A DNA stretch of 36,001 nucleotides from assembly GCA_030655775.1 (NCBI GenBank), contig JAUSPI010000066.1, positions 1 through 36,001 on the forward strand, in the 5' to 3' direction. The DNA comes from Syntrophales bacterium. GTDB lineage: Bacteria > Desulfobacterota > Syntrophia > Syntrophales > JADFWA01. Below, in pieces: positions 1 to 36,001 of the stretch (position 1 is its first letter; every line of letters starts with the position of its first letter). Under the pieces are notes generated by a model that was not told the origin of the DNA, searched no databases, and saw only the letters and a list, made by a program, of their open reading frames with translations. Made by a program: the position numbers and the translations under genes.

Positions 1-141
1 GGATGATTAAACTTTATTTTTTGCATTCCTGAAATGACCTGAAAAGTGGTAAACTTTCCTCAGGAATGGGTGGCAGGTTTCACCAGGAATCAGTGGCAGT
101 TTTGTTCAGGAATGGGTGGCAGGTTTGGGCAGGAATCTACA
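1..141. mobile_element. Probable end of an IS21-type insertion sequence (partial)
   Basis: The first 141 bases carry spaced copies of a short repeat with the core GTGGCAG(G/T)TTT and finish in ...CTACA, so the edge read inward starts TGTAGATTCCTG. Multiple internal repeats near the tips and TG...CA termini are typical of the IS21 family. No transposase gene lies inside the window, so the assignment rests on end structure only and the rest of the element would lie to the left. Confidence 0.4.
61..137. repeat. 23-bp tandem repeat, three units plus a partial
   Basis: Three consecutive 23-bp units begin at 61, 84 and 107, each starting CAGGAAT and carrying GTGGCAG(G/T)TTT. A fourth starts at 130 and stops after CAGGAATC. 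A degenerate unit with GTGGTAAACTTT precedes them at 38-60. This is probably the transposase-binding array of the adjoining insertion-sequence end. Confidence 0.75.
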
Positions 142-468
142 GTATTGGGTTTTTCGCTTTTTTTTATTGTAGATATGAAGGTTTAATGGTGACATTTTGC
201 CATTAATTAAAGTTTGTAGATTAGCAAACGAAGCCGGGAATTGCTTTATTCTCCAGCTGAGAAAATTGCACATTCGCAGATTCAAATGGAAATAAACATT
301 TTGAGCGATGCGGTAATTCTAACAATTCGTAGATGAAATAGGGGAAAGGTGATTTTAAAAACCCCAATATCTTCCGCCTGAAATGTCAGTGCAGAAATTA
401 AAGACAGTGCTATGCTCAGTGGCGGCGGTTCCGGTGGCGGTGGTGACTAAATTGGTCAGCAACGAAAA

Positions 469-510
469 GTGAAGCTCCCCGCCCACAGGGCGGGGCTTCC
501 CGGTAAGGAA
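469..510. repeat. GC-rich palindromic repeat, copy 1
   Basis: The core CTCCCCGCCC-aca-GGGCGGGGCTT forms a strong hairpin. The whole 42-bp unit is the exact reverse complement of 18748-18789, and a truncated copy lies at 35839-35860. Hairpins of this look are common at the right ends of IS200/IS605 elements and their TnpB-associated RNAs, but no transposase or TnpB is seen here, so it may be a solo relic. Confidence 0.8.
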
Positions 511-538
511 TAATGTTTGTTTTATATTGCGCCCCTTA

Positions 539-557
539 CCCCGCCTACAAGGCGGGG
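539..557. repeat. GC-rich palindrome related to the 469-510 repeat
   Basis: CCCCGCC-tacaa-GGCGGGG is a perfect 7-bp stem with a 5-nt loop. It is preceded by TTAC, as is the related unit beginning near 18751. The core resembles copy 1 but the flanks differ, so it is a diverged member of the same hairpin class. Confidence 0.6.
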
Positions 558-622
558 CTTGCGGGTGCGCTCCCGGTCAAAGGGGAAAGGTAACAGAAAA
601 AACGGAAACAAATACTTTAAAA

Positions 623-904
623 TCATCTGCCTTTAAGATAGCTTTTCAGATCCCTATAGTAATTTTCATGTGGTCCGATCATAATCAATTCTAGACCGTC
701 GATAAAGAATCTATAGGCCAAAAGATACAGATCCCCCTTGATCTTGAATTTATGCACATGAACTCCTCGAAGTTCGCCTTTCTTCTCAGATCCGACTGAA
801 GGATTCTCTATAATTTTCTGAATCTCTTCATCTAATTTCTTTTTTTGGCCTTTTGTAAATTTTTTGACTTTTCGTTCAAAGGATCGAGATTGTAAGATCT
901 TCAT
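623..904 (-). CDS. RelE/ParE-family toxin of a type II toxin-antitoxin system
   Basis: This 93-residue basic protein has the RelE/ParE look: an N-terminal helical part rich in Lys/Arg (about 10-35), a beta-sheet core (KIKGDLYLLAYRFF, then LELIMIGPHENYY) and the C-terminal ENYYRDLK signature of the superfamily. It should act in the cytoplasm as an mRNA interferase or gyrase-type toxin; the sequence alone does not say which. The gene follows the antitoxin stop by 6 nt. I chose the ATG at 904, but an in-frame TTG at 910 is possible. The antitoxin-first order and tight spacing fit a translationally coupled operon. Confidence 0.85.
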   Translation of the reverse strand: MKILQSRSFERKVKKFTKGQKKKLDEEIQKIIENPSVGSEKKGELRGVHVHKFKIKGDLYLLAYRFFIDGLELIMIGPHENYYRDLKSYLKGR

Positions 905-910
905 GAGCAA

Positions 911-1129
911 TTATCCGAATCTGTATTCTGAAGATTCACCCTGTTCCAGTTCCACAAGGCCGATCAAAATTTCCTTTATCAAGATATAGGTTAAATCAGG
1001 GTTTTCTTCTGCACATTTACCGATTCGTGCCCAATGTTCAATCTGACCGGTGACGGATCGTTTATCAATTTTACTATATATTTTAGCCTCCCTGACTAAA
1101 TCTTCGGATACTCTAACTGCAGTAGCCAT
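911..1129 (-). CDS. ParD-like antitoxin of a type II toxin-antitoxin system
   Basis: This 72-residue protein begins MATAVRVSEDLVREAK, a ribbon-helix-helix-like DNA-binding N-terminus, and continues with RSVTGQIEHWARIG, the pattern of ParD-like antitoxins. The C-terminal half (about 45-72) is acidic and would wrap the toxin. The start at 1129 is set by an excellent GAGGAGG ribosome binding site a few bases upstream; a longer open frame to 1174 would run through the operator and is unlikely. The protein should neutralise the downstream toxin and repress its own promoter. Confidence 0.85.
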   Translation of the reverse strand: MATAVRVSEDLVREAKIYSKIDKRSVTGQIEHWARIGKCAEENPDLTYILIKEILIGLVELEQGESSEYRFG

Positions 1130-1152
1130 ATTAATAATCCTCCTCAATTTAC

Positions 1153-1191
1153 TTGCTATAGCAATATGCCACAATTCATTGCATATTGCAA
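1153..1191. promoter_or_regulatory. Operator-like inverted repeats upstream of the antitoxin gene
   Basis: Upstream of the antitoxin start lie a perfect 12-bp palindrome TTGCTATAGCAA (1153-1164) and a 9-bp inverted repeat, GCAATATGC (1161-1169) against GCATATTGC (1181-1189). The position, about 24-60 bp ahead of the start codon, suits autorepression by the ParD-like protein. A -35-like TTGCAA on the minus strand (1191-1186) overlaps the right arm. Confidence 0.6.
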
Positions 1192-1386
1192 CATGATATC
1201 TGGCTTAGTTAAGACACTTTTGAGAGGCAAATATAGAGGTCACCGGGAGACGGTTTTATCGGGGATCGGGTGTCGGGTATCGTCCGACGCACCCCGCAAC
1301 CCCACGCGAAGCGCTTTCGCGGGTCGGGTTGAGTGGCGGGTCAGGCATTAAATCAAGTTATTGACGAATTTTGTGATAGTATCAGG

Positions 1387-1905
1387 CTACTCCCGCATCC
1401 ATCTTTTTATTTTGGGTACTTCTTCAGAATCCCATTTGGGAGTGAGGCGTTTGTTGAGAAAGAAAGAAAAAAGTTTTTCCATCATTCCGAGAGCGGTTTC
1501 TGTGAGATAAATTCTTTCAAGGATCCTCCCCTCTTTCTCCATCTCTTCCTCATTCATGTTCAATGTAGCTGGCAGCTTCATGGTTTGAATATGAAAACTG
1601 TCTGCCTTGAATGTAAATTCACATTCATTAGATTCGATGCCGAGCTTTATCCGCGCTTCTTTTATCTTTTTGCCTTTACGCAGGGCGGCTTTCCCCTCCT
1701 TGAGATCTGAATATATTCCACTGCATGCCACTGTTTCTGAATATTGGCCTTCTCCGGACGCAAGAACCATTTTCTGGGCGAATACAATTCCAATATCCCC
1801 CACGTCCGGTACCATTACTGTACCCTCTCTTTCCTCGCTTTTGAACCAGAGCCATGTCAGAAATTCTCTTCCGAGGAATGAAAGGTCTGCTGTCGATGTG
1901 TTCAT
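1387..1905 (-). CDS. RdgC-linked protein, second gene of an RdgC-like pair
   Basis: This 172-residue cytoplasmic protein begins MNTSTADLSFLGREFLTWLWF and ends in a charged helical segment. The FLGREFLTWLWFKSE motif and the later KLPATLN stretch are what I associate with a small conserved protein that follows RdgC-like genes in Deltaproteobacteria. It probably supplies the part of RdgC missing from the upstream 199-residue protein, but that is inference. The start at 1905 has a GAGGT ribosome binding site. It lies 20 bp after the upstream stop on the same strand, so the two are likely co-transcribed. No catalytic motif is apparent. Confidence 0.6.
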   Translation of the reverse strand: MNTSTADLSFLGREFLTWLWFKSEEREGTVMVPDVGDIGIVFAQKMVLASGEGQYSETVACSGIYSDLKEGKAALRKGKKIKEARIKLGIESNECEFTFKADSFHIQTMKLPATLNMNEEEMEKEGRILERIYLTETALGMMEKLFSFFLNKRLTPKWDSEEVPKIKRWMRE

Positions 1906-1925
1906 TTTTACCTCTACCGGTCAGA

Positions 1926-2525
1926 TTATACAAGTTGTGTGCTATTAACGGAAAGGATACGTTCTGCCATGTGTGAGTCCATATATTTCGTATCCCATGG
2001 AACAAAGGGCCGCAAAGTTAGTTTAAAGGTATTCTTGAACAGATCCTCAAAGTCCTCCCTCACCTTTTCTGAAAGCGATCCGAACAGAAGCCACCCCTCG
2101 GATACATTCCAGCAGATCTCATGAAATGATGGAACAGGCGGAGTTTGACGCATGAGGGAAAGATGCATTCTCTCCCTGATCTCGTTACGCTCTTCCCGGT
2201 AAATTTTGCCCTTGCCTCTTTCCGCGATGAGCTTTCTTTCCTCTTCGAGGACTTTTAACTTTAGCAATGCAGGGGATACAACCTTACGGTCGATTCTGAG
2301 AGAGAAGATTAGATAATCGGCTATCAGATAATTTGCGTATTCGAACTTCGTGTCCAGAACATTTTCAAGACTTGTCCAGCCAACAGATTTTTCACCTTCC
2401 CCCATCGATAGGTCACGAAAGGCAAAACGCTTGATCTGCTTGTCGATGAAGTTTTTGAAATTGTCCGGCAGGCTGCCGATTACACGATATTTTGATACTG
2501 TTACAGTTCCTTTTATTAAACCCAT
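1926..2525 (-). CDS. rdgC: RdgC-like recombination-associated protein (short form)
   Basis: This 199-residue protein resembles the N-terminal two thirds of RdgC, a ring-forming DNA-binding protein that modulates RecA. The matching features are an early VGWTSLEN segment, YLIFSLRIDRKVVSPALLK followed by a charged helix rich in Glu/Lys/Arg, a HEICWNVSEGWLLFGS beta segment and a final ALR-like module. E. coli RdgC has about 300 residues; here the remainder appears to be a separate gene 20 bp downstream. The start at 2525 has an AAGGA ribosome binding site 5 nt upstream. A frameshift split of one ancestral gene is possible, but both halves have their own start signals. Confidence 0.6.
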   Translation of the reverse strand: MGLIKGTVTVSKYRVIGSLPDNFKNFIDKQIKRFAFRDLSMGEGEKSVGWTSLENVLDTKFEYANYLIADYLIFSLRIDRKVVSPALLKLKVLEEERKLIAERGKGKIYREERNEIRERMHLSLMRQTPPVPSFHEICWNVSEGWLLFGSLSEKVREDFEDLFKNTFKLTLRPFVPWDTKYMDSHMAERILSVNSTQLV

Positions 2526-2613
2526 AATTTCCTTCCATGCATTTGATTGAAGGGAGAACCTATCGCACTCGCGGTTTTCTTGTCAAGTTTATATGACTTT
2601 TTAAGCTGTATTG

Positions 2614-5061
2614 CTACCCTACTTTGGCATGGTACAGGCGGAGGCTGTTCATTACTACGGAAATACTGCTGAATGCCATCGCGAACGCCGCCAGGATCGG
2701 ATGAAGCTGCCTCAAGAAGCCCGGAAAAATCTCAAAGGGCTGTAAAATACCCGCCGCAACCGGAATGAGTACGATGTTGTAAAAAAAGGCCCAGAAGAGG
2801 TTCTGCTTGACCGTATTCATCGTTGCCCTGCTGAGCCTTATAGCCCTCGATACGCCGGTCAGATCGCCGCTCGAAAGGATTACGTCCCCCGTCTCAATTG
2901 CTACATCCGTGCCTGTTCCTATAGCAATACCGACATTTGCCTGGGCAAGGGCGGGTGCGTCATTAATCCCGTCTCCCACCATTCCCACAAGGCGGCCATC
3001 TTCTTGAAGTTCCTTAACTTTGGATGACTTTGCTTCGGGGCGCACTTCTGCCAGGACATCATCTATATGAACCTCGGAAGCTATAGTCTTCGCGGTTTGA
3101 AGGTTATCTCCCGTCAGCATGATTACCTTGAGCTTTTGAGCGTGAAGCTCTTCTATAGCCTTTTTGGATTCAGGTCTCAGGGTGTCCGATAGGGCGATCA
3201 ATCCCGACAACTTCTCCCCTTCTGTCAGAACCATGACAGTCTTGCCTCCTGACTGAAGGCGTTCGACTTCACGTTCCGCTTTTCCGATATCAATTCCGAG
3301 TTCCCGGAACCATTCGGGTTTTCCGAGTCTCACATAATTGCCGTTCAGCCGAGCCTCGACGCCAAGTCCGCTGTAGGCCTTAAAGTGTTCCGGCTTCCAG
3401 AGGTCGATGTTCCTTGTTTTTGCTTCATTTACAACTGCCTTACCGAGGGGGTGTTCCGATCCTTTTTCGACAGACGCCGCGAGTTTCAACAAATCATCTT
3501 CAGTTTTGAGAGCCGGATCAAAGAGAACGATGTTTGTTACCGAAGGTTTCCCGACTGTAATGGTTCCGGTTTTGTCCAGCACAATTGTATCGAGCTTTGT
3601 TGCCATTTCAAGGGCTTCGCTGTTTTTAAACAGGATCCCTCTTTCCGCGGCTTTCCCGGTTCCGGCCATTATTGCCGTGGGGGTTGCGAGACCGAGCGCG
3701 CAGGGACAGGCAACAACAAGAACCGCTACCAGCCTTATCATGGAAGGAACAAATTCACCCGTTATAGTCCACCACACGGCAAACGTTATGAAAGCTATCG
3801 CGATGACGGCCGGTACAAACACTGCGGCTACCCGGTCAGCAATTGCCTGTATCGGGGCTTTGCTCCCTTGGGCTTCCTGAACCAGCCGTATGATCTGCGC
3901 TAAGACGGTCTCTTTTCCGACACGGTCTGCCCTGAACTTTAAAAGGCCCTCTCCATTTATCGTTCCACCAACAACTTCATCGTTCACCGCCTTATCAACA
4001 GGCAGGGGTTCACCTGTCAACATAGACTCGTCTACCGTGGATTCTCCTTCGAGAACGACACCATCAACGGGAACCCTCTCCCCCGGACGGACGATAATAA
4101 TATCACCTGCCTTGATCGCCGTTAAGGGGATCTCCTTTTCAATGTCATCCTGGATAACCGTCGCGGTTTTCGGCTGAAGGCCTATAAGTTTTCGGATTGC
4201 ACCGCCCGTCTTGCCCTTTGTGCGGGCTTCGAGCAGTTTACCCAGCTTGATCAGAGTAATGATGACGGCAGATGTTTCAAAATATACATGATCGCCGAGA
4301 AACGGAAAGACTAAAACGAAAAGAGAATAGACATACGCTACCGTTGAGCCCATCGCCACAAGGACATCCATGTTCGCGCTTCTGTTTCGAAGACTCTTGA
4401 AACCGCCCACATAATAATCCCATCCCGTATAAAACTGAACAGGTGTGGCCAACCCTAAAAAAAGCCAGTTTACCCATACTGCGTGGCTCCAAATACCGAG
4501 CAGGTTAAAATCACGTCCCATGCTGAGAAGAAAGAGTGGGAGTGTAAACAAAACACCAACTGCAAACTTGTATGTTTGATCCTTAATCTCAGCATTCCGT
4601 GCAGCCTCCTCGGCATCCTCTTCTTCCAGGATATCATCGGGTGATATGGCACCATAGCCCGCCTTTTCGATTGCCGAGATGATATCGTCAACACTTGAAA
4701 CCGAAGGAACGTATTCGACCGATAAACGCTCCGTGGCAAAATTAACCGATGCTTTAACAACACCGGGCACATTCTTGCCTACCGCCTTTTCAATGTTCAT
4801 TGCGCAGTTGGCACAGGTCATACCGGTAACGGGAAACTCGACTTTTGCTGTTGGGACATTGTAACCAAGGTTTTGTATTTTCTTGAGGATATCCTTTATG
4901 CCGAGTTTCTTCGAATCAAAAGTGACGGTCGCCTGGCCGGATGCGAAATTCATAATTATATCATCAATACCCTCCATCTTTTTCGCGCCCCGTTCAATAT
5001 TGAGTGCACAGTTGGCACACGTCATCCCGGTAACCGGAAAGATGATTTTCTGTTCAGGCAT
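2614..5061 (-). CDS. copA: Cu+-exporting P1B-type ATPase (CopA)
   Basis: This 815-residue membrane ATPase pumps Cu+ out of the cytoplasm. Two N-terminal heavy-metal-associated domains carry GMTCANC metal sites (Cys15/18 and Cys83/86). The membrane CPC motif is Cys452-Pro-Cys454, the phosphorylated Asp is D496 in DKTGT, and the hinge GDGIND lies near 696-701. The last helices show FYN and MAFSS, matching the Cu+ subgroup (P1B-1). The ATG at 5061 was chosen because GGAGGT sits 7 nt upstream; a TTG at 5082 would add seven residues. It follows the haem-domain gene by 32 bp on the same strand, suggesting one transcript. Copper induction is likely but no operator was identified. Confidence 0.96.
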
Positions 5062-5093
5062 GGAATGTACCTCCGGCTTCAACCTCCACCCAA

Positions 5094-6113
5094 CTATCTG
5101 GCTACTCTTTCTAAAAAGATCCGGAGAAGCTGGGTCTTAAGGTGGTATTGATCTCCGGCGTTGTCGAATATGGCGGCAGAGAAGGTGTAGTCTTTGCCGG
5201 GAACGAACTGCACGTCTGTATTATGTCCTGTGTTCAGGGAACGCTTGAATATCACAGTCCAGAAACCATCTTTGTATATGCCGTATGCTTCAATATCGGC
5301 CCTGTCCCCCGTCGGGGTTTTCAGAACGTAGGCCGGCAATCTATCGCCGGACTTAAAGCGGCTATCGTTAAAGGGCTTTGCTTCCGGGGCAAACAAAAAC
5401 GGAGAGGCTTCCGTACCATCTGCAAACATGAAGGCCGGAGAGGCGCCATCCTTTTTCTTGTTGTCTTTGTATGCCGATTCCCCGGGATCATTTTTGCGTT
5501 TTTCCTGGTCTAAATACTGATCATCGGCAAAGCCTACGGGGTTTGTCCGGACTGCTTTCCAGTGCCAGACATCGGCGAGACCGCCGATATATCTGGTAGA
5601 CATAATAGCTTTGTAAGGATCTTTTGGATCCGTGTGACATAATACCATACAGCCTCTGCCCTGGGAAAAGCCGATCATAGAATCGCCAATTTCCCAGATA
5701 AAGCCGAGTCTGTCCTCGTCATCCATGGAATGCTTCCACGAACCATCTTCCTGTTTCACCCACATTTTTTTGTTAACGCTTTTTGTGTAGTCCGGCCATG
5801 TGGCATAGATATAGATATTTTTATTTGTGTACACCGATTTAAGTTCCAGGGTGTTGTGAATACCCATCAGCTCCGGTACGCCCATGGGCATCAACCTCAC
5901 GTAAATGCCGCTTACAGAGTACCAGGTGCTGTCAATGGTTTTCATCGATATCTCCCGGGAAATATATTTTGATATTAAATCGTAATTGAACGGGGCATGA
6001 CGGCCCATCATTCCCATTCCCCTGCCCCCCATCTGACCGAAACATGGAGCGGCAGAGCAGATGACCATGCTTACAAGCATTACGGAAACAAGAATTGAAG
6101 TAATTTTTTTCAT
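5094..6113 (-). CDS. Exported ethylbenzene-dehydrogenase-type haem-binding domain protein
   Basis: This 339-residue protein has a typical signal peptide (basic MKK, a hydrophobic stretch to about 20, cleavage near 27) and then a Met/Gly-rich stretch ([11 protein letters not shown]). The rest resembles the haem-b-binding domain of ethylbenzene dehydrogenase gamma and DMSO-reductase-like subunits: [23 protein letters not shown] (about 177-189) and late beta strands. Cys155-x3-Cys159-His160 (CMVLCH) is a CX3CH motif, one residue longer than the usual c-type haem motif. It should act in the periplasm, probably in electron transfer or metal/haem handling. The ATG has a GGAGGG site. The adjacency to copA hints at a copper-linked role, which is inference. 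Confidence 0.75.
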
Positions 6114-6169
6114 GATGTCCCTCCTGTTTTTAAAATCTTCTAAATTTTACACCAAGCGCTCCCGGTCAA

Positions 6170-8182
6170 TTATCGCTGCAAAACCAGAGCGGTTCGTACT
6201 GGAAGATATAGAGCGATGTAATGTCGCTGCCTGGCAGAAGATGTGTCGGGAATTGTGAAATGATGTTGGTGCGGGTTCAAACGACCATGTCCCCCGTATT
6301 TTTGTGCATCACTATCGAGTATCATTTTATATTTTCCCGGGGGGGCTTCAAAACGATAGTTAAAATGGGAGCACGTGGAATGGAAATTAAACACAAACAA
6401 AAGATCTCCTCTTTCGAATGCAATCACCTTGTCATCCGAGTGCTCGAATAAAAGGCGAGGTTGCGAAAATTCGGTAAGATGGAACAGTTTGGCAATTTCA
6501 ATCATGTCTCTATCAAAACGTGCAAGAAAATGATATTTCAGGTTAGGATCACTTTCAAGATGCCACTGACGGCGTGCGTAGCGGTATGACCATGAGTTTC
6601 CTTCTCGTGGAAAATCAATCCATTCGGGGTGTCCAAATTCGTTACCCATAAAATTGAGATAGCCTTTATCTGCCGTAGCCAGCGTAATAAGACGGATAAG
6701 CTTGTGCAGGGCTATGCCCCGGTTGACCCTGTGATTCTCATCCGACACAGTCATGTGATCGTACATATCCGATCCTATAAGACGGAAGATAAGTGTCTGG
6801 TCACCAACAAGAGCCTGGTCATGGGATTCTGTATAGCTGATAGTCTTTTCGCCCCTTCTGCGGTTATTCAGTTCAAACCATAGATGACCCATGGACCACT
6901 TTTCATCCGGCACATCCTTGGTCAGACGGATCCAATAGTCAGGAACCCCCATGGCCAAACGGTAGTCAAAACCGACACCACCCTCAGAGTGCCGGACGGC
7001 CAGTCCCGGCATACCGCTGATGTCCTCGGCGATGGTAACAGCATCGGGACGCACATCATGGATGAGTTTATTGGCCAGGGCCAGATAGGTGAGAGCGTCT
7101 TCGTCCACAGTGTCGTCATAATAATAATCATCATAAGAGGTGAAGGCTTTGCCTAAACCGTGATGGTGGTACAGCATACTGGTAACACCGTCGAAACGGA
7201 AACCGTCAAATCGGTATTCGTCGAGCCAAAAGCGGCAATTGGAAAGAAGAAAATGAAGAACCTGTAGCTTTCCGTAGTCGAAGCACCGGGAGTCCCAGGC
7301 CTCGTGAAGACCACGCGGCCCATCATGAAAATACTGGTAAAGCGTACCGTCGAAGCGACTTAAGCCCTCTACCTCGTTATTCACGGCATGGGAATGGATA
7401 AGATCCATGATCACCCGGAGACCGGCGGCATGGGCAGTATCGATCAGTTCCTTAAGGTCTTCAGGCGTTCCGAACCGGGACGAGGCAGCAAAAAAGCTCG
7501 AAACATGGTAGCCGAAAGACGCGTAGTAGGGATGCTCCGGTATTGCCATAAGCTGAAGTGTGTTATAGCCGCTTGCAATGATACGCGGAAGAGTCTGTTT
7601 GGTGAATTCTTGATAGGAACCGACCTTCTCTTCTTCCTGAGCCATGCCCACGTGGGATTCATAGATAAAAAGGGGGCCTGACGGACACCGAAAATCATCG
7701 CACTGCCATTCATAGGGGGAAGACGGGCGCCAGACCTGGGCATTGAAGATCAGAGTCTTGGGGTCCTGTATCACTCGTCTCGCATATGCCGGGATGCGGT
7801 CTCCTTCTCCGGCATTCCAGTGAACACGAAGTCGATATAGATCCCCGTGCCCCAATGCCTTTGCAGGCAAGCGGATTTCCCACACCCCCTCCTCATTGAT
7901 ACGCTCCAGGGCGAATGCTTTTTTCTCCTTCCAGTCGGTCATATCTCCCACAAGAAAAACAGCGGTGGCGTTGGGCGCCCATTCTCGAAAAATCCATTCG
8001 TTTCCCCGGAAATGCAGGCCGAAGTATTCGTGACCGAAAGCAAAATCAGATAAACTTTCTTCTGCCGGAGTCAGTTGTTTTTTTCTCTCTATGGTTCGTA
8101 ATATACGTCGCCTCAGGATTTTTTCATAAGGCTTCAATAAGGGATCTTTTTTTATAAGACTCTGAACCTGATCATTTATCAT
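6170..8182 (-). CDS. glgB: 1,4-alpha-glucan branching enzyme (GH13)
   Basis: This 670-residue enzyme introduces alpha-1,6 branches into glycogen. An N-terminal CBM48 module (about 45-150, with EWIFREWAPNATAVFLVGDM) precedes a GH13 barrel. The catalytic triad is visible: nucleophile D331 in FRFDGVTSM, acid/base E386 in IAEDISG and D455 in ESHDQALVG. The HHHG run after the nucleophile and the overall pattern resemble the eukaryote-like GH13_8 subgroup. No clear ribosome binding site precedes the ATG at 8182. The gene is divergent from the debranching enzyme and lies upstream, on the same strand, of the haem-domain/copA pair with a 56-bp gap. Confidence 0.95.
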   Translation of the reverse strand: MINDQVQSLIKKDPLLKPYEKILRRRILRTIERKKQLTPAEESLSDFAFGHEYFGLHFRGNEWIFREWAPNATAVFLVGDMTDWKEKKAFALERINEEGVWEIRLPAKALGHGDLYRLRVHWNAGEGDRIPAYARRVIQDPKTLIFNAQVWRPSSPYEWQCDDFRCPSGPLFIYESHVGMAQEEEKVGSYQEFTKQTLPRIIASGYNTLQLMAIPEHPYYASFGYHVSSFFAASSRFGTPEDLKELIDTAHAAGLRVIMDLIHSHAVNNEVEGLSRFDGTLYQYFHDGPRGLHEAWDSRCFDYGKLQVLHFLLSNCRFWLDEYRFDGFRFDGVTSMLYHHHGLGKAFTSYDDYYYDDTVDEDALTYLALANKLIHDVRPDAVTIAEDISGMPGLAVRHSEGGVGFDYRLAMGVPDYWIRLTKDVPDEKWSMGHLWFELNNRRRGEKTISYTESHDQALVGDQTLIFRLIGSDMYDHMTVSDENHRVNRGIALHKLIRLITLATADKGYLNFMGNEFGHPEWIDFPREGNSWSYRYARRQWHLESDPNLKYHFLARFDRDMIEIAKLFHLTEFSQPRLLFEHSDDKVIAFERGDLLFVFNFHSTCSHFNYRFEAPPGKYKMILDSDAQKYGGHGRLNPHQHHFTIPDTSSARQRHYIALYLPVRTALVLQR

Positions 8183-8323
8183 TGCTTTAAAAGGTCTCTA
8201 TCTGTATTATTTCTTCAATACACTATCTGAAATCCTGTTTTCTGTTCTGTTATTTCTACCACAATAACCGCCATCTGTATATTGATTATCAAACAAGTTT
8301 TTAGTTTCGTTTACTGTTTATTT

Positions 8324-8353
8324 TTGTTATGAGTTAGCAAACTTTTTTATAAG
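8324..8353 (+). promoter_or_regulatory. Candidate sigma70 promoter for the debranching-enzyme operon
   Basis: TTGTTA (8324-8329) is followed after 17 bp by TTATAA, or after 18 bp by TATAAG. It lies in the AT-rich divergent region between glgB and the debranching gene and points towards the latter. The match is moderate. No equally good candidate was identified for glgB. Confidence 0.35.
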
Positions 8354-8367
8354 CTTAAATAAATCAT

Positions 8368-8384
8368 CCCGCCCAGAGGGCGGG
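8368..8384. repeat. GC-rich palindrome upstream of the debranching enzyme
   Basis: CCCGCCC-aga-GGGCGGG is a perfect 7-bp stem with a 3-nt loop. It lies in the presumed 5' leader, 24 bp before the start codon, and is followed by AAAGGA. It belongs to the same hairpin class as 469-510. In the transcript it could affect ribosome access. Confidence 0.6.
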
Positions 8385-8407
8385 GCAGCTAAAGGATACC
8401 TTGTGCG

Positions 8408-10366
8408 ATGATCAGAGTGGATTTTAACAAATATCCTGATATTAACACCTTATCAAAAAATGAATGGCTTGATACCAATGGCCTCGGTGGTTACGCCTCC
8501 AGTACCATTTCAAACTGTCATTCCCGAAAATACCATGGATTACTGGTTTCAAACCTTGACATCCCCGGGGGAAGATTTGTTCTTCTGTCAAAACTGGAAG
8601 ATTCTGTCATTGTCTATGGAAAGGAGTTTTTCCTGTCGGTCCATAAATATCCTATGGAGGTTTTCCCCCGTGATCATCAGCATCTGGAACAGTTCACGCA
8701 AGACCTGTGCCCCCGGTTCACCTACCGAATAGGGGAAATTATCCTTCATAAAGAATTGATGCTCGTCCATGGTAAAAATACACTTCTTATCAGATACTAT
8801 TTTGAAAATGCGCCGTTTCCCGTTCTGCTGAGATTAAAACCGCTCCTGGCTTACAGGGGCATCCATGAGCTTACAGGTGAAAACGATTTTCTCAGATCCG
8901 ACACATACAGCCTTGAAAATGGTTTTTCTATCTCCCCTTACGAGGGTATGCCGGATATCTACTTTCAGATGAATGAGAAAAGCCGGTTTCATCCATCTTT
9001 GCAATGGTATAAAAATTTCGAGTACCTGGAAGAAAGAGACAGGGGGTTCCCTTACCAGGAAGACCTGTTCATGCCCGGCAAATTAGAATGCAGCATGTCT
9101 CATGAAAAAGAGATCATACTCTGTGTATCGTTAAATAAAACTCATAACGGAATCGCCAGTCTCTGGAAAAAGGAATCAGGCAGAAGAAAAAAGCCCGGAA
9201 AAAAGACCGGCAGGAAGAGTGATCTTGAAAAAAAGCTTAATTCCTCAGCCCGGCACTTTATTATAAAGAACCGGAAAGGCAGGTCGTCTGTAGTCGCCGG
9301 ATACCACTGGTTTTACGAATGGGGAAGAGACACGCTGATTAGCCTCCCCGGTCTTACCTTCTATACTGGTAGAATCGAAGAAGGGGTAGAGATACTTCAG
9401 AATATTGCCGAACTCAGGAAGGATGGCCTTATTCCCAACTGTCTGTCTGAAAAAGACGAACACAGATCCTATAACTCTGCGGATGCGTCTCTATGGTATT
9501 TCTGGTGTGTTCAGGAATATTTAAAAAAAACCGGTGACCTGGGTTTCGTAAAAAGATCTTTTTGGCCTGTCTTAATCGATATTATTACAAACTACTACCA
9601 CGGCACACCGGAACACATCAGCCTGTTAGATAATGGTCTACTAAGAGCAGGAACCCATCTCACCCAATTAACCTGGATGGATGCGATGGCACATGGTATT
9701 CCGGTAACACCGAGAAATGGTTGCCCTGTGGAAATCAATGCCCTGTGGTTCAATGCCCTCTGCTTCACACGCGAACTTTCCGAAGAGTTTGACATTAAAG
9801 TAGAGTTTGACATTAATAGAGCAATACAGAAGATAAGCGATTCTTTCATTCGCTGTTTCTGGATCGAAAATAAAAATTGCCTCGCAGATTTATATATGCC
9901 TGATACCGAAACACGGGATGAATCTGTTAGGCCAAACCAGGTATTTGCCGCCTCCCTGCCTTACAGTACGTTAAGTAAACACAAAATGCTGATGGTCGTT
10001 AAAAAGGTTACTGAAGAGCTTCTCACACCTTATGGTCTTCGTACGCTATCACCCTTTGATTCACGGTATCGCGGAACGTATAGCGGTTCCCCGGAACAGC
10101 GGGATTCTTCATATCATCAGGGAACCGTCTGGCCATGGCTGTCAGGCCACTACGGTGAAGCATTATTGAAATCTTCGGAAAATAGAAGCGTTGCAAAGAA
10201 ACAGCTTAAAAATATACTGAAAAACATGGAAGAACATCTTCTTGACGCAGGCCTGGGTCATATCTCCGAGATATTCAGCGGAGACTACCCTCATGATCCA
10301 TGTGGCTGCATTGCCCAGGCATGGAGTGCCGCAGAAATCATACGGTTGTGTAACTTAATATTATGA
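8408..10366 (+). CDS. Glycogen debranching enzyme (amylo-alpha-1,6-glucosidase type)
   Basis: This 652-residue protein has the two-part layout of prokaryotic/archaeal-type debranching enzymes. The N-terminal beta-rich domain carries EWLDTNGLGGYASSTI and SRKYHGLLV (about 18-50). The C-terminal (alpha/alpha)6 barrel carries WFYEWGRDTLISLPGL with D308 in the GRD motif, GTHLTQLTWMDA and YHQGTVWPWLSGHYGEA. It removes alpha-1,6 branch points during glycogen breakdown. Its stop codon overlaps the ATG of the next gene by 4 bp (ATGA), so the two were translationally coupled. Only a weak AAAGGA precedes the start at 8408. A short Lys/Arg-rich insert lies near residues 257-277. Confidence 0.93.
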   Translation: MIRVDFNKYPDINTLSKNEWLDTNGLGGYASSTISNCHSRKYHGLLVSNLDIPGGRFVLLSKLEDSVIVYGKEFFLSVHKYPMEVFPRDHQHLEQFTQDLCPRFTYRIGEIILHKELMLVHGKNTLLIRYYFENAPFPVLLRLKPLLAYRGIHELTGENDFLRSDTYSLENGFSISPYEGMPDIYFQMNEKSRFHPSLQWYKNFEYLEERDRGFPYQEDLFMPGKLECSMSHEKEIILCVSLNKTHNGIASLWKKESGRRKKPGKKTGRKSDLEKKLNSSARHFIIKNRKGRSSVVAGYHWFYEWGRDTLISLPGLTFYTGRIEEGVEILQNIAELRKDGLIPNCLSEKDEHRSYNSADASLWYFWCVQEYLKKTGDLGFVKRSFWPVLIDIITNYYHGTPEHISLLDNGLLRAGTHLTQLTWMDAMAHGIPVTPRNGCPVEINALWFNALCFTRELSEEFDIKVEFDINRAIQKISDSFIRCFWIENKNCLADLYMPDTETRDESVRPNQVFAASLPYSTLSKHKMLMVVKKVTEELLTPYGLRTLSPFDSRYRGTYSGSPEQRDSSYHQGTVWPWLSGHYGEALLKSSENRSVAKKQLKNILKNMEEHLLDAGLGHISEIFSGDYPHDPCGCIAQAWSAAEIIRLCNLIL

Positions 10367-11160
10367 AAGTATTGATGTTTGGATGGGAATTTCCACCTCA
10401 TATCGGCGGCGGACTGGGGACGGCCAGTTTGGGATTGACGGAAGGGCTGACAGGACACGAAGTCGAAATTGCGTTTGTTATGCCCGGTAGGGGAAAATAC
10501 CATAAAACATCTCATGTTCAATTTATAGACAGCACAGATTTTCAATTCAATAATGGTGAAGCCGGCAGAATCAAAGACCTCAAAATCGAGGCTATCGATT
10601 CCCTTTTGATGCCCTATATGACTGAAGAGTCGTACAGAAAAAATCTAAAGGAGGTTACGGATAAATCAGGGGGCGGTTTCGGATCACCCTTATTAGAGTT
10701 TTCAGGCTACTATGGCCCGGATATTTTTTCTGAGGTCTACCGGTACAGTCAGGTTGCCCGCACCATAGCTGTCCAGCACCAGCCGTATGATATCATCCAC
10801 GCCCACGATTGAATAACCATTCTCGCAGGAATCCAGACACGGCTTGCCACGGAAAAACCCCTTATCTTGCACGTACATTCACTTGAATCCGACAGAAGTG
10901 GCATTCATGGAAATCAGCACATTTATAACATCGAGCGACGTGGTATGCAGGCAGCAGATCATATTATTGCCGTGAGCCATCATACCAGGAAAAAAATAGT
11001 TCGGGATTATGGAATATCCGAACGGAAGGTATCGGTTGTCCATAATGCCGTATCACACTCAAAATCATTGACGGATTACAATGCAATAAAGGAAATACAC
11101 TCGGAGCAAAAAGGACAAAATAGCCCGAACTGCTTAACGCATGGCGGAGACTTCAAATAG
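10363..11160 (+). pseudogene. GT4/GT5-like glycosyltransferase, broken by a TGA codon and truncated
   Basis: The frame starts MKVLMFGWEFPPHIGGGLGTA, the N-terminal nucleotide-sugar-transferase fold of glycogen-island glycosyltransferases. It runs to ...DIIHAHD and hits TGA at 10810-10812. The same frame then continues with ITILAGIQTRLATEKP, LILHVHSLESDRSG, DHIIAVSHHTRK and VSVVHNAVS, so the TGA stands where HDW would have its Trp (TGG to TGA). The frame ends at TAG 11158-11160, soon after the first Rossmann domain; the C-terminal donor-binding domain is absent. From about 11124 the DNA instead encodes, in another frame, the end of a GH57 protein. The first 149 residues could still be made but lack a complete active site. 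TGA is the normal stop of neighbouring genes, so recoding is unlikely. Confidence 0.85.
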
Positions 11161-11500
11161 CAGACCATTTTTATTATATGTTTACAAAAAAGTTTAATAC
11201 TGGTAGTATTGATGCGTTCGTAAAAAGTCAGTTTTCTTCGCTCAGAACCATTTTGGGGATGCTGTTATTGCCCGGCTAAAAATCTAAAACTCGTGCTAAC
11301 GCACTCAAACAGTTAGATTTCCTTAACGCCGGTCACTATCAGCATCTTTTTCCCAAAATGCTTAAATTCGCCCCGAAAAGACTCTTTACGAACTTGTCAG
11401 TATTAAAACATACTTTAATCCTTACAACGATCCGTACGAATCATATATTAACTACATGAATATTCTGGCGGATTTCACCCGGAGGCTGAAGAAACCATAA
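11124..11500 (+). pseudogene. C-terminal remnant of a GH57 alpha-amylase-like gene
   Basis: From 11124 one frame reads PELLNAWRRLQIADHFYYM and then FTKKFNTGSI to 11210. After skipping the inserted element and one target duplication, the same protein resumes at 11405 as KTYFNPYNDPYESYINYMNI and ends at TAA 11498-11500. The reconstructed ending, HFYYM...FNPYxxPYxxYxxxMNxLxDF, is characteristic of GH57 amylase-like proteins that sit beside glycosyltransferases in glycogen clusters. Everything upstream of this C-terminus is missing, and a TAG (11121-11123) precedes it in frame. A deletion therefore seems to have fused the start of the glycosyltransferase gene to the end of its GH57 neighbour. Confidence 0.75.
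11211..11398. mobile_element. Short non-coding inverted-repeat element, copy A (188 bp)
   Basis: The left end is GATG-CGT-TCGTAAAAAGTC. The right end, read inward, is GACA-AGT-TCGTAAAGAGTC. Perfect 6-bp direct repeats AGTATT flank it (11205-11210 and 11399-11404). It interrupts the GH57 remnant between GSI and KTYFNPY; removing it plus one AGTATT restores the frame. The interior contains further inverted sequence (CATTTTGGGGATGCTG against CAGCATCTTTTTCCCAAAATG), so a long hairpin is possible. No coding capacity is evident, making it MITE-like. Confidence 0.85.
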
Positions 11501-11593
11501 TAATTGGAAAATGCTTCCTCTCAATGATAAAAAGGATTCATGCAATATCAGTGAAATTTAATAACCAAGTCGTCATAATTCTGGAGTCAACAT

Positions 11594-14500
11594 ATGAATC
11601 ATGTAAATGATGCAAAATATTTATTCGAAGTCAGCTGGGAAGTATGTAATAAAGTTGGCGGAATATATACGGTACTGAAGACAAAGATCAACAATGCCGT
11701 CAAGCATTTCGGAGACAATTACTTTTTGATCGGTCCAGATTTTGGAAACAATCCTGAATTTGAGGAAACCAGTGAAGATATCTGGGAAGCTATTAAAGGC
11801 GAACTACACGACAGGAATCTGACATGTCGGTTCGGGCGCTGTCATTTTACGGGCAGCAACCCACGGGTTATCTTGGTAAATCAAAACAATAAATACAGAC
11901 AGGACGAGCTCCTTTTTCAGTTGTGGCAGGATTTTGGAGTAAATTCCATGTCAGGCGAATGGGATTATATTGAACCTGTCCTGTTCAGCACTGCCTGCGG
12001 AGAAGTGATTGAAGTTCTTTATGAAAAAATTGTAAATGAAAATGAAGTGGCAGTTGCCCAGTTCCATGAGTGGATGAGTACGGCGGGCATGCTTTATATA
12101 AAAAAACATGTCCCGGAAATAGCTACGGTATTTACTTCCCATGCCACTATGCTGGGAAGAGCCCTTGCCGGACACGGAACTGATATTTACACGAACTTAG
12201 AAGATATATCACCTAATGAAATGGCAACAAAAATGAATGTTACCGCCAAACATTCACTGGAAACCGTTTCAGCCAGAGAGTGTGATTGCTTCACGACAGT
12301 TAGTGAAATCACAGCAAGGGAAGCTTCCCATTTTCTCCAGCGGGCTCCGCAGGTCATTTTACCGAACGGTATCAATATAGACGATATCCCGGATATTACC
12401 AAACAACCGGAGGGAATCGGTAAACACCGTGAGGCATTATTAAACTTTGCATCCAAATTTCTACAAAAGGATCTGGATTCGGAAACGACACAGGTATTGA
12501 TTATATCGGGTAGATATGAATTCCGCAACAAAGGCATAGACCTGTTTCTGGAGTCTCTCAACAGTATAAATCATATCTTAAAAGAAGAAACCTGCAAGGA
12601 ACAGATCGTCGCGCTTTTCAGTGTCGTAGGCGGACATTTTGGTATTTCCAACGAAACGCAGCAGATATTAAAGGGAAAGGAAATTCAGCGAGGAGGCTTT
12701 AGCAGGATATGCACCCATCAATTGCAATATCCCCAGCACGACCCTATCTGGAATAAATGTAATAGTCTTAATCTCTTAAATGCTGCGGAAGACAACGTAA
12801 ACATCATATTTATGCCTGTTTATCTGGATGGGTATGATGGCTTGCTGAACATGCCCTATTACGATGTATTGAGCGGATGCGACCTCGGCGTTTTCCCGTC
12901 ATACTACGAACCGTGGGGATATACGCCTCTTGAGAGTATAGCGTACAGTGTTCCGACTATAACGACGGATCTCGCGGGATTTGGGCTCTGGGTTAAGAAC
13001 TTACCAGACTATTCCAACAAAGGTGTTATTATTTTAGAGTATTACAACAAATCCTATGAAGAGATCGTCGATTGCCTGACAAAAAATATTTTACAACATC
13101 TCAAATGGTCCAAAGAGGAGATTAATGATCAGAAGAGACAGGCAAGGAAGATTGCGGAAAGAGCCGACTGGAATGAATTCTATCCCTTTTATTTAAAGGC
13201 ATATTCTACAGCGGCAAAGATGGCCTCGCATCGCAGATATTCAATGGACACCAGTGCTTACACCCGTGAACTCGTTCATACCGGTACGGATTCCATCCAG
13301 CCAAGATTTAAGAGCTTCAGTGTCATTGCAGAAATGCCCGAAAGTATCAATCGGTTGAGGGACATCGCGTATAATCTCTGGTGGACGTGGAATCCGGAAG
13401 CTCAGGAACTGTTTGCCAAGCTTAATCCGAAATTATGGGCAGAGGTTTCAAATAATCCATTAGAGCTTCTGGAAAGAGTCAGTTATGAACGTTTAGAAGA
13501 ACTTGCAGTCAACGAATCTTACCTGAGGCTTTATAACCGAGTGTTGGAGTCTTTTGAAGATTCCTTAAAAGACAAATATCCCGCAGCAGAAGTGGATCCG
13601 TCTTTGACAAAAGAAACCCCCATTGCCTATTTTTCAACGGAATACGGGTTTCATGAAAGCCTGCCTATTTATTCAGGGGGACTGGGCATCCTGTCAGGTG
13701 ACCATCTGAAATCGGCAAGCGATCTTAATGTTCCCCTCATTGGTGTTGGGCTGCTGTACAAAAACGGTTATTTTTCCCAGACAATCGATAAGGAAGGGAA
13801 TCAAGCAGAACACTACCCGGAGAATGACTTCTCCCGCATGCCTGTTCGTGTGTTAGACCGGGAAAAGGGGGAACCGTTGAGGATTAGCGTCACCCTGCCC
13901 GGCAGAAAACTCTATGCCCAAGCATGGGAAATAGATGTGGGGCGGGTTAAGCTGTATCTACTTGATACGGCCGTACCTGAAAACAACAATCAGGATATGG
14001 AGATAACGTCACGTCTATACGGTGCCGACCAGCGTCTTCGAATAGAGCAAGAAATCATGCTCGGCATAGGCGGTGTGCGCCTCTTAGAAGCCCTCGACAT
14101 AAAACCCTCAATTTTTCATCTCAACGAAGGACATAGTGCGTTTCTGCTACTTGAACGCATAAGACAGTTGATACAAAAGGAAGGTTTGAGCTTCAACGAG
14201 GCCCGGGTAGTCGTTAAAACCGGTTCTGTTTTTACCACACACAGTCCCGTGGAGGCTGCAAACGAAAGGTTTGAACAATCCCTGATGAAGCATTATTTTT
14301 CAGATTATATCAAAGATCTCGGCATATCATGGAACACACTCTGGGAACTCGGACATTATGAACCAGGAGAGGACAAACCCTTCTTTATGTCTGTTCTGGC
14401 TCTCAAGCTCTGTTGCGTATCAAACGCAGTCAGTAAACTCCATGGCGAAATTTCAAGAAAACACTGGAGAAAGGTATGGTCGGGATTTGGTGAAGATGAA

Positions 14501-15865
14501 ATTCCGATAACCCATATAACGAATGGGGTTCATATCCAGTCATGGATTGCCCCTGAGTTAAGAGCACTGTATGAAACCTATATCGGAATTGACTGGTATG
14601 CAGAGAATTTCGATATAAGTAACTGGGATAAGGTCAGTGAAATACCGGACGCGCTACTATGGCAAAAACATATGGATATTAAAGCCAACATGATCGATTT
14701 TCTGAAGAGCAGAATGGCTCGAGACATGGAAAGGCAGGGACTGACGCCCAAGTTAATCGAGAAAAAGATAGAAAGCCTGAGTCCAAATGCCATGATAATT
14801 GGTTTCGGAAGGCGTTTTGCAACGTATAAGAGGGGACATCTCATGTTTTCAGATCCGGAAAGACTATCACAAATCCTGGACGATCCGGACCGGCCTGTTC
14901 AGATCATATTTGGAGGAAAGGCCCACCCCAACGATGAGGAAGGCAAAAAGATCATTAAAAATATCTATTCATATACCTTGGACGAAAGTTTTATGGACAA
15001 GATTTTCTTTGTAGAAAACTATGACATGGAAATTGCCCGACACCTCGTTCAAGGTGTCGATGTGTGGCTCAATAATCCGATACGTCCTCAGGAAGCCAGC
15101 GGTACAAGCGGGATGAAAGTCGTTGTTAATGGCGGATTAAACTTCAGCATCCTGGATGGATGGTGGGACGAAGGATTTACCGGCACCAACGGGTGGTCGA
15201 TCGGCGAAGGCAGGGAATATGCGAACCTGGAAACCCAGAACCTCGTTGACAGCCAGAACCTCTATGACACTCTGGAAAATTCCGTGATCCCCTCATATTA
15301 TAATCGATCAAGTGAAGGAATACCTGAAAAGTGGGTCTATATTATGAAAGAATCCATAAGTACCCTTGTGCCGCGGTTTAATACACACAGGATGCTTCGA
15401 GAATACTATGAAAAGATGTATCTGCCTGCGTCAAGAAGAGCCGCTATCCTCTCGTCTAATAATTATGAAAGGGCACGGGCACTGGCAGATTGGAAACTGA
15501 AGATTGCTTCCAGATTTTCAACCGTACATATAAAGTGGTTTAAAACGAAGGGGTTCCGGGGTGATTCTCTCAATATAGGAGATGAATTTAAATTACAGGT
15601 CGGGGTAGAGCTAGGAAAACTTGCTGAAAATGAAATCCAGATGGAACTTGTTGTCGCGGAACCCGATGAAGGGAAAGAGCGCTTAAAAAACCAATCTGTC
15701 ATAATCATGGACAAAGACAAAACCCTCGAGGAAGAAGGGGTTGTAATTTATTCCGGAAAACATAAGGCCACAAAGTCAGGAAAGTTCGTATACGGTATCC
15801 GAGCCATGCCAAGTCACCCTGATCTACTTCGTTATCATGAACTTGGGTTGGTCCACTGGGGTTAG
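11594..15865 (+). CDS. Fusion of GT3-type glycogen synthase and GT35 alpha-glucan phosphorylase
   Basis: This 1423-residue protein joins two complete enzymes. Residues 1-560 resemble GT3 (eukaryote-like) glycogen synthase: WEVCNKVGGIYTVLKTK near the start, FTSHATMLGRALAG, DCFTTVSEIT and the E-x7-E catalytic pair E439/E447 in EPWGYTPLE. Residues about 570-670 match the N-terminal domain (DUF3417) of MalP/GlgP-type phosphorylases. From 675 (TPIAYFSTEYGFHESLPIYS) the GT35 phosphorylase follows, with PLP lysine K1175 in GTSGMKVVVNGG. One half adds glucose from a nucleotide sugar; the other releases glucose-1-phosphate. GGAG lies 7 nt before the ATG. Both active sites look intact. Confidence 0.93.
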   Translation: MNHVNDAKYLFEVSWEVCNKVGGIYTVLKTKINNAVKHFGDNYFLIGPDFGNNPEFEETSEDIWEAIKGELHDRNLTCRFGRCHFTGSNPRVILVNQNNKYRQDELLFQLWQDFGVNSMSGEWDYIEPVLFSTACGEVIEVLYEKIVNENEVAVAQFHEWMSTAGMLYIKKHVPEIATVFTSHATMLGRALAGHGTDIYTNLEDISPNEMATKMNVTAKHSLETVSARECDCFTTVSEITAREASHFLQRAPQVILPNGINIDDIPDITKQPEGIGKHREALLNFASKFLQKDLDSETTQVLIISGRYEFRNKGIDLFLESLNSINHILKEETCKEQIVALFSVVGGHFGISNETQQILKGKEIQRGGFSRICTHQLQYPQHDPIWNKCNSLNLLNAAEDNVNIIFMPVYLDGYDGLLNMPYYDVLSGCDLGVFPSYYEPWGYTPLESIAYSVPTITTDLAGFGLWVKNLPDYSNKGVIILEYYNKSYEEIVDCLTKNILQHLKWSKEEINDQKRQARKIAERADWNEFYPFYLKAYSTAAKMASHRRYSMDTSAYTRELVHTGTDSIQPRFKSFSVIAEMPESINRLRDIAYNLWWTWNPEAQELFAKLNPKLWAEVSNNPLELLERVSYERLEELAVNESYLRLYNRVLESFEDSLKDKYPAAEVDPSLTKETPIAYFSTEYGFHESLPIYSGGLGILSGDHLKSASDLNVPLIGVGLLYKNGYFSQTIDKEGNQAEHYPENDFSRMPVRVLDREKGEPLRISVTLPGRKLYAQAWEIDVGRVKLYLLDTAVPENNNQDMEITSRLYGADQRLRIEQEIMLGIGGVRLLEALDIKPSIFHLNEGHSAFLLLERIRQLIQKEGLSFNEARVVVKTGSVFTTHSPVEAANERFEQSLMKHYFSDYIKDLGISWNTLWELGHYEPGEDKPFFMSVLALKLCCVSNAVSKLHGEISRKHWRKVWSGFGEDEIPITHITNGVHIQSWIAPELRALYETYIGIDWYAENFDISNWDKVSEIPDALLWQKHMDIKANMIDFLKSRMARDMERQGLTPKLIEKKIESLSPNAMIIGFGRRFATYKRGHLMFSDPERLSQILDDPDRPVQIIFGGKAHPNDEEGKKIIKNIYSYTLDESFMDKIFFVENYDMEIARHLVQGVDVWLNNPIRPQEASGTSGMKVVVNGGLNFSILDGWWDEGFTGTNGWSIGEGREYANLETQNLVDSQNLYDTLENSVIPSYYNRSSEGIPEKWVYIMKESISTLVPRFNTHRMLREYYEKMYLPASRRAAILSSNNYERARALADWKLKIASRFSTVHIKWFKTKGFRGDSLNIGDEFKLQVGVELGKLAENEIQMELVVAEPDEGKERLKNQSVIIMDKDKTLEEEGVVIYSGKHKATKSGKFVYGIRAMPSHPDLLRYHELGLVHWG

Positions 15866-15902
15866 GTTTGAGAAGGAATTTTTCTTTGAGACAGTAACAG
15901 AA

Positions 15903-18608
15903 TTAAGCAAGCGGTTTTCCACTGTTGAGCCTTTCGTATACTCTTATATATTTGGCAACCATATTCTGAAGATCGTGTTTTTCCCTCGTCTCCTTCATGA
16001 TCCGCTTCATTTGCTTCTCCCTTATCTTTTCAGGTTTTCTGTGGAATCGGACGCTTTTCTTGAGTCCATACCATAGCCCGTTTGGATTATAATCCCGGAA
16101 CAGGAAACCGTTCCCCACATCCTGAGGAGAACCATCAATTTTAAGTTTCAGGTCCCTTATTTTATCATGATAGCCCCCAGTGTCACGATTGGTAGCCGTT
16201 GCTCCGAAAAGGTTTCCAATCTGGTCAATCTGACCGCACGGTTCATAAAGAGAAGCCCCGAAAACATCGGATGCCGCCGCGTAACCAAGCATGGAAAGTT
16301 CTTCACTGAAGCGATGATATGCTATTTTCCCCTTGGAAGCCCAGGCGATTCTCCCGAAGATATCCTCATGGGTACGTTCGAATCCTCCTACACCGTCAGC
16401 CACGATAGCCATCTGCACATCACCATGCGCTATGACGAATTTCAGGGCAATGTCTTCGAGCAGTTCGACACCTTTCTGTGCCGGATCAAGCCTTGAGGGC
16501 CAGTATAAAAGGATTGCATCGGGATTAACGTCGAGACCCGTTCTCTTCTGGAATTCCACAAGGTTTTTCTTTTTCGCGGCAATGATATCATCATTGGGTC
16601 CGTATTTCTTGACGAGATGATTACACCTCTCAGGATACATGCCGGGAGATGGGGCGTTGATGATAGACAGCGCAGCACCATGGTAATACTTTGCCTTCAC
16701 CTCCTGTCTCACACTTGGCGGAATAATATGCCTGTCTGAAAAATAATCGTTGACAACTTCTTCAAGAAATCTCTGCCCGACAAAATTAATTAACGTAGCA
16801 TTCTTGATCGCAGTGGCCTGACAGTCGATGGATCTCATTCCACTTTCATCGGAGAAGTAAAGGTGTCCCAACAGCTCATTCAAATTTATGCCAAGAAGCA
16901 TATCAAGAGGTACGTGGCCAGTAAAAACATTATGAACCGTGTGCAGTAGCGGAAAGCCCCTTGATCTTGAATAGGCCGAAATAACGCCACCCGCCATCCA
17001 GTCGTGGCTGTGTAAAACAAGTTTTCCATGGCTTTTCGCCTTGACCGTTTTTATAATGTGATTCACAATTTCTTTCTGGAATTCCGCAGCATTCAATCCC
17101 GGGTTTCCAGAGTATGCACTGGGTAAATCAGCAAAGACTGAGGAGGTGACGAGATGTACCTTATCGGGATCGACTGCATACCTGATTTCCCGCCACTGTT
17201 TTTCGTCAAGATGGCTTTCCTTTTGGAATCTTTTCTTCAAGTTCATCGTTGCCAGGTGACAATCGATACCACGCTCCGTAAGCCCTTCACATAATGCGGT
17301 TATTACTTCACCCAGCCCACCACTCTTGCCCGATATGAATTTTGCTAAAAGCCCCATGTCTTCCGGTAACCGCCCTGTTTCCGGGGCTATGATAAGCACT
17401 GCCGTTCTTTCACCCTTCTTCAGGATTTCAAATCTCTTAACGTCCGTTTCAAGATAGTCTATTTTGCGCGTTATTATACGGGCAGCCTGTGTTACGGAAC
17501 CCTCATAGGGATTTAAATAGAAATGAACCTTACGGTCTTCACCCATCCGTTCATGGAGAAAATATACATGATCGGAGGTTGTCATGTGCCGCCACTTCTT
17601 TAATAGTTCTCCCCCCGCTCTTTTAACGTCACCTTCAAGATTCTCAATATCTTTAAATAATTCGTACTGGGTGAGCGTATCAAGCCATCCGAATGTATCC
17701 CTGCTGATATTGGTTCGGTCAGAAATTTCCTTGCCGTGAATATCCAGAATAGGGCAATCAACATCCCTGAAACGCTCTACCACCTCAGACGGATTGGCCA
17801 GGATGATCCCGGGATGTCTGGCCAGCGCTTCGGGCAGACCCCTCCAGAATTCAAAGATTCCCTTATTCCTCCCGATGCGATCCCCCATGTGCTCGAAATA
17901 GAAACCGAGCATAACGCTGTCACCCTCAATCTTGGCTATATTTGCCGCATACTGTTCGGGTGAAACGGGGTTACGGGAAAAACGACAGGCAATGTCGTTA
18001 CTGAGATCGCTGTTCCTCGGAATGACGATAAGGGTGTTTCCCTTGGCACGGAAGACGGTTTCGGATGGGATGGGATTATCTTCGTGGGCAAACATGTCCT
18101 CTCTCATCTCGCAGAGCATGGACTGATAACCCATATCGGCAACGGTTTCGGCAATAGCGTTATTGTATATAAGATCCGTATTCCTGAAAGATGCGGGTAC
18201 GACTCCAAACAGGGCTCTCATCTTATCCCTGTGAAGAGAAACCTGATCCTGGAATTCCTGCATTTTCGGATCTGCAAAGAGGCTGACAAGGGAATGATAA
18301 TATGTTTCATCCAGAAATTCGATCTGGTTTCCTTCATTACCGGCATTCAGCAGTTTCTGTAACGCCTTTACGACTTCCGGCTTGTAAAGCTCGGCCTGCT
18401 CCAAAAATGTCCCGGACAGACCAAGCGTAATCTTGAACCCGGGATTTTCGGATATGAGTTCCTCCATCATACTGATGGCAGGCAAATAGCACTTTTCTGC
18501 AACCTTCAGAAAGGTTTTTCCGTCCATTTCCTCCCAGAAAAATTTGTCTCTCTCCGGATGCAGCCTGAAAGGCTGATGTAGCTGAAAATATATGGTTAGT
18601 ACGGGCAT
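15903..18608 (-). CDS. Fusion of GH57 amylase-like domain and GT5 glycogen synthase
   Basis: This 901-residue protein joins an N-terminal GH57 (beta/alpha)7-type domain (about 1-380, with FQLHQPFRLHP, EFLDETYYHSL and SFRNTDLIYNN) to a GT5 bacterial glycogen/starch synthase (about 410-880). The GT5 part has K428 in GKSGGLGEV, HSHDWMAGG, LHTVHNVF, PSRLDPAQKG and EPCGQIDQI, so it should elongate glycogen from ADP-glucose (or UDP-glucose). The GH57 half suggests hydrolysis or transfer on alpha-1,4 glucan. The ATG at 18608 is preceded by GGAAGAG and gives the family-like start MPVLTIYFQLHQP; an ATG at 18623 has no binding site. It converges on the GT3-GT35 fusion with 37 bp between the ends. Confidence 0.92.
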   Translation of the reverse strand: MPVLTIYFQLHQPFRLHPERDKFFWEEMDGKTFLKVAEKCYLPAISMMEELISENPGFKITLGLSGTFLEQAELYKPEVVKALQKLLNAGNEGNQIEFLDETYYHSLVSLFADPKMQEFQDQVSLHRDKMRALFGVVPASFRNTDLIYNNAIAETVADMGYQSMLCEMREDMFAHEDNPIPSETVFRAKGNTLIVIPRNSDLSNDIACRFSRNPVSPEQYAANIAKIEGDSVMLGFYFEHMGDRIGRNKGIFEFWRGLPEALARHPGIILANPSEVVERFRDVDCPILDIHGKEISDRTNISRDTFGWLDTLTQYELFKDIENLEGDVKRAGGELLKKWRHMTTSDHVYFLHERMGEDRKVHFYLNPYEGSVTQAARIITRKIDYLETDVKRFEILKKGERTAVLIIAPETGRLPEDMGLLAKFISGKSGGLGEVITALCEGLTERGIDCHLATMNLKKRFQKESHLDEKQWREIRYAVDPDKVHLVTSSVFADLPSAYSGNPGLNAAEFQKEIVNHIIKTVKAKSHGKLVLHSHDWMAGGVISAYSRSRGFPLLHTVHNVFTGHVPLDMLLGINLNELLGHLYFSDESGMRSIDCQATAIKNATLINFVGQRFLEEVVNDYFSDRHIIPPSVRQEVKAKYYHGAALSIINAPSPGMYPERCNHLVKKYGPNDDIIAAKKKNLVEFQKRTGLDVNPDAILLYWPSRLDPAQKGVELLEDIALKFVIAHGDVQMAIVADGVGGFERTHEDIFGRIAWASKGKIAYHRFSEELSMLGYAAASDVFGASLYEPCGQIDQIGNLFGATATNRDTGGYHDKIRDLKLKIDGSPQDVGNGFLFRDYNPNGLWYGLKKSVRFHRKPEKIREKQMKRIMKETREKHDLQNMVAKYIRVYERLNSGKPLA

Positions 18609-18655
18609 TGTATCTCTTCCCATTTATTATATACTATTAATTTAGCAATTAATTG

Positions 18656-19016
18656 TTGAATTTACAAGGGTTTGTTATTTCTTTCAGTCAGAACCAGACA
18701 CCGGTTCCCCAGGATTTATTGACCGGGAGCAATATAAAACAAACATGTTCCTTACCGGGAAGCCCCGCCCTGTGGGCGGGGAGCTTCACAAAAAGTGTTT
18801 TAATGCCCGCTCGAAGGAATATTTCACCAAATGACCGTAAAAGTGAGACCTTTTGCCAATGTCTCAGCATTATGATTTTTCAAGAAAATTTGTGCAATCA
18901 AGAGAGATGCTGTGAGGGATTATACAGTCGAAAATCGTTTTATGCGTCGAGATAGTTGCCAACACGTTCATTGAAAATTTCTTGAAAACCGTACTGCCTT
19001 CAGGACATCACGTCTA
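18656..19016. other. Intergenic region with one palindromic repeat
   Basis: About 360 bp between the GH57-GT5 fusion and the SAP-domain gene. It contains the palindrome at 18748-18789 and no convincing open frame or RNA gene. The remainder is ordinary AT-rich intergenic sequence. Confidence 0.6.
18748..18789. repeat. GC-rich palindromic repeat, copy 2 (inverted relative to copy 1)
   Basis: The 42 bp here are the exact reverse complement of 469-510, with the core AAGCCCCGCCC-tgt-GGGCGGGGAGCTT. Perfect identity over 42 bp at 18 kb distance indicates recent spread or strong conservation. The unit ends in CTTCAC, as is often seen at the right end of IS200/IS605-type elements, but no transposase gene adjoins it. 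Confidence 0.85.
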
Positions 19017-19202
19017 TCATTTATTCTTTATGCAGCCGTTTCTCCACAAACAATTGTGTTCTTCACATACGTCTTTTGTCTCGTAACACGGGATATATCC
19101 TTCCATTGTTTGAATATCTCTGATGATATCCCGTTTGGAACGACCTACACGTGTATCAACTCCCCATTCTTTTGCAATTTCTCGCACTTTTTGCATTTTC
19201 AT
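19017..19202 (-). CDS. Small SAP-domain protein
   Basis: This 61-residue protein begins MKMQKVREIAKEWGVDTRVG and continues RSKRDIIRDIQ, a SAP-type helix-extended-helix motif for nucleic-acid binding. The tail holds four cysteines (PCYETKDVCEEHNCLWRNGC), which could bind metal or form disulfides. Similar SAP-domain proteins are frequent in Deltaproteobacteria, function unknown. The ATG at 19202 has GAGG about 9 nt upstream; a TTG at 19217 is an alternative. It stands alone, with no clear operon partner. Confidence 0.75.
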   Translation of the reverse strand: MKMQKVREIAKEWGVDTRVGRSKRDIIRDIQTMEGYIPCYETKDVCEEHNCLWRNGCIKNK

Positions 19203-19271
19203 TTTAGTAATCCTCAATCAAAATTGTACTTAGTTATTTGATAATTAGCTGAAATGATATAAGAATCAGCT

Positions 19272-19379
19272 ATGAAAATTTGCCCTCGCCGCAACGGTAA
19301 AAAATTATGGCGTTTATCAACAGGTCAAAATCGATGTAGTCAGTGCGGCTTGACCGGAAAATTTAAAAAAACTCTGTGG
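19272..19379 (+). pseudogene. Possible zinc-ribbon transposase N-terminal fragment
   Basis: The frame reads MKICPRRNGKKLWRLSTGQN and then RCSQCGLTGKFKKTLW. This resembles the N-terminal zinc ribbon of IS1595-type transposases (CPxCxxxxxxxL.xGxxRCxxCG), but the second Cys of the first knuckle is Arg/Asn here. Similarity ends within 40 codons and the frame runs antisense into the 3' end of the DksA-like gene. It is most likely a decayed insertion-sequence fragment; the evidence is thin. Confidence 0.35.
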
Positions 19380-19749
19380 CAATTCGACCCCCTAATTCTT
19401 TTAGTCTTTGGCGTTTTTCTCTTGTTTCCTGACAAGCAATACAGAATCTTGTAGTAGGCCTTGCCATGAGGCGTTTTTCCGGGATCTCCTCCTCGCAATC
19501 TAAGCAGACCCCATAGGTTCCATTCTCGACGCGGGTTAGGGCATTTTTCAATTCTTCGATAATGATATCATATCTTACCTTGAAAGTGAAGCACCGTCTC
19601 CTTTCAATTTCAACGGTTGCCTGGTCAATAATATCAACAGGCTGATCTACAGGCTCAGATAATTTTTCCTTAAATTTTGGGTCGTTGATGTATTCCGCCA
19701 ACTCATCTGTAATGAGCTTCTTAAAGAATTCAAGTCGTTGTAAATCCAT
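19363..19749 (-). CDS. DksA/TraR-family C4 zinc-finger protein
   Basis: This 128-residue protein has a predicted coiled-coil region (about 1-78) and a C-terminal four-cysteine zinc finger, C82-x2-C85-x17-C103-x2-C106, in YGVCLDCEEEIPEKRLMARP. This is the hallmark of DksA/TraR proteins, which enter the RNA polymerase secondary channel and modulate transcription with ppGpp. It is a little shorter than E. coli DksA (151). The loop usually carrying DxxDxA between the coiled-coil helices reads DIIDQATVE here, so activity is plausible. An AAGG site precedes the ATG. The last codons overlap, antisense, a possible transposase fragment. Confidence 0.85.
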   Translation of the reverse strand: MDLQRLEFFKKLITDELAEYINDPKFKEKLSEPVDQPVDIIDQATVEIERRRCFTFKVRYDIIIEELKNALTRVENGTYGVCLDCEEEIPEKRLMARPTTRFCIACQETREKRQRLKELGGRIATEFF

Positions 19750-19833
19750 AAGTACCTTTGTTTAATTTATGAAATAACAGTTGAAAAGTTTCAGTAAATT
19801 TCTTATTCCAAGGTGCGAGACCCCCCGCATGCC

Positions 19834-20040
19834 TTAAAATATATTGAAATATTTCATAAAAGCACCATAAATGGCAGATTTCTCGGCATCTAACTGTTTT
19901 CCCGGATTGACTTTGAAAAATATTGAAATGGCATTTATGATTGTAGCCTCCATAGCTTCTGACTTTTGCGGATTTTGATTGACAATTCTCACGCAATTTT
20001 CTACTGTTATATAATCTCCCTTTTTCATAATGGACTTCAT
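19834..20040 (-). CDS. Small protein of unknown function
   Basis: This 68-residue frame (MKSIMKKGDYITVENCVRIV, then helical to SAIYGAFMKYFNIF) starts 8 bp after the stop of the CBM48 gene on the same strand, so it is probably co-transcribed and possibly translationally coupled. I recognise no family. Composition is ordinary, mostly helical, with one Cys and no membrane segment. There is no independent ribosome binding site, and a second ATG four codons in could be the true start. Position and codon pattern are the main evidence that it is real. Confidence 0.5.
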   Translation of the reverse strand: MKSIMKKGDYITVENCVRIVNQNPQKSEAMEATIINAISIFFKVNPGKQLDAEKSAIYGAFMKYFNIF

Positions 20041-20048
20041 TTATATAT

Positions 20049-20357
20049 TTAAAGAACAACTACCGAATTTTCACAATCCCCATAAGGAATTGGCGCATAT
20101 CTGTCAGCATTCAAAGCATTTTCCCATTTTGCCCCATCAATCAGATAACGAAACTGATGTTCTCTCCCCTGTTCAAGATCAACGGTTACAGTAAATGCGC
20201 CGTTTTTCAGTTTTTTCATAGGAGTAGCTTTGATATCCCAATCGTTAAATTCACCAACAATGTGGGCTGTAACGGCAGATTTAGCCACTTCCCCATCCAA
20301 TCCAAAAGTGACCTTGCATACAGGTCTGCTTTTAAGGTATTGCTTTTTGATAATCAT
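20049..20357 (-). CDS. CBM48/AMPK-type glycogen-binding domain protein
   Basis: This 102-residue protein consists essentially of one isoamylase N-terminal (CBM48/AMPK1-CBM) domain. It has VGEFNDWDIKATPMKK with the conserved FNxW, then FTVTVDLEQGREHQFRYLID and a final NADRYAPIPYGDCENSVVVL strand. Free-standing CBM48 proteins bind alpha-glucans and may tether or regulate glycogen enzymes; this fits the glycogen island at 6-18 kb, though the link is inferred. The ATG at 20357 has a strong AAGGAGG site. A 68-residue gene follows after 8 bp. Confidence 0.88.
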   Translation of the reverse strand: MIIKKQYLKSRPVCKVTFGLDGEVAKSAVTAHIVGEFNDWDIKATPMKKLKNGAFTVTVDLEQGREHQFRYLIDGAKWENALNADRYAPIPYGDCENSVVVL

Positions 20358-20669
20358 AGTAACCTCCTTTTTATGGTGCGTTTTTCTATCTTTTGATAAA
20401 ATTAATACTGCCCATAAGATAAAAACACATAAGCTGATTGTTCTTTAAATTATTAAGACAAATAAATAAATAGGGTGAACACCTTATTTTCTGATGAGAA
20501 ATACAGTATTTTGAGATGGATTTGTTATGGAATGCGATAGAGGTGAATTCCATTTCGATCAACATTCACAGACCGATTCAACAGGGCCGCTCATTTATTT
20601 TGGACAAGGGCGTTGTTAAATGATATTATTATCCTATCATCCTTTGAACCCACCATGGGAGGCCTTTTC

Positions 20670-21323
20670 ATGAGAAAAAAAAGGGTTGTCATAGCTGAAG
20701 ATCATACGATACTCCGAGAGGGATTGCGGGCACTACTATCTTCGGCTCCGGATCTTGAAGTCATAGGGGAAGCAGAAAATGGCCGTGCTGCCATCCAATG
20801 CGCAGAAAATATGGAACCCGACCTCATATTAATGGATCTTTCCATGCCAAGAATGACTGGTATGGATGCAATCAGAGAGATCAAAAAAAGGGTTCCTGAT
20901 ACAAAAATCCTGGCGCTGACAGTTCATAAAGACGAGGAGTACATCCTTGCGACTCTTCAGGCTGGCGCTGACGGGTATGTCTTGAAAGATGCCACGCATA
21001 CCGAATTAATGACGGCAATAAAAACTGTTCTCAGGGGAACCCGGTATCTTAGCCCTGAAGTTTCCGAAAAGGTGATAAATGGTTACTTGGAAGGGAGAAC
21101 GACGTTAAAATCCCAATCGGCATGGGATACCATCACTCAACGCGAGCGAGAGATCCTGAAGCTGATTGCTGAGGGGTATAGGAACAGAGAGATTGCCGAC
21201 TATCTCTGTATCAGCGTGAAAACTGTGGATACACATCGAACCAATCTCATGAAAAAACTGGACATTCATTCCGTCGCGTCTTTGACAGCCTTTGCAATAG
21301 AGAAAGGGTTGGTCGCGAAGTAG
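20670..21323 (+). CDS. NarL/FixJ-type response regulator
   Basis: This 217-residue protein has a receiver domain (about 4-120; acidic pair E10-D11, phospho-Asp D56 in LILMDLSMP, Lys in VLKDA) and a LuxR-type helix-turn-helix (about 148-210; TQREREILKLIAEGYRNREI, then KTVDTHRTNLMKKL). Phosphorylated, it should bind DNA as a dimer and control transcription. The ATG at 20670 is favoured by GGGAGG 8 nt upstream; the open frame extends to 20613 without such a site. Its 3' end is 3 bp from the end of the convergent histidine kinase, a HisKA_3 kinase of the NarX/DegS class, which makes them a likely pair. Confidence 0.93.
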   Translation: MRKKRVVIAEDHTILREGLRALLSSAPDLEVIGEAENGRAAIQCAENMEPDLILMDLSMPRMTGMDAIREIKKRVPDTKILALTVHKDEEYILATLQAGADGYVLKDATHTELMTAIKTVLRGTRYLSPEVSEKVINGYLEGRTTLKSQSAWDTITQREREILKLIAEGYRNREIADYLCISVKTVDTHRTNLMKKLDIHSVASLTAFAIEKGLVAK

Positions 21324-21326
21324 CAG

Positions 21327-23663
21327 TCATTCCTCGACACGCCACGACGCCCGAACGGTGGTTCCGACTTGTCTTGAGGACTCGATATCAAAAGACCCGC
21401 CTGAAAGTCCCGTTCGCTCTTTCATGCTGGCAAGGCCCAATCCTCTTCTGGAACCATTTTCATAAAGGATGTCCTTCATGTTAAATCCCTTTCCGTTATC
21501 TTCGATGGTCAATTCTATTATTCCTTCTGTTTTCCTCAGGGAACAGCGAACGCGGTCTGCATTGCTGTGTTTGGCAATATTGTTCACAGATTCCTGCAAA
21601 ATTCTGTATATTACTATCTTTAAATCGTCGGGGACGTCGTGTTCCTGGATGTCAATTTCTTTTTCAATGTGAATGTCCGAACAGATTTTCTGAAATTCAC
21701 GGCAAAACGAGGAGATGGCGGCCAGGATACCCAGATCATCCAGAATAGATGGCCACAAATCCGTACAGATTCTTCGGACTTCTTCGATACCGTTTTGCGT
21801 AATAGGAATAAGTGGCTCTAACGCTTTAACGTCATGCAACGTCGTATCTTGGCTCATTAGATTTACGGCACTCTCCAGACCGAATTTGACGGTGGTCAAG
21901 ATCTGTCCAATACTATCGTGGAGGTCTTGCGCGATGCGTTTTCTTTCATCTTCCTGGGCCGTTAAGAGCTGGGAAGAGAGAAACCTGAGTTGTTCTTCCG
22001 ACTCCCGTAATGCGTATTCAGCTTTCTTGCGCTCGGTGACGTCCCGGACGGATTCGATAGCACCGACTACATTTCCGCTGTGATCATATATCGGGCTTGC
22101 CTTACCCCATAGATACTTTTTTTGCCCCTTAATGGAAGGAACTGCTCCCTCGGCAATCAGGACATCTTTCTCTTTATGAGCAAAGAAATATTTTTTTTCT
22201 GTTGTTTCGTCAGGGAATAGAATAAGGTCAATTAACATTGGTCTTCTGACACCATAAAATGGCAGGGCATATTCATAGTCTCCTTTATCCAGCATATCTT
22301 CAGCCTTGACACCTGTCATTTCTTCAATTGCCCGGTTCCAGGCAATTACCTTGCCTTTGTGATTAACAGCAAATGTAGCGTCAGGCAGGAAGTTGATGAT
22401 ATCGGTAAGTCGCCGTTCTGATTCCCTAAGTGCGTCCTCTAAATGTTTTCGCTCCGAGATGTCACGCGTGACTCCCAGAATCCCCACAGGCCGATCTTCT
22501 GGATCTCGAAGGAATGTCATTTTGACCTCGGTCCAGACCGTGGAGCCGTTCTTACAAGTATGCTCAAGCGCCAGCATCCGCGACCGTGACAGGTCCTTTT
22601 GTGCCTTGCTTTCTATAGCCAGCTCTTCCGCAAGGATCTTATTAGCGATACCTAAAGAGGCCGGGGTTAAGATCATTTCTACAGTCTGTCCCATAATTTC
22701 TTCAACACTGTAGCCTCGCAGGTGTGTAACAGAAGGGCTTACGTAGGTGTACCGAAGGTTCATGTCCGTGGTCCAGATGATATCTGATACGTTATCAGCC
22801 AGCAGACGGTACTTTTCCTCACTTTCTTGTAGCGCTTTATCCACACGCTTGTCCTCGGTGATATCTAAAAGCGATGCCACACTCTTCTTTGATCCGGAAA
22901 TCGAGGCTATGGTAAGAAAAATATCTTTCACTTGACCGCATTTGTCAATGAACATGGACTCATAGTTCTTCGGAACAGCATTCGGATCAAGTCTTCTCAG
23001 ACGATGATACTCTTTCATTTTCTCCAAATCACCTTCTATAACAAATTCTGTCCATTTCATCTTGTCTTCTATTTCTTCTTTTGAATATCCGCTAAGTTTT
23101 TCGTATCCTGCATTGGCCATACAAATTGTCATATCCTCTTCAATAATCACTGTGGCTGTACCAGTATTCTCAAAGACACTGCGGTATCTTGATTCGGACG
23201 CTTGCAGCGTTTCCTCCGCCTGCTTGCGGGCTGTAATGTCTTTTGCAATCAAAATGGCGTAAACAACCTGTTTTTCTTTCTTAATGGGAATAATCCGAGT
23301 TTCATACCATGCAACTCCATCATCCGAACCGTTGCCAGTTATTTCGAGTGTTTCCATCTTTCCTGTCTGAAAGACTTGTTTAAGGAGTTTCTTATGTCTC
23401 TTATGGGAATCAGGTGATTGAAAGTCATAGAAGGCTCTCCCAATCATTTCTTCCATTACAAAACCCGGTAGAACGCGATTAATAAACTGTATTGTGCCCT
23501 TGCTATCCACAATTATTATGAAGTCAGGAGAGTTTTTCACCAAGGAATGCCACTTAATCTCGCTATCCCGCAGCACATCCTCGGTTTTTTTGTGCTCAGC
23601 GACTTCTTTTTCCAATTCCATAATCCTTTGTTCCAGTTCCTCATAGGTCGGGTTTTGAGTCAT
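21327..23663 (-). CDS. Soluble multi-PAS histidine kinase (HisKA_3/NarL-partner type)
   Basis: This 778-residue protein has no membrane segment or signal peptide. A short coiled coil (about 7-32) is followed by four PAS/PAC units starting near residues 34, 156, 279 and 412, each ending in a DITxRK/DVTERK-like linker. The HisKA_3 dimerisation domain has H582 in RIAQDLHDSIGQ. The ATPase domain has QESVNNIAKHSNA, EDNGKGF and RGLGLASMKER. It probably senses a cytoplasmic signal (ligand, redox or gas; no haem or flavin motif can be assigned) and phosphorylates the tail-to-tail NarL-type regulator. GGAGG precedes the ATG at 23663. Confidence 0.93.
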   Translation of the reverse strand: MTQNPTYEELEQRIMELEKEVAEHKKTEDVLRDSEIKWHSLVKNSPDFIIIVDSKGTIQFINRVLPGFVMEEMIGRAFYDFQSPDSHKRHKKLLKQVFQTGKMETLEITGNGSDDGVAWYETRIIPIKKEKQVVYAILIAKDITARKQAEETLQASESRYRSVFENTGTATVIIEEDMTICMANAGYEKLSGYSKEEIEDKMKWTEFVIEGDLEKMKEYHRLRRLDPNAVPKNYESMFIDKCGQVKDIFLTIASISGSKKSVASLLDITEDKRVDKALQESEEKYRLLADNVSDIIWTTDMNLRYTYVSPSVTHLRGYSVEEIMGQTVEMILTPASLGIANKILAEELAIESKAQKDLSRSRMLALEHTCKNGSTVWTEVKMTFLRDPEDRPVGILGVTRDISERKHLEDALRESERRLTDIINFLPDATFAVNHKGKVIAWNRAIEEMTGVKAEDMLDKGDYEYALPFYGVRRPMLIDLILFPDETTEKKYFFAHKEKDVLIAEGAVPSIKGQKKYLWGKASPIYDHSGNVVGAIESVRDVTERKKAEYALRESEEQLRFLSSQLLTAQEDERKRIAQDLHDSIGQILTTVKFGLESAVNLMSQDTTLHDVKALEPLIPITQNGIEEVRRICTDLWPSILDDLGILAAISSFCREFQKICSDIHIEKEIDIQEHDVPDDLKIVIYRILQESVNNIAKHSNADRVRCSLRKTEGIIELTIEDNGKGFNMKDILYENGSRRGLGLASMKERTGLSGGSFDIESSRQVGTTVRASWRVEE

Positions 23664-23757
23664 TTGAAAAACCTCCAGGCTTTCTTGAAAACAAAAAGTT
23701 CATACAGTGTTCTCATCATCCCATAAACTATTAGCGCAATCACCGGATTTAAAGCTT

Positions 23758-23910
23758 GATGTATTCGTAAAAAGTTGAATTTTCCCTCCCCCGATGGGAG
23801 GGGACAAAGGGGAGGGGGATATAACCGCTTGAAATGTCGTTGCTTTCACCCTCACCCCAGCCCTCTCCCATCAAGGGAGAGGGAGGTTTGTGACTTTTTA
23901 CGAGACTGTC
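23758..23910. mobile_element. Short non-coding inverted-repeat element, copy B (153 bp)
   Basis: The left end is GATG-TAT-TCGTAAAAAGTT. The right end, read inward, is GACA-GTC-TCGTAAAAAGTC. Perfect 6-bp direct repeats AAGCTT flank it (23752-23757, 23911-23916). The interior is a purine/pyrimidine-rich inverted repeat (CCCCGATGGGAGGGG against CTCTCCCATCAAGGGAGAG) unrelated to copies A and C. No coding capacity. Confidence 0.85.
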
Positions 23911-23946
23911 AAGCTTCATCGAACAATGTTTTACATATCATACTTT

Positions 23947-24078
23947 GATGAACTCGTAAAAAGTCAGTTTTTGTCACCCTGAATTTATTTCAGGGTCTCT
24001 AACTTACTGAAATAATTAGATGCTGAAACAAGTTCAGCATGACAAATGGTGCAGTTTATGACTTTTTACGAGTCTGTC
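23947..24078. mobile_element. Short non-coding inverted-repeat element, copy C (132 bp)
   Basis: The left end is GATG-AAC-TCGTAAAAAGTC. The right end, read inward, is GACA-GAC-TCGTAAAAAGTC. Perfect 6-bp direct repeats TACTTT flank it (23941-23946, 24079-24084). The interior holds two small palindromes (CCCTGAATTTATTTCAGGG and GCTGAAACAAGTTCAGC). The right duplication ends on the first base of the yjbQ stop codon, so the insertion left the gene intact. The interior recurs, inverted and about 95% identical, at 35722-35838. Confidence 0.87.
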
Positions 24079-24083
24079 TACTT

Positions 24084-24503
24084 TCATTCTCCGATTATTT
24101 TCACCAGGACCCTTTTCTTTCTCCGGCCGTCGAATTCACCGTAGAAGATCTGTTCCCAAGGACCGAAATCAAGCCTGCCGTCGGTTATGGCAACAACGAC
24201 TTCTCTGCCCATAATTTGCCTTTTCAGGTGGGCGTCTCCGTTATCCTCACCGGTTCGATTATGAAAATAACGGGAGATCGGCTCATGCGGGGCGAGTTCT
24301 TCGAGCCATCCCTCGTAGTCCCGATGAAGGCCTGACTCATCATCATTGATGAAGACCGATGCCGTTATGTGCATGGCATTACAGAGCAGAAGGCCTTCTA
24401 TGACTCCGCTTTCCCGCAGGCACTCATTTACTTGTGGAGTGATATTAACAAAAGCCCTCCTTGAGGGTACGTTAAACCAGAGTTCCTTTCGGTAACTTTT
24501 CAT
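24084..24503 (-). CDS. yjbQ: YjbQ-family protein (UPF0047)
   Basis: This 139-residue protein shows the UPF0047/YjbQ pattern: [20 protein letters not shown], the [10 protein letters not shown] segment, [13 protein letters not shown], the [21 protein letters not shown] metal-site region and the closing [20 protein letters not shown]. The family forms small trimeric alpha/beta proteins with a His-rich site; a thiamine-phosphate-synthase-like activity is reported for some members. The ATG at 24503 follows GGGGAGG by 5 nt; a longer start at 24509 overlaps that site. It is apparently monocistronic. A mobile element ends exactly at its stop codon. Confidence 0.92.
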
Positions 24504-24717
24504 AAGCACCTCCCCATCGTGATCGATTTTGTATTATAGCTAATCATTTCTTCTTTTCCAAATTCCTTTTATAAATTTTCCCGGTTTTTAGAATTGAAAC
24601 TATTTACACTAATGGCTATAATCAATTTTCATGAAAATATGTGAAACGAAATATGGTTAGTAACTGCGATAGCCACAGACAAAAACGAGTACTCATTAAA
24701 ATTATCGGTGAATAGCA

Positions 24718-26046
24718 ATGAAACATAATCCGCGAAAGGACATCCGAAAGATTTTTGATGCAGGGTTAAAAGCCGCCGATCCGAAAGAAGCAGTTTCCCG
24801 CGCTGTGTGCCTTTTAGCCGATGACCGACTGCAGGTCGGAGAACAATACTACGATTTGGGACAATTCGACAGGATCATCGTGGTTGGTGCCGGCAAGGCG
24901 GCAGCCCCTATGGCCGCTGCCATCGAAGATATTTTGGGGCCGCGAATAAGCGATGGTTTCATATCGACAAAATACGGACACGGCCTCCCCTTAAAACGGT
25001 TCGTCGTCACTGAAGCTGGACATCCCGTCCCCGACGAGGCCGGACTTGCCGCTTCACGGCACATCATCAATCTGCTCGAACAGTCTGACGAGAGAGACCT
25101 GATAATCTGCCTGATCTCAGGCGGTGGCTCCGCCCTCATGCCGCTTCCGGTTTCCGGTATTTCGCTAACAGATAAACAAAAAACAACTCAGATCCTCCTT
25201 GCCTGTGGAGCAACGATCCATGAGATCAACACGATACGCAAGCACATTTCAGGAATTAAAGGGGGAAAGCTCGCCCGGGCGGCCTTCCCGGGAACTCTCA
25301 TCACACTGATACTGTCAGATGTAATCGGTGACAATCTTGATGTAATCGCCTCCGGACCAACGGTTCCCGACAGAAGCACATTCGCCGATTGTACGAAAAT
25401 ACTGGAAAAATATAATATTACGGACGAGATTCCGCCTCATGTTATCGAATACCTGAAAAGGGGTGCCCGGGGCATAGAGCCTGAGACACCTAAACTAAAA
25501 GATACCATTTTTGACAAGACCGATGTCCTTATTATAGGAAGTTTAAGCCTCTCAATTGACGCTGCAAGGGATAAAGCGGTTGCCTCGGGTTACAACACGC
25601 TCATCCTGTCCTCCTTTATCGAGGGAGAAACCCGTGATGTCGCAAAGGTTCACGCAGCCATCATCAAGGAAATTTTAAAATCAGGGAATCCTGTTCCAAG
25701 GCCTGCCTGTATCATATCAGGAGGTGAAACCACCGTCACCATTCATGGGAATGGTCTTGGAGGACGTAATATGGAATTTGTTCTGGCCGCTGCCATTGAG
25801 ATAGAGGGGCTTGATGGAACTGTTGTCTTAAGTGGAGGAACAGACGGCACTGACGGACCAACAGATGCGGCAGGCGCCATTGCCGACGGTACAACCGTTC
25901 AAAGAGGCATGGCTAAAGGATATAACGCTTCAGAGTTTCTTAAAAAAAACGACTCGTACAATTTCTTCAAAGTTCTCGAAGATTTACTGATGACAGGACC
26001 AACCATGACCAACGTAATGGATTTAAGGGTCCTGTTAGTTGTTTAA
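24718..26046 (+). CDS. Glycerate 2-kinase (MOFRL family)
   Basis: This 442-residue protein matches the GckA/TtuD-type glycerate kinases, which convert D-glycerate to 2-phosphoglycerate with ATP. Visible features are IIVVGAGKAAAPMA (about 54-67), EAGHPVPDEAG, LICLISGGGSALMPLP (about 130-145), RKHISGIKGGKLA, LILSDVIGDNLDVIASGPTV and the C-terminal MOFRL module, ISGGETTVTIHGNGLGGRNMEF, with a GTDGTDGPTDAAG motif. It ends GPTMTNVMDLRV, the usual family ending. No strong ribosome binding site precedes the ATG. It converges on the GpgS-like gene with a 3-bp gap, which may reflect a shared role in glycerate/glucosylglycerate metabolism. Confidence 0.93.
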   Translation: MKHNPRKDIRKIFDAGLKAADPKEAVSRAVCLLADDRLQVGEQYYDLGQFDRIIVVGAGKAAAPMAAAIEDILGPRISDGFISTKYGHGLPLKRFVVTEAGHPVPDEAGLAASRHIINLLEQSDERDLIICLISGGGSALMPLPVSGISLTDKQKTTQILLACGATIHEINTIRKHISGIKGGKLARAAFPGTLITLILSDVIGDNLDVIASGPTVPDRSTFADCTKILEKYNITDEIPPHVIEYLKRGARGIEPETPKLKDTIFDKTDVLIIGSLSLSIDAARDKAVASGYNTLILSSFIEGETRDVAKVHAAIIKEILKSGNPVPRPACIISGGETTVTIHGNGLGGRNMEFVLAAAIEIEGLDGTVVLSGGTDGTDGPTDAAGAIADGTTVQRGMAKGYNASEFLKKNDSYNFFKVLEDLLMTGPTMTNVMDLRVLLVV

Positions 26047-26049
26047 GAA

Positions 26050-27420
26050 TTAAGATTTCTTGTAAATTGCGTTTTCTTCTTTAATCGCTCCTTCGATATC
26101 ATGCAGGATCATGGGCATCTTCATGATAACGCGTTCCCATGTAACAGTTTTCGGTATCTCAAAGGGCTGGTTATGTATTTCTCCCTCTACCGTCAGGATA
26201 TCTCTACCCAGTCCCGCATTGAGATACTCCTTGAATCTTTCATCGCCTGAAAGGAAGCGCAAAAAACGTTCCGTAAGGCGGTGCGAAGAGGTAAGAATAT
26301 CACCGGCACAGAGGATGGCATCCCTGAAGACCCCTCGTACTATCGCTTCCTCGGCATTCCGGTCATAAGTAAGCTCTGCAAAGGATGAATTATCTGCATA
26401 CTTCTTGATCATTTCATCAGCCACGTCTAAATACGTAATTGCAAGATCCTGGGCAAAGTGGTCTGAGATTTCAAGTCCCTCCTCAATGACCAGAGTTGTG
26501 AGTAGAATAGTAACAATGTCGATGGCCATCTTAAAGAGGCCCTTCTCCTTATCATCCTCAGAAACCTCCTGATGCTTATGGTCAAAGGAACTCATGGAGA
26601 TCTGTACCTGAGCAATATTGGTTGCTTTACGATAAACCTCTATAAGTGTAAAAATTTCCACGCCCCAGTTGGTTGCAAAATGCATACGTCTGAGTAAACT
26701 TACATCGAATACTACCTCTCCCGAAAGCTGGTAATTGAAGGCCAGAAGGAAATCGATGATCCGCAATAGCTTCATATCTTCAGACTCTGAAAACTTTCGT
26801 CTAAAGGCCAGAAGAAGAGGATCCAGGAGAAGCCGTTTCACACGTCCGTACATCTTCTCGTCTGCTATCCTGGAATAGAAGGCCTTGGAAAACTGATAAT
26901 CAAGAACGAGAACCGGATAAAAAAGGCGGTCAAGCTGGTGGCAGCGAAAGGTTTTTATGTCAGCATCTATTACACCAACACTCCCGGCCTTTAATGCCTG
27001 CGCAACGCCAAAGGACATGAATATGTTTTTTCCCTTGCCCGGTTCACCCAGCCCGAGGCCAGCATCCCTGAACCGATCATAGATTGCGGCAAATCCGCGG
27101 CCCTGGTTGTGCTGGATCAGGCAGTTTTTAAGGCCGCCTTTTTTAAGGATCTCCGCAAGGAGTAGCGCTTCATCGTCAGTTGCAGCATCAAGGCCGAAGA
27201 TGATATTCGAAAGGTATGAAGCATTTCTCAATTGCCTGACAATATTTTCAAAAACAGGTCTGTTTCCCTCCAGGGTAAATTCCGTAGCCAGCGTCGGAAT
27301 GACGAGCACAGGCTTTTTCCTTTTTGCACTTAACTTTAAACGAGGCCTGAGGTTATGGTTTTCCTTACCAAGGAGGTACAGGTTGGTTACTTTTATATGT
27401 TTCTGAGAGAAATTTGTCAT
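26050..27420 (-). CDS. GT81/GpgS-like family 2 glycosyltransferase
   Basis: This 456-residue GT-A-fold enzyme has an N-terminal nucleotide-sugar domain (VLVIPTLATEF at about 38, NIIFGLDAATDDEALLLAE) and a metal-binding D152-A-D154 in GVIDADIKTF. It then carries LDYQFSKAFYSRIADEKMYG-RVKRLLLDPLL, the F/YxKxxYxR...GRV pattern of glucosyl-3-phosphoglycerate synthase and relatives. SGEVVFD and the later HKHQ segment also fit. It likely makes a phosphorylated glucosyl- or mannosylglycerate osmolyte from 3-phosphoglycerate; the exact sugar is not readable. The C-terminal 170 residues are helical. AAGGAGG precedes the ATG at 27420. Confidence 0.75.
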   Translation of the reverse strand: MTNFSQKHIKVTNLYLLGKENHNLRPRLKLSAKRKKPVLVIPTLATEFTLEGNRPVFENIVRQLRNASYLSNIIFGLDAATDDEALLLAEILKKGGLKNCLIQHNQGRGFAAIYDRFRDAGLGLGEPGKGKNIFMSFGVAQALKAGSVGVIDADIKTFRCHQLDRLFYPVLVLDYQFSKAFYSRIADEKMYGRVKRLLLDPLLLAFRRKFSESEDMKLLRIIDFLLAFNYQLSGEVVFDVSLLRRMHFATNWGVEIFTLIEVYRKATNIAQVQISMSSFDHKHQEVSEDDKEKGLFKMAIDIVTILLTTLVIEEGLEISDHFAQDLAITYLDVADEMIKKYADNSSFAELTYDRNAEEAIVRGVFRDAILCAGDILTSSHRLTERFLRFLSGDERFKEYLNAGLGRDILTVEGEIHNQPFEIPKTVTWERVIMKMPMILHDIEGAIKEENAIYKKS

Positions 27421-27784
27421 GGTTTCTTGCCTCCTTAATTTACTGCTGCTATTTTAAGCCAAAATTCACAGCAGTCACCTGCTGCAAAATCCGGGTTCCG
27501 GGTAAAAAACTGTTATGGCGAGCTTGTGGATGCACTTTTATACCAGAGGGAAAACCAGACTGTCAACCGCCATTTTGCCAGCCGCTGTGATCATATCTGC
27601 TCTATCAACTACCATTTTTATCAAACAATTAACATTCCTCCGGATTTTTTCTTCATCCCTCTTCCTGATTATATGTCTTGTTATAAATTTGAATGGCAAT
27701 ATTGTTCTTGACGGGATTATCAATTTTAATTAACATGAAATATTAGTTTTTAGATAGAAAATAAACTTCAGGGAGGCATATGAA
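27421..27784. other. Intergenic region upstream of pdxS
   Basis: About 360 bp between two divergent genes. It holds a candidate promoter for pdxS (27708-27736) and the pdxS ribosome binding site (27771-27776). A 72-codon open frame at 27515-27733 has no ribosome binding site or recognisable product. Nothing else is seen. Confidence 0.6.
27708..27736 (+). promoter_or_regulatory. Candidate sigma70 promoter of pdxS
   Basis: TTGACG (27708-27713), a 17-bp spacer and TAACAT (27731-27736) form a reasonable sigma70 promoter. The predicted start near 27743 leaves a leader of about 40 nt before the GTG start of pdxS, with GGGAGG at 27771-27776. No riboswitch-like fold fits in so short a leader. Confidence 0.5.
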
Positions 27785-28666
27785 GTGGACAAAAAGAAAT
27801 ATGAATTGAATGTTCAACTGGCTCAGATGTTAAAGGGCGGCGTCATTATGGATGTTGTCACTGCGGAGCATGCAAAGATCGCCGAGGAGGCCGGAGCTGT
27901 GGCAGTTATGGCCCTGGAACGTGTTCCCGCAGACATCCGCAAAGATGGTGGTGTTGCCCGTATGTCCGATCCCGCACTTATTGCATCGATCAAAGAGACA
28001 GTATCGATACCTGTTATGGCCAAGGTACGTATCGGTCACTTTGTGGAGGCCCAGGTTCTGGAAAGTCTAAAAATTGACTATATTGATGAGAGCGAGGTCT
28101 TGACCCCCGCCGATGAAGAATGTCATATTGACAAGACTAAATTTAGAATCCCTTTTGTTTGCGGGGCCCGCAATCTGGGTGAGGCACTGCGCCGCATAGC
28201 TGAGGGAGCAGCAATGATCCGCACCAAGGGCGAAGCGGGGACTGGGAATGTGGTTGAAGCAGTTCGCCATATTCGAACAATAAACCGTGAAATCAGACAG
28301 CTCGTCAACATGCCTGTGGAGGAGGTTGTCGGTTTTGCCAAGGACAATGGTTGCCCGTATGAGATTGCGCTCCAAGTTCGAGAACTCGGCAGATTGCCCG
28401 TTGTTAACTTTGCAGCGGGCGGTATAGCAACACCCGCGGATGCAGCCTTAATGATGCAACTTGGCTGCGACGGCATCTTTGTGGGATCCGGGATATTCAA
28501 ATCGGAAAACCCTTCTAAACGTGCAACGGCAATAGTTAAGGCAACTGCATACTATAACGATCCGGCAAAAATTCTGGAAGCCTCGATGGAACTTGGTAAT
28601 GCCATGCCGGGACTTGAAATTTCTGACATCCCGGAATCGCAGATCCTGGCGACACGTGGCTGGTAG
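27785..28666 (+). CDS. pdxS: Pyridoxal 5'-phosphate synthase, synthase subunit PdxS
   Basis: This 293-residue enzyme builds pyridoxal 5'-phosphate from ribose-5-phosphate, glyceraldehyde-3-phosphate and ammonia, in a 12-mer decorated with PdxT. Key residues are in place: D23 in GGVIMDVV, K80 in [10 protein letters not shown] (Schiff base with the pentose phosphate) and K148 in [30 protein letters not shown] and [12 protein letters not shown] are the phosphate-binding loops. The start is GTG at 27785 with GGGAGG 8 nt upstream; a nearby ATG (27780) is out of frame and quickly terminates. The partner pdxT follows after 156 bp. Confidence 0.97.
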
Positions 28667-28672
28667 AAGATT

Positions 28673-28727
28673 AAGTGCCTAAAGTGAGCTAAAGTTAACT
28701 GATTAAGACACTTAACTTTAGGCACTT
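28673..28727. repeat. Nested inverted repeats between pdxS and pdxT
   Basis: AAGTGCCTAAAGT (28673-28685) pairs perfectly with ACTTTAGGCACTT (28715-28727). CTAAAGTTAA (28689-28698) pairs with TTAACTTTAG (28712-28721). The two stems share the right-hand strand, so only one can form at a time. There is no T-run right after the stem, so it is a weak terminator candidate at best. It could be an intergenic repeat relic or an mRNA processing signal. Confidence 0.6.
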
Positions 28728-28822
28728 TAGTTCACTTCACTCTTCAAACTTCTTACATGAATCGGGACAGCACCTGTTTTGTTAGCGGTACTATCCCCAT
28801 TTGCACTTATCGAGAGAAATAA

Positions 28823-29479
28823 ATGTCATTGAAGGCAATCGGTGTGCTTGATCTTCAGGGTGATGTTGTTGAACACCTTGATCACCTTGAACGTCTGGGG
28901 CTTACCGGTGTACGTGTAAAAGAACCTACGGACTTTACTCACCTTGCCGGATTAATCATACCCGGTGGTGAAAGCACATGTCTCTTTCGGTTGCTGAATA
29001 TTTTCGGTATCAAGGAAATTATTATTCGTGAATTTCAGCGTGGGCTAAAGCTCTGGGGAACGTGCGCGGGAGCTATCCTACTCGCTAAAAGTATTGTAGG
29101 CGAAGCACCATGTCTCGGTCTTATCGATATTGAAATCCGGCGAAATGCTTTTGGAAGTCAACTGGACAGTTTTACTTCTGAGGCTCTTGTCCCCCGTGTG
29201 GCACCACAGCCGATACCCCTGACGTTTATTCGTGCTCCAAAAATTACTCAAGTAGGTGTTGGCGTTGACGTGCTGCTCCAGCAAAACGATTATATTGCGG
29301 CTGCGGAAAGTTCTAATATTCTTGTAACAGTTTTTCATCCAGAGCTTACACCATGCCTTGCATTCCATCGCTATTTCGCCCTTAAATGCGGCCTTAAACC
29401 CTCAAAAGATGAAAATCCTTCTTTATTTGATCCCACTTGGGACAGCAAAAGCTGGACCCGATACGTTAAGGTCATTTAA
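28823..29479 (+). CDS. pdxT: Pyridoxal 5'-phosphate synthase, glutaminase subunit PdxT
   Basis: This 218-residue class I glutamine amidotransferase feeds ammonia to PdxS. Visible are GVLDLQGDVVEHL, the oxyanion segment IIPGGESTCLFRLL (about 45-58), nucleophile C81 in WGTCAGAI and the H172/E174 pair in FHPELT. About 25 residues beyond the usual PdxT end (SLFDPTWDSKSWTRYVKVI) form an unassigned tail. No strong ribosome binding site is seen at 28823. It lies 156 bp after pdxS, with an inverted repeat between, so expression may be partly uncoupled. Confidence 0.96.
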   Translation: MSLKAIGVLDLQGDVVEHLDHLERLGLTGVRVKEPTDFTHLAGLIIPGGESTCLFRLLNIFGIKEIIIREFQRGLKLWGTCAGAILLAKSIVGEAPCLGLIDIEIRRNAFGSQLDSFTSEALVPRVAPQPIPLTFIRAPKITQVGVGVDVLLQQNDYIAAAESSNILVTVFHPELTPCLAFHRYFALKCGLKPSKDENPSLFDPTWDSKSWTRYVKVI

Positions 29480-29535
29480 GTTGAAAAACTGTTCAGTAAT
29501 TGGATTTGTTATCGAAGATTTTTCACTAATCCCTG

Positions 29536-30891
29536 TCAATTCTGCTTTAAACCATACTTGTTGAGTTTATACCGCAACATTCGCTCGCTGATGCCGAGTA
29601 TTTTAGCAGCTTTTGTCTGGTGGTAGTCAGTTTCTTCCATAGCCTCCTGGATTCGCTTCCGTTCCAGCATATCAAGCGATTCTTTCAGCGTTTTCCGGTC
29701 ATCTCCGGAATAAGGTGACACTTCCCTGAAGGGTAAGTCCTGAATGGATATCACCGGACTTCTCGAGACAACCACCGCCCTTTCAATAATGTTTTCCAGC
29801 TCCCTGACATTGCCCGGATAATCATACTTCAGAAGGAGGTCTTTCGCCTCGCTGCTTAAATCTTCTATCTCCCTTCTATTTTCAGAGGCAAAGCGGCGCA
29901 GAAAATGTTCAATCAATAAAGGAATGTCCTCTTTTCTTTCTCGCAGCGGCGGAATGGACACTACAACCACATTGACTCTGTAAAACAGGTCTTCTCTGAA
30001 AGTACCCTGCTTCACCTTTGCTTCCAGGTCCTGGTTGGTTGCACTAATTATTCTAATATCTGAACGAAGTGTCTCATTTCCCCCTAAACGTTGAAATTCA
30101 CGTTCCTGGAGAAATCTGAGAAATTTGACCTGGACGGGAAGCGACATCTCGCCAATCTCGTCCAGAAAAATAGTCCCCCCATCGGCTTCTTCAAATCGAC
30201 CTATCCTTCTTGAGGTCGCCCCCGTAAATGCACCTTTTTCATAACCGAAAAGTTCGCTTTCGAGCAGGTTTTCAGGCAATGCCCCGCAATTTACTGCAAT
30301 CATCGGCTTTTCCGAACGGGGGCTTATATTATGAATCAATCTGGCAAAGAGTTCTTTGCCGGTGCCACTTTCACCCTGTATCAGGACAGTGGCACGGCTT
30401 GAAGCAACCCTTCCGGCCATATTGATCAGCCTTTCCATTTTGGGGCTTCCGTATATTATCTTGTCAGTGATAACTCCCTTTTTCCATAGCTTCTCGCGGA
30501 GGATTTCATTTTCTCTGATAAGAGTCTGCCGCTCTGAGATCCTATCAATAAGAATATTGAGTTCATCCAGTTCTATGGGCTTGGTAATATAGTCAATGGC
30601 ACCTGCCTTCATGGCATCTACTGCTGTCTCTACCGTCCCGTAGGCAGTCATCATCACGACGTCGATTTCCGGGTTAATATTCTTTATCTTCTTAAGTGCC
30701 TCTATTCCATCCATTTTAGGCATTTTATAATCGAGGATCAACAGGTCAAAATAGCCTTCGAGAACTTTATTGACAGCAGTTTCCCCATCTTCGGCTTCTG
30801 CAACAACATGCCCCTGTCCGACAAGAAAATGCTTAAGCATCTCTCTCTGTGATTGGCCATCCTCAACAACAAGGATATGTAATTTATTCAT
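29536..30891 (-). CDS. NtrC-family sigma54-dependent response regulator
   Basis: This 451-residue regulator has three domains. The receiver (about 3-118) has phospho-Asp D54 in LLILDYKMP and Lys in ITKP. The AAA+ sigma54-interaction domain (about 140-375) has Walker A GESGTGKE, the intact GAFTGA loop that contacts sigma54 and Walker B GGTIFLDEIG. A Fis-type helix-turn-helix ends the protein (MEETDYHQTKAAKILGISER). The intact GAFTGA means it should activate sigma54 promoters. The ATG at 30891 is used; a TTG two codons earlier is less likely. It starts 19 bp after its kinase and is its obvious partner. Confidence 0.95.
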   Translation of the reverse strand: MNKLHILVVEDGQSQREMLKHFLVGQGHVVAEAEDGETAVNKVLEGYFDLLILDYKMPKMDGIEALKKIKNINPEIDVVMMTAYGTVETAVDAMKAGAIDYITKPIELDELNILIDRISERQTLIRENEILREKLWKKGVITDKIIYGSPKMERLINMAGRVASSRATVLIQGESGTGKELFARLIHNISPRSEKPMIAVNCGALPENLLESELFGYEKGAFTGATSRRIGRFEEADGGTIFLDEIGEMSLPVQVKFLRFLQEREFQRLGGNETLRSDIRIISATNQDLEAKVKQGTFREDLFYRVNVVVVSIPPLRERKEDIPLLIEHFLRRFASENRREIEDLSSEAKDLLLKYDYPGNVRELENIIERAVVVSRSPVISIQDLPFREVSPYSGDDRKTLKESLDMLERKRIQEAMEETDYHQTKAAKILGISERMLRYKLNKYGLKQN

Positions 30892-30910
30892 GGTCAAAAT
30901 ATCCTTACAA

Positions 30911-32716
30911 TTATTCTGTCCTTTTTACCGGCAGCAAGACTTCGAAAATAGTTCCTGAACCGGGCTTGCTCTTTACACGAATTTCCCCTCTATGTCCCCG
31001 TATAATCTCATGAGCCAGCGGGAGACCTAAACCTAGTCCTTTCTCTTTCGTTGTATACTCAGGGTCGAAAATGCGATCCACCTCTTCGGGTGTTAATCCA
31101 GAACCCGTATCCGAAACCTCGACACTCACCTTATCTGTCTCATCCGGCTTAACAGAAACTGTAATGGTTCCATCACCGGAAATCGATTCCATTCCATTTT
31201 TAAAGATATTGTAGAGCGCCTGCTCAAGTTTATCAACATCCATGGGAACCAGGGCATCGTTGCCATTCCAGACAGTTTTTATCGTAATACCCCTGGCCTT
31301 GACTTCCTCTTCCATAAGATCAACTATCTTCTGCAAAACATCTACAATAGAGTGGTCGCGAAGTTCCAGTCGACGGCTCCGGAAGAAGGTGACAAACTCC
31401 TCGATGATTCCGTTCAAACGTCTGATCTCATCACGGATAATTTTTGTTATGTGGTAAAATTCTTTTTTCTTTTCTTCACCTTGAGGAGAATGCTCTCGCT
31501 GGAGTCTCTGGCTGGCCATACTGATAGCATTCAATGGGTTACGGATTTCATGAGCTACTCCGGCGGCAAGTTGCCCAAGGGCAGAAAGTCTTTCAGCTCG
31601 CTGGAGTTGTTCTCCCATTTCTTCTATTCTTGCCAGATGCCTTTTCTGATTCCAGTAAAGCGCCCATATCGACACAATACCGATCAGCACGATGAATATC
31701 ATGGAAAAAAACATTCGGGTTTCATTTTCTTTGAGGATTTCGTTGGCCTTATCCATCTCGAGGCCGATCCGTGCATATCCAAACACCCTTTTATTCAGGC
31801 TAAACGGTGTGAGTATTTCGAGAATTTCCTTTCCGTCAAATAGGATCTTATGACTTGCCATCTTTGATTTTTCTGCCAGGATATCTTGGACAATTGAACT
31901 TGTCTTTCCAAATCCTTGTGGAATTTCACCAGCTTGCCCAAGCACCCTTCCCTGCTGATCCATAACCATTAAATAGGTCAGGCCCTGCCCCCACCCCACA
32001 TCTTCAATAACTTTATTAACAGTTACTTTGGTGCTCCAGTACCTTGTTCTTTTGTCATCCAGAGCAATAATAATGGTGCCCCTTTTATCTTTCCGGGGGA
32101 AGGTTATATAACTAATTTCGTCGAGCTTCCCGAATATATTCAATAGATATACAATTATATCTTTGTTTGTGGATATAATTGATGGAACCGTCGGTGCGTC
32201 GGCATCCTGAAGAAAATTTCTGCTCTGAAAAACAATCTTTCCCCGTTTATTGAAAAAAGTGATAAGAGAAAGATTGTCACGGTCGGCTATTTCCCCCATG
32301 TCCTCTGCACTTAGATGCTCCGTTTTCCATTCTTTATCTATTTTCTCTGCAAGATCCCCAAGAGTCTTTACAAGAGATTCTTGGTAAGAAAGTGCCTTAC
32401 CGGTAAGTTTGCCGCCCCCTTTAGGTTCTTTAAGTGCCCGGCGCAGATAATTTATATTTTCCTGCGTTACATTTTCGACGGTTGTAATGATATCAAGTCC
32501 TCTGTTCTCCATGAAACCAATCAGCGTTTTGTCAAGCCTTTTCCGTTCCATGATCCCCATGACCACAACTAAAAATATAAAAACAACGATAACGAGCGAC
32601 ACCGTCAAGGGCATTATATGTTTTGATATCGCTTTCTTATCTCTCTTTAAGGTTTCCACTTCTTCTTCCTCGATAATCTCGTAAAGTCCCGCATCATAAT
32701 ATTCGAATCGCCTCAA
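30911..32716 (-). CDS. Membrane-bound sensor histidine kinase, partner of the NtrC-type regulator
   Basis: This 601-residue kinase has a short acidic N-terminus, a first membrane helix (about 35-57), a periplasmic sensor of about 280 residues (possibly Cache-like, not assignable), a second helix (about 337-355) and a HisKA domain with H389 in GVAHEIRNPLNA. The ATPase domain follows (KLEQALYNIFKNGMES, DTGSGL, KGLGLGLPLAHEI). It should sense an extracytoplasmic signal and phosphorylate the regulator downstream. The only start upstream of the first helix without a strong site is TTG at 32716; an internal GTG at 32659 preceded by GAGG is an alternative, so the N-terminus is uncertain. A palindrome lies 36 bp upstream. 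Confidence 0.92.
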   Translation of the reverse strand: MRRFEYYDAGLYEIIEEEEVETLKRDKKAISKHIMPLTVSLVIVVFIFLVVVMGIMERKRLDKTLIGFMENRGLDIITTVENVTQENINYLRRALKEPKGGGKLTGKALSYQESLVKTLGDLAEKIDKEWKTEHLSAEDMGEIADRDNLSLITFFNKRGKIVFQSRNFLQDADAPTVPSIISTNKDIIVYLLNIFGKLDEISYITFPRKDKRGTIIIALDDKRTRYWSTKVTVNKVIEDVGWGQGLTYLMVMDQQGRVLGQAGEIPQGFGKTSSIVQDILAEKSKMASHKILFDGKEILEILTPFSLNKRVFGYARIGLEMDKANEILKENETRMFFSMIFIVLIGIVSIWALYWNQKRHLARIEEMGEQLQRAERLSALGQLAAGVAHEIRNPLNAISMASQRLQREHSPQGEEKKKEFYHITKIIRDEIRRLNGIIEEFVTFFRSRRLELRDHSIVDVLQKIVDLMEEEVKARGITIKTVWNGNDALVPMDVDKLEQALYNIFKNGMESISGDGTITVSVKPDETDKVSVEVSDTGSGLTPEEVDRIFDPEYTTKEKGLGLGLPLAHEIIRGHRGEIRVKSKPGSGTIFEVLLPVKRTE

Positions 32717-32751
32717 AAGTCAACGTTTTCCTTTAGGGAGTTTCGGGCGCA

Positions 32752-32769
32752 TTCGACAAAATTGTCGAA
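32752..32769. promoter_or_regulatory. Perfect 18-bp palindrome, possible NtrC-type activator site
   Basis: TTCGACAA-aa-TTGTCGAA is a perfect 8-bp dyad with a 2-bp centre. It lies 36 bp ahead of the kinase start and about 195 bp before a sigma54-type promoter, a usual enhancer distance. A half-site TTGTCGAA recurs at 32895-32902, and TTCGACAA recurs near 35561. It may bind the adjacent Fis-type regulator; this is inference. Confidence 0.55.
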
Positions 32770-32946
32770 ATTCGCAAAAAGGCTCCTTATGATATAAATG
32801 GTTGTATTTACAGAATTATTACTGCACTCTCAATCCATTTAATCGACATTTATTTCCTCAAATCTATTATAGGCATACTGTTAGTTTGATGAGATTGTCG
32901 AAAGATATCGTTTGGTTTCTATGTGTTAGAGTTCTTTAAATTGTTC

Positions 32947-32962
32947 TGGCACAGTAGATGCA
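32947..32962 (+). promoter_or_regulatory. Candidate sigma54 (-24/-12) promoter
   Basis: TGGCAC-AGTAG-ATGCA differs from the consensus TGGCAC-N5-TTGCA at one position. The GG and GC cores are separated by exactly 10 bp. It points right, away from the kinase, towards a region with no protein gene on that strand. An NtrC-type regulator lies next door and a palindrome lies upstream at enhancer distance. Confidence 0.6.
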
Positions 32963-32972
32963 ATGAAATATA

Positions 32973-33100
32973 CCGCTACCAAAGCAAATATGAAAAGAAG
33001 CTACTGACCTGTCAGGGACGAAGGTTGAAAATGTAATTTCAGGCCTAAACCTTGGCCGGGCAAGTAAACTCCAAAATCGGGGAGGTCAAATGACCTCCCC
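32973..33100 (+). ncRNA. Hypothetical sigma54-controlled small RNA
   Basis: If the sigma54-type promoter is used, transcription would begin near 32973 and meet a strong hairpin ending at 33100, giving about 128 nt. Frames within it are trivial. The candidate rests only on the promoter, the hairpin and the lack of a gene. No known RNA family was recognised, and the absence of a T-run after the hairpin weakens it. Confidence 0.3.
33079..33100. terminator. Strong symmetric hairpin, possible bidirectional terminator
   Basis: GGGGAGGTCA-aa-TGACCTCCCC is a perfect 10-bp stem. It lies 49 bp past the bioD stop (minus strand) and at the end of the proposed small RNA (plus strand). Neither side has a long T-run (GATTTTGG on the minus strand), so termination efficiency is uncertain. 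Confidence 0.5.
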
Positions 33101-33149
33101 CTCCTCCAAATCTTCCTTACTTTTCAAATACTGACAAAATTGCAGAAGT

Positions 33150-33863
33150 TTAGAAATCAACCGGTGCTGAAAATATTTTTTCAAGAGGACGATAGCAATC
33201 CTGATCCGGGTCTGAAAAATTACGAATTCTACCGATTACCCCGCTTATTTTTATCCCGGATATTTTTTCAATAGCCTCTATATTTTCGCTTATCATTTCT
33301 TCTGATGTGCCATTCTCTTCATAATCTAACAAGACAACTCCTGCAGGTTTCATGCCTCTATTGCTCAGGGCCTCAAGAGTAAGAAGTGTATGATTTATTG
33401 TTCCCAGTCCGGCCCTGGCGGCGATAATCGGTCTGGCATCTGTCATCTCGATCATATCTATCACCAGTTCCTTTTCGTTGACCGGTACAAGAAGCCCTCC
33501 GGCTGCCTCCAGTATAACCGGGGAGTAGAATAGACTCTTTTCGTTAACAACTTCCTCTATCACTGTAAAATCTATATACCTACCCTCATCACGGGCTGCA
33601 AAATAGGGGGCATTGGGATTTTTGAAGCAATATATTACCGAATCGGCCGGATCCTTATCGTTTAGAGGCGTTACATGTTGGTATATAAACCTGGCATCGC
33701 TATCAGTATCGTAGGGATCCACACATCCAGTCTGTGCCGGCTTAAGATAAAACGGCGTGTAACCCTGTGCGTAGAAGAACTGCATGAGGAGCAGCGAGAG
33801 TACCGTTTTACCCACTCCGGTATCGGTTCCAACTACAAATAGGTTCTCTCTTCGCTTGTTCAA
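33150..33863 (-). CDS. bioD: Dethiobiotin synthetase
   Basis: This 237-residue ATP-dependent enzyme forms the ureido ring of dethiobiotin from 7,8-diaminopelargonate and CO2. The P-loop FVVGTDTGVGKT (about 9-20) and KPAQTGC (about 41-47) are canonical, followed by VILEAAGGLLVPV (about 116-128), which is the conserved E-x-A-G-G segment. The start is TTG at 33863, supported by AAAGGAGC 6 nt upstream; no ATG fits. It is the last gene of a minus-strand biotin operon after bioF, separated by 78 bp that include a heptamer repeat. Confidence 0.96.
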   Translation of the reverse strand: MNKRRENLFVVGTDTGVGKTVLSLLLMQFFYAQGYTPFYLKPAQTGCVDPYDTDSDARFIYQHVTPLNDKDPADSVIYCFKNPNAPYFAARDEGRYIDFTVIEEVVNEKSLFYSPVILEAAGGLLVPVNEKELVIDMIEMTDARPIIAARAGLGTINHTLLTLEALSNRGMKPAGVVLLDYEENGTSEEMISENIEAIEKISGIKISGVIGRIRNFSDPDQDCYRPLEKIFSAPVDF

Positions 33864-33910
33864 ATAAAGCTCCTTTGCGGAACTGGACGATATTCTGGCT
33901 TACCACTCAC

Positions 33911-33952
33911 TGCCTACTGCTTTCTGCTTTCTGCCTACTGCCTACTGCCTAC
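33911..33952. repeat. Heptanucleotide tandem repeat across the bioF stop codon
   Basis: Six consecutive 7-bp units read TGCCTAC, TGCTTTC, TGCTTTC, TGCCTAC, TGCCTAC, TGCCTAC on the plus strand. The bioF stop codon (33942-33944) lies inside the array. As 7 is not a multiple of 3, unit gain or loss upstream of the stop would change the last few residues of BioF. Confidence 0.85.
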
Positions 33953-35075
33953 TTACCAGTGCGTCAATAAACGCCTTTATATCTTCTTCAGTATGCAGGG
34001 CAGTTATACTGATCCTGAGTATCGCCCTGCCGATCGGTACCGTAGGGTATCTGGCAGGCAGAACAAATATACCCCTTTCAAGTAAACTCTGAGACACTTT
34101 TGCCGCCTTGGCTTCTTCACCAATTTCGAGGGCAATGATATGGGCATCTCCGGTTAGCCGAAAGCCTTCACGTTTCAGACCTTCTTTTAAAATACAGCTT
34201 ACTTCCCGCAAGTTGTTTCTCCTCTCCTCGGAGCGAGAAACAATCTCCAGCAGATCTATCGCAGAGGCGGCATGCGCTTCCGGCAGAGTGGTTGTGTAAA
34301 TAAGCGGTGAAGAAAAATTGAACAGATATTCTTTGATTCCCCCTGGCAGCAGTGCAAACGCACCGAAAAGACCCAGGGCCTTACCAAAGGTTCCCACCGC
34401 AACATCCGCCACATCATGAGCAATACCCCTTCCGCCTTCACCAATAGCACCATATGCATGGGCTTCATCCACAACACTCAGAAACCGATAGCTCTTCTTG
34501 AGTTGCCCAAAACCCCGGGTATCCAGCAAATCACCATCCATACTGAAAAGTGATTCAGTCAATACGGCAACCTGGTCTTCCTTGTTGCTGTCCAGCCTCT
34601 TTTTAAGATGCGACATAGAGTTGTGATTATATCCATAGAATTTAGCCCCGCTCAAGGTCATCCCCTTTACACTGCTGGCATGAATATGTTTGTCGAATAT
34701 TACACTATCCCCCTTTTCGAACAATGTGGAGAGGATTCCCACATTCGCCTGATAGCCGCTGGGGAAAAAGAGGGCATCCTCATAACCGAAAAAGGAGGCA
34801 TACTCCTCTTCCGCCCGGTTTATGATCGAATAATTGCCAGAAACGAGTCGTGATGAGGAGGATGAGGTGCTGTATTTCTGGAAATTTTTGGAGACTTTCT
34901 TGCGGAGATCCTCTGACGTACTGAGGCCGAGGTAGTCATTGGATGCAAAATTCAACACCTTTCTGCCGTCGACAATGAGATGTTTCCCTTCCCTTCCCGT
35001 TATTTCAGGCGGATTTCGGTAGAGGCCGGCTTGCTGCTGAAGGATCAATCTGTTCTTATATCGTTTTGTAAACAT
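33942..35075 (-). CDS. bioF: 8-amino-7-oxononanoate synthase
   Basis: This 377-residue PLP enzyme of the alpha-oxoamine synthase family condenses pimeloyl thioester with L-alanine in biotin synthesis. It shows NFASNDYLGLS, the GxSSSRLVSGNY-like stretch (SSSSSRLVSGNYSII), FFPSGYQANVGIL, VVDEAHAYGAIGEGGRG and the PLP lysine K232 in VGTFGKALG. GAGAGG precedes the ATG at 35075. Its first 31 bp overlap the end of the upstream hotdog gene, indicating translational coupling. A heptamer repeat runs over its stop codon. Related glycine C-acetyltransferase (Kbl) is excluded by the bioD neighbour rather than by sequence. Confidence 0.95.
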   Translation of the reverse strand: MFTKRYKNRLILQQQAGLYRNPPEITGREGKHLIVDGRKVLNFASNDYLGLSTSEDLRKKVSKNFQKYSTSSSSSRLVSGNYSIINRAEEEYASFFGYEDALFFPSGYQANVGILSTLFEKGDSVIFDKHIHASSVKGMTLSGAKFYGYNHNSMSHLKKRLDSNKEDQVAVLTESLFSMDGDLLDTRGFGQLKKSYRFLSVVDEAHAYGAIGEGGRGIAHDVADVAVGTFGKALGLFGAFALLPGGIKEYLFNFSSPLIYTTTLPEAHAASAIDLLEIVSRSEERRNNLREVSCILKEGLKREGFRLTGDAHIIALEIGEEAKAAKVSQSLLERGIFVLPARYPTVPIGRAILRISITALHTEEDIKAFIDALVSRQ

Positions 35076-35506
35076 GAAAAGACCTCTCTGTAGTGGTTTT
35101 GTAATCTTTTCCTCTTGAAGTTACGGTTGTAATCAACGGTAGCATACAGAAACTCTCCCTCAATATTAGTTTCGTCCCCCTTTTTAGCCTGCAGTCTATA
35201 GGTAAAGGCGACATCGCTTCGGTTTGTAAGTGTCCCGTAGAGAAGATATTGGCCATCTATAACCTCTCCTGCAGATATCTTGCAGTGGGTTATCTTTAGT
35301 AGAAATGCATGCCTTTCAAAACGGGTTAAAAAACGTACATGATAAGCCCCCAACTGAGCAAGAGATTCAACTACTGAATAGACGGGGGCAGTCACAAAAT
35401 TTTTGGCCCCGATTATGTGTCTCTCTCCGGCTTCGGTGATTCTATCAATGAGCAGAAAGCCGGGGAGGCCGGTATTTATTACTATTCTATTGCCGTCATT
35501 CACCAT
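35045..35506 (-). CDS. FabZ-like hotdog protein lacking the catalytic His segment
   Basis: This 153-residue protein resembles 3-hydroxyacyl-ACP dehydratases: GFLLIDRITEAGERHIIGAK corresponds to the FPFLLVDR start of FabZ, VVESLAQLGAY to its LEAMAQ helix, and the later ISAGEVIDGQY to the FKRPVVPGDQ strand. The intervening stretch that in FabZ carries EPFFQGHFPGxPxxPG, including the catalytic His, is missing; KNFVTAP runs directly into VYSVVESLAQ. The helix Glu is kept. It may bind acyl-ACP without dehydration, or act in pimeloyl-thioester supply. It overlaps bioF by 31 bp, so a role in biotin synthesis is likely but inferred. No strong ribosome binding site is seen at 35506. Confidence 0.7.
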   Translation of the reverse strand: MVNDGNRIVINTGLPGFLLIDRITEAGERHIIGAKNFVTAPVYSVVESLAQLGAYHVRFLTRFERHAFLLKITHCKISAGEVIDGQYLLYGTLTNRSDVAFTYRLQAKKGDETNIEGEFLYATVDYNRNFKRKRLQNHYREVFSCLQNDIRTD

Positions 35507-35579
35507 AACATCATACTTTGAGAGTTTGAGAAATAGAACTCTTCATGCTCAAAACATTTTTTCGACAATTCTAAATCTT

Positions 35580-35840
35580 GATGCGCTCGTAAAAAGCTCC
35601 GCTATGCCGTTTTACGGCATTATAATTGGAAGTAACTTACGTTTTTAACAAATTTATTATTTCTGGTAAATATCAAGAAATATTAACAACTTACAATGTG
35701 TTTGCAAATTTAAGTTCCTTGAAAGTCATAAACTGCACCGTTTGTCATGCTGAACTTGTTTCAGCATCTAATTATTTCAGTAAGTTAGCGGCCCTGAAAT
35801 AAATTCAGGGTGACAAAAAAAGACTTTTTACGAACTTGTG
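35580..35840. mobile_element. Composite or degraded inverted-repeat element, copy D
   Basis: The left end is GATG-CGC-TCGTAAAAAGCT; the right end, read inward, is CACA-AGT-TCGTAAAAAGTC. Positions 35722-35838 match the reverse complement of copy C (23947-24078) at about 95%, but without that copy's outer 12 bp on the left. No perfect target duplication flanks it (AATCTT versus AAGCTC). It is probably one element inserted into or recombined with another, followed by decay. A small hairpin GCCGTTTTACGGC lies near the left end. Confidence 0.7.
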
Positions 35841-35860
35841 AAGCTCCCCGCCCACAGGGC
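35839..35860. repeat. GC-rich palindromic repeat, copy 3, truncated
   Basis: The sequence GTGAAGCTCCCCGCCCACAG followed by GGC matches the first half of the 42-bp unit at 469-510, then stops exactly where the IS4-type element tip begins (35861). The missing half should lie beyond the insertion sequence, outside the window. Confidence 0.75.
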
Positions 35861-36001
35861 CTGGTCTTAATACACACTTGACACCGAGGGTCACGGGTCG
35901 GCGTCGTTTATGCTGCAGGGTTGAGTAAGAATACTATACATCTCCGTTGCTGTATCCAGTCGTTGTAGTCCTCGCCAGAGTGTTTGGGTGCCTGGTGGAC
36001 C
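35861..36001. mobile_element. End of an IS4-family (IS50/Tn5-like) insertion sequence, partial
   Basis: The tip CTGGTCTTAATACACACTTG (35861-35880) closely resembles the IS50 outer end CTGACTCTTATACACAAGT. Thirty bases inside, on the minus strand, is the C-terminus of a Tn5-like transposase. The element interrupts a known palindromic repeat, which gives an independent estimate of its boundary. The rest lies beyond the window. Confidence 0.7.
35891..36001 (-). CDS. C-terminal fragment of an IS4-family transposase (runs off the window)
   Basis: The frame enters from the window edge and encodes 36 residues, GPPGTQTLWRGLQRLDTATE followed by MYSILTQPCS..., ending at TGA (35891-35893). The PPGxxTLWRGLQRL segment matches the C-terminal helix region of IS4/Tn5-type DDE transposases (compare ASWGALWEGWEAL in Tn5). 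The catalytic residues lie outside the window. The orientation, with the C-terminus pointing to the nearby tip at 35861, is as expected for such elements. Whether the full gene is intact cannot be judged. Confidence 0.65.
   Translation of the reverse strand, partial: GPPGTQTLWRGLQRLDTATEMYSILTQPCSINDADP

Follow-up and report, generated by a model that had tools for sequence, protein, structure and literature searches.

The Qrr small RNAs (sRNAs) of Vibrio are Hfq-dependent. One of the corresponding genes, qrr1, directly precedes luxO and is divergent from it (PMC8043402), and glmY likewise precedes the operon that encodes its regulators (PMC6075780), its product being a decoy that works with RapZ (PMC7073468). 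NrsZ and CrcZ are RpoN-dependent RNAs encoded next to their regulators (PMC8395346), and in E. coli the regulon of the response regulator ZraR is very small and centres on zraP and zraSR (PMC7657598). A locus that appears to belong to the same architecture class, that of a sigma54-dependent sRNA under an NtrC-type pair, is described here in a member of the order Syntrophales, with a -24/-12 promoter at the 5' end, candidate enhancer sites upstream and a GAFTGA-bearing activator nearby. The window analyzed comprises 36,001 nucleotides of contig 66 of a 3.04 Mb genome assembled in 276 contigs. Based on the comparison of this locus across the order, we consider it likely, with good confidence, that 32752-33107 constitutes a sigma54-dependent sRNA gene under the adjacent kinase-regulator pair, and that its product is probably an Hfq-independent anti-Shine-Dalgarno (anti-SD) repressor.

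Results

The response regulator encoded beside the region of interest (Table 1) displays the Pfam domains Response_reg (2.6e-30), Sigma54_activat (4.9e-73) and HTH_8 (1e-13), and its GAFTGA motif is found in the context EKGAFTGATS, in agreement with a sequence-only reading of this DNA, which had placed such an activator in the adjacent gene pair. Among NCBIfam models the best scores were obtained with AtoC (523.8 bits) and ZraR (455.9 bits), both below the cut-off. The ZraPSR equivalog cut-offs were missed (ZraR, 455.9 of 760 bits; ZraS, 217.8 of 479 bits), and the pair is ZraSR-like in its logic, not a member of ZraSR. Judged by position, the histidine kinase is the cognate partner of the regulator; it shows a weak match to sCache_3_2 (Pfam), below the cut-off, and, since a close ortholog aligns from residue 20, translation may actually begin at the GTG near 32659. 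Homologs of pdxS and pdxT (SOR_SNZ and SNO; window 27785-29479, plus strand) converge on the response-regulator gene, in an ordinary arrangement. On the other flank, minus-strand genes resembling bioD and bioF face the 3' hairpin, and no gene-like ORF was found between 32716 and 33150, in line with the gene-free region into which the candidate promoter had been said to point.

Table 1. Features of the kinase-regulator locus and of the predicted sRNA gene (window coordinates).
Feature	Position	Strand	Remarks
NtrC/AtoC/ZraR-type response regulator	29536..30897	-	Receiver, sigma54-activating AAA+ domain with GAFTGA, Fis-type HTH
Membrane histidine kinase	30911..32716	-	HATPase_c 1e-23, HisKA 3.8e-14
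Candidate sigma70-like promoter of the kinase gene	32696..32723	-	TTGACT-N16-TATTAT, 10/12 consensus; consensus match only
Candidate enhancer (UAS) for the response regulator, TTCGACA-N4-TGTCGAA	32752..32769		Conserved spacing; putative regulator binding
Possible extra half-site, TCGACATTT	32843..32851	+	Kept in 3/3 family members; putative function
Possible extra half-site, TTGTCGAA	32895..32902	+	Exact copy of one palindrome arm; kept in 1/2 close relatives
sigma54 -24/-12 promoter, TGGCAC-N5-ATGCA	32947..32962	+	Best match in window, both strands; same place in relatives
Predicted small RNA	32973..33107	+	5' end estimated from the -12 element, 3' end tentative
GC-rich 3' hairpin, terminator candidate	33079..33100	+	No T-run in window
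Anti-SD candidate, CTCCTCC	33101..33107	+	Directly after hairpin; predicted unpaired; kept in 3/3 family members

The near-consensus sigma54 promoter noticed in the earlier reading was confirmed as TGGCAC-AGTAG-ATGCA, and the chance expectation of TGGCAYN6TGCW in both strands of the window is 0.24 matches. Kinase orthologs are present in 88 of the 92 good-quality genomes of the order, and the comparative set consisted of about 1.2 kb around the kinase start in 100 genomes, scanned on the RNA-sense strand; the kinase search of genome contigs yielded one close relative only. A -24/-12 match was found in 90 of 101 regions (window included), some of these matches being clearly spurious (e.g. L059, L106 and L121), and in the 85 aligned promoters that were retained GG, A and TGC are invariant; given that GG and GC were demanded by the scan, information comes from the remaining positions alone. 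The promoter is oriented away from the kinase and, in 76 regions, is preceded at 143-212 bp (median 191, sd 9.3) by a core of the form GACA-N4-TGTC; this spread is bounded by the search, which covered 120-260 bp from the promoter, but 58 of the 76 still fall within 187-194. The distance between palindrome and kinase, on the other hand, varies freely (sd 176), which argues that the palindrome belongs with the sigma54 promoter rather than with the kinase gene. Near-palindromes occupy the equivalent position in several of the other regions, and in a few relatives the palindrome-promoter unit is absent from the scanned region beside the kinase.

In the window, the palindrome is TTCGACAA-AA-TTGTCGAA, a perfect inverted repeat with 8-bp arms. 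As had been proposed, it lies 195 bp before the -24 element, but owing to its 2-nt centre it is an inverted repeat and not a palindrome in the strict sense. Together with the 3' hairpin it accounts for two of the three inverted repeats of the window with arms of at least 8 bp and a spacer of at most 2. The full 18-mer was detected in 14 of 41 genomes, mostly at the kinase locus (reversed control, 0), and across these 41 genomes the palindrome is nearly confined to the kinase locus and to sibling RNA genes. Likewise, a palindrome-N153-183-promoter pattern occurs at 13 places in 12 of the 395 genomes of the phylum, with none in the reversed control. The only other exact palindrome core in the genome of the window lies within ilvD and was taken as chance. 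In the closest relative (L031, about 450-700; same locus as G003:C185) three palindromes stand in tandem about 111 bp apart, each inside a longer repeated stretch, and two such tandem copies are found in G002 (L169).

Most families of the order share an RNA with a first stem carrying a GGG[CU]A loop, which is the most conserved part of the molecule, a second stem of the GAAGG/CCUUC type, a CU-rich stretch and a terminator, and its length in relatives is mostly 110-200 nt. Of 154 genomes of the order, 124 gave a match (E up to 0.05) to a covariance model built from 50 sequences; about 100 of the matches are strong and located mainly at the kinase locus, and the weak ones include chance matches. 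In 64 RNAs, 21 of 22 base pairs display changes on both sides and 89.8% of the cells are paired, in an alignment (A3) fitted to the structure, which favours this figure; none of 500 shuffles reached any of the measures and slides scored far lower. The same stems are present in the unfitted alignment (A1), in which they were first read, and RNAalifold alone recovers two of the three stems on the fitted one. Other families harbor different RNAs at the equivalent place, such as family f2, in which, by eye, CCUCCU occupies the loop of a 5' hairpin. No Rfam match at the gathering score was obtained for the window and 20 relatives, and at a relaxed threshold the window region gave no more than two weak matches, which look like chance. 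No description of such an RNA in Syntrophus was found in the literature searched, which is no proof of absence, and a paper on sigma54 in D. vulgaris contained no matching text; the order-wide family is apparently undescribed.

The RNA predicted in the window folds better than its shuffles (z -3.2), and its position is homologous to that of the covarying family. Nevertheless, it represents a diverged type that three members of its family share; it is partly conserved in two close relatives and is not detected by the covariance model. Conservation within this type extends to the arms of the palindrome, the greater part of the promoter, an AAACUCCAAAA stretch and the hairpin with the CUCCUCCAAA behind it. 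DNA searches with the window RNA matched only short pieces, pointing to fast divergence, and the presence of GUAAACUCCAAAAU in both the window RNA and some of the modelled RNAs suggests that they may be of common descent. The hairpin said to close the gene-free region does have 10-bp arms (GGGGAGGTCA-AA-TGACCTCCCC) and is the sole inverted repeat of the window with arms of at least 10 bp and a spacer of at most 4. Counterpart hairpins in most relatives are followed by T-runs, but that of the window is followed by CTCCTCCAAATC and is thus a weak terminator on its own, which leaves the 3' end uncertain.

Further copies of the RNA, with palindrome and promoter, are present in G142, G139, G140, G009 (in tandem) and G021. 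The RNA gene of G021 lies, together with its palindrome, about 3.3 kb away from the kinase, in G002 it shares a contig with the bio genes and the kinase is on a different one, and in G037 a second RNA is found at 813867 with palindrome and promoter 190 bp apart. Model matches in G231, L221, L225 and L228 were dropped, as they came without palindrome and good promoter. The two tandem copies of G009 (L222, G009:C34:12519-13603) are about 960 bp apart and each has its own promoter. A third unit of G037 (L167, G037:C1, near 1678299) retains the 190-bp palindrome-promoter distance, and its RNA looks decayed, with no clear terminator.

Of 77 RNAs, 59 carry CCUCC or CUCCU ahead of the terminator, against 14.1 expected from dinucleotide shuffles, and the CCUCC-type motif lies outside stems, the feature that marks anti-SD sRNAs of the alpha-r14 type. 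A search for Hfq (PF17209) was negative in 21 genomes and positive in the control genomes. This absence and the motif excess point to a blocking of Shine-Dalgarno (SD) sequences independent of Hfq, comparable to NfeR1. A single pattern search for targets, combining an SD sequence with AUGCCCGU, the complement of loop plus CU-rich motif, returned 44 matches, a modest excess over the reversed control, and no ortholog was shared among them beyond single genera or families. Pairing of the RNA with the kinase mRNA, as in a feedback, gave no signal (mean z -0.1). Since no target can be named, action of CCUCC/CUCCU on ribosome-binding sites is proposed here only tentatively.

In some genomes the same promoter arrangement precedes protein-coding genes. 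In G317 and G174, which lie outside the order, the palindrome-promoter unit stands ahead of Metal_resist/LTXXQ (ZraP/Spy-like) proteins with a kinase-like gene alongside, and within the order family f13 (L117) has a sigma54 promoter ahead of a ZraP/Spy-like protein and a near-palindrome upstream. A ZraP-like periplasmic protein was found as sigma54 output in L117, L172 and L174; no ZraP-like ORF was found as output of the promoter in the window. In other orders, a palindrome-promoter unit is located ahead of Metal_resist/LTXXQ proteins in L182 (G431:C153) and near a thioredoxin-like protein in L173 (G439:C54), contexts that hint at a wider envelope-stress regulon. The sigma54 promoter of L184 (G317:C433, minus strand, upstream of 1342) leads into a small SHOCT-like ORF interrupted by an in-frame TGA (GMMG-stop-GFGMGWLG), an interruption that may reflect recoding, a frameshift or a sequencing error.

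Discussion

The sequence-only reading had been staked on conservation in relatives, and promoter, palindrome and hairpin are all kept across many families of the order. The features it pointed out are real and, by comparative sequence (conservation, near-fixed spacing and a covarying RNA in most families), its interpretation as a module leading from signalling to an RNA appears largely right; the family-wide RNA, the sibling copies, the anti-SD motif and the ZraP-type outputs come in addition. Promoter, palindrome, their spacing, RNA structure and sibling copies are established at the level of sequence comparison, and on them we base the following model. The membrane kinase would sense a signal, perhaps envelope stress, and phosphorylate the NtrC-type regulator, which would then bind TTCGACA-N4-TGTCGAA about 190 bp upstream and activate transcription from the -24/-12 promoter. 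The product would be a free-standing RNA ending in the GC-rich hairpin, expected to pair with ribosome-binding sites through CCUCC/CUCCU, and perhaps also through the GGG[CU]A loop, and to repress translation without Hfq.

The last step has the most serious competitor. A genuine sigma54-dependent RNA could act as a decoy, capturing an RNA-binding protein or another RNA, instead of blocking SD sequences, in accordance with the loop being the best conserved part, with the several sibling copies, as in decoy systems, and with the target search having found none. Against this stand the strong excess of CCUCC/CUCCU and the fact that the motif shifts its place between RNA types and yet recurs, and we therefore regard a decoy as rather unlikely, at about one chance in four.

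Far less credit can be given to the palindrome acting solely as an operator of the kinase gene, the -24/-12 match and the hairpin then being due to chance or to bioD termination. The palindrome does lie just upstream of the sigma70-like kinase promoter in the window, and the hairpin is found beyond the 3' end of bioD. However, spacing is near-fixed relative to the sigma54 promoter and not relative to the kinase, the palindrome accompanies the RNA where the two are unlinked from the kinase, and the RNA covaries; this explanation is very improbable, even if the palindrome may have an additional autoregulatory role.

A structured RNA with a terminator-like hairpin might also suggest a leader (riboswitch or attenuator) of a downstream gene, as might the same-strand orientation of the longest frame downstream in some genomes, but this reading is slightly less probable still. 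In the window, though, the downstream bioD is convergent, and elsewhere the downstream genes vary, their longest frame being on the opposite strand in 37 of 64 regions; moreover, T-run terminators stand before the downstream genes and sibling copies occur in unrelated contexts. A transcript encoding a small protein, in analogy to the small ZraP/Spy-like proteins that sister lineages place under the same promoter arrangement, is the least credible option, since on inspection the RNA alignment shows neither a conserved start codon nor a conserved frame, and its stems covary.

With the sRNA as the preferred reading, one enhancer-promoter unit leads to a chaperone-like gene or to an sRNA gene depending on the lineage, so that an exchange of protein for RNA becomes directly amenable to study. 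We may tentatively hypothesize, at somewhat less than even odds, that the order swapped a ZraP-type stress protein for an Hfq-independent SD-pairing sRNA, which besides its siblings would be the only direct target of the regulator. If true, this would be a sigma54 activator with a regulon of essentially one RNA.

Among known systems, the locus resembles Qrr1-LuxO of Vibrio in the divergence of an sRNA gene from the gene of an NtrC-type sigma54 activator and in the occurrence of sibling sRNAs at other sites (PMC8043402), but the Qrr RNAs are Rfam families, and here there is no Rfam match, Hfq was not found in the genomes searched and both enhancer and RNA are different. Similarly, GlmY-QseEF/GlrKR of Enterobacteriaceae combines a sigma54 sRNA beside its own two-component operon with upstream activating sequences (PMC6075780), the GlmY enhancer being however TGTN12ACA, in three sites, and GlmY having no Rfam counterpart at this locus. 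NrsZ-NtrBC and CrcZ-CbrAB of Pseudomonas also present RpoN-dependent RNAs encoded beside NtrC-type systems (PMC8395346), in contrast downstream of the regulator genes, with CrcZ sequestering Hfq and both RNAs unrelated by Rfam. ZraPSR of E. coli shares the ZraR/AtoC-like sigma54 pair, the output gene alongside and the very small regulon (PMC7657598), although the output in the window is an RNA and not the ZraP protein. In mode of action, NfeR1/alpha-r14 of Rhizobiales is alike in its independence of Hfq, similar length, unpaired CCUCC-type anti-SD motifs and link to NtrC (PMC10746234), and differs in its sigma70 promoter, repression by NtrC, three anti-SD hairpins and phylum. Thus, to an architecture already known the present locus adds an order-wide and apparently undescribed sRNA family in anaerobes in which Hfq was not found (21 genomes searched), and what appears to be new is the RNA family, its host group and the use of an RNA in place of a chaperone as output.
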